Below are positions 1 through 64,000 of a stretch of 64,000 bases of DNA, one piece after another. The stretch is taken from NCBI RefSeq assembly GCF_011059105.1, contig NZ_JAALLS010000010.1:62001-126000 (forward strand). Direction: 5' to 3'. A model generated the notes under the pieces. The model did not search any database and was not told where the DNA came from. It saw nothing but the letters and a program-made list of their open reading frames with translations. Position 1 is the stretch's first letter, and each line of letters begins with the position of its first letter. Position numbers and translations under genes: made by a program. The stretch is from Fodinibius halophilus (GTDB lineage: Bacteria; Bacteroidota; Rhodothermia; Balneolales; Balneolaceae).

Positions 1-415
1 CAATTTTACTGAATGATTGTACAAAAACAGCCTCTTCGGAAGCCAGTACGATATCACAGGCCAGGGCCAGGTTAGCACCTGCACCCGCTGCCGTTCCATT
101 TACGGCACAGACTACCGGCTTCTCGAGATGACGAATGGCTTTGATAACGGGATTATAGCTTTTGCGAACGGTTTCGCCCAGTTCATAGTCATCCCCTTTA
201 TCTACGACTTCGGGTAGGTCCTGCCCGGCAGAAAAAGCGTTACCCTTGCCTGTTAACAGCACACATCGGACATCATCATTAGTCTTTGCATCGGCCAGCG
301 CCTCTTGCAGCTGCTTGGCCATGGGCTCGATGAAACTGTTGAGCTTGTCTGGCCGGTTAAGAGTAATTGTTAGTATGCCATTGTCAACAGAAGATGTAAC
401 TAACTTTTCGCTCAT
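1..415 (-). CDS. paaG: Enoyl-CoA hydratase/isomerase, PaaG-like (3' end outside window)
   Basis: The first 138 residues of a crotonase-fold protein are readable; the gene runs off the left edge. The N-terminus starts MSEKLVTSSVDNGILTITLN, the usual crotonase beta-strand opening. It then shows the AFSAGQDL segment (PaaG-type enzymes have CAGQDL here) and an oxyanion-hole region NGTAAGAGANLALACD. By family, PaaG isomerises ring-1,2-epoxyphenylacetyl-CoA to the oxepin in aerobic phenylacetate breakdown. The position as the last visible gene downstream of paaABCD on the same strand supports that role over a general fatty-acid hydratase. The catalytic Asp expected near residue 136 cannot be judged because the window ends there. 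The ATG at 415 is the only sensible start. Confidence 0.85.
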   Translation of the reverse strand, partial: MSEKLVTSSVDNGILTITLNRPDKLNSFIEPMAKQLQEALADAKTNDDVRCVLLTGKGNAFSAGQDLPEVVDKGDDYELGETVRKSYNPVIKAIRHLEKPVVCAVNGTAAGAGANLALACDIVLASEEAVFVQSFSKI

Positions 416-435
416 TTATCAGAATTGTTTAGTAA

Positions 436-822
436 TTAATTATCGTTATCCAGATTGTATTGCCTATACCGATCTAGAAAAAGTTGATATTCGGTAGCTG
501 TTTCAGGATAGCGTACCGTTGGCCCGGGATATTTCCAGGCGTTATCCAGAGAATAGATTGAGTGATCCTCCATGTCTCCACGAACTAAGTCTGCTCCTAA
601 TTTTAACAGAAGCTTTGTTGTTTTACTAAATTGGGTAACATTTGATTTGGACGAAGAGTAAGCAGGATCATTTATATTCAGGGGTAACAATGAGGGATTC
701 AGTAGTTCTTGAATAGAAATGCTAGTGGTATCTTTTTTAGTTTGCACTCCTTTTCTGACAGGTTGCGCAATACTGGAAAGTCCATATAATAGCAAGATGA
801 CGAAAAAAATAAATTGTCGCAT
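436..822 (-). CDS. Small secreted protein of unknown function in the paa operon
   Basis: The 128-residue product begins with a clear signal peptide (basic MR, hydrophobic FIFFVILLLYGLSSIA, then Q-P). The mature part is polar, with a DPAYSSSKSN stretch and a C-terminal half rich in Tyr, Arg and Asp (PGPTVRYPETATEYQLF). I recognise no domain. It lies 12 bases downstream of paaD and 20 bases upstream of paaG on the same strand, so it is very likely co-transcribed with phenylacetate catabolism genes. A secreted product inside this otherwise cytoplasmic pathway is unusual. Signal sequence, good spacing and absence of a competing frame support it as a real gene. Confidence 0.65.
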   Translation of the reverse strand: MRQFIFFVILLLYGLSSIAQPVRKGVQTKKDTTSISIQELLNPSLLPLNINDPAYSSSKSNVTQFSKTTKLLLKLGADLVRGDMEDHSIYSLDNAWKYPGPTVRYPETATEYQLFLDRYRQYNLDNDN

Positions 823-834
823 CGCTTGACCTCC

Positions 835-1347
835 TTAAATACATTTGAAGTGTTCAAAAGGCTCATTGCAATCTCGGCAATAGTACTGTGCTTTGCAAGC
901 TGTAGACCCAAACTCACTTTGAATTTCCGTATTTTCAGAATCACAATATGGGCAGGGCACATGATCCCCCGAACTCTCAAGAGATTTTAGAAAATTATCC
1001 ACTTTTTCGGTTTTGCCCGGTGGTGCAATGCCATACTCTTTGAGGCGCTTTTTGGCATCTTCCGTCATCCAGTCGGTGGTCCAGGTTTCCGAGAAATCCG
1101 TTTTGATCTCGAAATTGTCGATGCCGTTGAGCCGCAGTTTTTTCTCAATCTCCTTTTCAATGGCCTGCATGGCAGGGCAGCCCGAATAGGTGGGGGTGAT
1201 GCGGATGACAAACGTGCCATCCTTGTATTCCACATCACGGGCGATCCCCAAATCTACAATGGTCAATACCGGGATCTCCGGGTCGGTAACCTCGGATATC
1301 AGCTCCCAGATATCTTCTTTGTTATATGTAGATTTTGTGGCTGTCAT
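835..1347 (-). CDS. paaD: Phenylacetyl-CoA epoxidase assembly protein PaaD
   Basis: A 170-residue protein with an N-terminal MIP18/DUF59 domain (WELISEVTDPEIPVLTIVD, about residues 14-32; DPEIP is the family signature). The C-terminal cysteine-rich tail has CPYC, then CKAQYYCRDC and a final C, a probable metal site. PaaD is known as a maturation factor needed for the PaaABC(E) oxygenase, probably for Fe-S insertion into the reductase PaaE. It follows paaC by 6 bases. Length and domain order match the family. No paaE is visible in this window; it may lie beyond the left edge. Confidence 0.92.
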   Translation of the reverse strand: MTATKSTYNKEDIWELISEVTDPEIPVLTIVDLGIARDVEYKDGTFVIRITPTYSGCPAMQAIEKEIEKKLRLNGIDNFEIKTDFSETWTTDWMTEDAKKRLKEYGIAPPGKTEKVDNFLKSLESSGDHVPCPYCDSENTEIQSEFGSTACKAQYYCRDCNEPFEHFKCI

Positions 1348-1353
1348 AATTTT

Positions 1354-2139
1354 TTATTGCCAATTGCCATCGGGGTATGAGCGGCGCAGATGCTGCATTT
1401 CGGCCAGAAGGTGGCCCAGATGTTCGGTATGTAGTCCCTGTCGGCTGCCTTCTACCATAAACTGATCAAAGTCGGGTACCTCTAGGGTTGCCTCTTCCAG
1501 GGTATCCACCACCAGCTCTTTCCATTCTTCTTTAAACGTTTCGGTATCGGCGGCCAGGTTATGCTCCTGCAAAATTTCGTCCACTTCGTCTTGGTAAAAG
1601 AGTTCACCTACGTAAGTCCAGACGTCGTCAATCGAATCTTGGATACGCTCATGGCTTTCTTCAGTACCGTCGCCCAGGCGTAGTACCCACTCGCGGCTGT
1701 GACGAAGGTGGTATTTAACCTCTTTGAGATGTTTCTTTACCATGCCGGCAAACTGCTCGTCTTCTACTTCAGAAAGTTCCGTATAGAGGAAGTAACTGAA
1801 AGAGGCGAAGAGAAACTGGCGGGCGATGGTAAAGCCAAAGTCCCCTTTGGGCAGTTCGGTGAGCTTAAGATTTTTAAACTCTACGTCATTGCGGAAGTAG
1901 ACCAGGTCATCACGGTGGCGATCTTCGCCTTCTATTTCCACGGCATATTCGTAGAGCGATGCCGCATGCCCGATATAATCGAGGGCCACATTGGCCAGCG
2001 CGATATCTTCTTCAAGAATGGGCCCGTGGCCGCACCATTCCGAGAGGCGATGCCCCAGAATAAGGCGGTCATCGGCAAGCCGGACCAAGTATTCAAATAA
2101 AGCTTCTTTCTTTGTCAATGTCTTTGTCTGGGTACTCAT
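1354..2139 (-). CDS. paaC: 1,2-phenylacetyl-CoA epoxidase structural subunit PaaC
   Basis: The 261-residue ferritin-like helical protein matches PaaC: DRLILGHRLSEWCGHGPILE near residues 24-43, then DIALANVALDYIGHAASLYEYA, KYHLRHSREWVLRLGDGTEES and the C-terminal AEMQHLRRSYPDGNWQ. By family, PaaC is the non-catalytic partner of PaaA and holds the di-iron epoxidase together. Its ATG overlaps the paaB stop by 4 bases (2136-2139), which suggests translational coupling in paaA-B-C-D. Length is normal. Confidence 0.94.
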   Translation of the reverse strand: MSTQTKTLTKKEALFEYLVRLADDRLILGHRLSEWCGHGPILEEDIALANVALDYIGHAASLYEYAVEIEGEDRHRDDLVYFRNDVEFKNLKLTELPKGDFGFTIARQFLFASFSYFLYTELSEVEDEQFAGMVKKHLKEVKYHLRHSREWVLRLGDGTEESHERIQDSIDDVWTYVGELFYQDEVDEILQEHNLAADTETFKEEWKELVVDTLEEATLEVPDFDQFMVEGSRQGLHTEHLGHLLAEMQHLRRSYPDGNWQ

Positions 2140-2450
2140 TTTCGTCGTTTTGAAACTCGGGGTACACTGTAAAACTGTGGGTGACGGTAGGGTTTGTCAT
2201 CAGCCGGATCGAAAAACGGGCCGGCATCTTCCCCTTTGGAGGCCACAATTTGGTCACTGGGGACAACCCATATATTGACGGCCTCTTTACGCCGGGCGTA
2301 TACATCCCGTGCATTTTCCAGGGCCATTTCGGCGTCGGGGGCGTGTACGTTGCCCGCATGTTCATGGGGTTTGCCATCTCGGGGCTGGGTAAAGACCTCC
2401 CAGAGCGGCCATTGGGTATCTTTAGATTCTTTTTCGTCGGTTTTGGTCAT
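2136..2450 (-). CDS. paaB: 1,2-phenylacetyl-CoA epoxidase subunit PaaB
   Basis: The ATG at 2450 gives a 104-residue protein starting MTKTDEKESKDTQWPLWEVF. The frame stays open upstream to 2546, but those extra 32 residues are encoded in an intergenic inverted repeat and do not look like PaaB. The core WPLWEVFTQPRDGKPHEHAG, followed by AVNIWVVPSDQIVAS and DPADDKPYRHPQFY, is diagnostic of the family. PaaB is a small subunit bridging PaaAC heterodimers in the epoxidase complex. It is separated from paaA by 127 bases holding a long hairpin, whereas the paaB-C-D junctions are tight. Confidence 0.93.
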   Translation of the reverse strand: MTKTDEKESKDTQWPLWEVFTQPRDGKPHEHAGNVHAPDAEMALENARDVYARRKEAVNIWVVPSDQIVASKGEDAGPFFDPADDKPYRHPQFYSVPRVSKRRK

Positions 2451-2485
2451 GATTTTGATTACGAGTTCTTGGTTATCGAATATTT

Positions 2486-2571
2486 TGTTATTACAAGTTA
2501 CGGATTTCGGGTTGCGCGTTTTTTTTCTAAAGGAGACTACGAGCAACCCGCAACTCGTAACCTAAATAACC
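2486..2571. repeat. Long inverted repeat (hairpin) between paaA and paaB
   Basis: The left arm 2486-2517 and right arm 2541-2571 are near-complementary over about 31 bases, with a few mismatches and a 23-base T-rich loop. Both arms carry the words GTTACG and GGGTTGC. The right arm ends 6 bases from the paaA stop codon. In the paa transcript it would form a strong stem between the catalytic subunit gene and the other subunits, where it might protect the paaA 3' end or mark a processing site. Its make-up of short repeated words resembles the flanks of the two S23 genes in this window, so it may be a gene-less member of that group. Confidence 0.7.
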
Positions 2572-2577
2572 ATCTCC

Positions 2578-3522
2578 CTATGAAGCCTTCTCTTTCTGAA
2601 GTCGCTGCTTGCGAGCATATTCTTCGGCGGCTTTCCGTACCCACTTCCCGTTTTCGTGGGCTTCGCGACGGGTTTTCATACGTTCCTTGTTCATGGGGCC
2701 ATTACCTCTGACCACATTCCAGAACTCATCCCAGTCAATTTCACCAAACTCCCAGTGCTCGGTTTCCTCATTGTACTCCAGGTCGGGGTCGGGGATCTCA
2801 AGTCCCACAGCATGGGCTTCTTGTACATGTCGATCCACAAAACTCTGGCGTAACTCGTCGTTTGTCTTTGATTTTACTCCCCATTTAATGAGCTCAGCAC
2901 TGTTGGGAGAATCCTCGTCATGCGGACCAAACATCATCAGAGTAGGCCACCACCATCTATCAACAGCATCTTGAATCATCTCTTGCTGCTCGGGAGTACC
3001 ATCAGCCATCTGGGCCACCATCTCGTAGCCCTGCTTTTTATGGAAACTTTCTTCTTTACAGATCCGAACCATAGCACGAGAATACGGACCGTATGAACTG
3101 CGGGCCAACATCGTCTGGTTGATAATGGCAGCACCATCAACCAGCCAACCTATAACAGCTACATCTGCCCAAGAGAGGGTAGGATAATTGAAAATGCTGG
3201 AATACTTGGCGCGTCCGTTTAGAAGATCATCAAGAACTTCTTGTCGGCTTGCCCCCAGGGTTTCCGTTGCACTGTAGAGATACAAGCCATGTCCGGCTTC
3301 ATCTTGTACTTTTGATAACAAGATCATTTTACGGCGTAACGAGGGGGCCCGGGTAATCCAGTTGCCTTCGGGCAGCATCCCTACAACTTCGGAATGGGCG
3401 TGTTGCGACATCATCCGTATAAGTTGTTTTTGATACCGTTCAGGCATCCAATCCTTGGGTTCTATGGTTTCCCCATTATCGATCCGTTCCTGGAACTCTT
3501 GCGCTTTGGATTCTTTGCTCAT
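2578..3522 (-). CDS. paaA: 1,2-phenylacetyl-CoA epoxidase catalytic subunit PaaA
   Basis: The 314-residue protein is the di-iron oxygenase subunit that epoxidises the aromatic ring of phenylacetyl-CoA using O2. Iron-ligand motifs typical of the family are visible: DEAGH (E75, H78) in [20 protein letters not shown], and EESFH (E158, H161) in [17 protein letters not shown]. It is the first gene of the minus-strand paa operon, and the promoter should lie in the 200-base divergent gap facing hppD. Length and start are normal for PaaA. Confidence 0.95.
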
Positions 3523-3724
3523 ATGGTAAAATATTTGTGAAAACTTTTTGCACTCAGAACATATATAGGAACATTAAAATTAACAAATACATTCATCGGC
3601 TTTAGGTTTGTTCAACCTTAATTTTATATCTTTATTACATAAGCTGCCAAATAATTTGAGACATAATTAGCTGGACACTATATTAACTTTATGAAAATCA
3701 TAATGAAAAGATTGAGGTAATACT

Positions 3725-4873
3725 ATGGGAGCAGGAGCCGACCAAGCTGCTACACTTGAACGCCCGGTGGAACAAGAGTTTGATGACCACTTGGGCCTGC
3801 AAGATGTAGATTATGTGGAGCATTACGTGAGTAATGCCAAACAAGCCAGTCATTTTTACCAAACGGTATTTGGATTTACACTGAAAGCATTTAGTGGGCT
3901 GGAAACCGGAAACAGAGACAGGGTATCATACCTGTTGGAACAAGGAAATATTCGATTCCTGTTAACAGCGCCGCTGAACAGCGATTCCCCTATTGCCAAG
4001 CATGTTGCCAAACACGGCGACGGTATCCATGATATTGCCATGCATGTTGAAGATGTGGACCGGGCCTACAAGGAAACGGTCAAGCGTGGAGCAACCAGTG
4101 TGGAAGAGCCGCATGACCTGAAGGATGAAAACGGCACTATTCGAAAAGCTGCTATAGCCACTTATGGCGATACCATCCATACCTTTATCGACCGGTCGGG
4201 TTATGATGGATTATTTATGCCCGGTTTCCAAGAAGCCGAATCTCCGATTGAGAATGTAGAGCCGGTAGGTATACAGTTTGTAGATCACTGTGTGGGCAAT
4301 GTCGAGAAAGGTAAAATGAACAAGTGGGTGGAATTCTACCGCGATGTGATGGGCTTCACACAGTATATCCACTTTGATGATGACGATATTTCTACGGAAT
4401 ATTCGGCACTGATGTCGAAAGTGATGGCCGGTGGGCGCGGTATGATTAAGTTCCCTATCAATGAACCGGCTGACGGCAAGAAAAAGTCACAGATTGAAGA
4501 GTACCTTGATTTCTATGAAGGTCCGGGCGTGCAACATATTGCCCTGCTGTCCGGCGATATTATTAAAACGGTAAATGAACTGAAGGGACGTGGTTTAGAA
4601 TTCTTGCATGTTCCTACCACTTATTATGAGGAGCTCGAAGAGCGGGTAGGCACTATTGACGAGCCTATTGATAAGCTTGAGGAGTTGGGTATTCTTGTGG
4701 ATCGCGATGATGAGGGATACCTGTTACAGATCTTTTCTAAGCCCGTAGTAGACCGGCCAACCTTTTTCTTTGAAATTATCCAGCGAAAAGGAGCCCGTGG
4801 CTTCGGGAAAGGAAATTTTAAAGCTCTTTTTGAAGCTATTGAACGAGAGCAGGAAAAGCGCGGAAATCTTTAA
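3725..4873 (+). CDS. hppD: 4-hydroxyphenylpyruvate dioxygenase
   Basis: The 382-residue protein has two vicinal-oxygen-chelate domains. The N-terminal one starts about residue 27 (VDYVEHYVSNAKQASHFYQT). The C-terminal catalytic one carries the three Fe(II) ligands: His in QFVDHCVGNVEKGKM, His in GPGVQHIALLSGDI and Glu in FFFEIIQRKGARGFGKGNF. That last string is the classic HPPD C-terminal signature. The enzyme converts 4-hydroxyphenylpyruvate to homogentisate, the substrate of the next gene. A GAGGTAAT sequence precedes the ATG. It is transcribed divergently from paaA, 202 bases apart. Confidence 0.96.
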   Translation: MGAGADQAATLERPVEQEFDDHLGLQDVDYVEHYVSNAKQASHFYQTVFGFTLKAFSGLETGNRDRVSYLLEQGNIRFLLTAPLNSDSPIAKHVAKHGDGIHDIAMHVEDVDRAYKETVKRGATSVEEPHDLKDENGTIRKAAIATYGDTIHTFIDRSGYDGLFMPGFQEAESPIENVEPVGIQFVDHCVGNVEKGKMNKWVEFYRDVMGFTQYIHFDDDDISTEYSALMSKVMAGGRGMIKFPINEPADGKKKSQIEEYLDFYEGPGVQHIALLSGDIIKTVNELKGRGLEFLHVPTTYYEELEERVGTIDEPIDKLEELGILVDRDDEGYLLQIFSKPVVDRPTFFFEIIQRKGARGFGKGNFKALFEAIEREQEKRGNL

Positions 4874-4876
4874 ATT

Positions 4877-4948
4877 TAGTCGAAAGTCGTAAGTATTGAG
4901 AGTTTGCCAAGTACTATGATTCTCTGCTTGTGACTTTCTACTTTTGAC
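4877..4948. repeat. Hairpin element between hppD and hmgA, same family as the fadN-fadA S23 flank
   Basis: It begins 3 bases after the hppD stop with TAGTCGAAAGTCGTAAGT. The right arm, ending near 4948, is complementary over about 16 bases with 3 mismatches (ACTTTCTACTTTTGAC). The 11-base start TAGTCGAAAGT is identical to the inward-read right end of the S23 cassette at 30371-30869. The internal word TGCCAAGT also occurs at the same relative place in that cassette's left flank. It carries no gene. In the mRNA it would form a stem just ahead of hmgA. Confidence 0.65.
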
Positions 4949-4963
4949 AAAAATGAGGACACT

Positions 4964-6148
4964 ATGATTTACCATCAACTAGGAAAGATCCCGCATAAGC
5001 GGCATACACAATTCAGACGACCCGACGGAGAGCTGTACCAAGAGCAGCTTTTCGGAGCCGAGGGGTTTCACGGAAGCTCATCACTGCTTTATCACCATAA
5101 CCCGCCTACCCGTACTTTTAAGGTAGAGAAGGGAGAAGAAGTAAAGATTGAAAAGTGGGATGAGGGCGTACTTCGTCATCACCACCTGCGAACCGCCAAC
5201 ATTGAAGAGGGCGGCGACCCGGTGATGGGGCGAAAGGTATTACTGTTCAATAATGATGTTCAAATTGGAGCGGTTCGTCCTACCGAAGAGATGGACTACT
5301 TCTATAAAAATGGAGAACACGATGAGTTGCTGTTTATCCACGAAGGGGAAGGGTATGTACAAACCATGTTCGGTAAGCTCGACTTCGGATATGGTGATTA
5401 TATCTTTATCCCGCGTGGTACCATCTACCAGATGGTTTTTGAGACAGAGAAAAATCGCGTACTAACGGTAGATTCTACAGGACCTATTGACGTGCCGAAC
5501 CGCTACCTGACCGAAAAAGGACAGTTTGCCGAGAATAGTCCTTTCTGTGAGCGTGATATTCGACGTCCTGAGGGACCGGTATTTGTGAACCGTGAGGGTG
5601 AGTTTGAAGTGCGTATTAAAAAGCAGGGACGATATACTTCGTATTGGTACGAGCATCATCCCTTTGATATTGTAGGTTGGGATGGATATCTGTATCCCTG
5701 GATCTTTAATATTAAGGATTTTGAGCCCATCACCGGCCGTGTGCACCAGCCGCCACCGGTACACCAGACTTTTGAGGCAGCGAATTACGTGGTTTGCTCT
5801 TTCTGCCCGCGAAAGTATGACTACCACCCCAAATCGATACCGGCACCCTATGCACACTCCAATGTGGATTCTGATGAGGTGCTCTACTATGTTGAGGGTG
5901 ATTTCATGAGTCGCAAAGGGGTGGAAACCGCCAGTATTACGCAACATCCCGGTGGTATTCCGCATGGGCCGCATCCCGGAAAGTATGAAGGCAGTATTGG
6001 TAAAGAAGGTACCGATGAGTATGCGGTGATGATCGATACCTTCCATCCATTGCACCTCACTATGGAAGCCAAAAAACTGGATGATGAGAGTTATCCCTAT
6101 TCCTGGCTGGAGGATGAAGAGAAAGAAAAGGTGGAAGCAGAAGAGTAA
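4964..6148 (+). CDS. hmgA: Homogentisate 1,2-dioxygenase
   Basis: The 394-residue cupin-type ring-cleaving enzyme turns homogentisate into maleylacetoacetate. The iron site is visible late in the protein: HSNVDSDEVLYYVEGDF supplies His and Glu, and HPGGIPHGPHPG supplies the third ligand. CSFCPRKYDYHPKSIPAPYA and QPPPVHQTFEA are also family blocks. It sits 90 bases after hppD, the gap being filled by a hairpin repeat, and before a terminator, so the two form a tyrosine catabolic unit. The length fits the shorter bacterial type. Maleylacetoacetate isomerase is not visible nearby. Confidence 0.95.
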   Translation: MIYHQLGKIPHKRHTQFRRPDGELYQEQLFGAEGFHGSSSLLYHHNPPTRTFKVEKGEEVKIEKWDEGVLRHHHLRTANIEEGGDPVMGRKVLLFNNDVQIGAVRPTEEMDYFYKNGEHDELLFIHEGEGYVQTMFGKLDFGYGDYIFIPRGTIYQMVFETEKNRVLTVDSTGPIDVPNRYLTEKGQFAENSPFCERDIRRPEGPVFVNREGEFEVRIKKQGRYTSYWYEHHPFDIVGWDGYLYPWIFNIKDFEPITGRVHQPPPVHQTFEAANYVVCSFCPRKYDYHPKSIPAPYAHSNVDSDEVLYYVEGDFMSRKGVETASITQHPGGIPHGPHPGKYEGSIGKEGTDEYAVMIDTFHPLHLTMEAKKLDDESYPYSWLEDEEKEKVEAEE

Positions 6149-6173
6149 TAACTTTTCAGTTATCGGATAATAA

Positions 6174-6207
6174 AAGCCTGTCAGGTGAAAGCTTGATGGG
6201 CTTTTTT
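6174..6207 (+). terminator. Rho-independent terminator after hmgA
   Basis: AAGCCTGTCA and TGATGGGCTT pair, with two G-U type positions, around a 10-base loop. Six T follow, 25 bases past the hmgA stop. Confidence 0.85.
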
Positions 6208-6309
6208 ATTCAAAGATAATTCATTTCAAAATGAGATGAACACTAATTTGTTTGATTTTACTTAATTACCCCTGCTTTTTTATATATTTAAAAAAAGCAA
6301 TCAAATGTG

Positions 6310-8064
6310 ATGGGCAAAAAGATTAGCACTGTCATATTGTTACTGATTGTCTGTTGGGGTAAATCTCAAGGGCAAATCAACATTCCGACAAAACCTACCT
6401 TATCGGATACAACATTGGTACATGCTTTAATTGATTCGAGTTATGAGCTTTCTTTTGCTGATCCGGATCGGGCGATTAGGTTTGCTGAACAAGCGCTCGA
6501 AATTGCTAAGAAAATTGATTATCCCAAAGGAATTGCCAAGGCACATCGCGAATTAGGTTATTCGAACGGGGTAAAGGGAAATTTTGAAACAGCGCTAAAT
6601 CATCATGAGAAAGGAATTTCCTATAATCAAAAATCAGGTGATACGCTTGGCATAATATCACAACTTAACGACATCGGAAACCTTTATAAGACGCAAACCC
6701 AGTATGATACAGCACTGGAATATTTTTTTCAGGCGATTGAGTTGAGTGAGGCTAATGAATTAGACCGGGCCACTGCTTCAATATCGGGGAATATTGGTTT
6801 GGTTTATTTTGAGTTGGACAATGAGGAAAGGGCACAAAAATTTTATGAACGGGCTTTGGAAATTAATCGGCGATTGGACAATCGACATGGGATGTCAATT
6901 AATTACAACAATTTGGGATTGCTGTATGGAGATCAAGGTAAGTATGAACAGGCATTGGAATATCACTTCCAAGCGCTGAAGATGCGACGTGATTTAGAAT
7001 ATATTATCCGCATAGCCAACAGTTTGAATAATATAGGGCGGATATATATGCAGCAAAATAACTATAGTGAAGCTATTAATTATTTGAACCGCGCTTTGAA
7101 GAGGAATGATGATCGAGATCCGGATCTTACTTCGATCATACACGAAAATTTGGCAAAGGTGTATTATTTCTCAGAAAGAAATGACTCGGCACTGATTCAT
7201 GCTAAAAAAACGCTCATGCTCTCTCAGGATTTCGGTTCCCTGCTCGGTGAGAAAGTGGGACATAAACTGCTTTCAGATATTTATAGCACTCTTGGAGATT
7301 ACAAAAAGGCATTTCTGCACCAGAAAAAGCTCAGGATGGTAGAGGATAGTATCTTAAATAAAGAAAAGTCACAACAGATTAACGAGTTACAGACTAAATA
7401 TGAGGCAGCTCAGAAGGAAAAGGAAATTGCGCTACTTGAAAAAGAGAATCAGCGCAAAACGTTCATGAGAAACGCTGTAATGGCAGGACTGGTGATGGTG
7501 GGTATTATAGGGTTCTTGATTTATAACCGGCAGCGACTGAAGATCAATAAAAATCGCACAGAACTTGAAAATATTCGTCTTAAAGAGAAGCAGTTGGAGA
7601 ATGACCTTGAATTCAAAAATAAACAGCTTACAACTCATTCACTTCATTTGGTGCAGAAAAACGAAACAATGAAGGAGCTTAAACATAAGATTAACTCTAT
7701 CTGTCAGCAGGATAATGGAGATATCAACAGAGCGTTACAGAAGTTGCGAAATATGGTGGATTATAGCTTTAGTCTCGACGACGACTGGAAGCAATTTCGC
7801 CTCTATTTTGAAGAAGTACATACTGTTTTTTTTAAAGCATTAAATGAACATTACCCCGATCTTACACCAAACGAATTGCGTCTTTCGGCACTGGCGAAAT
7901 TGAATCTATCCATTAAAGAGACCGCAACTATTTTGGGTATTACACCCGAGAGCGTTAAAACGGCGCGTTACCGTCTTCGCAAAAAGCTGGATATTGAGAC
8001 GGAAGAAAATCTTACTGAGTTTATGATGGAAATAGAAAAGAGAGAGATTGAAAAAAGCAGTTAG
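6310..8064 (+). CDS. Membrane-anchored TPR protein with C-terminal LuxR-like HTH
   Basis: The 584-residue protein has a signal-like N-terminus (TVILLLIVCWGKSQG). About seven tetratricopeptide repeats follow at residues 50-340 (for example ALEYFFQAIELSEANE and ALEYHFQALKMRRDLEY). One transmembrane helix lies near 395 (AVMAGLVMVGIIGFLIY), then a coiled coil (QLENDLEFKNKQL). A helix-turn-helix lies at about 530-575 (LTPNELRLSALAKLNLSIKETATILGI, then ESVKTARYRLRKK). Such TPR-TM-HTH proteins in Bacteroidota are thought to sense periplasmic or membrane signals and bind DNA while tethered. No kinase domain is present. GTG at 6307 is in frame, but the adjacent ATG at 6310 is the simpler start. Target genes are unknown; the downstream cupin and methyltransferase are candidates by position. 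Confidence 0.85.
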   Translation: MGKKISTVILLLIVCWGKSQGQINIPTKPTLSDTTLVHALIDSSYELSFADPDRAIRFAEQALEIAKKIDYPKGIAKAHRELGYSNGVKGNFETALNHHEKGISYNQKSGDTLGIISQLNDIGNLYKTQTQYDTALEYFFQAIELSEANELDRATASISGNIGLVYFELDNEERAQKFYERALEINRRLDNRHGMSINYNNLGLLYGDQGKYEQALEYHFQALKMRRDLEYIIRIANSLNNIGRIYMQQNNYSEAINYLNRALKRNDDRDPDLTSIIHENLAKVYYFSERNDSALIHAKKTLMLSQDFGSLLGEKVGHKLLSDIYSTLGDYKKAFLHQKKLRMVEDSILNKEKSQQINELQTKYEAAQKEKEIALLEKENQRKTFMRNAVMAGLVMVGIIGFLIYNRQRLKINKNRTELENIRLKEKQLENDLEFKNKQLTTHSLHLVQKNETMKELKHKINSICQQDNGDINRALQKLRNMVDYSFSLDDDWKQFRLYFEEVHTVFFKALNEHYPDLTPNELRLSALAKLNLSIKETATILGITPESVKTARYRLRKKLDIETEENLTEFMMEIEKREIEKSS

Positions 8065-8208
8065 TATTTTTGCGCTTAGAGCAAGTTAAGGCTGCTTTAA
8101 GCTATTGTTCACCTATTGTTGACCTTGCTAAAATTGCCCTTTCCCGTAGTATAAGATAGGTTGGCATTAGTCGGAAATATTTACCTTAACTAACTAAACA
8201 AAAACGCT

Positions 8209-8658
8209 ATGTATACCAATTCATCAATTTTCGTCACTGTTGTTTTAACATTACTGCTTTTTCCAACTTTGCTGATAGCTCAAGATCAAGGGGATGCTTT
8301 TGTCCGCAGTATTGATGCGGATAAACTTGAATGGGGAGGATGTCCGGAATTCATGCCCAAAAGCTGTAGTATAGCTGTTCTCCAGGGGGATCCTGCAGAA
8401 CCCAATGCAGATATCTTTTTCAAAATGGAAGGGAATACAGAGGTGCCCAACCATTGGCATCATTCGGCCGAGCGCATGGTATTAGTATCAGGAGAAATGA
8501 AGGTTGAATATGAGGGGCAAAAACCCGAGGTGATAAAAACTGGTTCTTATGCATATGGACCACCCGAGAAACGCCATAAAGCAGCGTGTATTTCGGAGGA
8601 ATCTTGCGTGTTATTTATTGCATTTGAGGAGCCCATCGATGCTTTTGCCGTTGAATAA
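8209..8658 (+). CDS. Exported cupin-domain protein
   Basis: The 149-residue product has a signal peptide (VVLTLLLFPTLLIAQDQ) and one cupin barrel. Cupin motif 1 is HWHHSAERMVLVSGEM and motif 2 is GSYAYGPPEKRHKAAC, giving three or four His plus Glu for a metal ion. Four cysteines (GGCPEF, KSCSI, AACIS, ESCVL) could form disulfides in the periplasm. The family covers many non-enzymatic and enzymatic proteins, so the substrate is unknown. It lies 145 bases after the TPR-HTH regulator and 66 before an integral membrane methyltransferase on the same strand. Confidence 0.85.
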   Translation: MYTNSSIFVTVVLTLLLFPTLLIAQDQGDAFVRSIDADKLEWGGCPEFMPKSCSIAVLQGDPAEPNADIFFKMEGNTEVPNHWHHSAERMVLVSGEMKVEYEGQKPEVIKTGSYAYGPPEKRHKAACISEESCVLFIAFEEPIDAFAVE

Positions 8659-8724
8659 ATTATTTCGGATTAAAAAGCGGGATTTTTTGAACTCATTTAC
8701 TAAATCGTAACAACGAACCTTGAT

Positions 8725-9495
8725 ATGATGAAAAAACTAATTGCATTTATCTATGGTGTTATTTGTTACCTGATTTTCTTTGCGAGCTTTTTGTGGATGA
8801 TATTATTTCTTGGAGGCTTTGAAGTCTATGCACCTACAGCAGTAAATGAGGGGGTATCAGGATCTCTGGCAGAATCCATTCTTATCAACTTGGGATTGAT
8901 TGCCTTGTTTGGGGTTCAGCACACTGTAATGGCACGGAAATCCTTCAAGGAGTGGTGGACGAAATTCGTGCCTCAGCCGTTAGAGCGTAGTACTTATGTG
9001 TTGTTTTCAGCCATTGCTTTAATTTTAATTCTTTGGTTTTGGCAGCCACTTCCAGAAACGGTTTGGCATGTTGATACAGTGTGGGTCTCTTTAGTCCTGC
9101 AGTGGGGGTTCTGGCTTGGCTGGCTAGTCCTGTTTCTTTCCACGTGGATGATTGATCACTTTAACTTATTTGGGCTCAAGCAGGTCTGGAATTATATGAG
9201 GGGTATAGAACAACACTCCCCGCAGTTTATGGAACCAGGATTTTATAAATATGTCCGCCACCCGCTTATGCTTGGTTTTTTAATCGCATTTTGGTCCATT
9301 CCACATATGACTGTAGGGCATTTTATTTTTTCTGGCGGGATGACTCTCTACATCTTGATAGGAGTTTTTTATGAAGAAAAGGCAATGGTTCAACGATTCG
9401 GAAATAAGTATAAGGATTATCGGGACCGGGTCCCCAAATTTTTTCCGAGGTTGAAGGTACGGAAAAAAGAATCACAGCAAGAGGAACATATGTGA
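8725..9495 (+). CDS. Integral membrane methyltransferase, MddA/NnrU/isoprenylcysteine methyltransferase type
   Basis: The 256-residue protein has about five or six membrane segments (LIAFIYGVICYLIFFASFLWMI; SILINLGLIALFGV; YVLFSAIALILILWFW; LVLQWGFWLGWLVLFLSTW). A conserved C-terminal block, PGFYKYVRHPLMLGFLIAFW, is followed by EEKAMVQRFGNKYKDYRDRVP. This is the RHP...E signature of ICMT-like methyltransferases that bind SAM at the membrane face. FGVQHTVMARKSFKEWW, PQPLERSTYVL and FGLKQVW resemble what I recall of methanethiol S-methyltransferase MddA, which makes dimethyl sulfide. That assignment is from memory and tentative; NnrU-like protein is the cautious name. The first of two adjacent Met codons is used as start. 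Confidence 0.75.
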   Translation: MMKKLIAFIYGVICYLIFFASFLWMILFLGGFEVYAPTAVNEGVSGSLAESILINLGLIALFGVQHTVMARKSFKEWWTKFVPQPLERSTYVLFSAIALILILWFWQPLPETVWHVDTVWVSLVLQWGFWLGWLVLFLSTWMIDHFNLFGLKQVWNYMRGIEQHSPQFMEPGFYKYVRHPLMLGFLIAFWSIPHMTVGHFIFSGGMTLYILIGVFYEEKAMVQRFGNKYKDYRDRVPKFFPRLKVRKKESQQEEHM

Positions 9496-9577
9496 TCATT
9501 ATTGACTGTAAGTAAGCATAGATCAAAGGTGCAAAGTTTCGCCTTGTTTTGTTATTAAAAAGAAAAAGAGGAGAGTC

Positions 9578-11194
9578 ATGATGAATAAAAAAATACTTAT
9601 ATGTTTATGCACTTTAGGATATATGATACTCGTACCTATTCAGGAGCTGCGCGCTCAGTCTCAGCAGTATGGGAAAGTCGATTTCAATGTTTCATGCACT
9701 GACGAAGTTCAGGCCGATTTTGACCATGCCTTGGCATTAATGCATCACATGATGTATGAGCAGGCCCGGGATAAATTTAAGAAAGTAGCCGAATCAGATT
9801 CCGAATGTGCAATAGCGCAATGGGGTATTGCCATGAGCTATGTCCATCCGCTATGGGGACAGCGTCCCGCGGATACTGAGTTTAAAGCGGGCAGCAAAGC
9901 TATAGCCAAGGCAAAAGGTATGGATGGAGTACCCCATCGAGAAATGGCGTACATAAATGCGCTAGAACCATTTTTTAAAAATTGGGAAGCAACATCTTAT
10001 CGTGATCAGCTTTCTGTTTTTGAGGAGGGATATCGAGAGTTACACGAGCAGTATCCGAATGATGAAGATGGGGCAGCATTTTATGCTTTGGGACATCTAG
10101 CTACTGCACCGCCTGAAGATGGGACGCTTAGCCATCAGCAAAAAGCGGGCGCAATGCTCGAAGAACTACATGAAAAGTATCCCCAGCATCCAGGACTATT
10201 CCATTACATTATTCACGCTTATGATAATCCAAAATTAGCTAAGCGAGCGGTGGATGTTGCACGAGCTTACGATAAAGTGGCCCCCGATGTTCCGCACGCC
10301 CTGCACATGCCAAGCCATATTTTTGTAAGACAGGGAATCTGGTCGGATGTCATCGATTGGAATAAGCGTTCGGCAGAGGCGGCACTTCGCCAGTCTTCAG
10401 AAGATGAAGTTTCGATGCATTACGTGCATGCGCTGGATTATCTGAACTATGCATATCTCCAGCGGGGAGAAGATAGAAAGGCGAAAAAAGTAGCTCAAAA
10501 AACGATAAAGGTCGAGAACGTGCAAGATCATCTGGGTTCGGCCTATTCGGTGGTAGCTGCACTGACGCGATACAATCTTGAACGCGAGGAATGGGATAAG
10601 TCTGCTCAAATTTCGCTGGAGTCTCCCAATAATTTTTTGGTGGATAAGTATCCAGCTGCACAATCGATGATCTATTTTGCTCGGGGCATTGGTTCGGCGC
10701 GGTCGGGCAATTTGAATGGAGCACGGCAAGCGATAGAAGCATTGAATAACATATATCAAACCCTAAATGAAAAAGGTGAAGAGTACTGGGCGGTGTTGAC
10801 TGATGCGCAGCGAATGGCTATTGAATCGTGGATGACTTTCGAAGAGGGGAGTCAGGAAAAAGCTCTTACATTAATGAAAAAGGCCGCTGATACCGAAGAT
10901 AGAGTTGGTAAGCATCCGATTACGCCCGGCCATATCTTGCCGGCGCGCGAATTGCTGGGAGATATACTTTTGAAAATGGATCGTCCCGAAGAAGCCTTGA
11001 AGGCTTATGAAGAAAGTTTGGCTATATCTGCCAATCGGTTACGAAGTCTATATGGTGCTGGTCGTGCGGCAGAGTTGGCAGGTGATATTGTTAAAGCAAA
11101 GGCACACTATAAGATGTTAATTACCATGACAACGTCAGATGAAGTGGATCGGCCAATATTTAAAGAGGTGCGTGATTTTCTTGCTACAAATTAA
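9578..11194 (+). CDS. Exported TPR protein, paralogue of the 12863-14557 product
   Basis: The 538-residue protein has a signal peptide (ILICLCTLGYMILVPIQELRAQ) and TPR-like helical pairs throughout (DFDHALALMHHMMYEQARDKF; AQWGIAMSYVHPLWGQ; ALKAYEESLAISANRLRSLYGAGRAAELAGD). A central block, HYIIHAYDNPKLAKRAVD then PHALHMPSHIFVRQGIWSDV, is shared nearly residue for residue with the second TPR protein downstream (HMPSHIYIRTGDY). The shared HMPSHI motif suggests a defined binding or catalytic surface, not plain scaffolding. The function is unknown. A GGAGAG site precedes the start. A small lipoprotein gene follows on the same strand. Confidence 0.8.
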   Translation: MMNKKILICLCTLGYMILVPIQELRAQSQQYGKVDFNVSCTDEVQADFDHALALMHHMMYEQARDKFKKVAESDSECAIAQWGIAMSYVHPLWGQRPADTEFKAGSKAIAKAKGMDGVPHREMAYINALEPFFKNWEATSYRDQLSVFEEGYRELHEQYPNDEDGAAFYALGHLATAPPEDGTLSHQQKAGAMLEELHEKYPQHPGLFHYIIHAYDNPKLAKRAVDVARAYDKVAPDVPHALHMPSHIFVRQGIWSDVIDWNKRSAEAALRQSSEDEVSMHYVHALDYLNYAYLQRGEDRKAKKVAQKTIKVENVQDHLGSAYSVVAALTRYNLEREEWDKSAQISLESPNNFLVDKYPAAQSMIYFARGIGSARSGNLNGARQAIEALNNIYQTLNEKGEEYWAVLTDAQRMAIESWMTFEEGSQEKALTLMKKAADTEDRVGKHPITPGHILPARELLGDILLKMDRPEEALKAYEESLAISANRLRSLYGAGRAAELAGDIVKAKAHYKMLITMTTSDEVDRPIFKEVRDFLATN

Positions 11195-11281
11195 AAGGAA
11201 ACCGTGTAATTGATATTATACTTTTATTCAAATACTATTCTACTGAAGAAGATTGATGAAAATCTTTTTGGAGAAATAGAA

Positions 11282-11989
11282 ATGGATTTTTTTAAACATA
11301 TGATGGTCCTTGTACTGGGACTAAGCGGGTTACTCTTTTCAGGATGTGCTTCGGTGTATGTTCCCAGTGCACAACACACTAATCTGATGAACGAAAAAGG
11401 GGAGCTCCATGCTGCGGCCCATGCCGGTGTGAATGGAGGTGATATACAGGCCGGATATGCGGTGTCGGATAACTTCGGGATTATTGGTGCTGCTTCTTTT
11501 GGCTCTTCGGAAGAAGAGGGAACCGCTGATGATTTTCATGAGCACAGCTATGCCGAGATAGGCGGCACCTATTTTAGACCGATTGGCACTAAGGGGCGAT
11601 ATGAGGTTATGGCTGGGGTTGGCGCAGGTTCTGCTGAGTCAGTCACGCAGTATAATTTCTTTGGTCCCCAGCAAGTAAAAGCAACCGGTGATTATACAAA
11701 GGTGTTTCTGCAAAATAATATTGGCGTGGAGACGGGAATATTGGAGGCCGGTGTGGCTATTCGGTTGGGACACGTCATTTTTAGAAAGTTTGAAACTTCA
11801 AATACAACCTATGAGGAATCAGAGAGAGGAACTTTTTTTGAGCCGTCAGCTTTTGCACGCCTGGGATGGAAAAATGTAAAATTTGAAACCCAAGTTGGTG
11901 TTGCCGGGCCGCTGCAGGATGATATCGCTTTTGACTATCGGACGTTATTGTTTTCTTTGGGGATACACCTGCAGTTTAACACCCAGTAA
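11282..11989 (+). CDS. Outer-membrane lipoprotein, beta-barrel-like, unknown function
   Basis: The ATG at 11282 gives 235 residues with a lipobox (LGLSGLLFSGCASVYVPS). The frame is open 24 codons upstream, but that part would bury the signal peptide. The mature sequence alternates short Gly-rich strands (YAVSDNFGIIGAASFGSSEEE, YEVMAGVGAGSAE, LEAGVAIRLGHVIF, FARLGWKNVKFETQVGVAG) and ends HLQFNTQ, as in small outer-membrane barrels. It lies 87 bases behind the TPR gene and converges with the TetR gene. No specific family was recognised. Confidence 0.75.
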   Translation: MDFFKHMMVLVLGLSGLLFSGCASVYVPSAQHTNLMNEKGELHAAAHAGVNGGDIQAGYAVSDNFGIIGAASFGSSEEEGTADDFHEHSYAEIGGTYFRPIGTKGRYEVMAGVGAGSAESVTQYNFFGPQQVKATGDYTKVFLQNNIGVETGILEAGVAIRLGHVIFRKFETSNTTYEESERGTFFEPSAFARLGWKNVKFETQVGVAGPLQDDIAFDYRTLLFSLGIHLQFNTQ

Positions 11990-11996
11990 AATCAGG

Positions 11997-12614
11997 CTAT
12001 CCCTTTTCTTCAAAAAGAAGCTGCAGATAGGTATGGTAATGAGCCAGCTGCTGAGCTACGGTTTTGGCTTCTTTAAGGGATTGAGACAGCACGAAAGCCC
12101 CTTCAAAAATGACAAGTAGCATATCAGCCAGACTTTCCAGGTCCACTTCCTGTTTAGGTGGATGATTCTCAACAACTTCTTCAAGCTTTGCTTTAACCCG
12201 GATACGCCATTTCAGCATCGACTCACGGATAAGTTCCTTGATTCGATCATCAAAAAGTTCGGATTGGTGGATATATGAGGCATAAAGACAGCCGGGGAAT
12301 GGGTCCTCCAGCGAACGCATCTCCTGTTCAAACAGCTTTACAAAAATAAGCAGCTGCTGCAGGGGATCGTCACTGAGCTCTTCTGCTTTATCCAGGGTTT
12401 CGTCTAGGTGTTGGGCATCATTTTCAGCATATCTTTTTACCAGGATATGTCCCAGTTCAGCTTTACTCGAAAAATGATGAAAAAAAGCTCCTTTGCTTAC
12501 CCCGGCACGTTCAATAACTGCATCAACCGTGGTGCCCCCAAAGCCATTATCGAGAATAAGCGTTTTGGCCGCATTCATAATCTTGGTACGTGTAGCTGTA
12601 GGATCTTTTTTCAT
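11997..12614 (-). CDS. TetR/AcrR-family transcriptional repressor
   Basis: The 205-residue regulator has an N-terminal TetR helix-turn-helix (TRTKIMNAAKTLILDNGFGG, then TTVDAVIERAGVSKGAFFHH and FSSKAELGHILV). The larger C-terminal ligand domain resembles the TetR_C_11/LmrA-YxaF type. It is divergent from the TPR lipoprotein gene starting at 12863, and the intergenic region carries a TetR-type palindrome at 12790-12807. That gene and the OsmC/methyltransferase genes behind it are the likely regulon. The inducer is unknown. Confidence 0.93.
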   Translation of the reverse strand: MKKDPTATRTKIMNAAKTLILDNGFGGTTVDAVIERAGVSKGAFFHHFSSKAELGHILVKRYAENDAQHLDETLDKAEELSDDPLQQLLIFVKLFEQEMRSLEDPFPGCLYASYIHQSELFDDRIKELIRESMLKWRIRVKAKLEEVVENHPPKQEVDLESLADMLLVIFEGAFVLSQSLKEAKTVAQQLAHYHTYLQLLFEEKG

Positions 12615-12626
12615 AATAATAAATTA

Positions 12627-12644
12627 TAACATACTGCCTGGTTT
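12627..12644. promoter_or_regulatory. Possible second, weaker TetR half-operator near the tetR start
   Basis: TAACATACTGCCTGGTTT, 13 bases upstream of the TetR start, reads AAACCAGGCAGTATGTTA on the other strand. It shares the TATGTTA half-site with the better palindrome at 12790-12807. This could allow autoregulation, but the left half is poor. Confidence 0.35.
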
Positions 12645-12789
12645 GTTCCAATAAAAGAAAATAATGGAGTAAAATCAGCAAGCTCAGATACTTTTTTAGT
12701 CCGATATATCACCATAAACAGTTATTTTAGGCGTTATAATGTGCTTGTTATCAATAATCATTTGACAATGTCTTTCTTGCCTTATTATA

Positions 12790-12807
12790 ATACCGACTAG
12801 TTGGTAT
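12790..12807. promoter_or_regulatory. TetR-type operator
   Basis: ATACCGACTAGTTGGTAT is an 18-base palindrome with a single mismatched pair. It has the TACC...GGTA layout common for AcrR/QacR-like operators. It lies 56 bases upstream of the ATG at 12863 and is probably the site through which the divergent TetR protein represses that gene. Confidence 0.7.
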
Positions 12808-12862
12808 GTTATAGTGTATGCCAATACAGTGGTATGGTAATAAAAACAAAAGGGAGATCGAT

Positions 12863-14557
12863 ATGATGAATTGTGTCAACAGGGCATTAAAAAATAGAAG
12901 CAGGTTTTGTCTGGTAATTTTCTTTGGTTTTATACTTCTGGGCGGTTGCACCTCGCAGGAAAAAGAGACGACTAAGAAATTATTTAAGGGGCAATTTGCG
13001 CCGTTACTACAAGGAATGGGTGATCATCATTTTGCAATATCAACCGATGATACTCTGGCGCAGGAGTTTTTTAACCAGGGCTTAACCCTTTCGTATGGTT
13101 TTAATCACAAAGAGGCCAATCGGTCATTTCGGCAAGCGGCAGAACTAGATCCCGATAATCCCATGGCCTGGTGGGGTGCGGCATTGGTGCTGGGGCCCAA
13201 TATCAATGCCGGAATGCCGGAAGATAATATCCCGCGGGCTTGGAAGGCCTTGCAAAAAGCCATTAAGTTGAAAGAGAACGGTACGCAAAAAGAGCAGGAC
13301 TATATTGAGGCTTTATCACATCGATATGAGAAAGATCCACCGGAAGACCGTACGCCGCTGGATTCAGCTTATGCTGAGGCGATGGGCAAGCTGGCCGAGA
13401 AGTATCCCAATGATCTGGATGCTCAAACCCTTTATGCGGAGGCGCTAATGGACCTGCACCCATGGAACTACTGGAAAAAGAATGGCGAAACTCAACCCTG
13501 GACCCCCAAAATACTGAAAGTACTGGAATCAGTGATGAAACGTGATCCCGATCACCCGGGGGCAAACCATCTCTATATTCATGCGGTGGAAGCGGAAAAA
13601 CCGGAAAAAGCCCTGGCCAGTGCCAATCGGCTCAGAACATTGGTCCCGGGCGCCGGACACCTGGTACATATGCCGTCTCATATATACATACGAACGGGAG
13701 ATTATCACCAGGGAACGCTAGCTAATGAACGGGCGGTAAAAGCGGATAACGAATATGTTAGGCAGTGTCGCCAGCAGGGGATCTACCCGTTGGCCTATGT
13801 GCCGCACAACTACCATTTTTTGTGGGCTACGGCTACTATGGAGGGGCGCTCCGAGCGTAGTCTCAAAGCGGCGCGTAACACCTCAAAGTTGGTCGATACT
13901 GAAACCATGCGTCAGCCGGGATTGGGTACCCTGCAACACTATTGGGTGATTCCTTTGTATGATCATGTGCGTTTTGCTCGCTGGGATAAAATCCTCTCAT
14001 ATCCTGAGCCTGCCAAAGATCTTATTTATCCGCGCAGTGTTTGGCATTATTCCAGAGGGATGGCTCATGTGGGACAGGAAAACCTTAACAAGGCCTCTGA
14101 TGAGTTGAATAAGTTGAAAACCATAGCAGCAGATGATACTCTCAAAGAAGTGACAATATGGGATATCAATACTACCCAAGAGCTTATGCAGATTGCGGTG
14201 CATGTATTGAAAGGGGAGATCGAAGCACAAAAAGGTAATTATGATCAGGCTATTGCCCAGCTTCGGGAAGCTGTTGAAATTGAAGATCAGTTAAATTACA
14301 ACGAGCCCCCGGACTGGTTTTTTCCCGTGCGACATAATCTGGGATCTCTCTTATTGCAAGCAGATCGCCCGGCAGAGGCAGAGTCGGTATATCGGGCCGA
14401 TTTGGCTAAGTTTCCTGATAACGGTTGGTCTCTCTACGGTTTGTGGCAGAGTTTGAAAGCGCAAGGAAAAAAGGTGAAAGCGGAAGAGGTAAAGAAGAAA
14501 TTTGATAAGAGTTGGAAGCACGCAGATGTTAGGTTGCAATCATCGCGTATTTTATGA
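12863..14557 (+). CDS. TPR lipoprotein, TetR-linked
   Basis: The ATG at 12863 (MMNCVNRALKN...) follows AAAGGGAG and gives 564 residues with a lipobox (VIFFGFILLGGCTSQEKE). The upstream in-frame ATG at 12818 lacks a ribosome site and lies only 10 bases past the operator. The mature part is made of TPR-like pairs (FFNQGLTLSYGFNHKEANRSF; AWWGAALVLGPNINAG; KEQDYIEALSHRYEKDPPEDR). A central HLYIHAVEAEKPEKALASAN block is followed by HLVHMPSHIYIRTGDYHQGT. It is a paralogue of the 9578 product but lipidated where that one is soluble. It probably heads an operon with the OsmC and methyltransferase genes. Confidence 0.85.
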   Translation: MMNCVNRALKNRSRFCLVIFFGFILLGGCTSQEKETTKKLFKGQFAPLLQGMGDHHFAISTDDTLAQEFFNQGLTLSYGFNHKEANRSFRQAAELDPDNPMAWWGAALVLGPNINAGMPEDNIPRAWKALQKAIKLKENGTQKEQDYIEALSHRYEKDPPEDRTPLDSAYAEAMGKLAEKYPNDLDAQTLYAEALMDLHPWNYWKKNGETQPWTPKILKVLESVMKRDPDHPGANHLYIHAVEAEKPEKALASANRLRTLVPGAGHLVHMPSHIYIRTGDYHQGTLANERAVKADNEYVRQCRQQGIYPLAYVPHNYHFLWATATMEGRSERSLKAARNTSKLVDTETMRQPGLGTLQHYWVIPLYDHVRFARWDKILSYPEPAKDLIYPRSVWHYSRGMAHVGQENLNKASDELNKLKTIAADDTLKEVTIWDINTTQELMQIAVHVLKGEIEAQKGNYDQAIAQLREAVEIEDQLNYNEPPDWFFPVRHNLGSLLLQADRPAEAESVYRADLAKFPDNGWSLYGLWQSLKAQGKKVKAEEVKKKFDKSWKHADVRLQSSRIL

Positions 14558-14630
14558 TGACTAATATTTGATGAAATCTTTTAGTACATTATTCAACGTA
14601 GGTGAGATATTAAAAAATAGAGGAGAGGAT

Positions 14631-15161
14631 ATGGCAGATCCACAGACGATAAAGGGAGCGTTTGAACGGAACCGGAAGGCTGTTAAGCTTCGTCCTTCAG
14701 CCGCTAAGAGCACGGCCACAACCAAAGTGCGGCTGCGCGATGGAACCACTTGTGAGGTTAAGCACAAGCACTGGAAATTCAAGGTAGATATCGGTGAAGC
14801 TGAAGGCGGTAACGATGCCGGTCCGGGGCCGGGGATTCTGGAGCGCGGGGCACTGGGCAGTTGCCTGGCAATCGGCTATTCGCAGCGGGCAGCGGTGTTG
14901 GGAATCCCCATAGATAACATTGAGGTCGAGGTAGAATCTGATTTTGATGCCCGCGGGATGTTGTATTTGGACGATGAGCGTCCGCCCGGTTTTGAAGCGT
15001 TACGCTATATTGTACATATAGAAAGCCCGGCCTCTGAGGATGAGATCATGCGTGTGATAGAGGAAACAGATAAGCACAGCCCGGTGCTTGACGACTTTAG
15101 CAGAGCTATTCCCATTGAACGTGAAGTGAAAATTACAAAAGCTAAGGGAGAGACGTTATGA
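14631..15161 (+). CDS. OsmC-like protein with one of the two redox cysteines replaced
   Basis: AGAGGAGAGGAT directly precedes the ATG at 14631, so the 176-residue form MADPQTIKGAFERN is the product; earlier in-frame starts lack a site. The OsmC core is seen in KHWKFKVDIGEAEGGNDAGP and the segment around ERGALGSCLAIGYSQRA, which holds one conserved Cys (C78). The second position, normally Cys-Pro-Val, reads HSPVLDDF, so Ser150 replaces the resolving Cys. OsmC proteins reduce organic hydroperoxides with a Cys pair; this one may not, or may have a binding role. Its stop overlaps the next start by 4 bases (ATGA). Confidence 0.87.
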   Translation: MADPQTIKGAFERNRKAVKLRPSAAKSTATTKVRLRDGTTCEVKHKHWKFKVDIGEAEGGNDAGPGPGILERGALGSCLAIGYSQRAAVLGIPIDNIEVEVESDFDARGMLYLDDERPPGFEALRYIVHIESPASEDEIMRVIEETDKHSPVLDDFSRAIPIEREVKITKAKGETL

Positions 15162-15853
15162 GTATAAATATTATGAACCGCATACCGATAATTTTGCGAT
15201 CACAACCTGACCCCCGATTTATTGCTCAACAACTTAGGAGGCCTTCAGGGGATTTTGCCCAAGAAATTGGCCAAAAAATGGATATAGTAAATAAACCATT
15301 ATTTGACTTAACTCTTGAGGTATTGAATCCACAGCAAAACGATCGTATCCTTGAAATAGGTTTCGGTACGGGAAAGTTTTTTAAAAAACTGATTTCATTC
15401 GAAGAAAATATCAACATAAGTGGTATCGATTATTCCGAAGAGATGGTCAGACTGGCGAAACAAAATAATCCTGATCTGTTAGCTTCGGATAAGCTGGATC
15501 TCCGAAAAGGAGAAAGTGGGTCCCTTCCTTTTGATGATAGTTCGTTCGATAAAGTATTTTGCAATATGGTGATATACTTTTGGGAGCAACCCAAAAAGCA
15601 CCTTGCTGAAATTTATCGCATATTGAAACCGGGGGGAGAGTTTTATACTGGGATGAGAGAATATGAAAGTATGCTTGTTTTTCCTTTTGTAGAGCATGGT
15701 TTTAATCTATATAAAGTAGATCAATGGGAAGATATCTTAGGTGAAAATGGCTTTTCGTTGCTGGAGTTGCGAAGACAACAGGATCCTCCAATAGAAATTG
15801 GAGATATCAAAAAACAGCTTACTTCTTGTTGTATTGCAGCTCGAAAAGAGTAG
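15158..15853 (+). CDS. Class I SAM-dependent methyltransferase
   Basis: The 231-residue protein has motif I LEIGFGTGKF, acidic motif II ISGIDYSEEM, FDKVFCNMVIYFW (motif IV) and LAEIYRILKPGGEFYTGM (post-II), the Methyltransf_11 layout. The first 50 residues are a helical cap (FAQEIGQKMDIVNKPLF). The C-terminus ends TSCCIAARKE with a vicinal Cys pair. Translation is coupled to the OsmC-like gene by an ATGA overlap, so the two probably act on a linked substrate. The methyl acceptor is unknown. Confidence 0.88.
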   Translation: MSINIMNRIPIILRSQPDPRFIAQQLRRPSGDFAQEIGQKMDIVNKPLFDLTLEVLNPQQNDRILEIGFGTGKFFKKLISFEENINISGIDYSEEMVRLAKQNNPDLLASDKLDLRKGESGSLPFDDSSFDKVFCNMVIYFWEQPKKHLAEIYRILKPGGEFYTGMREYESMLVFPFVEHGFNLYKVDQWEDILGENGFSLLELRRQQDPPIEIGDIKKQLTSCCIAARKE

Positions 15854-15902
15854 TATAGTGTTTACTTATGTATTTTTATTACGAATCCTTAAATAACCTA
15901 TT

Positions 15903-16718
15903 ATGAGACCAGAACTTCAGCGGAGAGTACAGCGATATGGATGGGATTATTCCTCTCCGCACTACGAAAAGGGGTGGGATAAACAGCTCTGGCCGGCTCA
16001 GCAGCGGTTGCTGGAGAACGTTAATCTACAGCCTGGTGAAGACGTTCTGGATGTCTCTTGCGGTACGGGATTGGTGACCCTGCCTATTGCCCAAAAAGTG
16101 GGAAAAAGGGGTAAGGTTATGGGCATTGATCTCTCCGAGAAGATGATTGAAAAAGCTGCTGATAAAGCTGAAGGGGCGGACATTTCGAATGTTTCGTTTG
16201 AGCGGATGGATGCTGAAGAATTAGATTTGGCCGATGACCGTTTTGATGTGGCGGTGAATTCGTTGGGGATGATGTATTACCCCAATCCCGAAAAAGCCAT
16301 AGCAGAAATGTATAGAGTAACCAAGAAAGAGGGAAGGGCCGCTGCATTGGTATGGGGAAAACGCAGCAGCTGTGGTTGGGCCGGGATATTCCCTATTGTA
16401 GATCGGCGCGTACAAACAGATGTGTGTCCGCTCTTTTTTAGCTTAGGTACGGGTGACAGGTTGAAAAAACACTTCAAAGAGGTCGGTTTTAAACAGGTAC
16501 GTTTAGAACGATTTAACATGACCCTGCCTTTCCATTCGGATGAGGAGGCAATAATCAGCGCCTTTTTGGGTGGAGCAGTGGCAATGGCATATCGAAAGTT
16601 TGAGGAAGAGGAAAAAGAAGAAGCGCATCAAGAATACCTGGAATCAATAAAACCGTATTGGAATGGAACGGCTTATGAGATCCCGGGGGAGTTTGTAATT
16701 GTAGCTGGGGATAAGTAA
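15903..16718 (+). CDS. UbiE-like SAM-dependent methyltransferase
   Basis: The 271-residue protein shows motif I VLDVSCGTGLVTLPIAQ, motif II VMGIDLSEKMIEKA, FDVAVNSLGMMYY and a post-motif EMYRVTKKEGRAAALVWG. A Cys-bearing insert follows (SSCGWAGIFPIVDRRVQ, then TDVCPLFFSLG). It lies 49 bases after the previous methyltransferase on the same strand and may be the last gene of the TetR-linked operon. The two conserved-looking Cys residues could bind a thiol or metalloid, but no family known to me fixes the substrate. Confidence 0.86.
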   Translation: MRPELQRRVQRYGWDYSSPHYEKGWDKQLWPAQQRLLENVNLQPGEDVLDVSCGTGLVTLPIAQKVGKRGKVMGIDLSEKMIEKAADKAEGADISNVSFERMDAEELDLADDRFDVAVNSLGMMYYPNPEKAIAEMYRVTKKEGRAAALVWGKRSSCGWAGIFPIVDRRVQTDVCPLFFSLGTGDRLKKHFKEVGFKQVRLERFNMTLPFHSDEEAIISAFLGGAVAMAYRKFEEEEKEEAHQEYLESIKPYWNGTAYEIPGEFVIVAGDK

Positions 16719-16741
16719 TAATTTGATCAGGACTAGGTTCA

Positions 16742-16772
16742 ACCCTGTCAAGAATTTAAATCTTAACAGGGT
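16742..16772. terminator. Palindrome between convergent genes, probable bidirectional terminator
   Basis: ACCCTGTCAAGA (16742-16753) and TCTTAACAGGGT (16761-16772) pair over 12 bases with one G-U pair and a 7-base AT loop; TTCA/TGAA extends the stem beyond a bulge. It sits between converging stop codons. There is no strong T-run, so termination is likely but not certain. Similar AACCCTGTCAAG palindromes are common between Bacteroidota genes. Confidence 0.6.
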
Positions 16773-16785
16773 GAAATCCATGCGT

Positions 16786-18456
16786 TTATTGCGTACTAAG
16801 TTGCTCTGCAGCCTGCAGGGCTTGATATACATTGATAAGGCCATCCGATACTGAAAGGGTATGGAAAAATACTTGTTTAGCTTCCTGGGCAGGGTTTTCT
16901 TTGGGGAGAATTACTTTTTGTTGAGGGTATTTTACGACACTTTCCATCAGGACCTGCTTCACCTGTTGGGCCGTTAGTTCCGGGTAATAAGCCATGATGA
17001 GGGCCGCACTTCCGGCAACGACGGGAGAGGCCATGCTGGTGCCATCTTGCCGCTTATATTTATTGTCGGGCATGGTAGAGTAGATCGCTACACCCGGAGC
17101 AAAAATATCCACTTTTTGATCTCCATAATTACTGAAGTTGGCAATGAAATTCTCATTGGGTTTCCAAGACGTGGCCCCCACACTTAGCCAGTGAGTAGCG
17201 GCAGAGTCACCGCTGATCGACGACCCATACACATCAGTAGGGTATTTTGGTTTTTGGTCAATATTCTGTGATTCATTGCCCGCACCGTGAACCATGAGAA
17301 CACCATTTTTATCGGCATATTTTACTGCCTCATCCACAACTTCCTTATAGGGAGAATAGCTTTTGCCAAAGCTCATATTGATGATATCGGCCCCATTATC
17401 AACAGCATATCGAATAGCATTAGCAACATCTTTGTCGCGTTCATCACCATTGGGTACTGCCCGAACCCCCATAATCTTGGTATTCGCAGCTACGCCGTTA
17501 ACTCCTGTTTCATTGTCTCGTACGGCCGCAATAATACCGCCCACATGAGTGCCATGGCTCGGATCGGGGCCGGCAACATCATTATTGCCATAGTATTGCT
17601 CAGTCTTATCTTCATAATCATCACCCACAATATGTCGTGGATTGAAATCCGGATTGTAGCCATATTTTGCAAACTCATAAATCTGTTTCTTTTGATCAGC
17701 AATGAGCGTGGAATCGATATCGTGTTCAAATACATAGCTCATTACATTTTTTGCAAAATTGAGCTGACGGTTGCTAGGTTGTAGTTCTTCTACCTGTTTA
17801 TGGGTGTAATCCAGAGAGCCAAAATGGGCAACCAAAATATCGTTAGCACGTTTTTTATTCTGCTCCAGAGAAGTAATGTTACTGTATTGGCGGTACAATT
17901 TCTTTACTTCTGCTTCATAATCTGAGCGGATCTCCTGATAGTAATTGTACTGCTGGTTTTGATCCCCGGAAAGTGAGGTAGTATCAATGTTTTTAAACTG
18001 TTTGTTGAGGCGACGATAGATGCGGGTCAATTCAAAGGTATCATCGTCAACATTTTTACCATCGGGTCCGCCTACAAAATTCCATCCATGTATATCATCA
18101 ACATAGCCATTTTGGTCATCGTCTTTTTGGTTGTTGGGGATCTCGTCGGTATTTACCCATATATTATCTTTGAGATCTTCGTGATTGGTATCAACGCCTC
18201 CGTCAATAACGGCAACGACTACCTCTTTTTGTGGTTTTTTCTTTTTTAGGATGGACTGGTAAGCCTGTTTACTGCTGATGCCCCGGAATTGTGTTTGGGA
18301 TTCATCAAGGTGATGCCAGTTTTGGGGTGGTTTTTCAAGTGTAGAAAAATCTACCTTCGGTTGGGCAGGTTGCGTTTTGGTAGTCGTTGGTTCAGTAGTT
18401 GAACATCCATATAAAAGTGCAAATATGACAAGGAATATCGGACTTCGTTTGATCAT
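16786..18456 (-). CDS. Lipoprotein subtilisin-like serine protease (S8)
   Basis: The start at 18456 (MIKRSPIFLV) places the lipobox ALLYGC (C18) correctly; an upstream start would add seven residues before the signal. The subtilase triad is readable: Asp in VVVAVIDGGVDTNHEDL, His in DPSHGTHVGGIIAA and Ser in GTSMASPVVAGSAALIM, with the oxyanion Asn in MVHGAGNES. About 180 residues lie between Asp and His instead of the usual 30-40, a large charged helical insertion typical of some Bacteroidota S8 proteins. It is likely an envelope-anchored protease. It is followed upstream in the same direction by a DUF2059-like gene (12 bases) and an exported Pcm. Confidence 0.92.
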   Translation of the reverse strand: MIKRSPIFLVIFALLYGCSTTEPTTTKTQPAQPKVDFSTLEKPPQNWHHLDESQTQFRGISSKQAYQSILKKKKPQKEVVVAVIDGGVDTNHEDLKDNIWVNTDEIPNNQKDDDQNGYVDDIHGWNFVGGPDGKNVDDDTFELTRIYRRLNKQFKNIDTTSLSGDQNQQYNYYQEIRSDYEAEVKKLYRQYSNITSLEQNKKRANDILVAHFGSLDYTHKQVEELQPSNRQLNFAKNVMSYVFEHDIDSTLIADQKKQIYEFAKYGYNPDFNPRHIVGDDYEDKTEQYYGNNDVAGPDPSHGTHVGGIIAAVRDNETGVNGVAANTKIMGVRAVPNGDERDKDVANAIRYAVDNGADIINMSFGKSYSPYKEVVDEAVKYADKNGVLMVHGAGNESQNIDQKPKYPTDVYGSSISGDSAATHWLSVGATSWKPNENFIANFSNYGDQKVDIFAPGVAIYSTMPDNKYKRQDGTSMASPVVAGSAALIMAYYPELTAQQVKQVLMESVVKYPQQKVILPKENPAQEAKQVFFHTLSVSDGLINVYQALQAAEQLSTQ

Positions 18457-18488
18457 GAGTATATAGCTATAGGTCAAATTTTGGTGGG

Positions 18489-19307
18489 CTAATCATTTTG
18501 TATCGATTCTAAAAAACGATCAGCTGCTGCCTGGTAAGCCGAATAAAGCGCCGCTGATTTGGTATTTCTTAACCATTCGCCGGCATCGGTATTATAAAAA
18601 GAGGAAAAAGTGCTAAGCTTTTCATTTTTAATTCCGTAATAAGTGACCAGGAATTGGGTTTGCACCTCTTTATCCATATTGGTTCGGAGTTGATTCTTAT
18701 AATTGGCAATTATGGCTTCTCTTTGATTCTGCTTAAAAGTGCGTCTTTTACTGAGCGCATTAAATGCCTTTAAAAAAGTGCGCATAAGTATTATTTTGGA
18801 TTTTAGTTTTACTTCACGAACGCCCATTTTCTTGGCTAACGTATTGACAAGCGTAATCCGTTCTTGAGAGGGAGGGGTTTTCTCAAGCTCATATCTGCGT
18901 ACCACCCGCTTGCGAATGCCCTGAAGGGTGTAGTAGTCTTCTTCGGCACTAAGAATTCTTTGGCTTGTCTCTTGGTTTATCCATTGTAAGGTGGAATCTG
19001 AATATTGGGTATTAAGCTGATCCTGGAACGTACGGTGAGCGTCGGTAAGCAGGAACTGTTTGGTAAAGGCTTTTTTGTAGTGTTCCAGCATCTGTTTGTT
19101 TAGTGATTGGGATAACCCAAATGGATTTTGTGAAAGCAGCTCTTGCATCTCCTCTGATATTTCAAAAAGCTGTCGTTCCAGGTGAATGGCCTCAAAAATA
19201 TCATCACCTTTTGCAGGAGTATTAGCTGGTTTTATATTTTGCGAAGAAAGAGAAAACGGCAGTAGGGTAAATCCCAAGAAAAGTAAAGCACGATAAAACA
19301 GTGTCAT
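18489..19307 (-). CDS. Exported DUF2059-like protein
   Basis: The 272-residue product has a signal peptide (ALLFLGFTLLPFSLSSQN) and an all-helical mature part. Near the end, LSTFSSFYNTDAGEWLRN resembles the DUF2059 block (FYNT..G). Family function is unknown. It lies between the subtilase and the isoaspartyl methyltransferase on one strand, a neighbourhood that looks like envelope protein quality control. Confidence 0.7.
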   Translation of the reverse strand: MTLFYRALLFLGFTLLPFSLSSQNIKPANTPAKGDDIFEAIHLERQLFEISEEMQELLSQNPFGLSQSLNKQMLEHYKKAFTKQFLLTDAHRTFQDQLNTQYSDSTLQWINQETSQRILSAEEDYYTLQGIRKRVVRRYELEKTPPSQERITLVNTLAKKMGVREVKLKSKIILMRTFLKAFNALSKRRTFKQNQREAIIANYKNQLRTNMDKEVQTQFLVTYYGIKNEKLSTFSSFYNTDAGEWLRNTKSAALYSAYQAAADRFLESIQND

Positions 19308-19356
19308 GATGAAATTATATTATTAATAATAAGGCTTCCGGATAGCACCAAAGTAA

Positions 19357-20157
19357 TTAATTTTTTTGGACTTTGCCCGTCATCGGCACAAAGCGAACCG
19401 GAAGCTTCTTGTGACGTGTGATCGTTCCATCTGCTGATTTTGTAACTTTGGTGAGATACTGGGTTTCACCGGTTTTGCCCACAGGAGCAATAAGAATGCC
19501 ATTTGGGGCAAGTTGATCAAGTAGTGGCTGGGGAATATGCTCTGGGGCGGCCGTTAAAATGATCCGATCGAAAGGGGCATGTTCAGGCCAGCCTTTATAG
19601 CCATCTCCAATTTTTGTTTTTATAGTATGGTAGCCCAATTTTTTGAATCGTGAAACAGCTTGCTTGCCTAAGGGTTCAACAATTTCGATGGTATAAATAT
19701 AGGGTGTTATTTCGGATAGTACCGCTGCCTGGTAACCACTGCCGGTGCCTATTTCCAGTACTTTATCACCTGTATTCACGTCTAATAGTTGGGTCATATA
19801 ACCCACAATGTAAGGCTGCGAAATTGTTTGTTCATGACCGATGGGAAGGGGGCGATTTTGATAAGCATATTGCCGGTACTGTTGGGGGATAAAAAGATGT
19901 CGTGGTACATGCCGCATCGCATCTAATACCGCCGGATCGGAAACTCCCTGTTTCTTCACTCCTTCTTTTATTAAAGAGTGTCGCTCATTTTGACGATCCG
20001 AAAATCGAGGTCGTTGCCAGCTAAGAGAATCGTGAACAACAGTATCTGCATGCAATGGCATGATCAGAGTGTCAGTTATGGCGTTAACCTCTTGACTGCA
20101 AAAGCATAATATGCTGTAAATAATGGCTGTAAAAAGACTGATACGAAGCTTCATCAT
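19357..20157 (-). CDS. pcm: Exported protein-L-isoaspartate O-methyltransferase
   Basis: The 266-residue protein has an N-terminal signal sequence (LRISLFTAIIYSILCFCSQEVNA) ahead of a full PCMT domain: MRHVPRHLFIP, YQNRPLPIGHEQTISQPYIV, VLEIGTGSGYQAAVLSEI (SAM loop) and FDRIILTAAPEHIP. The enzyme methylates isoaspartyl residues to start their repair. Export implies action on periplasmic proteins, although SAM supply there is a puzzle; periplasmic Pcm forms are known in Gram-negatives. Two Met codons are adjacent at the start. Confidence 0.93.
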   Translation of the reverse strand: MMKLRISLFTAIIYSILCFCSQEVNAITDTLIMPLHADTVVHDSLSWQRPRFSDRQNERHSLIKEGVKKQGVSDPAVLDAMRHVPRHLFIPQQYRQYAYQNRPLPIGHEQTISQPYIVGYMTQLLDVNTGDKVLEIGTGSGYQAAVLSEITPYIYTIEIVEPLGKQAVSRFKKLGYHTIKTKIGDGYKGWPEHAPFDRIILTAAPEHIPQPLLDQLAPNGILIAPVGKTGETQYLTKVTKSADGTITRHKKLPVRFVPMTGKVQKN

Positions 20158-20227
20158 AGCTCATCCCTGTTTAGGTTACTATTTAAAACAAATTCTGTGG
20201 TATCCTTAGTTCATATAACATATTAAT

Positions 20228-20256
20228 TTGCCTTTCCGCTTTCCATCAGCTAAACT
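20228..20256 (+). promoter_or_regulatory. Promoter-like element A, repeated at 22356
   Basis: TTGCCT, exactly 17 bases, then TAAACT reads as a sigma-70-type -35/-10 pair pointing at the sensor gene. The spacer TTCCGCTTTCCATCAGC is nearly the same as that of the element at 22356, which is not expected of unrelated promoters and suggests a shared operator. The following 205-base leader also holds an AGGAGTT...AACTCCT stem (about 20336-20371). I see no gene in 20158-20467. Confidence 0.55.
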
Positions 20257-20467
20257 AGAATCGGAGTAACTAAGAGATAGCACGGCACGGGTTATAGGTT
20301 TTTGCTGAATTACGACTGTTTTTTAAAGGAGTTATTGAACATACAATTAGTTGATTCATAGTAAAACTCCTGTTGAGAGGGAAAAAGCCCCGAAAAAAGA
20401 CTATTACTTGTTAAGGTTATTATTCGGGTATTCGTATAAAGTCCAATAAAAAATAAGTGCAATAGGG

Positions 20468-22072
20468 ATGGGAAATCAATTAGGGACTGAAGATTCAACG
20501 AGTCAAAGGGGACACTGGCGACCACTTCCTTGGGGGTATTTACTTGAACGGTATGGGCTTTTCAGCAAGAGGGCAGGGCTTCTGTTTTTAGGTTGGATTC
20601 TACTCTTTGCAATCAGCTTTTTATCGGTAATCTATTGGATACCTAACGATTGGTCCTCATTAACAACATCTCGAAAAGCGATCTCCTTATTTTTGTTGTT
20701 CTATCCTCCATTGATGATTTGTAACTTTTTACTTTTTTGGTTGGGATTTGAATGGGGGTTTATCCCGGCTTATTTATCTACCTTTATGTTGGCATTGGCC
20801 TCTGATATGCCTGTGCAGTGGGCTATCCTATTTGGGATTGCTGTAGTTCTTGGAATGGCCATTTTTTCTTTGGTTTATTACAGTACTCGTTTCAGGTATA
20901 CATTACGTAGTCTCAGTGATCTGGCATTTTTCGTAGGGGTGGCTCTTGTCGCCTCTATGGCTTCATCGTTAGGATCATTAATTTGGAGCCATGTGCAGGC
21001 ATTAACCATTGAGCAAACCCTAATTGCGTGGCAAAGCTGGTGGACAGGAGCCTTTCTGCAGATAGTCTTTATTAATGCCCCTATTTTATTTCTTGTGGGT
21101 AATCGGGCTGAAAAGCTAAAGGATGCTTTTTTTGAGGTGCCGGAACGTCCTGATGTATCACTGGGATGGGTTTATACCTCCATCATAACTGTGGTAACAG
21201 TATTAGGGGTTTTTATTTTATCGGCAGAAAAGCTTGGGGCCTTACGTATTCAAGAAGCACTAAGAACAACAGAATCTTCTTTGGGCAGTGAAATTATTAG
21301 TGCTACGCAGACCTTTGAAATGACTGCATGGATCTCTATTACCATTCTGTTAGCAGCAGGACTGGCGGGTATCCGACTGGTCGAAAGCTGGAATAAAACC
21401 CTCAAAGAACAGATAAGGATAAAACGAGCGCTAATAGCTGAAATCCATGACCGCGTAAAAAATAACATGCAGTTGGTCTCTGGTTTGCTTGAGCTCCAAA
21501 TGCATAATACCCAAAATGTTTTTGTGGAAAGAGAACTTCGAAAAAGTCATTCCCGTATATATTCAATGGGGAAAGTGCATGAACAAACGTACCAGCATGA
21601 AGAAGCAGCTGATGTCAAAATCGATGTGTATGTCAACAGTCTGGTAAAACAGGTGGAAGTGAATTTTGGGGACGATCAAAATATTAATTTTGAATTGAAT
21701 TGTGTGCCCATAAAGCTGACTATCAACCAAGCAGTAACCTTTGGGTTACTTTTAAATGAGATACTCACTTTTATTTGTAGGCAAAAGAAAAGTCTTAAAG
21801 ATCAATCCCGGGTGGTAACAATAGGTATTCAAGAAGTAGGGGATGTTATTAGAACAAAGTTTGAGGGTATTGTTGCTCCTTTTGATTTTGACCATCCTGA
21901 TGATGAGCTGGATGTAACCCTTATTAATAAGCTTAGTCGTCAATTAAATACAACCTTATCCAAAGAACAAAACTCCGAGAAAGAGATCACACTGGAATTC
22001 TCATTTGAAAAGAAACCAACATCATCCTTTATGGAGACATGGATACCCAAGAAAGCTATTGTTAATTCATAA
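20468..22072 (+). CDS. Membrane histidine-kinase-like sensor (MASE1-like plus HisKA_2) with degenerate ATPase
   Basis: The 534-residue protein has about eight membrane helices in residues 35-305, a MASE1-like sensor. A HisKA_2 phosphoacceptor helix follows, with the conserved sequence LIAEIHDRVKNNMQLVSGLLELQ (His327). The C-terminal HATPase region is weak: the N-box reads LLLNEILTFICRQ, with Phe435 where the second Asn belongs, and no DxGxG motif is found (DVIRTKFEGIVAPF at that place). It may accept but not make phosphate, or act as a signalling partner. No response regulator is adjacent. The ATG follows AATAGGG. Confidence 0.8.
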   Translation: MGNQLGTEDSTSQRGHWRPLPWGYLLERYGLFSKRAGLLFLGWILLFAISFLSVIYWIPNDWSSLTTSRKAISLFLLFYPPLMICNFLLFWLGFEWGFIPAYLSTFMLALASDMPVQWAILFGIAVVLGMAIFSLVYYSTRFRYTLRSLSDLAFFVGVALVASMASSLGSLIWSHVQALTIEQTLIAWQSWWTGAFLQIVFINAPILFLVGNRAEKLKDAFFEVPERPDVSLGWVYTSIITVVTVLGVFILSAEKLGALRIQEALRTTESSLGSEIISATQTFEMTAWISITILLAAGLAGIRLVESWNKTLKEQIRIKRALIAEIHDRVKNNMQLVSGLLELQMHNTQNVFVERELRKSHSRIYSMGKVHEQTYQHEEAADVKIDVYVNSLVKQVEVNFGDDQNINFELNCVPIKLTINQAVTFGLLLNEILTFICRQKKSLKDQSRVVTIGIQEVGDVIRTKFEGIVAPFDFDHPDDELDVTLINKLSRQLNTTLSKEQNSEKEITLEFSFEKKPTSSFMETWIPKKAIVNS

Positions 22073-22121
22073 TTGGTATTGATCTGCGAGAGATATACAT
22101 GTCGATGGTATTGATATAACG

Positions 22122-22319
22122 GTGGTATGGATATGCAATACACAAAACGGCTTTTATAAAGTGAATATTCGGAATATTGTCATCAGAATATTTCCGGGAT
22201 TGACCCTCTCAGAGTTTACGTCACTGATAAATCCGATCAATATTGGGGAGGTCATAGTGCTATCAAAGAGGTATTACTTTTTTAGGGAAAAACCGGATAT
22301 GATTTACTTTTTTAAATAA
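22122..22319 (+). CDS. Possible small protein or gene remnant
   Basis: In the 350-base gap between the sensor and the synthetase, a frame reads ICNTQNGFYKVNIRNIVIRI then FPGLTLSEFTSLINPI. It resembles small bacterial proteins with a short beta-hairpin and a helix. The best start is GTG without a ribosome site, and the frame stays open upstream to 22083 without ATG. It may be a decayed gene. Nothing else is seen in this gap except the promoter-like element near its end. Confidence 0.25.
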   Translation: MVWICNTQNGFYKVNIRNIVIRIFPGLTLSEFTSLINPINIGEVIVLSKRYYFFREKPDMIYFFK

Positions 22320-22355
22320 ATCTAATGCTAATCTTAGATCAAACAGAATATGTAT

Positions 22356-22384
22356 TTGCCTTTCCGCTATCCATAAACTAAAAT
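22356..22384 (+). promoter_or_regulatory. Promoter-like element B, repeated at 20228
   Basis: TTGCCT, 17 bases, TAAAAT, with spacer TTCCGCTATCCATAAAC. This lies 38 bases ahead of the acyl-CoA synthetase start. It matches the element at 20228 in -35, spacing and most of the spacer. Confidence 0.6.
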
Positions 22385-22421
22385 TGGACACAAGTTAACG
22401 GGGAAAAAATAATACTGACTA

Positions 22422-24080
22422 ATGGATTTTAAAGAGCTTCAGCAAAAGATTGATCATGCAAGAACCCTTACAGATGAACTGCCACCGCTGCCATACACAG
22501 ATTTTAAAGCACTGATAAAAGCGCGTTCTGAGGATCAACGTAGTTATATTACTTATATTGATGAGGATGACAATCGCACTGAAGTGAGTTATGCTGATTT
22601 TTGTAAGCAGGTAAAAGATTGCGCCCGTTTTTTGCAGGGGCGGGGGCTTAGGCAAGGAGACCGTGTGGCCACTATATCACATAATCATTGGCACACCAAT
22701 ATCCAATACTTTGCTTCCTGGTTACTGGGGTTGGTTGTAGTACCTATTAATTTGGGCGAAGATGATGAACGTATCGCTTATATCCTTGAAAATGGCGATG
22801 TAGAACTTGCTTTTATTAGAACAGAGTACCGAGAGCGTTTCCGGAATATTCTTGATACATATAAAGATAAACTTAAAAATATTGAGTGGATTGTCTGCGA
22901 AGGAGAGGTAGATAACTTCACGAAAGAAGATGGAGCATTAAACCTGCCTGAAGATCCGCTGACAGAGTCCGAAGCCCTCATTGTGTTTACCTCAGGGACT
23001 ACCGGAGCTCCCAAAGCAGTGATGTTAAGTCAACGGAATTTATTGGAAGATGCGCGCAGCATTTCCAATTGGCACGGTATCGATGAAAATACACGTATGA
23101 TGTGTGTGCTTCCCATTCACCACGTAAATGGTACAGTGGTTACGCTTATTACCCCTTTTTATGCAGGGGGATCTACGGTATTGAATAAGCGATTTCGTAC
23201 GAGCAGGTATTTCGAACTGATTGCTGCAGAGAATGTGCATATCGTAAGTATGGTACCTACCCTGTTACAATATCTGAATAGTTACTATGAAGACAGAGAA
23301 CGTCCGGAAATACCTACGCTTCGACATGTTATCTGTGGGGCAGGTCCGTTAACGGTAAAAGTTGCTGAAACCTTTGAAGAGCAACTTGGAGTACCTATCA
23401 TTCATGGCTATGGATTGTCAGAAACAACCTGCTACTCCTGTTTTGTTCCTACCGATATCGATGAAGAGGAACACAAAAAGTGGAGAAGTGATTATGGGTA
23501 TCCCAGTATTGGAGTGCCTGTTCCTGCAAATGAAATGGCCATTCATGATGAAGATGGAAATGCACTTGAAGAGAATGAACGGGGCGAAATTGTAATCCGT
23601 GGGGTCAATGTGATGATTAAGTACTACAATAATAAAGAGGCCAACGAGAAGACTTTTAAAAATGGGTGGTTCCGAAGCGGAGATGAAGGGTTTTATATTA
23701 AGGATGATGACGGGCGCCCATATTTCTTTATTACCGGCCGGCTAAAAGAGCTTATTATTCGTGGTGGAGTAAACTTGGCACCCCTGGAGATTGATGAGGT
23801 TATCAATAAAGCACCGGGTGTTAAAGCAGGTATTGCTGTTGGGTTTGAAAACGACTGGTATGGCGAAGAAGTAGGGGCTTTTGTTCAGCTAGAAGAGGGG
23901 GCAGCAGAAGATAAAGAGGCTATTTTAAATTACTGCAGAGAGAAACTGCCTTTTAGTAAGGCTCCGAAAGTAGTAGTGTTTGGTGATGATATTCCGGTTA
24001 CTTCAACAGGAAAGTATCAACGACGAAAAGTGACTCACCATTTTGAGGAGTGGAAGGAGGTACAATTCCGAGAAGACTAG
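22422..24080 (+). CDS. AMP-dependent acyl-CoA synthetase/ligase
   Basis: The 552-residue ANL-superfamily enzyme activates a carboxylic acid with ATP and CoA. The P-loop is IVFTSGTTGAPKAVMLS, A5 is GYGLSETT, A7 is WFRSGDEGFY, A8 is ITGRLKELIIRGGVNLAPLE and the catalytic Lys is in TSTGKYQRRKV. The substrate cannot be read from sequence; with fatty-acid genes downstream, a medium- or long-chain acid is likely. It has its own promoter-like element. Confidence 0.9.
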   Translation: MDFKELQQKIDHARTLTDELPPLPYTDFKALIKARSEDQRSYITYIDEDDNRTEVSYADFCKQVKDCARFLQGRGLRQGDRVATISHNHWHTNIQYFASWLLGLVVVPINLGEDDERIAYILENGDVELAFIRTEYRERFRNILDTYKDKLKNIEWIVCEGEVDNFTKEDGALNLPEDPLTESEALIVFTSGTTGAPKAVMLSQRNLLEDARSISNWHGIDENTRMMCVLPIHHVNGTVVTLITPFYAGGSTVLNKRFRTSRYFELIAAENVHIVSMVPTLLQYLNSYYEDRERPEIPTLRHVICGAGPLTVKVAETFEEQLGVPIIHGYGLSETTCYSCFVPTDIDEEEHKKWRSDYGYPSIGVPVPANEMAIHDEDGNALEENERGEIVIRGVNVMIKYYNNKEANEKTFKNGWFRSGDEGFYIKDDDGRPYFFITGRLKELIIRGGVNLAPLEIDEVINKAPGVKAGIAVGFENDWYGEEVGAFVQLEEGAAEDKEAILNYCREKLPFSKAPKVVVFGDDIPVTSTGKYQRRKVTHHFEEWKEVQFRED

Positions 24081-24212
24081 GGAGCAATGAGCGCTTTAGA
24101 TTTCGTTTTTAGTACCGATAAATATAATAAAGATCTAAATGTTCGTTATCTAACAAACGTATGTAAAGGCGATTATCTATATTTCGGCTAACTAAAATTA
24201 TTGGAGGTTTCT

Positions 24213-24929
24213 ATGAGTAATTCATTGAATCTCGACTTTTTTACTCATGTTCAATCGGATTTTGAATCAGCACAGTACAAAGTGTTGGCTGGGCTAAAGG
24301 AAATATCTGAGGATTTTCAGAAAAATAAAATATATCCTCATCTGAGTCACCTGGTGGACCTGTATACCAAGTTGGATGATATTTTAAAACGACTACGGGA
24401 TCTACGTGATGAATTTCCGAAACGAATCAAAAAGATCGACTTCGTAAACCAAGAGATTGAGCATGAAGTCGTCTTTGTTCAGGGATCGGATCTCGCAAAA
24501 GTAGAAGATCTTATTGAGTGGGCGCTGCCATATATTAAAGCCAAAATTGAAGAGGGGAAAACGATCTACGAATTTGTGAACGAAGAGATAGAGATCGAAG
24601 AGGTGGGGATTGTTCCCAATTATACGGATGAGGGATATTTTTTCGTCCCCGACAATGAAGAGTCAAAATTGATTCTTTTTGAGTATGAAGTTACGGTATT
24701 TGAAAGTGCCAAAGATAATTACCGTTCGTTAAAAACAGCTTTTATGAAAGCGTTGGGGCAAGGTAAGGCACAGTTATCACCAAATGCCATAAAGCTGGAT
24801 CTGATTAGCAATAATAAAAAATTGCCCAATCCGGCGACTTATGCCTTCAACACCGATCTGAGTCTTCCTTTTAATGAGACGATTTTTCCGGTTACCAAGC
24901 GTAAACTGTTACGACAGTTGTTTGAGTAA
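24213..24929 (+). CDS. Conserved-looking hypothetical protein
   Basis: TTGGAGG precedes the ATG at 24213, giving 238 residues (MSNSLNLDFFTHVQSDFES). The N-terminal half is helical and charged (LAGLKEISEDFQKNKIYPHL; DDILKRLRDLRDEFPKRIKK). The middle is acidic and beta-rich (EIEIEEVGIVPNYTDEGYFF), and the end is a basic PVTKRKLLRQLFE. No signal peptide or membrane segment. I recognise no family. An S23-type repeat cassette starts 2 bases after its stop. Confidence 0.75.
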   Translation: MSNSLNLDFFTHVQSDFESAQYKVLAGLKEISEDFQKNKIYPHLSHLVDLYTKLDDILKRLRDLRDEFPKRIKKIDFVNQEIEHEVVFVQGSDLAKVEDLIEWALPYIKAKIEEGKTIYEFVNEEIEIEEVGIVPNYTDEGYFFVPDNEESKLILFEYEVTVFESAKDNYRSLKTAFMKALGQGKAQLSPNAIKLDLISNNKKLPNPATYAFNTDLSLPFNETIFPVTKRKLLRQLFE

Positions 24930-24930
24930 T

Positions 24931-25572
24931 CTAGGGAGTAATGAGATGTGAGATTGTGAGATTTGAGACTATACGTAATGAGAGAAAAATTTATCAAAGA
25001 TAGTTTGTAAGGAATGTGTGTTTACACAGTCATACTAATAAGTAATAATTAAGACTGTTGTTTACTTATGCACAAATACAAAGATCTTGATATTTGGAAG
25101 AGAGCTGTTTCACTTGCAACTGATATATATAAAGCTACCTCCAATTTCCCTAGTGAAGAAAAATACGGTTTGGTCTCACAACTTAGAAGATGCGTAGTTT
25201 CAATAGGATCCAATATCGCTGAAGGCTCCGGACGTAATACCGATAAAGATTTCAACCGGTTTCTAAGTATTGCTTATGGTTCAACATGTGAGCTTGAAAC
25301 TCAGTTGATAGTTGCAACAAATCTAAAGCTATTACCTCTTGAAGAAAGCAAAAAGCTTCAACAAGAGGTAATAGAACTTCAAAAAATGATATTTACCTTC
25401 TCAAAAAGATTAAAACAACGTTAATAGGAAACCAGCTCTACGTTATATTTCTATCTCTCACATCTCTTTGACTCATAATCTCAATACTCATATCTCCCTA
25501 CTCACCATCCCACATCTCATAATCTCATAATCTCAAATCTCCTAGTCTCATATCTCCCAGTCTCACATCTCA
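24931..25572. repeat. S23 cassette 1: inverted GAGAT/TGAGA repeat arms around a four-helix-bundle gene
   Basis: The left arm (24931-24984) and right arm (about 25452-25572) are built from loosely periodic words of the form GAGATnTGAGA, in opposite orientation. TGAGATGTGAGA at 24942-24953 is perfectly complementary to TCTCACATCTCA at 25561-25572. The left arm starts 2 bases after a stop codon, and the right arm supplies the last codons and stop (GAG ATG TGA) of the convergent thioesterase gene. Transcribed as one RNA, the arms would fold into a long imperfect stem with the S23 gene in the loop. Confidence 0.7.
25068..25424 (+). CDS. Four-helix-bundle protein (S23/IVP family), copy 1
   Basis: The 118-residue protein has the family signature throughout: YKDLDIWKRAVSLATDIYKA, YGLVSQLRRCVVSIGSNIAE, GSGR, then FLSIAYGSTCELETQLIVA. 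Related proteins are encoded in 23S rRNA intervening sequences and as Avd of diversity-generating retroelements, where the small basic bundle binds nucleic acid. No rRNA or reverse transcriptase is nearby. It is about 45% identical by eye to copy 2 at 30464. It lies inside inverted repeat arms, which suggests it moves or works together with them. Confidence 0.93.
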   Translation: MHKYKDLDIWKRAVSLATDIYKATSNFPSEEKYGLVSQLRRCVVSIGSNIAEGSGRNTDKDFNRFLSIAYGSTCELETQLIVATNLKLLPLEESKKLQQEVIELQKMIFTFSKRLKQR

Positions 25573-25991
25573 ACAACTGCCAAAGTACACCGAGAAGTAC
25601 ATACCAGCTTTTCATTCATTGTATAAATATTTGTCTTCCATACCTGGGTTTGGCGTCCTCTGTGAACAGGTCTTGCAATACCTTGCACCGTATTATCCTT
25701 TTTTACTGCTCGCATATGGTTGGCATTAATTTCTATACCAACTGCTGTTTTGTCCTCATCGTCAATATTGAGCCACGCCCCCACAGAAGCCAGCGTTTCT
25801 GCTAATACTACAGAAGCCCCCCCGTGTAGAAAGCCAAAAGGCTGTACCGTATTTTTATCAACCGGCATAGTAGCTTTTATTTCGTCGATTTTAAACGAGG
25901 TAAAAGCGATGTTAAGACTATCTCCCATATGTAGCTGAGGGAGGTCCAAAAAATATTCAACACGTTTTTCTAAATTAGGTTGGATATACAT
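25563..25991 (-). CDS. Hotdog-fold acyl-CoA thioesterase (YdiI/MenI-like)
   Basis: The 142-residue hotdog protein has FGFLHGGASVVLAETLASVGA, the catalytic segment of the YdiI/EntH/MenI branch (family Glu in AET), and VGIEINANHMRAVKK in the second strand region. These enzymes hydrolyse aromatic or other acyl-CoA esters and free CoA. PaaI is an alternative given the phenylacetate genes, but HGGASVVLAE fits YdiI better. The final codons GAG ATG TGA coincide with a GAGATGTGA unit of the adjacent repeat arm, so the C-terminus may have been trimmed or rewritten by the element. Confidence 0.88.
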   Translation of the reverse strand: MYIQPNLEKRVEYFLDLPQLHMGDSLNIAFTSFKIDEIKATMPVDKNTVQPFGFLHGGASVVLAETLASVGAWLNIDDEDKTAVGIEINANHMRAVKKDNTVQGIARPVHRGRQTQVWKTNIYTMNEKLVCTSRCTLAVVEM

Positions 25992-26140
25992 AAAGTATTC
26001 TGTTACAATTCATTAGTAGATATTAATATAATCATTACAAGTGAAGAAGAAACAAAAATAGACTTTTAAATAAACTACAAAGGTGTAAATTAGTAGTGTA
26101 ACATACGCCATATTATATCATATATAACGGAGACTTATTT

Positions 26141-27943
26141 ATGGGCAACGAACATACTACAATCATTTCTGAGATTGATGCGGGATTGCGAAAGCATGAT
26201 AAAGAAGTTCTGATAGCTACCAAACGAAACGGCAAGTGGGTAAAAACCGGCCGAGATGAGTTTCAAAAAAAGGTTAGAAATTTTGCTCTGGGACTCTACC
26301 AGCTGGGTGTTCGTGAAGGCGATAAAGTGAGCGTACATTCAGAAAACAGTGCAGAATGGGTAATCTGTGATCAGGCTATTCTTTCTATAGGAGCGGCCAA
26401 CGTGCCCATTTATACCACACAGCCGGGAGATCAGGTCAAATATATTCTAGAAAACTCCGGTGCCAAAGTTCATATCGTCTCCACAGATAAACTGTTTAAG
26501 GATACCAAGCCGTTGATGAAAGGCATCACCAATGTAGAAGCGGTGATCTCTATATTTGGATCCAAGCATGATAAGCTCAAATCTTTCGATGCGATTATGG
26601 AGATGGGAGCCCAAAAGCATGAGGAAGAGCCCGAACTTTTCGAACAGCTTAAGTCGAAGGTAAAACCTGATGATCTGGCTACTTTGATCTATACGTCCGG
26701 CACCACAGGGGATCCCAAAGGAGTAATGTTGACCCATAACAATATTGCCTCCAATATTCGGGCTTCACTGGAACGAGTTCCATTCGATGAAGAGGTGAGA
26801 GAAGATGAGCGAATGCTATCTTACTTGCCTCTATCGCATGTGTTTGAACGTATGATTACATACCTGTATTTACATTTAGGATATCCCATTTATTACATTG
26901 AAGAAGTAGAGGAGATTCGTGATGATTTTGAATATGTGAAGCCGTACTACCTTGCTACTGTACCTCGGTTATTAGAGAAGATCCACACAGGGGTAAAGGT
27001 GAAGGGGCAGGAGTTGAGCGGACTTAAAAAACAGCTATACTACTGGGCGCTTCACCGGGCCGAAGAATATGATCCCGAAAACCCACCTTCAGGATTGGAA
27101 ACGGTGAAACACAAAATTGCCGACAAGTTGGTTTACTCTAAAATCAGGGAGTTGTTTGGAGGGAACCTGCTGGGTGTTGTGAGTGGGGGAGCAGCCCTTT
27201 CTCCAAACCTGTTTCGGTTTATGAATGCCATCGGCTTTATATGTCTGCAAGGGTACGGGCTTACCGAAACCTCTCCGGTACTTTCTGTACAAGATAAAGA
27301 TCACCTGCGGGTTGGCAGCTCCGGGTTTCCGCTGTCCAATGTGGATATCAAAATTGCAGAAGATGGCGAAATCCTTGCCAAAGGTCCCAATGTGATGGAA
27401 GGATATTATAATAACCCGGAAAAGACCGATGAGGTATTTACCGATGACGGCTGGTTTATGACCGGGGATGTTGGAAAGCTGGAAGACAACTACTTGTTTA
27501 TCACGGATCGTAAAAAGTCGGTATTTAAGCTTTCAACCGGTAAATATATAGCTCCTCAGATCATTGAGAATAAGCTAATAGAAAGTGGCTTTATTGACCA
27601 AGCTGTTGTGATTGGCTATCAACGTAAGTTTTGTTCAGCGTTAATTGTACCAAGTTTTGATAATGTAGAGCAACGGCTGAAGAGTCAAGGGAAATCGATG
27701 GCTGATAATGTCAGTGATGATCCTAAGGTACGAAAGCTTATCCAAGATGAGGTAGATAAAGTGAATAAAGAGCTGTCACCCTGGGAAACGGTTAAAAAGT
27801 TTGTGTTGTTAGATGCCGCTTTCTCTATTGAATCAGATGAACTTACGCCCACCCAAAAGGTGAAGAGACCGGTGGTCAAAGAACATTACTCCGATGAGAT
27901 AGAATCAATGTATGAGGAGGAAGGAACAGAGTCGCAAGGTTAG
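26141..27943 (+). CDS. Long-chain fatty-acid-CoA ligase (FadD15/AMP-binding type)
   Basis: The 600-residue long-chain synthetase has P-loop LIYTSGTTGDPKGVMLTH, the long-chain signature LPLSHVFERMITYLY, GYGLTETSPVLS, WFMTGDVGKLEDNYLFITDRKKS and VFKLSTGKYIAPQIIE. It activates long-chain fatty acids for the beta-oxidation genes that follow on the same strand: fadN starts 50 bases later. Signal peptide and membrane helix are absent. The end is acidic. Confidence 0.94.
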   Translation: MGNEHTTIISEIDAGLRKHDKEVLIATKRNGKWVKTGRDEFQKKVRNFALGLYQLGVREGDKVSVHSENSAEWVICDQAILSIGAANVPIYTTQPGDQVKYILENSGAKVHIVSTDKLFKDTKPLMKGITNVEAVISIFGSKHDKLKSFDAIMEMGAQKHEEEPELFEQLKSKVKPDDLATLIYTSGTTGDPKGVMLTHNNIASNIRASLERVPFDEEVREDERMLSYLPLSHVFERMITYLYLHLGYPIYYIEEVEEIRDDFEYVKPYYLATVPRLLEKIHTGVKVKGQELSGLKKQLYYWALHRAEEYDPENPPSGLETVKHKIADKLVYSKIRELFGGNLLGVVSGGAALSPNLFRFMNAIGFICLQGYGLTETSPVLSVQDKDHLRVGSSGFPLSNVDIKIAEDGEILAKGPNVMEGYYNNPEKTDEVFTDDGWFMTGDVGKLEDNYLFITDRKKSVFKLSTGKYIAPQIIENKLIESGFIDQAVVIGYQRKFCSALIVPSFDNVEQRLKSQGKSMADNVSDDPKVRKLIQDEVDKVNKELSPWETVKKFVLLDAAFSIESDELTPTQKVKRPVVKEHYSDEIESMYEEEGTESQG

Positions 27944-27993
27944 GAATATTATTTTTCAATTATTAGTACCAACAAGAATTTAATTATAAAGAT

Positions 27994-30366
27994 ATGTCTA
28001 CATCAAAATATGCTATTCAGAAAGTTGCAGTTTTGGGCTCAGGAACGATGGGCAGCCAAATTGCGGCTCATTGTGTGAACGCAGGATTGCAGGTTTGGTT
28101 GCTTGATCTCAAAGATGAGGAGAGTGATAATCCCAACCAACAGGTTATTGATAATGTCAAGAGGCTAAAAGAGATGAACCCCTCGCCGCTGGGAAAGCCC
28201 GAATATGCAGATCGCATAAAAGTGGGTAATTTTACTGATGATCTGGACCTGTTGGCAGAGGTTGACTGGGTATGTGAAGCCATCATTGAAAAGATGGATA
28301 TCAAGAAGAATTTGATGGCTGATATCGAAGAGGTGCGAACGCCGGGCACTATTGTCAGTTCGAATACCTCGGGATTGCCGATCGGAAAAATTAGCGAAGA
28401 TCTTTCTGAGGATTTTAAGGATCACTTTTTGGGGACGCACTTTTTTAACCCGCCCCGATATATGAAGCTTTTAGAAGTGATTCCTACAGATTCAACTTCT
28501 GAGGCTGTAACCGAATATATGAGCCGGTTCTGTGAGAAAGAGCTGGGTAAAGGGGTAGTACAGTGTAAAGATACTCCCAATTTTATTGCCAACCGCATCG
28601 GCATCTTTTCGATGGCCAGCATAATGCCACACTTTTTTAATGGATCATTCAGAGCCGAAGAGATCGACTATCTGCTGGGTACGCTCACGGGCTATTCCAA
28701 GGCAGCTACTTTTCGTACGGCCGATATGTCGGGATTGGATGTAATCCATCATGTGGCTACGAACCTGTACCCGGTTATTCCGGATGATGAACGGCGCGAG
28801 GTCTTTGATCTCCCCAAAGCGTTTGAGCAGATGGTAGAAGATGGGAAGCATGGAAATAAGGCAGGGGAAGGGTTTTATAAAAAGGTGCGTACCGATTCCG
28901 AGAAGGAATATAAGGTAATTAACCCGGATACCGGCGAATATGAATCGCAAATTTCCCCGGAGTTTGAGAGTGCATCTGAGGCTAAAGAAAAGTATGGCAG
29001 TTCCGAAGAACGACTCCGTTTTTTGGTTAATCAGGATGATGAAGTGGGTGACTTTTTGTGGGACATTCATTGCGACCTGTTGTTATATGCAGCGAACCGC
29101 ATCCCGGAAATAACGGACTCAGTTGAAGCTATTGATCGTGCTATGAAGTGGGGATTCAACTGGGAACTCGGCCCCTTTGAACGCTGGGATGCTATTGGGG
29201 TAGCGGAGTCTGTAGAACGCATGCAAGATGAAGGGCTGGAAGTACCGGAGACGGTCTTAGATATGCTCGAGAGTGGAAGAAAGAAGTTTTATGACTATGA
29301 AGAAGGTACCGTTTATAACTTGGCTACTGGCGATGTGGAATCTTTGAGTCCGCCTGCAGAAGGAGCTGTCACCGTATCCTCACTCAAAGCTGATGGCAAA
29401 GAAGTTATGGGGAATGACAGTGCCGGCTTGTATGATCTGGGCGATGGCGTGGCCCTCTTCGAATTTCGAACCCACAAATACACCCTGGGCTTTGAACTGG
29501 TCCAATCACTTGATAAAGCCTGTGATATTGTAGAGGAGCAGTTCGATGCTCTCGTAATTAGTCACGACGGAGATAACTTTACCTATGGGGCCAACCTGAT
29601 GGAAGCAATGGGAGCTTGGCAGCAGGGTGATAAGGAACGGGTTAAAGAAGCAGTTAAGAATTTCCAGGATGTAGCAGTAGGGCTGCGCTATCGTCCATTC
29701 CCGGTTATTGCTGCTCCCTTTGGGCGATGTCTCGGCGGCGGCGTGGAGTTTATCCTTTATTCGGATAAGGTTCTGGCCCACCATGAATTATATGCCGGAT
29801 TGGTAGAAGTGGGAGTAGGACTGTTGCCGGCAGGGGGAGGAACGACAGAAATGCTAGCTCGAGCCATGGAACAGGTTATGGAAGATGAGCAGGTTGATCC
29901 CATGCCGAATGTCAAAGAGGTGTTTAAGACTATTGGTATGGCGGAAGTTTCGGATGGAGCACCCAAGGCAAAAACGTTAAAGTACTTGCGCGACTCCGAT
30001 GAAATTGTAATGAATCGTGATCTGCTGATCGCCAATGCCAAGGCAGAGGCCCGACGGATGGTCGATGCGGGTTATCATCCCCCGGCAAAACCACAGCTTA
30101 AAGTACTTGGTAAACGTGCACTAAGTTCGCTACGACTGATGCTATATATTATGCATGAAGCCAACTTTATTACTGATTATGATAAGGTGGTAGCTGATGA
30201 TATAGCTTATATTATGAGTGGGGGCGATCTCAGTGAGCCGCAAGAGGTACCCGAAGATTATCTGTTGCGATTGGAGAGAGAAGCGTTTTTAAAATTGCTT
30301 GAAGATGAACGTACCCAAGCTAGAATTGAACATATGTTAAAGAAAGGAAAGCCATTAAGAAACTAG
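27994..30366 (+). CDS. fadN: 3-hydroxyacyl-CoA dehydrogenase/enoyl-CoA hydratase, FadN type
   Basis: The 790-residue bifunctional enzyme has the dehydrogenase first and the crotonase domain last, as in Bacillus FadN and opposite to FadB. The NAD site is VAVLGSGTMGSQIAAHCVNA, the dehydrogenase signature HFFNPPRYMKLLEVIP, and a second HAD C-terminal domain follows at about 350-440. The hydratase part shows FPVIAAPFGRCLGGGVEFIL and YAGLVEVGVGLLPAGGG with both acidic residues. It performs the two middle steps of beta-oxidation. An S23 cassette separates it from fadA. Confidence 0.94.
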   Translation: MSTSKYAIQKVAVLGSGTMGSQIAAHCVNAGLQVWLLDLKDEESDNPNQQVIDNVKRLKEMNPSPLGKPEYADRIKVGNFTDDLDLLAEVDWVCEAIIEKMDIKKNLMADIEEVRTPGTIVSSNTSGLPIGKISEDLSEDFKDHFLGTHFFNPPRYMKLLEVIPTDSTSEAVTEYMSRFCEKELGKGVVQCKDTPNFIANRIGIFSMASIMPHFFNGSFRAEEIDYLLGTLTGYSKAATFRTADMSGLDVIHHVATNLYPVIPDDERREVFDLPKAFEQMVEDGKHGNKAGEGFYKKVRTDSEKEYKVINPDTGEYESQISPEFESASEAKEKYGSSEERLRFLVNQDDEVGDFLWDIHCDLLLYAANRIPEITDSVEAIDRAMKWGFNWELGPFERWDAIGVAESVERMQDEGLEVPETVLDMLESGRKKFYDYEEGTVYNLATGDVESLSPPAEGAVTVSSLKADGKEVMGNDSAGLYDLGDGVALFEFRTHKYTLGFELVQSLDKACDIVEEQFDALVISHDGDNFTYGANLMEAMGAWQQGDKERVKEAVKNFQDVAVGLRYRPFPVIAAPFGRCLGGGVEFILYSDKVLAHHELYAGLVEVGVGLLPAGGGTTEMLARAMEQVMEDEQVDPMPNVKEVFKTIGMAEVSDGAPKAKTLKYLRDSDEIVMNRDLLIANAKAEARRMVDAGYHPPAKPQLKVLGKRALSSLRLMLYIMHEANFITDYDKVVADDIAYIMSGGDLSEPQEVPEDYLLRLEREAFLKLLEDERTQARIEHMLKKGKPLRN

Positions 30367-30370
30367 TTAA

Positions 30371-30869
30371 TAGTCGAAGGTCAAAAGTGGAAAAGTTTGT
30401 AAGTTGCCAAGTGTTTAGCAGTCTTACTTGTAAGTAACCACTTTAATTAAAAGGCTATTAATCATGAATAATTTTAGAAATTTAGATGTTTGGGATAAGG
30501 CTGTCGAATTGGCGACTTATGTATATCAGATAACGGAAAACTTTCCCAAGACTGAAACATATGGACTCACAAGTCAAATGAGGAGAAGTGCTATTTCAAT
30601 AAGTTCAAATATTGCAGAAGGGGCTGGAAGAGGATCAAAGAAGGAATTCAGCCATTTTTTAAATATTTCGATGGGGTCTTGTTATGAATTGGAAACTCAG
30701 CTTACTATTTCACAGAACTTGCAGTTTTTGAATGGTGTTGATTTTGAAAAAATCTCAGATAAACTGATTGAAATACAGAAAATGATTTATTCTTTAAGAA
30801 AAAGTTTAAATGCGTAACTAAAGTAACTTTACTTATCACTTTTTACTTACAACTTACTACTTTCGACTA
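30371..30869. repeat. S23 cassette 2: TAGTCGAA-ended element between fadN and fadA
   Basis: It starts 4 bases after the fadN stop with TAGTCGAA and ends with TTCGACTA 2 bases before the fadA ATG, a perfect 8-base terminal inverted repeat that extends to 11 with one mismatch. The arms are rich in AAAGT/GTAAGT words on the left and ACTT words on the right. The left flank, about 30371-30455, aligns by eye with the gene-less element at 4877-4948, sharing TAGTCGAA and TGCCAAGT in order. One S23 gene lies inside. Confidence 0.75.
30464..30817 (+). CDS. Four-helix-bundle protein (S23/IVP family), copy 2
   Basis: The 117-residue protein carries FRNLDVWDKAVELATYVYQ, YGLTSQMRRSAISISSNIAE, GAGRGSKKEFSHFLNISMGS and CYELETQL, the S23 family pattern. 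It interrupts the fadN-fadA operon and is flanked by terminal inverted repeats. Since it lies in the same direction as the fatty-acid genes, it will be co-transcribed with them. It may bind the RNA stem formed by its own flanks; this is inference from the family's nucleic-acid binding. Confidence 0.93.
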   Translation: MNNFRNLDVWDKAVELATYVYQITENFPKTETYGLTSQMRRSAISISSNIAEGAGRGSKKEFSHFLNISMGSCYELETQLTISQNLQFLNGVDFEKISDKLIEIQKMIYSLRKSLNA

Positions 30870-30871
30870 CT

Positions 30872-32053
30872 ATGAAAAATGCAGTTATAGTTGCGGCAAC
30901 GAGAACACCAACAGGAAAGGCTAATAAAGGATCACTTCGTTTTACACCCCCGGATACCCTCGGCGGAGAAGTGATAAAATCATTATTGCAGAAGGCTCCT
31001 AACTTGCAACCCGAAATGGTTGATGATGTGATTTTGGGATGCGCGTTTCCCGAGGCTGCACAGGGGCTCAATATTGCTCGACAGTGTGCTGCTTTAGGGG
31101 GCTTACCACCTTCGGTACCTGCTGCTACCATGAACCGGTTTTGTTCCTCCGGCTTGCAAACGATAGCCCAGGCGGCTGAACGCATTATGACCGGCGCGGC
31201 AGATGTGATCATTGCCGGTGGGGTAGAATCGATGTCGCTGGTACCTATGGGCGGCTATGTTGTGGAACCAAATCCCGACTTAGTGGATAACTATCCCGAG
31301 ATCTATATCAACATGGGATTAACAGCCGAGAATGTTGCCGAAAAATATGAGGTTGGTCGCGATGCTCAAGATGCCTTTGCCTACCGTAGTCACCAGCGTG
31401 CAATAGAAGCATGGGAGGAGGAGTACTTTGATGAGCAGATTACTCCGATTAAAGTGAAAGAAAAGAAAGTTACCGCTGGTGGAGAAGTGGAGGAAAATGA
31501 GTTCTTATTTGAACAAGATGAAGGTCCGCGGCGCGATACCTCGAAAGAGATATTGGCGAAACTTAACCCGGCCTTTAAACAAGGCGGTACCGTTACTGCA
31601 GGGAACTCTTCGCAGATGAATGATGCTGCAGCTGCTGTAATGGTGATGAGCCAAGAAAAAGCTGATGAGCTGGGACTGCAACCCATTGCAAAGTATCATG
31701 GATTTTCTGTAGCCGGCGTTCCTCCCGAAATTATGGGAATTGGTCCCGTTGAGGCCGTGCCCAAAGTGCTGAAGCAAACAGGCATGGATTTGAATGATAT
31801 TGACTTGGTAGAATTAAATGAAGCTTTTGCAGCCCAATCGGTAGCGGTAATTCGTGAGTTGGGACTTGATGAGGAGATCGTCAATATTAATGGCGGCGCT
31901 ATTGCTATGGGACATCCCCTTGGGTGTACGGGAGCAAAGCTGACTACACAGATCTTGCATGACCTTCAACGCCTTGACAAACAGTTCGGCATGGTTACCA
32001 TGTGTGTCGGGGGAGGAATGGGCGCAGCAGGCATTTTTGAGAATGTGAATTAA
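30872..32053 (+). CDS. fadA: Acetyl-CoA C-acyltransferase (3-ketoacyl-CoA thiolase)
   Basis: The 393-residue thiolase has the acyl-accepting Cys in [17 protein letters not shown], the substrate-binding [11 protein letters not shown], the catalytic His in [18 protein letters not shown] and the second Cys in [17 protein letters not shown]. It cleaves 3-ketoacyl-CoA made by FadN. Its start lies 2 bases past the end of the S23 cassette, so the element replaced whatever leader was there. Confidence 0.94.
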
Positions 32054-32071
32054 TTTACAATGCTATTTTAT

Positions 32072-32140
32072 TGTCATCTCGACTGAAGGGAGAGATCTTT
32101 GTTTTGAATAAAGATTTCTTGTTTGCACTCGAAATGATCA
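32072..32140. repeat. Interspersed palindromic element between fadA and the reductase
   Basis: The left arm 32072-32100 (TGTCATCTCGACTGAAGG...) and right arm 32110-32140 pair around a 9-base loop, with shared TCAT-TCGA-GAGA-ATCTTT words. It resembles the TCATTTCGA...GAAATCTTT intergenic repeats I recall from Bacteroidota genomes. It may act as a stem in the transcript. It has no gene and no strong T-run. Confidence 0.65.
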
Positions 32141-32165
32141 ACTTCTTTTAATTTAAAGAGATGTT

Positions 32166-33029
32166 ATGTTTACAGATGATACCCTAAAAGACCAAACAAT
32201 TTTGATAACCGGTGGTGGTAGTGGCTTAGGATTGGCCATGGCTAAAAAGTTTGCCTCATTGGGCAGCAATATTGCTATTTGCGGCCGTACCGAAGAGAAG
32301 TTAATAAATGCTGTAGAAGATATTGCGAAAACGGGATATGAATCTGCAGAAGTGAAGTATTATACAGCCGATGTCCGTGATTATGATCGTATAAAAGAGA
32401 TGGTCGATGAAATCGTCTCTGACTTTGGTACTATGACCGGCCTTGTAAATAACGCAGCAGGTAACTTTTTATCTGCATCGGAAGATCTGTCACCCGGTGG
32501 TTTTAAAGCTGTGGTAGATATTGTACTGCACGGATCTTTTAACTGCACACACGTTTTTGGCAATTACTTAATTGAGCAGGAGCAAGAGGGTAACATCTTA
32601 AATATGGTGACTACCTATTCAGAGTCAACCGGATCGGCCTTTGTATTGCCTTCTGCTTGTGGTAAAGCCGGGGTATTAGCGATGACCCGATCGCTGGCAT
32701 ACGAATGGGCGACTTATGGTATTCGACTAAATGCTATTGCTCCGGGGCCGTTTCCCACAAAAGGGGCCTGGTCAAGATTAGTGCCTGATGAAGATTTTGA
32801 AGAGAAGTTTCTTTCTAAAATTCCGGCTAACAGGTATGGAGAGAAGGAGGAACTTGCTAATTTAGCGACCTTCCTGATGAGTGATATGGCTTCGTATATG
32901 ACCGGGGAATGTGTAGTTATTGATGGGGGAGAGCGTCTGGCTGCAGGGCAGTTTAACTTTCTCGATAAAATGGCTCCACGCGAAAAGTTGAAAGGCTTTT
33001 TTAAAATGATGAAAAATAAAAAAGGCTAA
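32166..33029 (+). CDS. 2,4-dienoyl-CoA reductase-like SDR (DECR1 type)
   Basis: The 287-residue short-chain dehydrogenase has the NADP loop ITGGGSGLGLAMA and NNAAGNF. The usual YxxxK is replaced by Ser163-x3-Lys167 with Tyr151 upstream (VTTYSESTGSAFVLPSACGK). That is the arrangement of mitochondrial 2,4-dienoyl-CoA reductase, as is RLNAIAPGPFPTKGAWSRL. Such an enzyme lets unsaturated fatty acids enter beta-oxidation, which fits the preceding fadN-fadA. Its stop codon overlaps the stop of the converging gene. Confidence 0.88.
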   Translation: MFTDDTLKDQTILITGGGSGLGLAMAKKFASLGSNIAICGRTEEKLINAVEDIAKTGYESAEVKYYTADVRDYDRIKEMVDEIVSDFGTMTGLVNNAAGNFLSASEDLSPGGFKAVVDIVLHGSFNCTHVFGNYLIEQEQEGNILNMVTTYSESTGSAFVLPSACGKAGVLAMTRSLAYEWATYGIRLNAIAPGPFPTKGAWSRLVPDEDFEEKFLSKIPANRYGEKEELANLATFLMSDMASYMTGECVVIDGGERLAAGQFNFLDKMAPREKLKGFFKMMKNKKG

Positions 33030-33880
33030 GTTCTTGCCAACCTTTTTTTAACTTTTTCAATCGTTTTAGTGAGTTCTACCAAGTGATAACCATTATAGAT
33101 CGTGGCCCGATTGAGTTGTATCGATTTTAAAAATTCCATACTGGCTAGTTCAGCCGATTTTGAAGCATCAAAGGTTTGCCTGTTCACATACAGGCGTTTC
33201 TGATTATTCTTTTGCTCGGCGAGACGCACTTTTTGCTCCCGGACATTACAGTCGAGCATATAGTTCTTATCCGCAGCTACCCGATGATGATTGTATTCAG
33301 TCGAAGCGGCATTTATATATATATTTGCTGTTGCACCACTGTTGAAACGAAGGAAAAGGTGTAACATATACAGATGGTCTCCGCTGAATGAGACAGTTTT
33401 CAAATCGATATGGTGGACAGCCCCATTAATCCAGCGCATGCAAAAGGCAAGCTCATTAATCCAGTAGTGCGAAAAATCATGATCCGAGTCGTAGAATTCT
33501 GAGTGGTTAATTTCTCGTATAATTTGAATTAAAGAAGGTTTTGCAACCTTTTTACTCATCCATTTAGAGGCTGGGGCCAATGTTGGCCAGTGAGAAAATT
33601 GTAGCAATACATTAGATTCTTCAGCTGCATGATAGATTTTTTGAATTTTTTGCCGATCGGTTGGCAAGGGAGAAACTAAAAAGCAGTGGTATCCTTGTTT
33701 TACAGCTTCGAGCAGGTGGGCCAGTCGTTTATCACTATCATCAAGAAGCAGGCAGGCATCAACATTTCCAATATCTTTTAGTTTAGATGTGATGATAACT
33801 TCGGAAACGGACTTGTGGGGGCGAAGATGGCTTTCCCAAGCCATTGCACGATCCGCAGGTCCAACAATCCCAATTTTCAT
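33026..33880 (-). CDS. Gfo/Idh/MocA-like protein lacking catalytic motifs
   Basis: The ATG at 33880 gives 284 residues starting MKIGIVGPADRAMAWESHL; an open upstream stretch adds 11 unlikely residues. The N-terminal Rossmann part is Gfo/Idh-like, but the dinucleotide loop is IVGPADRA, and the EKP motif is replaced by LVSPLPTD. The C-terminal half (FSHYWINELAFCMRWINGAV, then HHIDLKTVSF) resembles the family's alpha/beta domain. It may bind a ligand without redox activity. It overlaps the reductase gene tail to tail by 3-4 bases. Confidence 0.7.
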   Translation of the reverse strand: MKIGIVGPADRAMAWESHLRPHKSVSEVIITSKLKDIGNVDACLLLDDSDKRLAHLLEAVKQGYHCFLVSPLPTDRQKIQKIYHAAEESNVLLQFSHWPTLAPASKWMSKKVAKPSLIQIIREINHSEFYDSDHDFSHYWINELAFCMRWINGAVHHIDLKTVSFSGDHLYMLHLFLRFNSGATANIYINAASTEYNHHRVAADKNYMLDCNVREQKVRLAEQKNNQKRLYVNRQTFDASKSAELASMEFLKSIQLNRATIYNGYHLVELTKTIEKVKKRLART

Positions 33881-33969
33881 GATCTGATAATTTAATGCAC
33901 TTTCGATATGCAAATATTTATGAAATTGGGATCAACTTTCAAAATGGAATTTAAGAAAGGTCAGCTTGT

Positions 33970-34152
33970 TTAGTCTGGCATTACCAGGGCCAGGATAAAG
34001 TATAAAAGTATCGGACTTCCCCAGCTAAAAAAAGAACAGATTACAAAAATCATTCTAACAATGGTGGGGTCCCATCCAAGGTATTCGGCGATACCTCCGC
34101 AAACACCAGTAATCATCCGGTCGGTCCGTGATTTTTTTAATCGAGCTCCCAT
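33970..34152 (-). CDS. PspC-domain membrane protein
   Basis: A 60-residue protein, essentially one PspC domain: KSRTDRMITGVCGGIAEYLG, then WDPTIVRMIFVICSFFSWGS and ILLYFILALVMPD, with two hydrophobic segments. PspC-type proteins take part in envelope stress responses in some bacteria. The gene stands alone between the Gfo/Idh-like gene and pcs on the same strand. Confidence 0.9.
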   Translation of the reverse strand: MGARLKKSRTDRMITGVCGGIAEYLGWDPTIVRMIFVICSFFSWGSPILLYFILALVMPD

Positions 34153-34205
34153 AGAGGATATTTCTTAGATTTATCTTGTTATGCTTGTCGTTTTTTACGG
34201 GAATA

Positions 34206-34889
34206 TTACTCAGATGTTACAGGCTTTCTTAAATTTAAATAAAAAGAGAGCCCAAAGTAGTAGAAGGGGAAAATAAATGAACTGTGAATTAGAAAAATGG
34301 ATGAATCATCAAAGTAGTACATTAGGGCAATAAGCTGCAACAGAAATAAGAGACCCAGTATAATTGTCAATGGGCGCAGAAATTTTGTGCGGGTTGGATA
34401 AATAAATTTAACAGGTAAAAAAGTAACAAGTGCGAACAATATTAAAATAGCAGAAGCAAATTCTGCCGGTAATTCAAGTAAGTAGATATAAAATACCACG
34501 ATGTTCCAATAAGAAGGAAAGCCCAGGAAGAAATGATCATCGGTTTTAGCTTTGGTATTAGAAAAGCCAAAAATACTGGCAGTAGCACAAATAACTAATA
34601 CCCAAACCGGTAAATCCATAGTTGCATAAATCCATAAAAGCGGAGCAATGGTCCAGGTTAGGAAATCAATGATGTTGTCCATTAATGCACCATCAATTTT
34701 TGGAGCATATTCTTTAGTCTGCGTAAGACGTGCCAATGCCCCGTCCACTGAGTCAACTATTGCTGAAATAGCTAAAACCCAGATGGCTTCTTGGTAAAAA
34801 CCATCATAAGTAAGAATTATAGCCCATAATCCAAGTGCTGCACCTAAAGCAGTTAAAACATGGACTCCATATGCTGCTGTTTTTTTCAC
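34206..34889 (-). CDS. pcs: Phosphatidylcholine synthase (CDP-alcohol phosphatidyltransferase)
   Basis: The 227-residue membrane protein has the CDP-alcohol phosphotransferase motif D-x2-D-G-x2-A-R...G-x3-D-x3-D (DSVDGALARLTQTKEYAPKI, then DGALMDNIIDF). Flanking blocks are typical of Pcs: AAYGVHVLTALGAALGLWA at the start, and HFFLGFPSYWNIVVFYIYLL in the middle. Pcs joins choline to CDP-diacylglycerol to make phosphatidylcholine in one step. About eight membrane helices. No choline uptake gene is nearby. Confidence 0.86.
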   Translation of the reverse strand: MKKTAAYGVHVLTALGAALGLWAIILTYDGFYQEAIWVLAISAIVDSVDGALARLTQTKEYAPKIDGALMDNIIDFLTWTIAPLLWIYATMDLPVWVLVICATASIFGFSNTKAKTDDHFFLGFPSYWNIVVFYIYLLELPAEFASAILILFALVTFLPVKFIYPTRTKFLRPLTIILGLLFLLQLIALMYYFDDSSIFLIHSSFIFPFYYFGLSFYLNLRKPVTSE

Positions 34890-34945
34890 GCCTATATGTC
34901 CAAATGTATATTTCTGCCGTCAATTTCTTTCGTAATAAAATAAAA

Positions 34946-34972
34946 AAAGCGGAACCTATGAAGCTCCGCCTT
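34946..34972 (-). terminator. Terminator after the M56-TonB gene
   Basis: On the minus strand a GGCGGAGC/GTTCCGC stem is followed by seven T, about 70 bases after the stop of the 35043-36671 gene. Confidence 0.75.
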
Positions 34973-35042
34973 CAAATAGTTTTAAAAAAAGCCAGTCTTT
35001 ACAATTTATTGCGAAATAAGTTGACTAATCAATTGGTTGTTC

Positions 35043-36671
35043 CTAGTCTGATGTTTGCAGCCTAAATGTAATGGGCAATGAATATTGCACCCGAACCTTT
35101 TGGTCTTGTTGTGTACCCGGCTTAAACTTGGCTTGTTTGATTACGCGTAAGGCTTCTTTGTCTGCGCCTCCGCCAATACCTCTAATCACTTGTGGGTTTT
35201 CAACTTGTCCCTGTTCGTTTACGATAAACTGTACAATTACACGCCCCTCTATGCCTGCTTTTCGAGCCATTTCGGGATAATCTATTTTCTTTTGTAAACT
35301 GGCCAGCCCGCCGATCAGCTCAGGCATTTTTTCAACAGCTACAAAGTGATCTTTTTTCTTAGGAGGAGGCTCAACTGAATTTTTATCTTTTAGATCTGTA
35401 AAAGCTTTATCAGGATTATTTATCTGAATTTCTATGACACCGGATTCTCCTGCCTTGCCATATTTTTCTTTGGCTTTATCTCCTTTTAATACATCAATCG
35501 ATTTGATGTACTTTGTCTTTAGTCCTGCAAGTTCATTTTTAATTTTATTTTTGTCGGTCCATTGTTCTCCATTAATCACATAAAGGGGAGAGGCCGGTTT
35601 AGGGGGCTTCTGCATTTCATCCTGTGCTTGGTTTACCTCAGGTTTAGTAATACCCCCGTCGGTCATATCCGTACAAGAAATGGCAAGTACGATGAAGACA
35701 GCAGAGGTTAATGCTATTAAAAAACTGGTTCTTAATTTAGAGGTGAAGTTGGTGTTGTCAGACAGAATCTTAATTCGCTTTTTAAGAGAAGATGGATTTA
35801 CTGCCATACTCATTGCCAATTGGGTCCGATATTCCCTTTGAGCCAGCTCATAGAGCAGAGAAGCATACTGTTTTTTAGAAAATGTGTTTTGTGCAAGTAC
35901 TTCGTTATCACAAGTTATTTCCCGGTATTCTTCACTGGAGTTGTATAAGTAGTGAAGCAAGGGATGGAACCAAAATAAAGACCTGACAAATATATTAATG
36001 GTATTAAACAGAAAATCGTTGTGCTTGATATGCATAAGCTCATGTTGCACGGCCATGCAAAGGGCATCAGAATCAGATTTAAGATCGGCCGGAATCACAA
36101 TTTTAGTATTACGCCATCCATAAGTATATGGAATGGTAGCTTCTTTAGAATAAGCGATAAGGGTATTTGCAGCATGTTTATCAATCTTGGGCAAATTGCT
36201 CACCAATTCTCGACATTGGTATAGAGGGCGAAAATGGTGGGTCAGTTCCATCTTTTTCAGCTGCAAAAGTTGGAATAGCATTTTTGCCAAGAAAAAAAGT
36301 GCACCGAGAATTGTAATTACACTCATCAGTCCAACCCACAACATAGGATCAGAAAAAGTAAAGGCAGCTGAACTGGATGAAGGCGCTGAAACTGAGGGCA
36401 GGGGATTTTTTACTACGATGAATGCCATCGATTGGGTTGCGGCAGAAGTACTGGTAAAAAATGGGGCAAGTGCTGCTCCTATGATACCCAGCGGCAGAGT
36501 AAGTTGAAGGCCTATTCTGCAGTGGTACTGATAAACCGGTGAGATCTTTTCTGTCCATTTAAGAAGAAGAGTGAAAGGAATAGCTAATACGGTCCATATC
36601 AAAAGTGGAAACCAAACGTAGTCTAGCATTTGGTCGCCAAATGAATATAGAAAGCTGTATACCTTGGTCAT
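35043..36671 (-). CDS. M56/BlaR1-like membrane metallopeptidase fused to plug-like and TonB C-terminal domains
   Basis: The 542-residue protein starts with membrane helices and an M56 peptidase domain: zinc motif HELMH (210-214) in AVQHELMHIKHNDF. A further helix follows at about 320-340. The segment PLYVINGEQWTDKNKI, then IKSIDVLKGDKAKEKYGKAG and ESGVIEIQIN, looks like a TonB-receptor plug fragment. The end is a TonB C-terminal domain (YPEMARKAGIEGRVIVQFIV). The penicillin-sensor domain of true BlaR1 is absent. Coupled by 4-base overlap to blaI, it probably senses an envelope signal and triggers cleavage of the repressor. Confidence 0.88.
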   Translation of the reverse strand: MTKVYSFLYSFGDQMLDYVWFPLLIWTVLAIPFTLLLKWTEKISPVYQYHCRIGLQLTLPLGIIGAALAPFFTSTSAATQSMAFIVVKNPLPSVSAPSSSSAAFTFSDPMLWVGLMSVITILGALFFLAKMLFQLLQLKKMELTHHFRPLYQCRELVSNLPKIDKHAANTLIAYSKEATIPYTYGWRNTKIVIPADLKSDSDALCMAVQHELMHIKHNDFLFNTINIFVRSLFWFHPLLHYLYNSSEEYREITCDNEVLAQNTFSKKQYASLLYELAQREYRTQLAMSMAVNPSSLKKRIKILSDNTNFTSKLRTSFLIALTSAVFIVLAISCTDMTDGGITKPEVNQAQDEMQKPPKPASPLYVINGEQWTDKNKIKNELAGLKTKYIKSIDVLKGDKAKEKYGKAGESGVIEIQINNPDKAFTDLKDKNSVEPPPKKKDHFVAVEKMPELIGGLASLQKKIDYPEMARKAGIEGRVIVQFIVNEQGQVENPQVIRGIGGGADKEALRVIKQAKFKPGTQQDQKVRVQYSLPITFRLQTSD

Positions 36672-37051
36672 ACCTCATCCTCCATATTGTCAATCATGTG
36701 TTTGATTTCTTCAAGATCCTTCGCATTCATGTCGTCACTTTTTACCAGGGTTTGAATAAGCTGTTTGGGCGACCCTTTAAATACTTTAGTCATCAAATCT
36801 TTGATAAGGCTTGATTGCACTGATTCCGGTTCCTGAGCCGGGCTGTAGACATAGGTAACACCATCCTTACGGTACTTGAGATATCCTTTTTCTGCCAGGT
36901 TTTTCATAACGGTCATAATAGTGGTATATGCGACTTCTCGGCTTTCAAGAATTCGCTTTCGTACCTGCTTTACGGTAGCCTCTCCTAAATCCCAAACATG
37001 GTGCAGAACTTCCATTTCTGTTTCTCCTAAAGGAGTAAGTGACTTTTTCAT
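36668..37051 (-). CDS. BlaI/MecI-family transcriptional repressor
   Basis: The 127-residue winged-helix repressor has LTPLGETEMEVLHHVWDLGE, ATVKQVRKRI and VAYTTIMTVMKNLAEKGYL with the YSPA.E wing. BlaI proteins bind TACTA/TAGTA palindromes as dimers and are cleaved when the M56 partner is activated. It lies between a small secreted-protein gene and the M56 gene, and a matching operator is present upstream at 37575-37589. Confidence 0.94.
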   Translation of the reverse strand: MKKSLTPLGETEMEVLHHVWDLGEATVKQVRKRILESREVAYTTIMTVMKNLAEKGYLKYRKDGVTYVYSPAQEPESVQSSLIKDLMTKVFKGSPKQLIQTLVKSDDMNAKDLEEIKHMIDNMEDEV

Positions 37052-37056
37052 GATAT

Positions 37057-37551
37057 CTATCTATTAGATTTTTGTTCTGTGCTCTTTGGGTCAACAAAAG
37101 TAATTGGAGCACATTGTGCAAAGTTTGATTCTGCTTGCATTGGGAACTGGTATTTTTCGCTGAATGCATGCAGTAATTTTAAAAACTGTTTCCTTTTTTT
37201 ATCAGAAAAGTGAGTTTGATCTAAGTTTACAAAATAATAGTCTATACTACCGTTTTTGTCAAAATAGATCCGCTGGAAAAAAGATGTTCGGTTGCCCCAC
37301 TGGAAGTTATTTTCATTAAGAAATTGCCCGAACTCCTGCATCATAGTTCGATACTTTTTGAGAAATGATGCTTGATCTTTGTTAAATACTCCTTTTGTGG
37401 GATGGGCATGTGCGGCACTGGGATATAAACTATCAAGCTCTGTAAAAGAGATACCCTCTTGCTTAGCTTGTGTAAAGGTATCGGTTATAGGTTGTGCTGT
37501 AACACAATAGCTTGAACAAAGCAGTATGAAGCCAATGATAATAACACGCAT
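37057..37551 (-). CDS. Exported protein of unknown function in the BlaI/M56 operon
   Basis: The 164-residue protein has a signal peptide (IIIGFILLCSSYCVTAQ). Its pattern of FFQRIYFDKNGSIDYYFVNL and FLKLLHAFSEKYQFPMQAE, then CAPITFV, is not one I can name. It is the first gene after the operator and 5 bases ahead of blaI, so it is presumably the main regulated output of the system. Confidence 0.75.
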   Translation of the reverse strand: MRVIIIGFILLCSSYCVTAQPITDTFTQAKQEGISFTELDSLYPSAAHAHPTKGVFNKDQASFLKKYRTMMQEFGQFLNENNFQWGNRTSFFQRIYFDKNGSIDYYFVNLDQTHFSDKKRKQFLKLLHAFSEKYQFPMQAESNFAQCAPITFVDPKSTEQKSNR

Positions 37552-37574
37552 AATATTAGTACTATTTATTTAGT

Positions 37575-37589
37575 ATTAGTAGTACTAAT
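37575..37589. promoter_or_regulatory. BlaI-type operator
   Basis: ATTAGTAGTACTAAT is a perfect 15-base palindrome apart from its centre base, 24 bases upstream of the 37551 start. More TAGTA/TACTA words flank it (37561-37604). This matches the TACTA-rich operators of BlaI/MecI repressors. Confidence 0.75.
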
Positions 37590-37620
37590 ATAGTAGTATA
37601 TTGGTTGTTCTCAAATTGCT

Positions 37621-38106
37621 TCATAAAATTGGAGTGATGAATGAAATTAACTGTGCCGGCGATGTCGCCTGCTTGGGGCTGGGATAAGGCAAAACCTCAA
37701 GGTATTCCATCAGTGATTGTTTAGCGTTTAACAGCAACAGGGGTTTTTGGGCTTTGATAGCCAGCATTATTTCTGTGGTTGTTCCTGCTCCCATACCGCA
37801 GGCTACAACCACATCAGATGAAAGGACGTTAATATTATTCCGTGCTCCGCCCATACCGGTGCATATTGGGATGTCAACATAGGGCGAGCTGTTATCTCGG
37901 TTCTCTGAAGGAAGAATGCCAACTATCAGTCCGCCGGCTTGTTGTGCCCCTTTTGATGCGGCATTCATAACCCCAACATTGCGCCCGCCTGTAAGCAGAA
38001 CCCATTCCTTTTCTGCGATCAATTTGCCTAATTCTGTTGCATCAGAAATGTTTTGCTGTGTTGCCCCTTCACCGGGACCCATTACTCCGATAATCGTATT
38101 TGCCAT
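37621..38106 (-). CDS. SLOG/TIGR00725-family nucleotide-binding protein
   Basis: The 161-residue Rossmann-like protein has a Gly-rich start IIGVMGPGEGAT, VLLTGGRNVGVMNAASKGAQ, and GMGGARNNINVLSSDVVVA then CGMGAGTTTEIMLAIKAQKP. This is the pattern of the possible-lysine-decarboxylase-like (LOG/DprA-type) fold. Members of TIGR00725 have no settled role. It reads away from the photolyase region, with 290 bases between. Confidence 0.85.
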   Translation of the reverse strand: MANTIIGVMGPGEGATQQNISDATELGKLIAEKEWVLLTGGRNVGVMNAASKGAQQAGGLIVGILPSENRDNSSPYVDIPICTGMGGARNNINVLSSDVVVACGMGAGTTTEIMLAIKAQKPLLLLNAKQSLMEYLEVLPYPSPKQATSPAQLISFITPIL

Positions 38107-38185
38107 AATATTTGTTGTTGGGAACTAATAAATCATAAAACCTATTACATTGAATAAATAATCAACTGACTTTTAAACAGCAATA

Positions 38186-38329
38186 ATGTCGCAGGCTTAT
38201 TTTGGGGATAAAATACAGCAAGAAATTCTATCTGTTGATATTAATGATTTTAATAAAGCTGTTTTTATTCTGCACGATCAATTAAACCTATCTGGGTGGC
38301 CCAGTTCGATTAAGGAATTAACAGAATAG
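38186..38329 (+). pseudogene. Short ORF resembling the N-terminus of a photolyase-related protein
   Basis: A 47-codon frame starting MSQAYFGDKIQQEIL reads AVFILHDQLNLSGWPSSIKE before a stop. The words VFILHDQLNL and GWPS recall the start of the (6-4) photolyase-related family (PF04244), about 500 residues long; the rest is missing. It lies just ahead of an intact class II photolyase. It may be a remnant of a second repair gene, or a genuine small protein. The resemblance is from memory. Confidence 0.4.
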
Positions 38330-38394
38330 TTCATACAGAAGTTTGCTAGATCAGGATAAGTTGTAAAAGAATATTCAATTACTGAGAAACATCT

Positions 38395-39885
38395 ATGGAA
38401 GGAATTAACAAGCAGCGAATATTTGAACGTAATGATGAACAGCTAAACGAAGATGGGGATTATGTTTTGTACTGGATGCAGATAAACAGACGATTTCAGT
38501 ATAATTTTGCTTTGGAATACGCTGTAGAATTAGCAAATAAACTGAATAAGCCTTTGTTGATTTATGAAGGGCTTAGCTGTGATTATCCCTGGGCGGCCGA
38601 TCGCTTTCATCATTTTATCACGGAAGGGATGGCCGAAAATTTGGAATATGCTCAAAATAATGATTTTAACTATTATTCTTATCTGGAGGATGAACCAGGG
38701 GCAGGGAGTGGGCTGCTGTATACTTTGGCGGATGATGCCTGTGCTGTTATTACGGATGAATTTCCCGTCTTTATTATTCGTGAGCATAATGAGCAGGTTG
38801 CCCCCAAGTTCGATATCCCATTCATAACAGTTGATAGCAATGGATTGATCCCGTTTGGGCTTACTGATAAGGCACCCTATAACGCATATTTCTTTAGAAA
38901 GATTATGCAACGGAATTTCATTACCTGCTATAAGCATGGTCCCAAGAAGAATCCACTGCATGATCTTGAGAATGAAAATGATATAACACTTTCTTCGGAT
39001 TTTTTGGAGAAATATCCTAGAGCTTATTCACATCTGGATAATCCCACTGGTTTTATTAATTCACTGGATATCAACCATGAGGTAGGAAAAATTGACCTTG
39101 AGGGTAGCCGAGAGGCAGCATTGAATCGATTAGATCAATTTGTGCAAAATGGATTGAAGGTGTATGATGAAAAGCGGAATGATCCCGATGAAGAAAAGAC
39201 CAGTGGCATGAGTCCGTGGCTTCATTTCGGAAAAATATCGGAGTATGAAATCGTAAAAGCAGTCTTGGAACATCAACCCAAGGGATGGAGCCTGGACGAT
39301 ATTACATTTAACAAAGGTTCTACGGGGGGATTCTTTAATGGAGATCCGAATGTGGATGGTTTCCTGGATGAGGTAATTACCTGGCGGGAAGTTGGGTTCC
39401 ACTTTGCCCATCATGAGCCCGACTATGATCAATATGAATCGCTGCCCGGCTGGGCTCTTAAAACGCTTGAGAAACATAAAGATGATCCGCGAGAGTATAT
39501 TTATGATCTGGAGGAGTTCGCCCAGTCGAAGACTCATGATGAGCTCTGGAATGCAGCCCAAACACAGCTACGAGAAGAGGGAATTATTCATAATTATCTG
39601 CGTATGTTATGGGGTAAAAAGGTACTCGAGTGGACGCCCAACCCAGAGACAGCCCTGGTGTACCTGATTGAGCTAAACAATCGATATGCAATAGACGGAC
39701 GGGATCCCAATAGTTATTCGGGTATTTTCTGGATATTTGGTCGATTCGATCGGGCATGGCAGGAACGTCCGATCTATGGGAAGGTTCGATATATGACTAG
39801 TAAAAGTACGCGACGAAAGGTAAAGCTGGATGAGTACCTACAACGTTACGGTAACCGGGGTAGTCAACAAGCTTTAGAATTATAG
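38395..39885 (+). CDS. Class II CPD photolyase
   Basis: The 496-residue flavoprotein uses light to split cyclobutane pyrimidine dimers. Class II features: DYVLYWMQINRRFQYNFALE at the start, the FAD-domain blocks SGMSPWLHFGKIS, DEVITWREVGFHFA and LRMLWGKKVLEWT, and the C-terminal AIDGRDPNSYSGIFWIFGRF, then DRAWQERPIYGKVRYMT. Length and order fit the class. Light-driven repair suits a sunlit surface or saline habitat. Confidence 0.94.
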   Translation: MEGINKQRIFERNDEQLNEDGDYVLYWMQINRRFQYNFALEYAVELANKLNKPLLIYEGLSCDYPWAADRFHHFITEGMAENLEYAQNNDFNYYSYLEDEPGAGSGLLYTLADDACAVITDEFPVFIIREHNEQVAPKFDIPFITVDSNGLIPFGLTDKAPYNAYFFRKIMQRNFITCYKHGPKKNPLHDLENENDITLSSDFLEKYPRAYSHLDNPTGFINSLDINHEVGKIDLEGSREAALNRLDQFVQNGLKVYDEKRNDPDEEKTSGMSPWLHFGKISEYEIVKAVLEHQPKGWSLDDITFNKGSTGGFFNGDPNVDGFLDEVITWREVGFHFAHHEPDYDQYESLPGWALKTLEKHKDDPREYIYDLEEFAQSKTHDELWNAAQTQLREEGIIHNYLRMLWGKKVLEWTPNPETALVYLIELNNRYAIDGRDPNSYSGIFWIFGRFDRAWQERPIYGKVRYMTSKSTRRKVKLDEYLQRYGNRGSQQALEL

Positions 39886-39894
39886 GATCGGTAA

Positions 39895-40044
39895 GAATAT
39901 CAGGAGCAGGCCCAACAATTTTTTGTTATTTCGGATGAGCTCCTATCTTTCGTCGGGCGACTGGGGTTGTCGTCCGGTGAATCATATAAGCAGGGTAAGA
40001 ATGCCCCATTGAGCTGGCGCAATAAAAGTAATCTCTTGGAGTAA
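39895..40044 (+). other. Start-less open frame, possible gene remnant
   Basis: In the 220-base gap after the photolyase, 49 codons read protein-like text (QAQQFFVISDELLSFVGRLG, ending SWRNKSNLLE) without any ATG/GTG/TTG start after the preceding TAA. It could be a decayed tail. I do not recognise it. Confidence 0.2.
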
Positions 40045-40107
40045 GTTCGCGTAGCAACTAAAGAGCAACCTTCATACATCAGCCAGTTGCTTCAGGGTAG
40101 GAAGATC

Positions 40108-40896
40108 CTATAACTGCTCTATCAGTGTGGAAACCAGCTTGGCAAAATCTTCTTTCCGGGAGTCTGCAGCTGCTTTTACTTCATCATGGTTCAGTTTACC
40201 CTTTGTGACGCCCGAAGCCATGTTGCTGATAAGAGAAATAGCGACTGACTTTAGCTCAAGCCGGGCAGCTTCAAAGAGTTCGGGAGCCGTGGACATGCCC
40301 ACCGCATCAGCACCCATTTTACGGAATGATCGGATTTCTGCTTTGGTCTCATAGTTGGGGCCGGTCACGTACATATAGGTACCCTGTTGGGTTACAAGCT
40401 CTAAGTCAGCAGCGAGGCTCCGTACTTTATCTACCCATTTGTGATGTAGATAGCGGTGCCTGGAATAACCGCGGGGAGATATGGAAAGGTTATTTCGAAT
40501 AACACCTTCAATTACCATCAGGTCTCCCACTGAAAAGGAGGTATTGATAGCACCGGCTGCATTCGAGATAATCAGTTTTTGAGCCCCCAAAGCATGTGCG
40601 ATATAGACCGGTGTAGCTGTTTCTTCAAATGAAAAACCTTCGTAGTGGTGGAAACGACCCGAAAAGGCCATCATCTGCTTTCCATTTATCTCACCAAGAA
40701 TAAGTTCACCGGCATGGCCCTTTACAGAAGAGTGGGGCATTCCCGGTATATCACTGTATGGTATAATCTGTGGATTTTGGATTTCATCGGCAAAGCCTCC
40801 AAGACCTGATCCCAGGATAACGGCTGCTTCCAGTTTAGCCGGGGCTTTTTTTTGCAAGTAGTTGACGATGGGTTCAGTAAATTCGGGTAGTGACAT
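40108..40896 (-). CDS. Purine nucleoside phosphorylase, type I trimeric
   Basis: The 262-residue enzyme has AAVILGSGLGGFADEI (phosphate loop), GHAGELILG, FSGRFHHYEGFS, ISNAAGAINTSF, and GPNYETKAEIRSFRKMGADA followed by VGMSTAPE, with NMASGVTKGKLNHDEV at the base site. Asn in SNMASG replaces none of the usual key residues, so activity on guanosine/inosine is expected. It is tightly followed upstream by the metallo-hydrolase gene on the same strand (3 bases). Confidence 0.93.
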   Translation of the reverse strand: MSLPEFTEPIVNYLQKKAPAKLEAAVILGSGLGGFADEIQNPQIIPYSDIPGMPHSSVKGHAGELILGEINGKQMMAFSGRFHHYEGFSFEETATPVYIAHALGAQKLIISNAAGAINTSFSVGDLMVIEGVIRNNLSISPRGYSRHRYLHHKWVDKVRSLAADLELVTQQGTYMYVTGPNYETKAEIRSFRKMGADAVGMSTAPELFEAARLELKSVAISLISNMASGVTKGKLNHDEVKAAADSRKEDFAKLVSTLIEQL

Positions 40897-40899
40897 AAG

Positions 40900-41691
40900 T
40901 TATATTGCTTCGATTTTGTATCCCTGTTGTTCATCATAGTCGGTGAGCTTAAAAAGGGGATGGTGTGAATCATGGTATCCCATTAGTATGTATTGTTCTT
41001 CATAAGCTCGTTTAAGCAACTCCTTACGGGCCCGCATGCTTTGTTGGGCATCAAAATCATATTTTGCGGCAAATTTTCGGTTCACCTCTCCACGCGTTGC
41101 AAGTACATCGCCGGCCATCATATATTTTTGAGTACCGTCATCAAAAAGTAACACTTGCGAGAATTCGGTATGCCCCCCAATTTTTTCGACTGATATTTCG
41201 GGATATGGTTGCTCATCATCATCTAAAAAGTGAATATCTGCTTTAGCATCTAAAAAATGAATAAAAGCAGTTTTTTCCTCGTCGTAATATTCATCTTGGG
41301 TCATTATTTTTTGCCAGCCATTTTCAGAAACCCACAGCTTGGCATCGGGGAAGGTGAGTTCCCAAAATCCGGAAGAGCGCTCTACCAATCCCCCTATATG
41401 ATCATAGTGGAGATGACTGGCAAAAATGTCAGTGATATCGTATTCGGTGAGGTTATATTCTTCAAGATTCTTTTTTAAGGTTTCGGTACTGGTGTCTTCT
41501 CCAAAGTCGCCGATACCAACATCAAACAGGATATTTTTGTTGCCTGATTGTATAATGAACGGATTAAGAGAAATTTTCAGTGCCCCTTTGGCCGGGGGAT
41601 CATCACGATTGATTCGATTAAATTTTTTATCTAATCCCACACTGAAGGTGCCTTCATAAAGTGCATGGGCGGATATTGTTTTAGTACTCAT
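40900..41691 (-). CDS. MBL-fold metallo-hydrolase
   Basis: The 263-residue protein has the zinc motif HLHYDH in DIFASHLHYDHIGGLVE, then IGGHTEFSQVLLF and MMAGDVLATRGEVN with the bridging Asp. The C-terminal GYHDSHHPLFKL gives the last His. The best fit is the quorum-quenching-lactonase/AHL-like or glyoxalase II-like group, but the substrate is not determinable. It is probably co-transcribed with the PNP gene. Confidence 0.88.
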   Translation of the reverse strand: MSTKTISAHALYEGTFSVGLDKKFNRINRDDPPAKGALKISLNPFIIQSGNKNILFDVGIGDFGEDTSTETLKKNLEEYNLTEYDITDIFASHLHYDHIGGLVERSSGFWELTFPDAKLWVSENGWQKIMTQDEYYDEEKTAFIHFLDAKADIHFLDDDEQPYPEISVEKIGGHTEFSQVLLFDDGTQKYMMAGDVLATRGEVNRKFAAKYDFDAQQSMRARKELLKRAYEEQYILMGYHDSHHPLFKLTDYDEQQGYKIEAI

Positions 41692-41755
41692 ACTGCTAAA
41701 TAAAACGAAGTGAAAGGTTGCTGAGGCCGGGAGAGCTCTACAGGTTACTTATTGT

Positions 41756-42736
41756 TTATTTCCTATTTTTACTTTCATGCCTGTCGTAGGCCTCAATGAT
41801 TTCGCGTACCAGTTTGTGGCGAACAACGTCATCCTCATCGAGGTAAACAAAGGAGATTCCTTCAATATCTTTAAGAATCTTTTGTATGGAAATTAATCCC
41901 GACTGTTTTTTTCGAGGCAAGTCGGTTTGGGTGATATCCCCGGTAATGATGGCCCGACTGTTAAAACCAATACGCGTTAAAAACATCTTCATCTGCATAT
42001 TGGTGGCATTTTGTGCCTCATCCAAAATGACAAATGCATTATTGAGGGTACGTCCACGCATATAAGCCAGAGGAGCTATTTCAATAATATTTTTTGCCAA
42101 GTACAGTTCTAACCGGTCATACTCGATCATATCTTCCAGCGCATCATAAAGGGGGCGCAGGTAGGGATCGATTTTTTCACGCAGGTCACCCGGTAAAAAA
42201 CCAAGCGTTTCTCCTGCTTCGACTGCCGGCCGTGCTAAAATAATTTTCTTAACCTTCTGCTGTTTAAGGGCTCGAACCGCAAGAGCAACAGAGGTATACG
42301 TTTTTCCTGTACCCGCAGGCCCGATAGTAAAGACGATATCATTGGTTGCAGATGCCTCAACAATATCTTTTTGGCCCGGTGTTTTGGCCGTGATAGGTTC
42401 ACCATCGTGGGTATTAAGGATAAAATCTCCCGAGATTCGGCTATCACGAAGGGGGTTGGGTTTCTGGTCTTCTCGATCGCTGTGCTTTAGAGCCAGTACG
42501 GTGTCAACATCATCTTCGGTAAGGTCGTTATTTCGTTTAGCCATATTAACGAGCTCATTCAAGATCTCGATAAGCTCTTTGCGATCACTTTCGGGGCCGT
42601 TAATTTTGATACTTCCGCCGCGTGCCGTAATCTTGGTATCGGGATAGGCTTTATCCAGTTTTTTGAGATGTTCATCATGAAATCCCAAAATGATAACCGG
42701 TTCTACATCCTCAATGCTGTACGTCGCGTTACTAAT
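41756..42736 (-). CDS. PhoH-family ATPase, probable ATT start
   Basis: The P-loop is TIGPAGTGKTYTSVALAVRA, Walker B is AFVILDEAQNATNMQMKMFLTR, and TGDITQTDLPRKKQSGL is the PhoH signature. The core is complete from the N-terminal helix ILGFHDEHLKKLD. No ATG exists before this; the frame is open upstream and reads SNATYSIEDVEPVIILGF from an ATT codon at 42736-42734. A TTG at 42688 would remove conserved-looking residues. The true N-terminus is thus probably at 42736 (326 residues). PhoH proteins are RNA-linked ATPases, in some lineages linked to YbeY. The next gene on this strand is rpe. Confidence 0.85.
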   Translation of the reverse strand: MSNATYSIEDVEPVIILGFHDEHLKKLDKAYPDTKITARGGSIKINGPESDRKELIEILNELVNMAKRNNDLTEDDVDTVLALKHSDREDQKPNPLRDSRISGDFILNTHDGEPITAKTPGQKDIVEASATNDIVFTIGPAGTGKTYTSVALAVRALKQQKVKKIILARPAVEAGETLGFLPGDLREKIDPYLRPLYDALEDMIEYDRLELYLAKNIIEIAPLAYMRGRTLNNAFVILDEAQNATNMQMKMFLTRIGFNSRAIITGDITQTDLPRKKQSGLISIQKILKDIEGISFVYLDEDDVVRHKLVREIIEAYDRHESKNRK

Positions 42737-42834
42737 TGTTGATTGGTCTGCGATAGAAAAATGATAATTTAGTTAAAACTGAACCCTTAAAATAAGGAAA
42801 TTGAATGATAATTTTGTAGGTGTTATTTATTTGT

Positions 42835-43521
42835 TTATGCAACAGTTCCTTTACCAAGGCGGGCCTTATTTTGAAGAGTAGCGATACGTTTTTGTACATC
42901 ATCAGCTTTAAAAACAGCACTGCCGGCAACTAGAATTTCAGCCCCTGCCTGGGCTACTTTTTGGATGTTGTGTGGTTTTACTCCACCGTCAACCTCTATA
43001 ACAAAGTTAGTGCTTGTTTGTTCACGTATTTGAACCAACTGCTGAAGTCGTTGGTAGGTAGATGGAATGAAAGACTGGCCGCCAAATCCAGGATTTACAC
43101 TCATAAGAAGTACCATATCGATATCTTCTAATATAGGTGTGATAGTGCTTAATGAAGTACCGGGATTTATAGCTATACCTGCTGTAATATCATGAGAGTG
43201 GATGTTCTGAACGGTGCGGTGCAAATGGGGGCATGCTTCTTGGTGCACGGTAATATGATTAGCTCCTGCCTCTACAAAAGCTTCTATATATTGATCCGGG
43301 TTTTCAATCATCAGGTGTACATCCAGGAAGGCATCGGTCGAGCGCCCGGCAGCTTCTACAATGTCTGGCCCGTAGCTGATGTTGGGTACAAAATGCCCAT
43401 CCATAATATCACAGTGTATCCAACGGATATTGGCGTTATTACATTTTTCGATCTCTTCGCCAAGCTTGCTAAAGTCGGCCGCTAAAATTGAAGGTGCTAA
43501 AATAGGAAGTTCAAAATCCAT
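42835..43521 (-). CDS. rpe: Ribulose-phosphate 3-epimerase
   Basis: The 228-residue TIM-barrel enzyme interconverts ribulose 5-phosphate and xylulose 5-phosphate. Markers: LAPSILAADFSKLGEEI, IHCDIMDGHFVPNIS, VHLMIENPDQYI, LLMSVNPGFGGQSFIPSTYQ and FVIEVDGGVKPHNIQ, which contain the His/Asp metal ligands. It is 5 bases downstream of the PASTA gene. Confidence 0.96.
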   Translation of the reverse strand: MDFELPILAPSILAADFSKLGEEIEKCNNANIRWIHCDIMDGHFVPNISYGPDIVEAAGRSTDAFLDVHLMIENPDQYIEAFVEAGANHITVHQEACPHLHRTVQNIHSHDITAGIAINPGTSLSTITPILEDIDMVLLMSVNPGFGGQSFIPSTYQRLQQLVQIREQTSTNFVIEVDGGVKPHNIQKVAQAGAEILVAGSAVFKADDVQKRIATLQNKARLGKGTVA

Positions 43522-43526
43522 GATTC

Positions 43527-44351
43527 TTATTGCTTTGTTGTGTCGGGGACAGCTATATTTTGTGTGGTATCAATGATGGCCCCAGATTCACTTTCTTCTT
43601 TTAAATTATATCGTTCGGAGACGATGAGTTTAAGTGTTGTGTCAACCACTACCTGTTCTTTCTTTGGTTGGTAATCGAGTATCACATTGGGATCGACATC
43701 TTTGCTGGGTTTAAATTGTATTTCGCCTACACGCAGGCCTGCCTTTTGAAGTTTCTGTTGGGCTTCAGACAGTCGCAATCCCAGGATATTTGGTACATCT
43801 ACAGTTTTTTCGCCCAAACCGTCACTAACTGCGAGATCAACAAGAGTACCCTTGGGTACTACTTTTTCGGGTTCAATAGATTGACGCAGGACCCTGTTTT
43901 TAAAACGGTTGGATTCATAGCTTACCGTTCCGATTCCAAGCCCATAATTTTGTAACTGTAGTTTGGCATTGCGGTACGAGAGGTTTACAACATCCGGAAC
44001 CGTTACTGTAGGGTTCGATTCGGTGTTAACCGTAAGGTAGATTTTGCGGTTGGGCTTGACAATTTCAGAAGGAGCAGGGGTCTGGTCGATAACATAGTCC
44101 GCCGGATAAGCAGTATTAGATCTGCGTTCGGCAACTTCGGATCGCAGGCCATACGACTCCAGTTGTTGTTGGGCTTCTTCAAGAGATATTTGAGATACAT
44201 CAGGGACGGTTAATCCTTCATCGTAATTTGTGTAGGCGGGCATGATGATCATATCAGCCAAGAATAGAATCAATGCTCCCAAAACAATGATTGAAGCACT
44301 ACCGATATAAAAAGTTTTGCTGGTAAAGATCTTTTTAAGTGTCGACATCAT
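43527..44351 (-). CDS. Membrane-anchored PASTA-domain protein
   Basis: The 274-residue protein has an N-terminal membrane helix (FYIGSASIIVLGALILFLAD) and three PASTA repeats (VPDVSQISLEEAQQQLESYG, VPDVVNLSYRNAKLQLQNYG, VPNILGLRLSEAQQKLQKAG). PASTA domains bind peptidoglycan fragments or beta-lactams in kinases and PBPs; here no kinase domain is attached. It is the leading gene of the PASTA-rpe pair and lies 29 bases from DUF5683. Confidence 0.9.
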   Translation of the reverse strand: MMSTLKKIFTSKTFYIGSASIIVLGALILFLADMIIMPAYTNYDEGLTVPDVSQISLEEAQQQLESYGLRSEVAERRSNTAYPADYVIDQTPAPSEIVKPNRKIYLTVNTESNPTVTVPDVVNLSYRNAKLQLQNYGLGIGTVSYESNRFKNRVLRQSIEPEKVVPKGTLVDLAVSDGLGEKTVDVPNILGLRLSEAQQKLQKAGLRVGEIQFKPSKDVDPNVILDYQPKKEQVVVDTTLKLIVSERYNLKEESESGAIIDTTQNIAVPDTTKQ

Positions 44352-44380
44352 GGGTAAAAATACAGTTCTTTGGGGATTTC

Positions 44381-45289
44381 TTAAAAATGATATTTAAGGG
44401 ATATGCTTTTATGGGGTGTTAAAAAATTTGTCTGCGTTTCCAGACGATTATTCTTAATCTTAACCGTCAGGAATGAATCAAACGCAGAGACAATATGGTT
44501 TAGTATAAGTAGCGATACCATGTTCCCGGCTAATCGATAACTGTCGTTGAATGTTTCGGCAAGGTCTGCTCCCCGGAAGAAATAACTTGACATATCTGCC
44601 CCATCCCATGCAAGCTGGTATTTTGAGTCAAAGTCACTCCAGCCGGGTCCAAATTGATAGTATTTGCTGATAAGCTCATAGTACTGTTGCGAGCCATAAT
44701 CGGGCAATACATGTGAAAAGGGATTTCCATATTCATTATCAGGAAAGACAAAAGGGGTATTACGCTCTGCATTTCGCAGCAATTCAAGATCAACTTTTCC
44801 CCAATCCTGATCAGGATCGTAGCTGGCTGATATCCCGGTAACTTTATTAGCAAGCTCATCAATATAGGGATTACTTATTTGTTGATTTTGATTATGGTAT
44901 TCAACCAGCCACTTGGCATAAGTAACTACACTCCAATTGTTATTGGCAAATTTTTTATATCGCCGTTCCTGGGCCCGGGCGTCACGTAGTTTTTTGATAT
45001 GTATACCTAAGAAGATGGCTTCTGCCAGGAGATAAGTTCCCGCTCGTATCCATTTTTTGTTGGCTGCCTGTCCGCTGCCGGGAATAATGGCAGAACTTAG
45101 CAGGGCAAGGCCCGGTTTTTCTCTAATTGGCTGGTAGAACGGCGTTGATTGGTCAGCATAATTTATTTTTGGCTGTAGGTCTTGGATCGTAACAGTGGGT
45201 TCATCGGAGTTTAAAGAATTGGGTTGCGCATACCCAATGGTGAGCATTGCTAAAAATAATAATAGGGATATTGCTGTTTTTCTAATCAT
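44381..45289 (-). CDS. Exported DUF5683-like protein
   Basis: The start at 45289 gives MIRKTAISLLLFLAMLTIGYAQ, a good signal peptide. The upstream in-frame codons to 45310 would prefix it. A block RKKWIR-like (AANKKWIRAGTYLLAEAIFL) and two membrane-like helices fit the DUF5683 pattern seen in Bacteroidota envelope proteins. The gene overlaps the stop of the next gene by 8 bases (45282-45289). Confidence 0.7.
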   Translation of the reverse strand: MIRKTAISLLLFLAMLTIGYAQPNSLNSDEPTVTIQDLQPKINYADQSTPFYQPIREKPGLALLSSAIIPGSGQAANKKWIRAGTYLLAEAIFLGIHIKKLRDARAQERRYKKFANNNWSVVTYAKWLVEYHNQNQQISNPYIDELANKVTGISASYDPDQDWGKVDLELLRNAERNTPFVFPDNEYGNPFSHVLPDYGSQQYYELISKYYQFGPGWSDFDSKYQLAWDGADMSSYFFRGADLAETFNDSYRLAGNMVSLLILNHIVSAFDSFLTVKIKNNRLETQTNFLTPHKSISLKYHF

Positions 45290-48200
45290 TATTGAGAACA
45301 TCAAAATCAAAAGTTAAACCAAAGTGGAAGATAAATTCATTTCCATATTGTACAGTACTACCCGACGATTGGGTTATAAATTCATCAGGTAAGTTAATAT
45401 CAAAGTTATTGAATCCATAAGCGCTACTTATAAATAACTTTAAGGGAAATAGGTAATAACTGTTGAAGGCAAATCGCAGTTCTGCTCCAAGGCCCGTTTT
45501 AACAGTAGTATTGTTAGCTAATGGCCCGCCCCATCCGTTGCCGACCTCTCCAAATAGCCGAAGGTATAGTTTGTCTAAACTATGGCGGCCGAGCTGGTGA
45601 TTGATGTTACGAATAAGTGGAACATTATAAGAAAGTTGTGTCATGGCTGTGCTATTGCCGCCAATCGCAAAGTACGGATAGCTGCGCATCCCGGTAAATC
45701 CACCTATATAGTCAAGGTAGAAAGCATCATTGGGAGCGTTTACATAGCTAAACCCCCGGCCATATATTCCCAGGGACGAACTGTTTGAGAGAGGATACCC
45801 AAAGCGCACGGTTGCTTCCAGCGAATGGTTTTTTACCGTCTCATAAACGGGTAAAAGGGTGTTATCTTCAATTTCGTATTCATCTAACAGTTTGCTTGGC
45901 TCATAGGAATATCTAATCAAAGTTTTGAGGCCCACGGGTGCAACATCGGAATGTGGATAACGCAATACGTTTTCGTACACGTGGGCTGCAGTAAAGGTTG
46001 TGCCTTTATAGTATTCCGAAGAGGAAGAGGGAATAAATTGTTGAAGCTCTCGAGAAAAGAATCCATCGGTTTGAACTTCATAGGGACTGTACCGGGCTCC
46101 AATTTCAACTAAGTTGTGCCTGTTAATTTTACTTCGAAGGTAAAGGTTGGCTTCCCATATATTATACGCGATATCAGCGGAGGTAGTATCGGGCAGGCAA
46201 GATGTACAGGGAAACTCTTCAATTGTTAAGCCATTAGATACATTGCGTCGCATATTATAAAGTTCAACAGAAATGGTAGGCGACCATCGTTTTTCAATAA
46301 ATGGCAGTCCGCTATGTTCTATGATCGTGAATAAATCGCGGTCCAGGTCGGTTAGCCGCGAGGGCGAAAAGAAGTTGCCAATTCCACTGCTTGGTTCAGA
46401 AGCTATGCCAAAGAGGGCCCCACCAAAAACAGTTAAATTATCGGTAACTTCTCGAGAACTGAAGTATGTACCGATCTTTAGGTCTCGGAGCAAGTTTTTA
46501 CCCAGATCACCAAACCTGCCGGCGGTAAGTAATCGGCCGTTGCTACCATGTTTTTTTGAATAATTATCAAATCGAAGAACCGGATAGAAACTAAAACTTG
46601 TGTAGTTATTTTTATAGGTCGTTAAAACCGGGGGATTGTGTTTTGCTTTACCGGTAATATCGAGGGTAAGAGAGTCGGATTGCCCCAGCTTTTGAAGCTC
46701 AGCAGGGGAGATGGCTGTGATATGCTTAAGGTTTGTACGATCGGGAAGCTCCTCAAGAGTTTTCAACGCGATAGCGGAGCGGTCATATTCGGTTTTAACA
46801 GTTTGTTTGACCGTAGACAGATCTATTGCTGAAATCGCATACCCGTCGGCCTTAAATTCAGAAAAATAGAGTTTGCTGCCCGCTTGGTGAGGCATAAAGG
46901 CACCCCCCAGTACATTGGTTAGCTTTTGGGGATCCGGTGACGGTTCGTCCAGTGAGATGCGATAAATATTGAAAATACCATCCGGGTCAGCGGCATAATA
47001 AAGGTATTGCCCGGATGCATCTACAAAGGGATCACGGTAATTCGTAAGGGAATCGTGGAGTACGGGAACGGTTGTATGCTCTTCAAAATCATATCGATAA
47101 ATATTTCGGCTATAGTCGTCAGCTTTTGCGAAGTATACGATATTACCATCGGGATGCCATGCCGGGGTATAAACGTGTTGTCCTTTGGTAAAGTTTGTGA
47201 GCGGTTTTAAGGAGCCACTTTGCAGATCTATAATAGATATATTACTACTGCCACCCGTTTGTTGAACAGCAACAGCTTGTTTCTTGGTAGGATGCCATAT
47301 TGGTGAAGAAAGACGCTTACTATGGGTAAGGCGTTGGGTATGGGGTGTATCTATATTATAGATAAAAAGATCGTTGTATCGCTCACCGTACTGATTTAGC
47401 TTTTGTTTGCTGAAGATCAGAGACTGGCCATCAGGTGAAAAAGAAAAAGCCGATTGTATATGTTTAAGGATGGGTTTCTGAGAATGCCCTTTGGCTTTTT
47501 GTGGAGAGGAGGTATGTGGAACCCCTATATTGATAGCTTGTTGAGATCGTGCACTATCATTTAATGTTTCAATGAAAAGTTGTGTACTTGAAGAACGGAA
47601 ATTTTGATTCGAGAGATATGCAATCTTATTACCATCCGGAGAGAGGTGAGGATAGAAATTGAAAAAACCACCGTCCTGAATTGTATTCGTTGAATAAAAT
47701 GTTTGTCCGGCAATAGCAGAAGTATAATTTTTTGTTGTGTTATCAATAAAGGTATGAAACAGCTGCTGAGCATCGGTGCCGGTGGCTTTATGCAGTGCTT
47801 CGTTGATCGTGTACGCCCCATTATGGGCTAAGGCGTTAGATATTTTGGGGATAATAGATTCGCCGTAGTTTTGTACCATGAAACTAGTGAAGGCAAAACC
47901 CTGATTATAAACTCGTTCTCGCTCGAGAGCATTTTTGGAAGTAAAGAATGCCATCCCATCTAAAGAGATAGGACTGCCGTTAAGCAGGGCTGTACGTAAA
48001 AGCATATCGCGGTGCGAATCCCAAAAGTCGTGGTACAGTTTCTTGCGCTGATATTGAGCTACTCCTTCGGCAAACCATGCCGGTACGTTAATAGTGGCAA
48101 AGGGATAGGTGAGAATTCCTTTGGGATATCCATATAGTACATCAGGCCGGCGTACATCAGAGTATGATAGCCATTGAAAATAAAGGGCAGGCAGTCGTCG

Positions 48201-48647
48201 TCCCTTTTTCATAGCCACTTGTAGTTGTATAATATGGGTGAACTCGTGACTTATAACATCCCATAGCCAATCGTGCGAACCGCGAAGGGGACTGTTTAGG
48301 GCCGGTACCCATATTTCGATCTGATTGTCAAAGAAATATGCTGCGCCATTGGAATAATCCTGCCGATCATTAAGGATAATGTCTATTTTGGTATCAGGCT
48401 CATATTGGTATAACGAGGTAATAGTGGGATATACTTCTTCAGCTATTCTCGAAGTAACTTGTGCCGATCGGCTATTTCCTTTTTGGAAATGAACCTGGAA
48501 ATGTTCGCTCTCTACAGTATACCAGGGCAAATGGTTTTGCGGGTAACTGTATTGGGATGGTGAAAGTTGTGCCCACGCGGGGGTGGATAGGCCTGCAAAT
48601 GCGATCACAGAAATAAGGAAGATGATATGCAGAGATCGGTTTATCAT
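45282..48647 (-). CDS. Secreted gluzincin-TolB propeller-outer-membrane barrel fusion protein
   Basis: The 1121-residue protein has a signal peptide, a gluzincin (peptidase MA-like) domain with HEFTH (134-138) and Glu194 in WFAEGVAQYQ, both intact. A WD40/TolB-like propeller follows at about 330-640 (SPDGNKIAYLSNQ, SPDGQSLIFSK, HPDGNIVYFAKADD). The last 400 residues look like a beta-barrel ending in a surface-antigen-type tail (GLTFDFDVLNND). An active protease tethered to an outer-membrane barrel is suggested. It shares a strand with a type IX-like protein and PorV. Confidence 0.85.
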   Translation of the reverse strand: MINRSLHIIFLISVIAFAGLSTPAWAQLSPSQYSYPQNHLPWYTVESEHFQVHFQKGNSRSAQVTSRIAEEVYPTITSLYQYEPDTKIDIILNDRQDYSNGAAYFFDNQIEIWVPALNSPLRGSHDWLWDVISHEFTHIIQLQVAMKKGRRLPALYFQWLSYSDVRRPDVLYGYPKGILTYPFATINVPAWFAEGVAQYQRKKLYHDFWDSHRDMLLRTALLNGSPISLDGMAFFTSKNALERERVYNQGFAFTSFMVQNYGESIIPKISNALAHNGAYTINEALHKATGTDAQQLFHTFIDNTTKNYTSAIAGQTFYSTNTIQDGGFFNFYPHLSPDGNKIAYLSNQNFRSSSTQLFIETLNDSARSQQAINIGVPHTSSPQKAKGHSQKPILKHIQSAFSFSPDGQSLIFSKQKLNQYGERYNDLFIYNIDTPHTQRLTHSKRLSSPIWHPTKKQAVAVQQTGGSSNISIIDLQSGSLKPLTNFTKGQHVYTPAWHPDGNIVYFAKADDYSRNIYRYDFEEHTTVPVLHDSLTNYRDPFVDASGQYLYYAADPDGIFNIYRISLDEPSPDPQKLTNVLGGAFMPHQAGSKLYFSEFKADGYAISAIDLSTVKQTVKTEYDRSAIALKTLEELPDRTNLKHITAISPAELQKLGQSDSLTLDITGKAKHNPPVLTTYKNNYTSFSFYPVLRFDNYSKKHGSNGRLLTAGRFGDLGKNLLRDLKIGTYFSSREVTDNLTVFGGALFGIASEPSSGIGNFFSPSRLTDLDRDLFTIIEHSGLPFIEKRWSPTISVELYNMRRNVSNGLTIEEFPCTSCLPDTTSADIAYNIWEANLYLRSKINRHNLVEIGARYSPYEVQTDGFFSRELQQFIPSSSSEYYKGTTFTAAHVYENVLRYPHSDVAPVGLKTLIRYSYEPSKLLDEYEIEDNTLLPVYETVKNHSLEATVRFGYPLSNSSSLGIYGRGFSYVNAPNDAFYLDYIGGFTGMRSYPYFAIGGNSTAMTQLSYNVPLIRNINHQLGRHSLDKLYLRLFGEVGNGWGGPLANNTTVKTGLGAELRFAFNSYYLFPLKLFISSAYGFNNFDINLPDEFITQSSGSTVQYGNEFIFHFGLTFDFDVLNND

Positions 48648-51600
48648 TTAATGAACAACCACCATTTTGATCATTTTTTGGTTTTTCTCTCCATTTACTG
48701 TTGCGGTAATCATTGCAAAATATAATCCGCTGCTCCAGTTTTGTGTATTAATGCGATGTTCTTCGGGGGCATTTCCGGTTGTTTGAATACGTTTATCGAA
48801 GACCACAGACCCACTGCTGGTAATGATTTTAATATCTACATATCCAGGTTTTGAGGTTTGAAAACGTATATTCGAGTAATTATTTGCCGGGTTGGGCCAA
48901 TTGTAGGTCTCTTTTTTTACTAAGATCTCTGATCCCGGGTTGCCGGTAGGGGGAGGTTGGGCATTGAGGGAACCGGATATTTTATTGTATGAAGAATTGC
49001 CGTACCTACTGCCCCATAGCACATCATCAATAGAGGCAAGTTGCCAAGCTTTCAGTTCCCCTTTGTGGCTAATGGCATATAACGTATTATTACTTAAAAT
49101 GGGATGTATAGGAGCATTGTTATTTTTTGATATTCCCCCTACATAGAGAGGAAAACCTTCGATGGGTTTGCCTTGGCTGTTATAGGCATGAATGTTTATT
49201 CCAAGGCTATCTTGTGTTGGGAGATAAAGACGATGGTGCTCTGAATTTTTGATGCTTGCAACAAGAGGTGTTCCGGTAAAAGAGCTCCCCGGCGGGGGTT
49301 CCAGGGGAAAGTGAGATAGCATTGCACCATTACTATTTCGTGCTTCAAGAGTGCCTGTTTTCTTATTGATATATAAAAAATCCAGCCGGTTATCGTTATT
49401 GATGTCGACCATTGCAGGCCAACCAATAGCTGTATTTTTGACGAGATAGTGGGGAGAAGAATCACGAGAGTCGTAAAGCACCAGGCTGTTATCTGTTATC
49501 AGGAAAAAACCAGATTGTGATGTCGAGAGCTGAATTGTCCCGGTGTACATACGGTTGGTAGAAGAGGGTATACTATAGGTATCTTGAGCAGGGAGTATTT
49601 GGAGCTCTCTGTCAGTTAGTTGGGCATAACGGCCATCAATTGTATGTGAACGCTGAAGAGGAGCATCAAGGGGAGACAAGAATGACCCGTCTGATAGATC
49701 AAGACGTTGGGGAGTAAAATCGAGTAGCAGGGTTTGGTCATCCAATGAACTGATAAACCCGTTGTTTGCCTCAGCTTGGCTGCTCCAATTATTGACCCAC
49801 TGCGTGCCATCCCATCGCCAAGACATTACATTGATGGTATTTGATGTAGGTTCCTCTGCTAAAACGAGGGAACGTCCCAGGTATGGCTGTTGTGGTGTAG
49901 CTGACTGAAAATCAAAAATAGGGGTACTATTACTTGATAAGCGAATAGCATAGGTTGATTGCTGGCTGGGGACAATCAAAAAAGAGTCGGACGAACTGTG
50001 ATAAAGGGAAAGTTCCATTGGGTAGGATCGGTTGTATGCCTCCACTTGATCTGAATAGGTTTTTTGATCCGGAACGGTATCATGTGGAAGTGAAACAGGA
50101 GTGATATTGCCAGATGAAAGTGGACGTATATTGAATGTGGCTACCGGTTTATTATCCGAAAAATCATAGAGTTCAAAAAAACTTTGTGCTCCTGAATTGC
50201 TTTGGTTGGCTGGGTGGGTGTCCGGACCAAAACGGTTCTCATATAGTGTTAGCGTATCACCCGAGGCGGTAATCACAGAGGCGTTGTTGTTTTTCCACCA
50301 AAAATCAAAGGCTGTACCCCGAGCTTGGGAACTGAAGTTGCTGTTAGCGGCTCTTCCGATATCCTGGGCTCCATCAGCTTCTTCGAGATCTACTCCCCGA
50401 CGTTGAGGATTGGCATTTACTGTTTGGGATCTAAGAGATTCATTGATTACCGCTTCATCGATATGCCAAATAAGGATACCGCCGTTCAACAGACGATCAT
50501 CATCGGTATCATCTTCGCCATCAGGCCCCACTGCCATACCTCCAGGCAGACTCCAGTCGAAACTACTAACATCGGTAACTACCCCAGCCTCAAACAGGTC
50601 CGTAAATCCATCCGTTTGATTAACAAAGGTTTGGTTGTCATTTGTGAACGTCTGTTTTTCTACATCTCCCCCAGGTGTTTCAATAGTAAGAGTAACCCCA
50701 TTTTTATTTGGATCGCGATGGCGATTTTCAATCAAAAAGTATTCGTTGCCAGATAGGTTATATTTTGCAATGCTATTATTCTGATACAATCCAGAAGCCG
50801 GAAGTGATATGTTGCCAGAGGTACTTTTATTGATAGTAAAAGGGTTTTGCCATCCCAAAAAAAACTTTTCCCAGGCCGATGGCTCGGGCGGAAATATTCC
50901 TTGGTACGAAAAAAAGCTTTCTCCGTCCATTAGCCCGAATCGGCCGATACCCGATTCTCCGGTCTCGGTATTAAATAAGTCGGGTAGCCCCAGATAGCTA
51001 CCGATAGAGGCACTCAGTAGTCCATTGAGGGATAGTTGCAATACAAATTGTTGGCCTGTGATATCTTCACCGGGACGTGAAAGCGTGCGGGGTAAAACTA
51101 TAGAATTAGTAATACGAAATGAACTGTTGTTAATTGCAAATCCATCAAAGGAAGGGATATTAAGAAGGTCACCTAATGTTTGTTTGCCCATATACAGCGA
51201 GGGGATATCCTGTGGAGTCTTATTCAGGCTGGTTCCGGTCAATTCAATATCGCGACCTACTCCGCCGTGGAAAATAACAAAAGCTGTTGTTTCCGGATTT
51301 AATGTATCGGTTGCCATACCGCCTTGTTGGCGTACCGTTTGCCAGGTATCAGAAACAAGTTTGGCAATTTTTTTATGACTGAAGTTCTTGCCGGTAGGCG
51401 AATAGGATTCCATCTTTTTTGGAAGCTGGTAAATATTTTCTAACACATGATAGCCAATATGGATCTGCTGCCCCGATACTGTTTCAAAATAGTTTTTTGT
51501 AAATTTGAGATGTTGTTCAAAATATTCCCGATTGTGGGGCAGGGGATCGATACGGATATCCGGAGAATTAAGATAGGATAGGTTGCCATTTTGAAATGTG

Positions 51601-51818
51601 CCATCTCCGGTGGTAAGACGATTTTCGTCGGGCTGAAATTGAACACGAACGCCGATAATGGTCAGGGAGTCGAGGGCTCGGGCTTCTAAAGATGAGTGAG
51701 ATGATATAGCATGGCTTCGGGTGAGTTGTTGGGCCGTAGCAGAAAATATGCAAAAAAATAAAAGCATACTCACAGGGAGTATGCTTTTGATTATCTTACT
51801 TTCACGATCTTTCTCCAT
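48648..51818 (-). CDS. Type IX-secreted M6-like protein with lost zinc-binding motif
   Basis: The 1056-residue protein has a signal peptide (SILPVSMLLFFCIFSATAQ) and an immune-inhibitor-A-like (M6) domain at about residues 50-330. Markers are FVIFHGGVGRD, SYLGLPDLFNTETGESGIG and RFGLMDGESF. At the HEFGH position it reads ASIGS (270-274), so the zinc site is gone. Later parts hold FG-GAP/propeller-like repeats (DINNDNRLDFLYINKKTG). The C-terminus YNWPNPANNYSNIRFQ then SSGLYFAMITATVNGE is a type A T9SS sorting domain. The next gene is PorV-like. Confidence 0.85.
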   Translation of the reverse strand: MEKDRESKIIKSILPVSMLLFFCIFSATAQQLTRSHAISSHSSLEARALDSLTIIGVRVQFQPDENRLTTGDGTFQNGNLSYLNSPDIRIDPLPHNREYFEQHLKFTKNYFETVSGQQIHIGYHVLENIYQLPKKMESYSPTGKNFSHKKIAKLVSDTWQTVRQQGGMATDTLNPETTAFVIFHGGVGRDIELTGTSLNKTPQDIPSLYMGKQTLGDLLNIPSFDGFAINNSSFRITNSIVLPRTLSRPGEDITGQQFVLQLSLNGLLSASIGSYLGLPDLFNTETGESGIGRFGLMDGESFFSYQGIFPPEPSAWEKFFLGWQNPFTINKSTSGNISLPASGLYQNNSIAKYNLSGNEYFLIENRHRDPNKNGVTLTIETPGGDVEKQTFTNDNQTFVNQTDGFTDLFEAGVVTDVSSFDWSLPGGMAVGPDGEDDTDDDRLLNGGILIWHIDEAVINESLRSQTVNANPQRRGVDLEEADGAQDIGRAANSNFSSQARGTAFDFWWKNNNASVITASGDTLTLYENRFGPDTHPANQSNSGAQSFFELYDFSDNKPVATFNIRPLSSGNITPVSLPHDTVPDQKTYSDQVEAYNRSYPMELSLYHSSSDSFLIVPSQQSTYAIRLSSNSTPIFDFQSATPQQPYLGRSLVLAEEPTSNTINVMSWRWDGTQWVNNWSSQAEANNGFISSLDDQTLLLDFTPQRLDLSDGSFLSPLDAPLQRSHTIDGRYAQLTDRELQILPAQDTYSIPSSTNRMYTGTIQLSTSQSGFFLITDNSLVLYDSRDSSPHYLVKNTAIGWPAMVDINNDNRLDFLYINKKTGTLEARNSNGAMLSHFPLEPPPGSSFTGTPLVASIKNSEHHRLYLPTQDSLGINIHAYNSQGKPIEGFPLYVGGISKNNNAPIHPILSNNTLYAISHKGELKAWQLASIDDVLWGSRYGNSSYNKISGSLNAQPPPTGNPGSEILVKKETYNWPNPANNYSNIRFQTSKPGYVDIKIITSSGSVVFDKRIQTTGNAPEEHRINTQNWSSGLYFAMITATVNGEKNQKMIKMVVVH

Positions 51819-51846
51819 TAAGCCAAGTTCAATCCTGAGTTGTTGG

Positions 51847-52962
51847 TTAGAAGTTCAGGACTAAGCCAAATCGTGTGGTATTTGCCAAAGGGTGATTTTC
51901 ATCTCCCAGGGTATAGATATAGCTAAAGTCGATACCCACAAACTTGTATCGCAGACCAGCTCCCAAGGTCATAAATTGGCGATCGCCATTATTAGGATCT
52001 TCATAGTAATAGCCGGTTCGTACAGCGAATAGGTCATTGTACCAATATTCCAAGCCTGTGGCGATCATAAGCTGTTGTGCTAATGAAAGAGTAACAGGAT
52101 CGGTAGAAGGGTCACCATCGGTATCTCTTTTAAGGCTGTCCCAGGAATTAAATATGGCACCGATAGGGCCTTCAGGATTGCCATCAGAATTTAAGCGAGC
52201 CATTATTTTTGAAATGTCGTTGGTAATGGTAATAGTATTAATCCCCTTATTATCAAGGCCAGTAGTAAATGCCCACCCTACCCGAAGGACGGTTGGCAGC
52301 GGGTCTTTTTGACCATTATCGATATAGGTCATATTTGGCCCAATATTTGAGAGATTCAAGCCGGCATTAAAATTGGCATCCTGACGCAAAAATTTAAAAG
52401 TGTTTGATTGATACATAGCTGCAATATCTACGCCAATACTGGAACCGGGATTAATTTGTTGTTCATCCACTTTACCATCAGCCAGACTACTATAAATAAA
52501 TCGGACTCCGGAACCCAATGACCAATTTTCATTAAGTTTTAACCCGTATGAAAGTCCGGCAGCGAGTTCATAACTGTTAAAACGACCAAGATTATTACCT
52601 TCGGTACTTGTTCTTATCTGTTCACCAAGGTTCAAATAGGTGATATGTGCACCAAAGGTTCCAATATCTTTAACATGATATTTGCCAACGAGATAGTCAT
52701 AAAAAAGGTCGGCATTAAATCGGGGTAGCCATTCACTGTGGGTAACACTTATTTGGTTCCCTTTCTGGAAAGCAAGTCCTGCGGGATTCCAGAATACCGC
52801 CGAGGCATTATCAGCAAGAGCAACCCCTGTATTTCCCATTCCGGCGGCCCGTGAATCAGGTTCAATTTGTAGAAATGGAACTGCAGTTATCCCCACCTGG
52901 GCAGAAGATATACTAACTGTTAGTAGAAGTAATGATAAAACTGAAAGTACTTTCTTAATCAT
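51847..52962 (-). CDS. PorV/PorQ-family outer-membrane protein
   Basis: Start at 52962 (MIKKVLSVLSLLLLTVS). The 371-residue product has ITAVPFLQIEPDSRAAGMGN at the N-terminus followed by the FadL-like/PorV hallmark TGVALADNASAVFWNPAGLA, and then a repeating barrel (LNENWSLGSGVRFIYSSLAD; GAGLRYKFVGIDFSYIYTLG). PorV links type IX substrates to sortase PorU in known systems. The adjacent substrate with a CTD makes a functional link plausible. Confidence 0.88.
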   Translation of the reverse strand: MIKKVLSVLSLLLLTVSISSAQVGITAVPFLQIEPDSRAAGMGNTGVALADNASAVFWNPAGLAFQKGNQISVTHSEWLPRFNADLFYDYLVGKYHVKDIGTFGAHITYLNLGEQIRTSTEGNNLGRFNSYELAAGLSYGLKLNENWSLGSGVRFIYSSLADGKVDEQQINPGSSIGVDIAAMYQSNTFKFLRQDANFNAGLNLSNIGPNMTYIDNGQKDPLPTVLRVGWAFTTGLDNKGINTITITNDISKIMARLNSDGNPEGPIGAIFNSWDSLKRDTDGDPSTDPVTLSLAQQLMIATGLEYWYNDLFAVRTGYYYEDPNNGDRQFMTLGAGLRYKFVGIDFSYIYTLGDENHPLANTTRFGLVLNF

Positions 52963-53090
52963 AAGATCAGGCAATTATAAATCATTTATGTGTATAAAAA
53001 ACGATCAAGCGAAATATAACTTCGTAAATTTCTCCCTTGATTACCAATAATTGTAATAGTATAAATGTATCATAATATTTTAAAATAAAA

Positions 53091-53120
53091 AAGGCGGGAC
53101 AACCAGAGTTATCCCGCCTT
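53091..53120 (-). terminator. Terminator after the 53143 thiolase
   Basis: AAGGCGGGA and TCCCGCCTT pair around a short loop that also has AAC/GTT. On the minus strand the stem is followed by a T-rich run, 23 bases after the thiolase stop. Confidence 0.8.
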
Positions 53121-53142
53121 CATACAATGGGTATACAGAAGT

Positions 53143-54324
53143 TTAAGATAGCATCTCAATTACCATTGCCGATGCTCCGCCTCCTCCATTACAGATTCCG
53201 GCGCAACCATATTTGCCACCTGTCCTTTTGAGAGCATGTACCAGGGTTACCATAATACGTGTGCCGGAACATCCGATGGGGTGCCCGATACTAACTGCGC
53301 CCCCGTGGATGTTGACTTTTTCAGGGGCTAACTCCAGGATCTGGTTATTAGCTAATGCAACAACTGAAAAGGCTTCATTCACTTCAAAGAGGTCAATATC
53401 ATCTTTTGTTAGCGACGCCCGTTCCATGGCAATGGGCATGGCGTCAGCAGGGGCAGTGGTGAACCATTCAGGTTGTTTTGCCGCACTGGATTGACTTAAA
53501 ATACGGGCAATAGGTTTTAGGTCTAACTCCTCAGCCTTTTCTTCAGTCATCAGTAGTACGGCTGCTGCCCCATCATTAATACTGCTGGCATTAGCAGGGG
53601 TTACCGTTCCTTCTTTGTCGAAAACAGGACGCAGGTTTGGAATTTTATCATAGTTAACCCGCTGTAGCTCATCATCCATTTTTACTTTGGTGACATTGCC
53701 TTTGCGATCCTTAACCTTCATTTCAATAACTTCATCATCAAAATAACCTTCCTCGTGTGCGTTAATAGCACGTTTGTACGATTCGATAGCAAACTCATCT
53801 TGCTGTTCGCGGCTAATATTACATTCATCAGCACAAATTTCAGCAGCATTACCCATGTGGAAATCGTTATATACATCCCAAAGACCATCTTTGATGATGC
53901 CATCTTTAGCTTCGGCATGGCCTAGTTTAGAACCAAAACGATGCTTTTCAAGGTAATATGGCACGTTACTCATGCTCTCCATGCCACCGGCCACAATAAC
54001 ATCTGCTTCGTTGAGCTTGATTTGATTTGCAGCGATCATAATTGCCTTCATACCTGAAGCACATACCTTATTAACAGTAGTTGAAGGGGTGAGTTCAGAT
54101 AAGCCGGCTTTTAAGGCCGCTTGGCGTGCCGGGGCCTGACCTATACCTGCTGTTAGTACATTTCCAAAAACCACTTCTTGGATTTCTTCGGGGTCTATAC
54201 CAGTTGTACGAATGATTTCTGTAATAGTAGTAGCCCCGAGCTCAGGTGCGGAATAGGAAGAAAGACTTCCTCCAAAAGATCCCACCGGCGTTCGTTTGGC
54301 TTCAACAATAACTACATTTCTCAT
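53143..54324 (-). CDS. Acetyl-CoA acetyltransferase (thiolase, AtoB type)
   Basis: The 393-residue thiolase has the nucleophilic Cys in VNKVCASGMKAIMIA, NEAFSVVALA, His in GGAVSIGHPIGCSGTRI and the acid Cys in GKYGCAGICNGGGGASAMVIE. It condenses or cleaves acetoacetyl-CoA. This could pick up the acetoacetate from homogentisate breakdown after CoA transfer. It precedes a terminator and is 43 bases after the PLP-enzyme gene. Confidence 0.92.
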   Translation of the reverse strand: MRNVVIVEAKRTPVGSFGGSLSSYSAPELGATTITEIIRTTGIDPEEIQEVVFGNVLTAGIGQAPARQAALKAGLSELTPSTTVNKVCASGMKAIMIAANQIKLNEADVIVAGGMESMSNVPYYLEKHRFGSKLGHAEAKDGIIKDGLWDVYNDFHMGNAAEICADECNISREQQDEFAIESYKRAINAHEEGYFDDEVIEMKVKDRKGNVTKVKMDDELQRVNYDKIPNLRPVFDKEGTVTPANASSINDGAAAVLLMTEEKAEELDLKPIARILSQSSAAKQPEWFTTAPADAMPIAMERASLTKDDIDLFEVNEAFSVVALANNQILELAPEKVNIHGGAVSIGHPIGCSGTRIMVTLVHALKRTGGKYGCAGICNGGGGASAMVIEMLS

Positions 54325-54366
54325 AGTAAAAAGATTATGGTTAATATATTTAATTCAATTAGAGCC

Positions 54367-55506
54367 TTACGCGAAGGCTTGATTAAGACCTTCAATAAGG
54401 TCTTCTGCATCTTCAATTCCAACAGACAGGCGAATCAGGGAATCTTTAAGGCCAGCCTTTTGACGTACCTCTTTAGGAATTGAGCCGTGTGTCATAGAAG
54501 CAGGATGGCTAATTAAAGATTCAACACCTCCCAGACTCTCGGCAAGCGTAAAAATGGAGGTTCTGCTCATAAATTCTTGAGCCTCTTCAATTGAATCGTC
54601 TTTCAAAGAGAATGAAACCATCGCACCAAAATCACTCATCTGTTTTTTTGCAATCTCATGTTGTCCGTGACTTTCAAGACCGGGGTAGATAACTTCATCA
54701 ACGGCTTCATGGTTATCAAGAAATGCAGCTACTTTTTTTGCATTGTCGACCGATTGTTGAACACGAACAGACAAAGTTTTGATGCCACGTAAAGTTAAGT
54801 AGCAGTCCATAGGGCCCGGGACGGCACCGGTAGTTTTAACCTGGAACCGTAATTGCTCCATGATATCGGCATCTGAGGTAGCAACAGCACCGCCTATAAT
54901 ATCGGAGTGCCCACCCAAGTATTTCGTAGTTGAATGGAGTACGACGTCTGCTCCCAGGGATAATGGTTGTTGTAAATAAGGTGAGGCGAAAGTATTATCG
55001 ACCAGAGAAGTGATATCGTTTTCATCTGCAAAAGAGGTTAATTCCTCAATATCTACTACTCTGAGTAGGGGGTTGGTGGGTGTTTCAATCCAAAGAAGCT
55101 TGGTTTTATCGGTTGCTGCTTCTTTGACTTCTTCAATATTGGTCATATCTACAAAAGAAAAGTCGATGCCGTAGGGGGCAAAAACTTCTGTAAAGAGGCG
55201 ATATGAACCACCATACAGATCATTGGATGCAATTACCTGATCGCCTGGGCGGTACATTTTTAGGACGGCATCCATAGCAGCGCAACCACTTGCAAAACAA
55301 GCACATTGCTCGGCGCCTTCCAAACCGGCGATAAGCTTTTCTAAGGCCGTTCGTGTGGGGTTCCCTACACGGGCATAATCATAGCCTTTATTAACGTTTG
55401 GCGCTTCCTGTTTATATGTAGATGTTTGAAAGATCGGAGGCATTACTGCGCCCGAAGTTTCCTCCGGCTTTTGACCGGCATGTATTGTTTTGGTGTTAAA
55501 TTTCAT
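54367..55506 (-). CDS. Cystathionine gamma-synthase/lyase-type PLP enzyme
   Basis: The 379-residue Cys/Met-metabolism enzyme has TKTIHAGQKPEETSGAVMPP, YDYARVGNPTRTALE, ACFASGCAAMDAVLK, and the PLP Lys in LHSTTKYLGGHSDIIGG. MTHGSIPKEVRQKAGL at the C-terminus is a family block. Lyase and synthase are not separable by eye. Direction is the same as the TPR lipoprotein upstream, 11 bases away. Confidence 0.9.
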   Translation of the reverse strand: MKFNTKTIHAGQKPEETSGAVMPPIFQTSTYKQEAPNVNKGYDYARVGNPTRTALEKLIAGLEGAEQCACFASGCAAMDAVLKMYRPGDQVIASNDLYGGSYRLFTEVFAPYGIDFSFVDMTNIEEVKEAATDKTKLLWIETPTNPLLRVVDIEELTSFADENDITSLVDNTFASPYLQQPLSLGADVVLHSTTKYLGGHSDIIGGAVATSDADIMEQLRFQVKTTGAVPGPMDCYLTLRGIKTLSVRVQQSVDNAKKVAAFLDNHEAVDEVIYPGLESHGQHEIAKKQMSDFGAMVSFSLKDDSIEEAQEFMSRTSIFTLAESLGGVESLISHPASMTHGSIPKEVRQKAGLKDSLIRLSVGIEDAEDLIEGLNQAFA

Positions 55507-55517
55507 TGCAAAAGAAT

Positions 55518-56726
55518 TTAATAATTGGATTTCGCTTTGCGAGCTTTCTCATGCATACCAAGATATGAATAGGCTTGGTATAGGTTTTGCCAAAGTGCTT
55601 TTTTCTTTGGATTTTCTTCAACTAATTCTTCTAGCAGAGGTAGAGAAGAAGTTAAATAAACTTTGATTTGTTCCTCAACCTTAGATTTCTCTTTCATGGT
55701 TACAAGAGGTAAAATCTGCTGATAGTTTGAGGCACTATTATGGTAAAATTGAGCAAGCCGTTGTTTTAATTCTAAATTTGACGGATTCTGTTTTGTCAAA
55801 ATTTTTAAGTGATTCTCGGCTTTACTGAGGAGTGAGTCAGCAGGGGAGATCGAAATATTACTGGTAGTATCAGAAGGTAAACTTCTTTTTAGAGAATCAA
55901 GGTGTTCGGTAGCAAGATAATAGAGTTCCGTTGCGAGGCTCTGTCTGTAAATAATATTTTGGGGCTTCTGATCAGCTAAATCTGTAAGCAGGCTTACCGC
56001 CTTTTGATGTTCATTGGCACTGATATAAGCGTTTGATAATCCATGAAGAAGGTTCAAAGACAGCTCGGGAGAGTCTCCTTCTTCATAAAGAGTAATAGCT
56101 TTTCGAGGATTATCATGGTTGAGATATAGAAATGTTAACTGATCCAGCAATGTAATTGGTAGCTCAGAGATGTTGTGCCTGGCTTTTTCCAGCAGTTCGA
56201 TAGCTTTTTGGGGTTCCTGTGCCTTATAGAAAGCCTGTGCTCCCATTTTATATGAGATAGCACTATCGGGGATAAGTGTAGTAGCATTGGTAAAATATGC
56301 CGCTGCTTTCAAGTAAGAGGCAATACCAAGGGTGCTGTCGGATTGTATAATTTGTAGCCCCTGGTTGTGTTCATTGCTCCAACTAATACTAAGTAACTGC
56401 TGAATTTGTTTCTTTCGTTCACCACTACCGTGAGTATGGGCGAGCTCGATATTTTTTTGGGCGTTGCGATAGTGTGGGGTCCGCTGTTTGGGAGCTTGGA
56501 ACTTTTGCCCCAGTTTTATTTGATACTGACCTTTTTGATATAGTAGGGCAGATGAACTATCGGCAGATAGCCTCTGATTTATATCAGAAATATTCTTTTG
56601 TAGCTCAGCTGTGCTTATTTTTTTTTCGGTATTATCTGATTTTGAAGTTGAATTTAGCGCATTACAACTAATAAATAACCCGAATGCAAGCGCAAGGCTT
56701 GCAATTCGGGTAGATAAATGATTCAT
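55518..56726 (-). CDS. TPR-containing lipoprotein
   Basis: The 402-residue protein has a lipobox (LALAFGLFISCNAL) and TPR pairs (AYFTNATTLIPDSAISYKMG; ALLYQKGQYQIKLGQKF; HGLSNAYISANEHQKAVSLL). It is a shorter relative of the neighbouring 56754-58076 product (SYLGMHEKARKAKSNY against VLGMDKKAKEAMKKAG at the C-terminus), so the two look like tandem duplicates. Function unknown, envelope scaffolding probable. Confidence 0.85.
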   Translation of the reverse strand: MNHLSTRIASLALAFGLFISCNALNSTSKSDNTEKKISTAELQKNISDINQRLSADSSSALLYQKGQYQIKLGQKFQAPKQRTPHYRNAQKNIELAHTHGSGERKKQIQQLLSISWSNEHNQGLQIIQSDSTLGIASYLKAAAYFTNATTLIPDSAISYKMGAQAFYKAQEPQKAIELLEKARHNISELPITLLDQLTFLYLNHDNPRKAITLYEEGDSPELSLNLLHGLSNAYISANEHQKAVSLLTDLADQKPQNIIYRQSLATELYYLATEHLDSLKRSLPSDTTSNISISPADSLLSKAENHLKILTKQNPSNLELKQRLAQFYHNSASNYQQILPLVTMKEKSKVEEQIKVYLTSSLPLLEELVEENPKKKALWQNLYQAYSYLGMHEKARKAKSNY

Positions 56727-56753
56727 GAATAAAAAGGTTTAACTCTGGAAAGT

Positions 56754-58082
56754 TTACTGCATGCCCGCTTTTTTCATAGCTTCTTTGGCTTTCTTATCCA
56801 TTCCAAGGACGGTATAGATGCTGAATAAACTCTTCCAATAATCTTTATTCTCGGGTTTAATTTCAGCAGCTTTCTCATAGTACCCCATGGCTTTTTTAAG
56901 CAATTCTTTCCCTTTCGCATCAATCTTATTTGCCTTCTCATTATCAGTGGTACGATTACGTTTTTCAAAGAGAGCCTTAGCTCGGTTTTGGTATAAAACA
57001 CCTAAGGTGTTATAAGCTACGTCATTATCTTTATCATACTTTAGCGTTGCATTGAGCTCGCTCTCTGCTTTTTTAGTCAATTCCTTCATCGTAGAAAGGT
57101 GTGCATCATTGTTCTGTTTTAATGAAGAAATTTGCTCTTTTAGCTTATCAGTTTTGGTTTCGTTGTTGGTGTCCCGAAGTTCTTGCTGGAGCTGCAGAAT
57201 TTTATCAGAATTGCTTGCGATCTTATCACGAATTTTAAGGGCTTTCTGATAGATCTGAGTACCGAGGACTAAGTGAAATCGTGGGTTCTCGGGATCTTTT
57301 TCAACCAACTGTTTGACAACACTGATAGCTTTATCCGGCTTTCCTAGACGGTTATAAGTATCAGCTAAGCTTTTAATAATATCTTGATCTTCGGGAAACT
57401 GTTCTTGTCCCTTTTGAAAAGTCTCAAGTACTTTTTGTTGATTGTCTAGCTGGTAGTGGAAGCTAGCCAACTGACGGTAGTCAAGTGGTTTGAGGGTAGT
57501 GTCCGGAACCATTTCTATATATTGCGATTTGGCTTTTACAGCTTCCTCAAAATCTTTATTCATACTTGCCACAGATGCAAGTGTGTTCCAAGACAGTGAG
57601 CTGTCCGGTTGAACTATTGTAGCATTCTTAAAATGGCCGACAGAATATTTTAAAGGATTTTCGACAGTATTTTTGAGGCTGTCATTACGTGCCATTTTAA
57701 CTCCCCTATTATGCTCTGTTTGCCATAAAACTTTTTTAATAGAGGTGATGCGTTCCATTTCAGAGGGCGGATCTTCTGTCTTAGAAGCCACTTCTTGTGC
57801 TTGTTCAAAAGCTTTATTCATACGCTTATAAAAGTCACGCCGTACCTCTGGATCTTCTTTTTTGCCAGCAAGGTCTCCTAAAGCAACACCTTTGTAGTAA
57901 AACCCTAATGGGTCTTGAGGGTATTGTTGAATAGCTTTTTCAGCTGACTCAAGTGCCGCTTGGGGGTTTTGATCTTCAATATGTGATTTTGCCTCATCGA
58001 CAAGTGGATTTGTGCTTCCGCACCCGATCAAAATGCCGATAAGCAATGTAACAACTATATATGGTAATTTTTTCATTAACAT
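56754..58082 (-). CDS. TPR lipoprotein, longer tandem relative
   Basis: Start at 58082 (MLMKKLPYIVVTLLIGILIGCGSTN), with C in the lipobox; an upstream ATG at 58106 adds eight residues that do not look like a signal. About eight TPRs (ALESAEKAIQQYPQDPLGFY; HYQLDNQQKVLETFQKGQEQ) with a 60-residue coiled-coil insert (KILQLQQELRDTNNETK...). The gene ends 27 bases before the second TPR gene. Both are probably co-transcribed with the PLP-enzyme gene. Confidence 0.86.
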   Translation of the reverse strand: MLMKKLPYIVVTLLIGILIGCGSTNPLVDEAKSHIEDQNPQAALESAEKAIQQYPQDPLGFYYKGVALGDLAGKKEDPEVRRDFYKRMNKAFEQAQEVASKTEDPPSEMERITSIKKVLWQTEHNRGVKMARNDSLKNTVENPLKYSVGHFKNATIVQPDSSLSWNTLASVASMNKDFEEAVKAKSQYIEMVPDTTLKPLDYRQLASFHYQLDNQQKVLETFQKGQEQFPEDQDIIKSLADTYNRLGKPDKAISVVKQLVEKDPENPRFHLVLGTQIYQKALKIRDKIASNSDKILQLQQELRDTNNETKTDKLKEQISSLKQNNDAHLSTMKELTKKAESELNATLKYDKDNDVAYNTLGVLYQNRAKALFEKRNRTTDNEKANKIDAKGKELLKKAMGYYEKAAEIKPENKDYWKSLFSIYTVLGMDKKAKEAMKKAGMQ

Positions 58083-58235
58083 GGTGTAGATTCCTGTAGG
58101 ATTCAATGTTAGAATATCCGTTTAGTGAAGGGGAAAGTAACTATATATAGCCCTTTCTGCAATATCATCGCTTAAAAATTATTATATTGATCTAATAAAA
58201 GAAATTATAATAGGGTAACGCATTAAATAACGAGA

Positions 58236-59048
58236 ATGTTTGGAGCTAGCAGGTACAAAGTCCATAAAAAGAACAATTTTGAGTATTTATATATTTCTGC
58301 GAATGATGAGAGTGCACAAAATGTGATAATGTTACACGGAATGTTCGGTGGCTTAAGTAACTATGATCCCTTAATAGAACATGCCGAAGGGTGTAATATT
58401 ATAGTTCCATCTATTCCTTTATATGATTTCAAAGCCCGGAAACTTTCTATTCAGAAGCTAAGTGGCTGGTTGCATAAATTTACTAAAGAGCTACATATTG
58501 AAAATCCAATATTGCTTGGTAATTCTATGGGTGGACATTTAGCTTTAGACTACGCTTTGCAATACCCTGATATGGTTTCTGCCTTGGTATTAACCGGTAG
58601 TTCCGGTATTCAGGAAAAAGATTTTGGGTCCAGTTTTCCGCGACGTAAAGATCGAGAGTATATACGCAAACAGGCTGCTCTTACTTTTTATGAGGATCTG
58701 ATTGATGATGAAATTATGGATGAGATCATGGAGGTTGTCACATCTCCATCGAAATTACTGAATATGCTAGCAATTGCTCGCGATACGCATGAGTATAATA
58801 TGGAGGAGTTTTTGGCTGATATCCCACATGCTACTCTGCTTGTATGGGGGCGTCACGATGAAATAACACCTCCTGAAGTGGGGCGAACATTTTTTGATAA
58901 ATTACCTAATGCTCAATTACGTTGGATTGATAAGTGCGGACATGCACCGATGATGGAACACCCAAAGACATTTGCATTGTTACTGAATGAATTCTTAATT
59001 GAACTCCCAAAAACAAATCACAGTAAATACAATACTTATAGTTTATGA
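58236..59048 (+). CDS. Alpha/beta-hydrolase
   Basis: The 270-residue hydrolase has the oxyanion strand MLHGMFGGLSNYD, nucleophile elbow LLGNSMGGHLALDYAL (Ser), Asp in LLVWGRHDEITPPEVGR and His in DKCGHAPMMEHPKTF. The fold and motifs are those of broad esterase or lactonase families. Its end overlaps ridA by 4 bases, so it may share a substrate class with it. Confidence 0.9.
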   Translation: MFGASRYKVHKKNNFEYLYISANDESAQNVIMLHGMFGGLSNYDPLIEHAEGCNIIVPSIPLYDFKARKLSIQKLSGWLHKFTKELHIENPILLGNSMGGHLALDYALQYPDMVSALVLTGSSGIQEKDFGSSFPRRKDREYIRKQAALTFYEDLIDDEIMDEIMEVVTSPSKLLNMLAIARDTHEYNMEEFLADIPHATLLVWGRHDEITPPEVGRTFFDKLPNAQLRWIDKCGHAPMMEHPKTFALLLNEFLIELPKTNHSKYNTYSL

Positions 59049-59422
59049 AGACAATTATTCACACCTCTGATGCGCCGGAAGCCATTGGCCCCTACAGCCA
59101 GGCCGTAGTACATAATGATATTGTTTATTGTTCTGGCCAGATTGGCTTAGACCCCGACACAATGGAATTTGTAGGTGATGATGTAGCCTCCCAAGCCGAA
59201 CAGGTTATGAAGAATCTGGAAGCAGTACTTTTGGAAGCAGGTTCAGGTTTTGGAAAAGTTATCAAATGTGGTATTTATCTGGATGATATGAGTAATTTTG
59301 AGACCGTTAATAAAATTTACGGTAGCTTTTTTAAAAGTGATCCACCGGCACGAGAAACAGTGGCCGTTAAAACCTTGCCAAAGAATTGTAAGGTGGAAAT
59401 CGGTTGTACGGCTTATGTCTAA
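59045..59422 (+). CDS. ridA: RidA-family enamine/imine deaminase
   Basis: The 125-residue protein has APEAIGPYSQAVVHNDIVYC, SGQIGLDP, KCGIYLDDMSNFETVNKIYG and PPARETVAVKTLPKNCKVEI with the catalytic Arg. RidA removes reactive 2-aminoacrylate-type enamines. It starts inside the stop of the hydrolase gene and is followed by a clear terminator. Confidence 0.95.
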   Translation: MKTIIHTSDAPEAIGPYSQAVVHNDIVYCSGQIGLDPDTMEFVGDDVASQAEQVMKNLEAVLLEAGSGFGKVIKCGIYLDDMSNFETVNKIYGSFFKSDPPARETVAVKTLPKNCKVEIGCTAYV

Positions 59423-59452
59423 TTATTCGATCCGATAATACTTTTGTTATTG

Positions 59453-59483
59453 AGCCCGATGTGTCGATCATCGGGCTTTTTTA
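59453..59483 (+). terminator. Terminator after ridA
   Basis: AGCCCGATG and CATCGGGCT pair perfectly around a 7-base loop, with six T after. It overlaps the stop codon of the converging M23 gene. Confidence 0.9.
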
Positions 59484-61412
59484 TTTCGTTATCGTAAAGG
59501 AAGATGACCTTTTATTTCCCATCAAATCATAAGTTGTGATCTGTATAGCCATAGATTCGGATGGCTCGAAGTTGGGATGGTAATAGACAAAACGATCATC
59601 TTCGGGTTCAAATTCTGCAATACCGGGAACACCGTTTACAGATATATGGGTCTTGTTATAGTCAATTCCGGATAAGTTATCAGTTGCTTCAATTATAAGT
59701 ACCCATTTCTTATCAGGTCGTTGGTGAACGGATGGGGCGCTTAGCTGTGGTGCGGTAGTATCTCGCCGTAAACTAAATGTACCAAGTGAAGAAGCTTTGC
59801 CGATAATAAAATCTTTTGTGAACTCTGTTGGGATGAGTTCCCACTCTTGATCATCAAAACGATCATATTTATATAGTGAAAGTTTAGCAGTATCAGAAAG
59901 TAGCGAATCTTTATTCACATAAATTTTATATGAGTCCCTCAGAGGATAGGCTTCAGGCACCATATCAACGGTTAAAGAATCGGGGCGATGCTTGTTTATC
60001 GTCATCCCTACGGAAACGGTATCATAAAAAGTACGTGCGGGAAAGAGGGCAAAACCCTGCTGACTTGTTGAGGATAACACTTTTTCGGTATTGGGTTTTA
60101 CTCGGTATAAGGTGAGCGGACCTAGTTTGGGTGTGTTTATAAAAAGGGAGCTGGAATTTTGGAATGGAATTGCAATCCTATCATCGTGTGTTACCAGTTG
60201 GGTTGAGTCGACACCAACGGTCAGCTGTGCAAAGGTAGCCTTACTAACACTGACCCAATTAGAAAACCAATCCCAATGATGGGCCGACTGAAGCAAAGGG
60301 GAGGTCGTCTTTTTATCGACATGGGATAGATTATCAGAGCTGTTTGTAGGGCCTTGCACATCAAGTGTCAGAGAAGCGGTAGTTGAGTTCCCAAAGTAAT
60401 CTTTTGCACGAATAGTAACTTTATGTCTGCCGGGCGGAAGGTTAAGTCGTCCTCTATTTTTGCTTGTTTTGTAAAAGGGCAAGGTATTTCCATCTGCAAT
60501 ATATAGTCGCTGGTATCCGCCTTTACCTTGTTGCAAGAGGGGATATATACGATCCAAAAACATCTGGTCGGTTTCTTGATAAGAAAAGCTATCCACACGA
60601 GAGGTAAACATATGCATCCCGTTTACAGAGAGGCTAAGCTCATAGGCTGCATAGGCATTGGTTACGTGGTTCGACTGGTCAAAAGCATCGATCGCCAGCC
60701 CTACAGGACCCGTAACGCGGATTGTACCGGCCCGATAGGTATTCCCGGCAGTCCAGGTTCGTTTCCTATAAATACGATTATTGCCTTCGATTGAAGACTG
60801 GGGAGCTAATGGTTCTACCGCTACTCCCTGTATCTGGGGTGCTATAGTATCTTTGACATCCAGGTTTGTTAGCAGGGGGTTAAATGGTTTGTGGGAGGGT
60901 GTTCGTAACTCAAAATGGAGGTGAGGGGGACCGATGCCGGATGCGCCGGAATATCCAATAATATCTCCCTGTTTTACTTTAATGCCGCGCCATCCCCAAG
61001 AGCGATCGATCTCGAATTTGTATCCCTCAGCAATGCGAACTGAATCTGCCAATTGTTGTAGCTGGCTGTTAAACGAAAGCAGGTGTGCATATACAGAATA
61101 GGAGCCGTCATCGTGTTTTAGATAGATTACTTTACCATATCCCCGCGGGCCAATAGCAATCCGGTCAACAATACCGTCGCGAGTAGCGTAAACTTCATAG
61201 CCCCGTCGCCCCCAGGTTTTAATATCGAGTGCTGCATGGAAATGTTGTGAACGGGTTTCAGCAAAGGTAGAGGTCAAATAGGAACTGGATGCAGTGGGCC
61301 AGAGGTAATCGGCAGAGTAGACGTTGTTATAATACTGCTTTGGCTGCCCCTCGGCCGGGGGAACCAGCATGCATGCCAATAGAATAAGCAGAAAACCAGA
61401 TCGTACTTTCAT
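59481..61412 (-). CDS. Exported M23 (LytM-type) peptidase, multi-domain
   Basis: The 643-residue protein has a signal peptide (FLLILLACMLVPPAEG) and an M23 domain with SQHFHAALDIKTWGRRGYEV and PPHLHFELRTPSHKPF, the HxxxD and HxH zinc sites. It probably cuts peptidoglycan cross-links or activates a cell-wall enzyme. The C-terminal 400 residues are beta-sandwich-like (TVRIKAKDYFGNS-type repeats; DNLSGIDYNKTHISVNG; YDLMGNKRSSSFTITK). Its stop codon is within the ridA terminator. Confidence 0.88.
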   Translation of the reverse strand: MKVRSGFLLILLACMLVPPAEGQPKQYYNNVYSADYLWPTASSSYLTSTFAETRSQHFHAALDIKTWGRRGYEVYATRDGIVDRIAIGPRGYGKVIYLKHDDGSYSVYAHLLSFNSQLQQLADSVRIAEGYKFEIDRSWGWRGIKVKQGDIIGYSGASGIGPPHLHFELRTPSHKPFNPLLTNLDVKDTIAPQIQGVAVEPLAPQSSIEGNNRIYRKRTWTAGNTYRAGTIRVTGPVGLAIDAFDQSNHVTNAYAAYELSLSVNGMHMFTSRVDSFSYQETDQMFLDRIYPLLQQGKGGYQRLYIADGNTLPFYKTSKNRGRLNLPPGRHKVTIRAKDYFGNSTTASLTLDVQGPTNSSDNLSHVDKKTTSPLLQSAHHWDWFSNWVSVSKATFAQLTVGVDSTQLVTHDDRIAIPFQNSSSLFINTPKLGPLTLYRVKPNTEKVLSSTSQQGFALFPARTFYDTVSVGMTINKHRPDSLTVDMVPEAYPLRDSYKIYVNKDSLLSDTAKLSLYKYDRFDDQEWELIPTEFTKDFIIGKASSLGTFSLRRDTTAPQLSAPSVHQRPDKKWVLIIEATDNLSGIDYNKTHISVNGVPGIAEFEPEDDRFVYYHPNFEPSESMAIQITTYDLMGNKRSSSFTITK

Positions 61413-61415
61413 TAA

Positions 61416-62072
61416 TTATTGAACCGCTATGGTTAACTTAGAAAGGTCATCCCCCAGTACAGCTTTAATTGTATCACCGGCCTTTAGTGGCGAGACCCCT
61501 TTGGGAGTTCCTGTAAAAATCAGATCACCCGGTTGCAAGGTAAAGATCGTGGATAGGTAGTGAACTAATTTGGCAACGGGAAAGATCATTAGTTTAGTAT
61601 TGTCGGATTGGCGACACTCCCCATTAACATCAATTTGGAGTTCAACATTTTGAGGGTCTTCAATGGTATTAGCCGGTACAAAAGGGCCCAGGGGAGCAAA
61701 GGTATCAAAGCCTTTGGCTACGGCCCAGGGGTGAGCATTGTCTTTGGCTCGTTGCTGAATATCGCGAGCCGTTACATCAATACCAACAGCATATCCGGCA
61801 ACATACGAAAGTGCTTCTTTTTCGGGGATGTTTTTGCCCTCTTTACCGATTGCAGCTACCATCTCCACCTCATGGTGTACATTATCACTTTGAGGTGGAA
61901 GTTTAATTGTCTCCCCATCCTCAATTATACTATTGCTGGGTTTTAGAAATACCAGTGGTTGGTCCGGCACTTCGTTCTCAAGCTCATGGGCATGCTCCAC
62001 GTAGTTGCGCCCGATACAGTATATGTTTCCGATATGGAGTTCCGGTAATCCGGATAAATTTTTTTGTGACAT
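61416..62072 (-). CDS. Fumarylacetoacetate hydrolase-family protein (FAHD1-like acylpyruvase)
   Basis: The 218-residue protein has YCIGRNYVEHAHELENEVPD, VFLKPSNSI, HHEVEMVAAIGKEG with the metal-binding Glu pair, DVTARDIQ and GDLIFTGTPKGVSPL. It is the short FAHD1/acylpyruvate-hydrolase form, not full fumarylacetoacetase, so a role at the last step of homogentisate breakdown is unproven. It lies 3 bases after the M23 gene. Confidence 0.9.
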   Translation of the reverse strand: MSQKNLSGLPELHIGNIYCIGRNYVEHAHELENEVPDQPLVFLKPSNSIIEDGETIKLPPQSDNVHHEVEMVAAIGKEGKNIPEKEALSYVAGYAVGIDVTARDIQQRAKDNAHPWAVAKGFDTFAPLGPFVPANTIEDPQNVELQIDVNGECRQSDNTKLMIFPVAKLVHYLSTIFTLQPGDLIFTGTPKGVSPLKAGDTIKAVLGDDLSKLTIAVQ

Positions 62073-62090
62073 AAGATATCTAATATAAGA

Positions 62091-62122
62091 AAAGCCTTGA
62101 TCTCGTGAGAAATCAAGGCTTT
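62091..62122 (-). terminator. Terminator after rplU-rpmA
   Basis: AAAGCCTTGAT and ATCAAGGCTTT pair perfectly. On the minus strand the T-run follows, 23 bases after rpmA. Confidence 0.88.
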
Positions 62123-62144
62123 AAAAAGAGTAGTAAAAAACGTG

Positions 62145-62402
62145 TTATGCTACAGGCTCGACACTTACAAACTTACGTCCGCCTGAGCGCTTACGGAATT
62201 TAACTTTTCCTGCAGCCTTGGCAAAGAGTGTATCGTCTTTACCGCGACCAACATTTTCGCCAGGGTGGAACTTAGTGCCACGTTGACGAACAATAATATG
62301 ACCGGCTTTAACCATTTCTCCGCCGTATTCCTTAACACCTAGCCGCTTCGATATCGAATCGCGACCGTTCTTTGTAGATCCTTGACCTTTCTTATGCGCC
62401 AT
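62145..62402 (-). CDS. rpmA: Ribosomal protein bL27
   Basis: The 85-residue protein has [39 protein letters not shown] and [16 protein letters not shown]. There is no N-terminal pre-extension before MAHKKG. It follows rplU by 20 bases, the normal order. Confidence 0.98.
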
Positions 62403-62422
62403 AACAATTTAAAATTTCTGAG

Positions 62423-62935
62423 TTATCCTTCTTGCTTACTTTCCCATGCATCTAAGACCGTAACCCGGCTCTCATCTTCGGGAACAAATCCTTTGAGCTC
62501 TTCGAGATCTGTATTTCTGATATGCTTAATAGCTTCTTTCGCTGTCATATCAGTAGAAAGCTGTTCAGCTTCTTCAGATTCCGAAGACTTCGTTTCTTTC
62601 TTGGCTTTGGTACTGCCAGATCCGGAAGTGGAAATCTTGTTAATCTCGATTTGAGACATCGGTTGACGATGACCTCGCTTGACTTGGTATCCTTTACGTC
62701 GTTTCTTCTTGAATACAATAACTTTATCCGACTTTACATTGTCGAGTAAAGTAGCTTCAACGGTGGCGCCTTCAACAACGGGCTTCCCTACCGTTACATC
62801 ACCTTCATTATTCGTCAAGAATACTCGATCGAAGGTTAGCTTTTGATCAGTCTCATCACTTTGTTTATCAACAAACAGGACATCGCCTTCTGAAACGCGA
62901 TACTGATGTCCACCTATTTCTACTACTGCGTACAT
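62423..62935 (-). CDS. rplU: Ribosomal protein bL21 with long C-terminal extension
   Basis: The first about 100 residues are standard L21 (MYAVVEIGGHQYRVSEGD; VIVFKKKRRKGYQVKRGHRQ). The remaining 65 are a Ser/Lys/Glu linker (SGSGSTKAKKETKSS) and a helical domain (TAKEAIKHIRNTDLEELKGF). Extensions of this kind are known in Bacteroidota and relatives, but this one is not a domain I can name. The gene opens the rplU-rpmA operon. Confidence 0.96.
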   Translation of the reverse strand: MYAVVEIGGHQYRVSEGDVLFVDKQSDETDQKLTFDRVFLTNNEGDVTVGKPVVEGATVEATLLDNVKSDKVIVFKKKRRKGYQVKRGHRQPMSQIEINKISTSGSGSTKAKKETKSSESEEAEQLSTDMTAKEAIKHIRNTDLEELKGFVPEDESRVTVLDAWESKQEG

Positions 62936-63090
62936 CTAATTAAGATATTTAATGTTATAAAAAATCGTTTCGCTACAGAATGCCAAATATAACCTTTTAA
63001 CTGCTGAAAGCAAAGCCAAATATCTGATGAATTATAGCTCACAAAATTGTATTATGGCAGTGAAGAAAATCCAAACAGGAAAATAGTATT

Positions 63091-63297
63091 ATGGGAAAGA
63101 ATTTACCGGATCTGCATGAACAGGCACTGATGTTTAAAAATACAAAACGTTTTCAGCGTGATGGCGGAAGAGCATGGATTAAAGATTCTCAGCTCTACGA
63201 AGCAAGAAAAGATGGAAACGGGAAACTAAATACTGTGCAAAAGAAGAAAAAAACCGATCGTATAGAAGAAGCTGAAGATCATAAGCCCTCATTATAA
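63091..63297 (+). CDS. Small basic protein, unknown function
   Basis: The 68-residue product (MGKNLPDLHEQALMFKNTKR) is highly charged and basic: FQRDGGRAWIKDSQLYEARK, with KKKKTDR near its end. No signal peptide. Good start context (AAATAGTATT ATG) and a separate location from neighbours support it, but no family is recognised. Confidence 0.6.
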   Translation: MGKNLPDLHEQALMFKNTKRFQRDGGRAWIKDSQLYEARKDGNGKLNTVQKKKKTDRIEEAEDHKPSL

Positions 63298-63324
63298 TAG
63301 TCCTCTTTTCTAAACTATTCATCT

Positions 63325-64000
63325 ATGCGATATACTAAATTTCGAACGTGGGCGATCTTCATAATCGTCCTTTTGGGCGTAGTAATTGTACTCAACTACT
63401 CCGGGGGATCAGGCATCTACAAAAGCAACACGCCTGTTACCGATTCTTTGATTACGGAATCGTACCCTGATCTTTATCGGGCTATTGCCAAGCGCGATAT
63501 TAATAAACTAGAGCCTTTTCTCTCGCATAGCAGTACTCCTGTTCGAGCACAGGCATGGAGAGCTTTTGCGAATACTCCTGTAGATTCGTTGTCTCCATTT
63601 CTTGCGCTGGCAGCCTCACAAAACTCAGAAGTTGCATGGTTTGGGATAAGCAGGCACCAGGTTAATGAATCGCAGCTTCGAGCCCTGGAAAAACGGTGGG
63701 AAATAAATTCGGCTACCCGTTCTGGTATCGCCCGGGTTTTGGGACAGCAAGGGGATAAGGAAAGCCTAAACTTTTTATTAGATAAGCTGGATAACCAAGA
63801 GATAGCAAATGACTACCAGGTGGCACTGGCAGTGGGGCGGTTAATATTGGAATATGATATTGACGAGAAGCATCAGCTGGAAGTATTGGAAAAAGCATTT
63901 GAAGTAAATGAGACCGCTACGACAATAGCATACCTGTATGGATGGTATCGGGGGGATCGGACTCGCCTGACATCATCTGCTGCAGATACCCTTTATTCAT
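63325..64000 (+). CDS. Membrane-anchored HEAT-repeat protein (3' end outside window)
   Basis: The frame MRYTKFRTWAIFIIVLLGVV continues to the right edge (about 225 residues). It has one N-terminal membrane helix (AIFIIVLLGVVIVLNYSGG). The rest is helical HEAT-like repeats (AIAKRDINKLEPFLSHSSTP, VRAQAWRAFANTPVDSLSPF, YQVALAVGRLILEY). It may be the N-terminal part of a larger envelope protein; the rest is not visible. Confidence 0.75.
   Translation, partial: MRYTKFRTWAIFIIVLLGVVIVLNYSGGSGIYKSNTPVTDSLITESYPDLYRAIAKRDINKLEPFLSHSSTPVRAQAWRAFANTPVDSLSPFLALAASQNSEVAWFGISRHQVNESQLRALEKRWEINSATRSGIARVLGQQGDKESLNFLLDKLDNQEIANDYQVALAVGRLILEYDIDEKHQLEVLEKAFEVNETATTIAYLYGWYRGDRTRLTSSAADTLYS

Follow-up and report, generated by a model that had tools for sequence, protein, structure and literature searches.

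Small S23 genes that lie between protein genes and are bordered by repeats raise the question of whether gene and repeats make up one element, and what kind of element this would be. The window, i.e. the whole stretch of 64,000 nt of Fodinibius halophilus DNA analysed here, carries two of them, as noted in the preliminary description: copy 1 at 25068-25424 (118 aa) and copy 2 at 30464-30817 (117 aa). Both are located on the forward strand, as are all window features described below unless stated otherwise. Their four-helix-bundle products match PF05635 with E-values of about 1e-40 (3.7e-40 and 5.9e-41), scoring 136.9 and 139.4 bits against PF05635/TIGR02436, for which the curated cut-off is 33.8. 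Besides PF05635, profile searches with the two cassette proteins returned a weak similarity to bAvd (PF22296; 21.3 and 33.3 bits, below the Pfam cut-off of 40) and nothing else. No Y1/HUH transposase is thus encoded by the element, confirming what had been proposed from inspection. The DGR accessory protein bAvd and S23 belong to the same fold class of four-helix pentamers; in the window, no reverse transcriptase or template repeat was seen beside either cassette.

The two cassettes and the structure of S23 arms

Cassette 1 is placed in a thioesterase gap, between protein genes. Its left arm is an array of heptamers and octamers of the TGAGATG type (24942-24971), followed by the promoter-like motif TTGTAAGG-N16-GTCATACT (25005-25036) upstream of the S23 gene. 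The right array (25456-25572) is comprised of several inverted copies of the CTCACATCTCA type. The outermost of them, at 25543-25572, is 90% complementary to the left arm over 30 nt, and additional arm copies are found at 25456, 25501 and 25527. The alignment score of these arms is 45, compared to a maximum of 27-29 in shuffles.

Cassette 2 is situated between fadN (27994-30366) and fadA (30872-32053). The left array, TAGTCGAAGGTCAAAAGTGG.. (30371-30397), begins 4 nt past the fadN stop and is weak when considered alone; it continues into the promoter-like motif TGTAAG-N18-TCTTACT (30398-30428; G000:C2:92398-92428) upstream of copy 2. A right array that ends in TTCGACTA (30828-30869) lies directly before the fadA start, and its 7-nt period extends over 30828-30872. 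The outer ends match over 8 nt, TAGTCGAA at 30371 with TTCGACTA at 30862. Taken alone, these arms reach a score of 21, whereas the best shuffles reach 24-26; this is not above chance. The proposal that each gene is enclosed by its own inverted repeats therefore holds for copy 1, while the arms of copy 2 are credible solely as members of the family set.

This set includes 227 distinct S23 genes with their flanks, collected from the same genome and its relatives, wider Bacteroidota, cyanobacterial plasmids and genomes of many phyla. The F. halophilus genome (4.19 Mb in 91 contigs) has 15 S23 loci, the two window copies included, and relatives from its genus and from Balneolaceae, assigned by the names of close loci, have up to about 13 each. 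The 13 further loci, the heptamer-array nature of the arms and the shared promoter described below had been overlooked in the preliminary description. PDB 2gsc, which corresponds to locus XCC0516 of Xanthomonas campestris, was found by sequence as an S23 homologue. Four S23 genes of cyanobacterial plasmids were observed between cas6 and cas4, between cas10 and cmr3, and between two ribonucleotide reductase genes.

To compare arms, we reverse-complemented the downstream flanks and aligned each upstream flank both with the one from its own gene and with those of all other genes. Among 103 genes of the Balneolaceae family, own pairs have a mean score of 30.0 and cross pairs 18.7 (0/100,000 permutations). 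Identity at lag 7 is 0.574, compared to 0.297 in shuffles, and other lags remain at the background level, except in a minority of octamer arrays. Arms are, accordingly, degenerate tandem heptamers, with mostly three to five units in the left array. Matched inverted arms were detected in 126 of the 227 loci and direct ones in 23, and at the scoring threshold applied about 45% of loci lack matching arms. On the sense strand, a skew towards G marks 108 of 110 5' arms (p 9e-30). Array length is highly variable among five near-identical Nostoc elements. The order of heptamer variants is weakly preserved between arms; this measure is biased by arm choice and was not used. One locus of the same genome, L008, carries direct instead of inverted arrays, of the GGGTTGCG type, with scores of 90 for the direct and 14 for the inverted match. 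Neither cassette stands out within what is a large, so far unnamed class of S23 genes that have subfamily-specific heptamer arms, occur in many phyla and have no transposase.

Gene-less derivatives and the fadN-fadA junction

Two gene-less hairpins had been indicated in the window, and both are real, with arms of the heptamer type. The one in the hppD-hmgA gap (4877-4942; lag-7 array at 4877-4905) folds with a z-score of -2.5. The other, composed in the same language as GGGTTGCG.., lies on the reverse strand beside a paaA-type gene (about 2494-2563; z -4.6), and none of 200 shuffles was equally stable. An alignment of about 85 bases between the left flank of cassette 2 and the 4877 element, suggested by eye, shrinks to about 35 nt, a match equalled by 3 of 500 shuffles.

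Arms also recur elsewhere in the genome. In 0.8 Mb examined, the strictest setting gave 24 lag-7 arrays, against 0-3 for other lags not divisible by three. At the middle setting, 22 of 39 arrays are intergenic, in comparison with an intergenic share of sequence of about 15%, and many of the intergenic arrays in this 0.8 Mb are not near any S23 gene. A search for GGGAATC arrays in viral contigs gave three matches, none of which has an S23 gene beside it.

The fadN-fadA junction was used for assessing presence and absence of the element. In four relatives 1-2 nt separate the two genes, whereas junctions occupied by S23 span about 400-650 nt. The presence/absence polymorphism anticipated in the preliminary description therefore exists at this orthologous site. 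In further relatives arms are kept and the S23 gene is deleted, or other spacers are found, so that S23-deleted remnants exist alongside gene-less hairpins. Three genomes from other Bacteroidota families are occupied at the same junction as well. A tree of S23 proteins from the fadN site has 8 changes of site label with weak support, and does not separate repeated insertion from an ancient insertion with copies leaving it. Four fadN-site elements from one genus have, between the left arm and the promoter with its S23 gene, an inverse copy of that arm, so that a solo hairpin stands beside a full element.

Association of S23 subfamilies with heptamers

Among the 126 elements whose arms are clear, arm similarity rises with protein similarity in pairs at different sites (r 0.548, 0/2000 permutations), and this association persists without the cross-phylum set (r 0.318, 0/2000 permutations); the permutation figures are descriptive because pairs are not independent. 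Within one subfamily, arm similarity across phyla is 0.378 (331 pairs, 11 phyla), compared to 0.081 between different S23 subfamilies residing in one genome (38 pairs). Because of this difference, host composition is not the cause of the association. Proteins of the L003 type are 62-82% identical across Balneolota, Ignavibacteria, Cyanobacteria, Verrucomicrobia, Acidobacteria, Chloroflexi, Nitrospirota, Desulfobacterota and Firmicutes, and in many of these phyla their genes are surrounded by (TCAGGAG/TCAGAAT)n arms. Within the F. halophilus genome, two S23 copies with alike arms occupy two sites, with a protein similarity of 0.75 and an arm similarity of 0.85. Since similar S23 proteins at different sites carry similar heptamers, even across phyla, the gene is passed on together with its arms, and the heptamer of a given S23 subfamily is retained from one phylum to the next.

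From this association we infer that S23 recognises its own heptamer and that gene and arms are mobile as a unit, although co-inheritance could produce the association without recognition. Their combination leads to the reading that we modestly favour: a selfish, transposase-less relative of intervening sequences, REPtron-like, in which a pentameric S23 would recognise its own heptamers. The element would consist of the S23 gene between inverted arrays of degenerate heptamers, inserted in gaps between genes and mostly inside operons. Single-stranded copies of the array, RNA or DNA, would be the probable ligand of the pentamer, and binding may protect the element, spread it, or both. Deletion of the S23 gene would leave solo heptamer hairpins behind. 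Functionally, such a system would resemble RAYT-REP, with S23 in the place of RAYT.

Promoter, orientation and relationship to known systems

Many Balneolaceae S23 genes are preceded by the motif TTGTAAGG-N16-GTC(A/T)TACT (GTCWTACT; also TTGTAAGG-N16-GTCTTACT). It has 12 matches in the F. halophilus genome, compared to none for the reversed pattern and none expected from window shuffles. Of 91 Balneolaceae S23 genes, 38 have a relaxed form in their upstream region, compared to none of 91 control stretches; it is absent from all 51 S23 genes in other phyla and all 34 in other Bacteroidota. In the same genome the motif also precedes Y1 (RAYT-type) transposases, comEA, comM, radC and a GIY-YIG gene, and in relatives it precedes ssb and a tyrosine-recombinase-like gene, both named by eye. 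The 5' core TGTAAGG..CWTAC was also considered as a conserved RNA structure. This was rejected in favour of a promoter because of the fixed spacing, the genome-wide matches upstream of comEA, comM and radC, and the absence outside Balneolaceae. The left flank in this family holds a predicted promoter, and is not an RNA stem alone. The genes sharing it look like a DNA-uptake regulon, a putative name based on gene content.

Some genes other than S23 resemble these elements in their surroundings. Two GIY-YIG genes of the same genome (L393 and L404) have the same promoter and are flanked on both sides by a dispersed repeat in inverted orientation, AGATCCTGAAACAAGTTCAGGATGACAAG, matching at 29 of 29 positions in L393; the overall design is S23-like and the repeat is different. 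In a relative, the promoter also stands before a gene recognised by eye as GxxExxY-like, whose inverted arms consist of CACAGAT-like repeats. Three RAYT-type Y1 transposase genes of the F. halophilus genome combine the shared promoter with REP-like palindromes.

Insertion orientation was deduced from strand calls based on longest open frames. By these calls, elements in tandem gene pairs outside Balneolaceae are in sense orientation in 52 of 54 cases, while antisense and convergent insertions are common in Balneolaceae. In this family the promoter accompanies 23 of 37 non-sense and 13 of 49 sense insertions (p 0.002). The 52:2 bias, together with the more frequent antisense or convergent placement of promoter-bearing copies, is consistent with elements relying on host transcription except where they carry promoters themselves. 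Under the favoured reading of a selfish S23 element, the operon transcript would include promoterless insertions, whose arms would pair into a stem enclosing the S23 message in the manner of rRNA intervening sequences. Many copies in Balneolaceae would have acquired the promoter of the apparent DNA-uptake regulon, and S23 would then be made while incoming or replicating DNA is single-stranded.

Intervening sequences (IVS) of 23S rRNA, inserted in helix 9, 25 or 45, are known in Leptospira, Coxiella, Salmonella and others. S23 homologues form pentamers of four-helix bundles, and the Coxiella IVS has GACAGAT heptamers before the S23 ORF (PMC4990558). It is excised by RNase III, the cleavage falling where the first repeat begins, and its authors concluded that S23p is probably not made (PMC4990558). 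Our elements share with rRNA IVS an S23 ORF within complementary, stem-forming ends, clearly so in copy 1 and through the family set only in copy 2. In contrast to rRNA IVS, both cassettes lie between protein genes, and elements of this class generally occur in protein operons and on plasmids; they have solo derivatives, in some cases their own promoters, and arms that are long, degenerate heptamer arrays specific for the S23 subfamily. The preliminary view of an intergenic version of the S23/IVS design is in line with matched arms, solo copies, presence/absence and the lack of a transposase, and needs correction in that the arms are degenerate 7-nt tandem arrays. An RNA-stem role of the arms is possible; among 12 cassettes, no credible match to a curated RNA family was found in Rfam.

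This likeness leads to the strongest competing explanation, in which everything happens on RNA. RNase III would cut the arm stem and free the S23 message from the operon transcript, rendering the insertion harmless; S23 would merely bind or protect RNA, and recombination or transformation would spread the element rarely and by accident. The IVS anatomy known from Coxiella and its excision there by RNase III (PMC4990558), the sense bias outside Balneolaceae and the strict polarity of arms all agree with it. However, because antisense and convergent insertions are common in Balneolaceae and favoured by promoter-bearing copies, excision from host transcripts is not the whole story, and the 62-82% identity across phyla and subfamily-specific heptamers are left unexplained. 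We consider this explanation unlikely.

A parallel also exists with RAYT-REP/REPIN systems (REPtrons). In both, one small protein gene corresponds to each repeat family, and gene-less derivatives, found here in the window and in 0.8 Mb of the genome, are dispersed in intergenic regions; RAYT-type Y1 genes and S23 elements of F. halophilus have a common promoter class. Unlike RAYT, S23 has no HUH/Y1 nuclease, and its repeats are heptamer arrays and not single palindromes. Terminal inverted arms, solo copies and Y1 transposases in the same regulon could suggest a DNA transposon or MITE moved in trans by enzymes such as these co-regulated Y1/RAYT transposases, with S23 as a passenger. Nevertheless, the target-site duplication expected of IS elements and MITEs was not found in 113 elements (exact match 5.12 nt in own and 4.95 nt in cross comparisons). 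In addition, arms differ wholly between subfamilies, Y1 genes have REP palindromes of their own, heptamer arrays are unlike transposase-bound ends, and S23 is accompanied by its own heptamer in several phyla, making this scenario improbable. Equally improbable are simple repeats made by slippage, with arms matched via template switching at quasi-palindromes around an ordinary drifting S23 gene that has no role in the repeats: variable array length in Nostoc and weakly preserved variant order would agree with this, but only period 7 is enriched, polarity is fixed, and one heptamer accompanies one S23 subfamily across 11 phyla.

Degenerate heptamer repeats have been known in cyanobacteria since about 1990, and include the STRR of heterocystous species. 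Dispersed heptamers GGGAATC in Xanthomonas, with 70 convergent inverted pairs, and GGGGA(C/T)T in Nostoc (PMC4692102), as well as TAACTGA in Beggiatoaceae, Cyanobacteria and Bacteroidetes (PMC4679880), were reported without a source gene. They resemble S23 arms in being degenerate, tandem and intergenic, and arms of TAGGGAG and TCAGTTA-like sequence are present around S23 genes in our set, pointing to a putative link with S23. In the open-access literature we found no paper that ties S23 elements to dispersed heptamer repeats, besides the repeats of Coxiella itself.

Constancy of repeats within S23 subfamilies across many phyla suggests a widespread selfish element and a source for unexplained repeat families. 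The broadest formulation, a transposase-less S23 mobile system with a protein-to-heptamer code, of which the repeats in cyanobacteria, Xanthomonas and Beggiatoaceae would be arms and relics, is one we hold with somewhat less than even confidence. Under such a code, one heptamer would be recognised by each S23 subfamily and carried by it across bacterial phyla. To our knowledge, no function has been assigned to the S23/IVP protein in about thirty years, and no source to dispersed heptamer repeats; their subfamily-specific association renders both S23 function and repeat origin testable. The promoter held in common with DNA-uptake genes hints at when S23 elements would act, and further small dispersed genes, such as GIY-YIG and GxxExxY, may follow an S23-like design as well.
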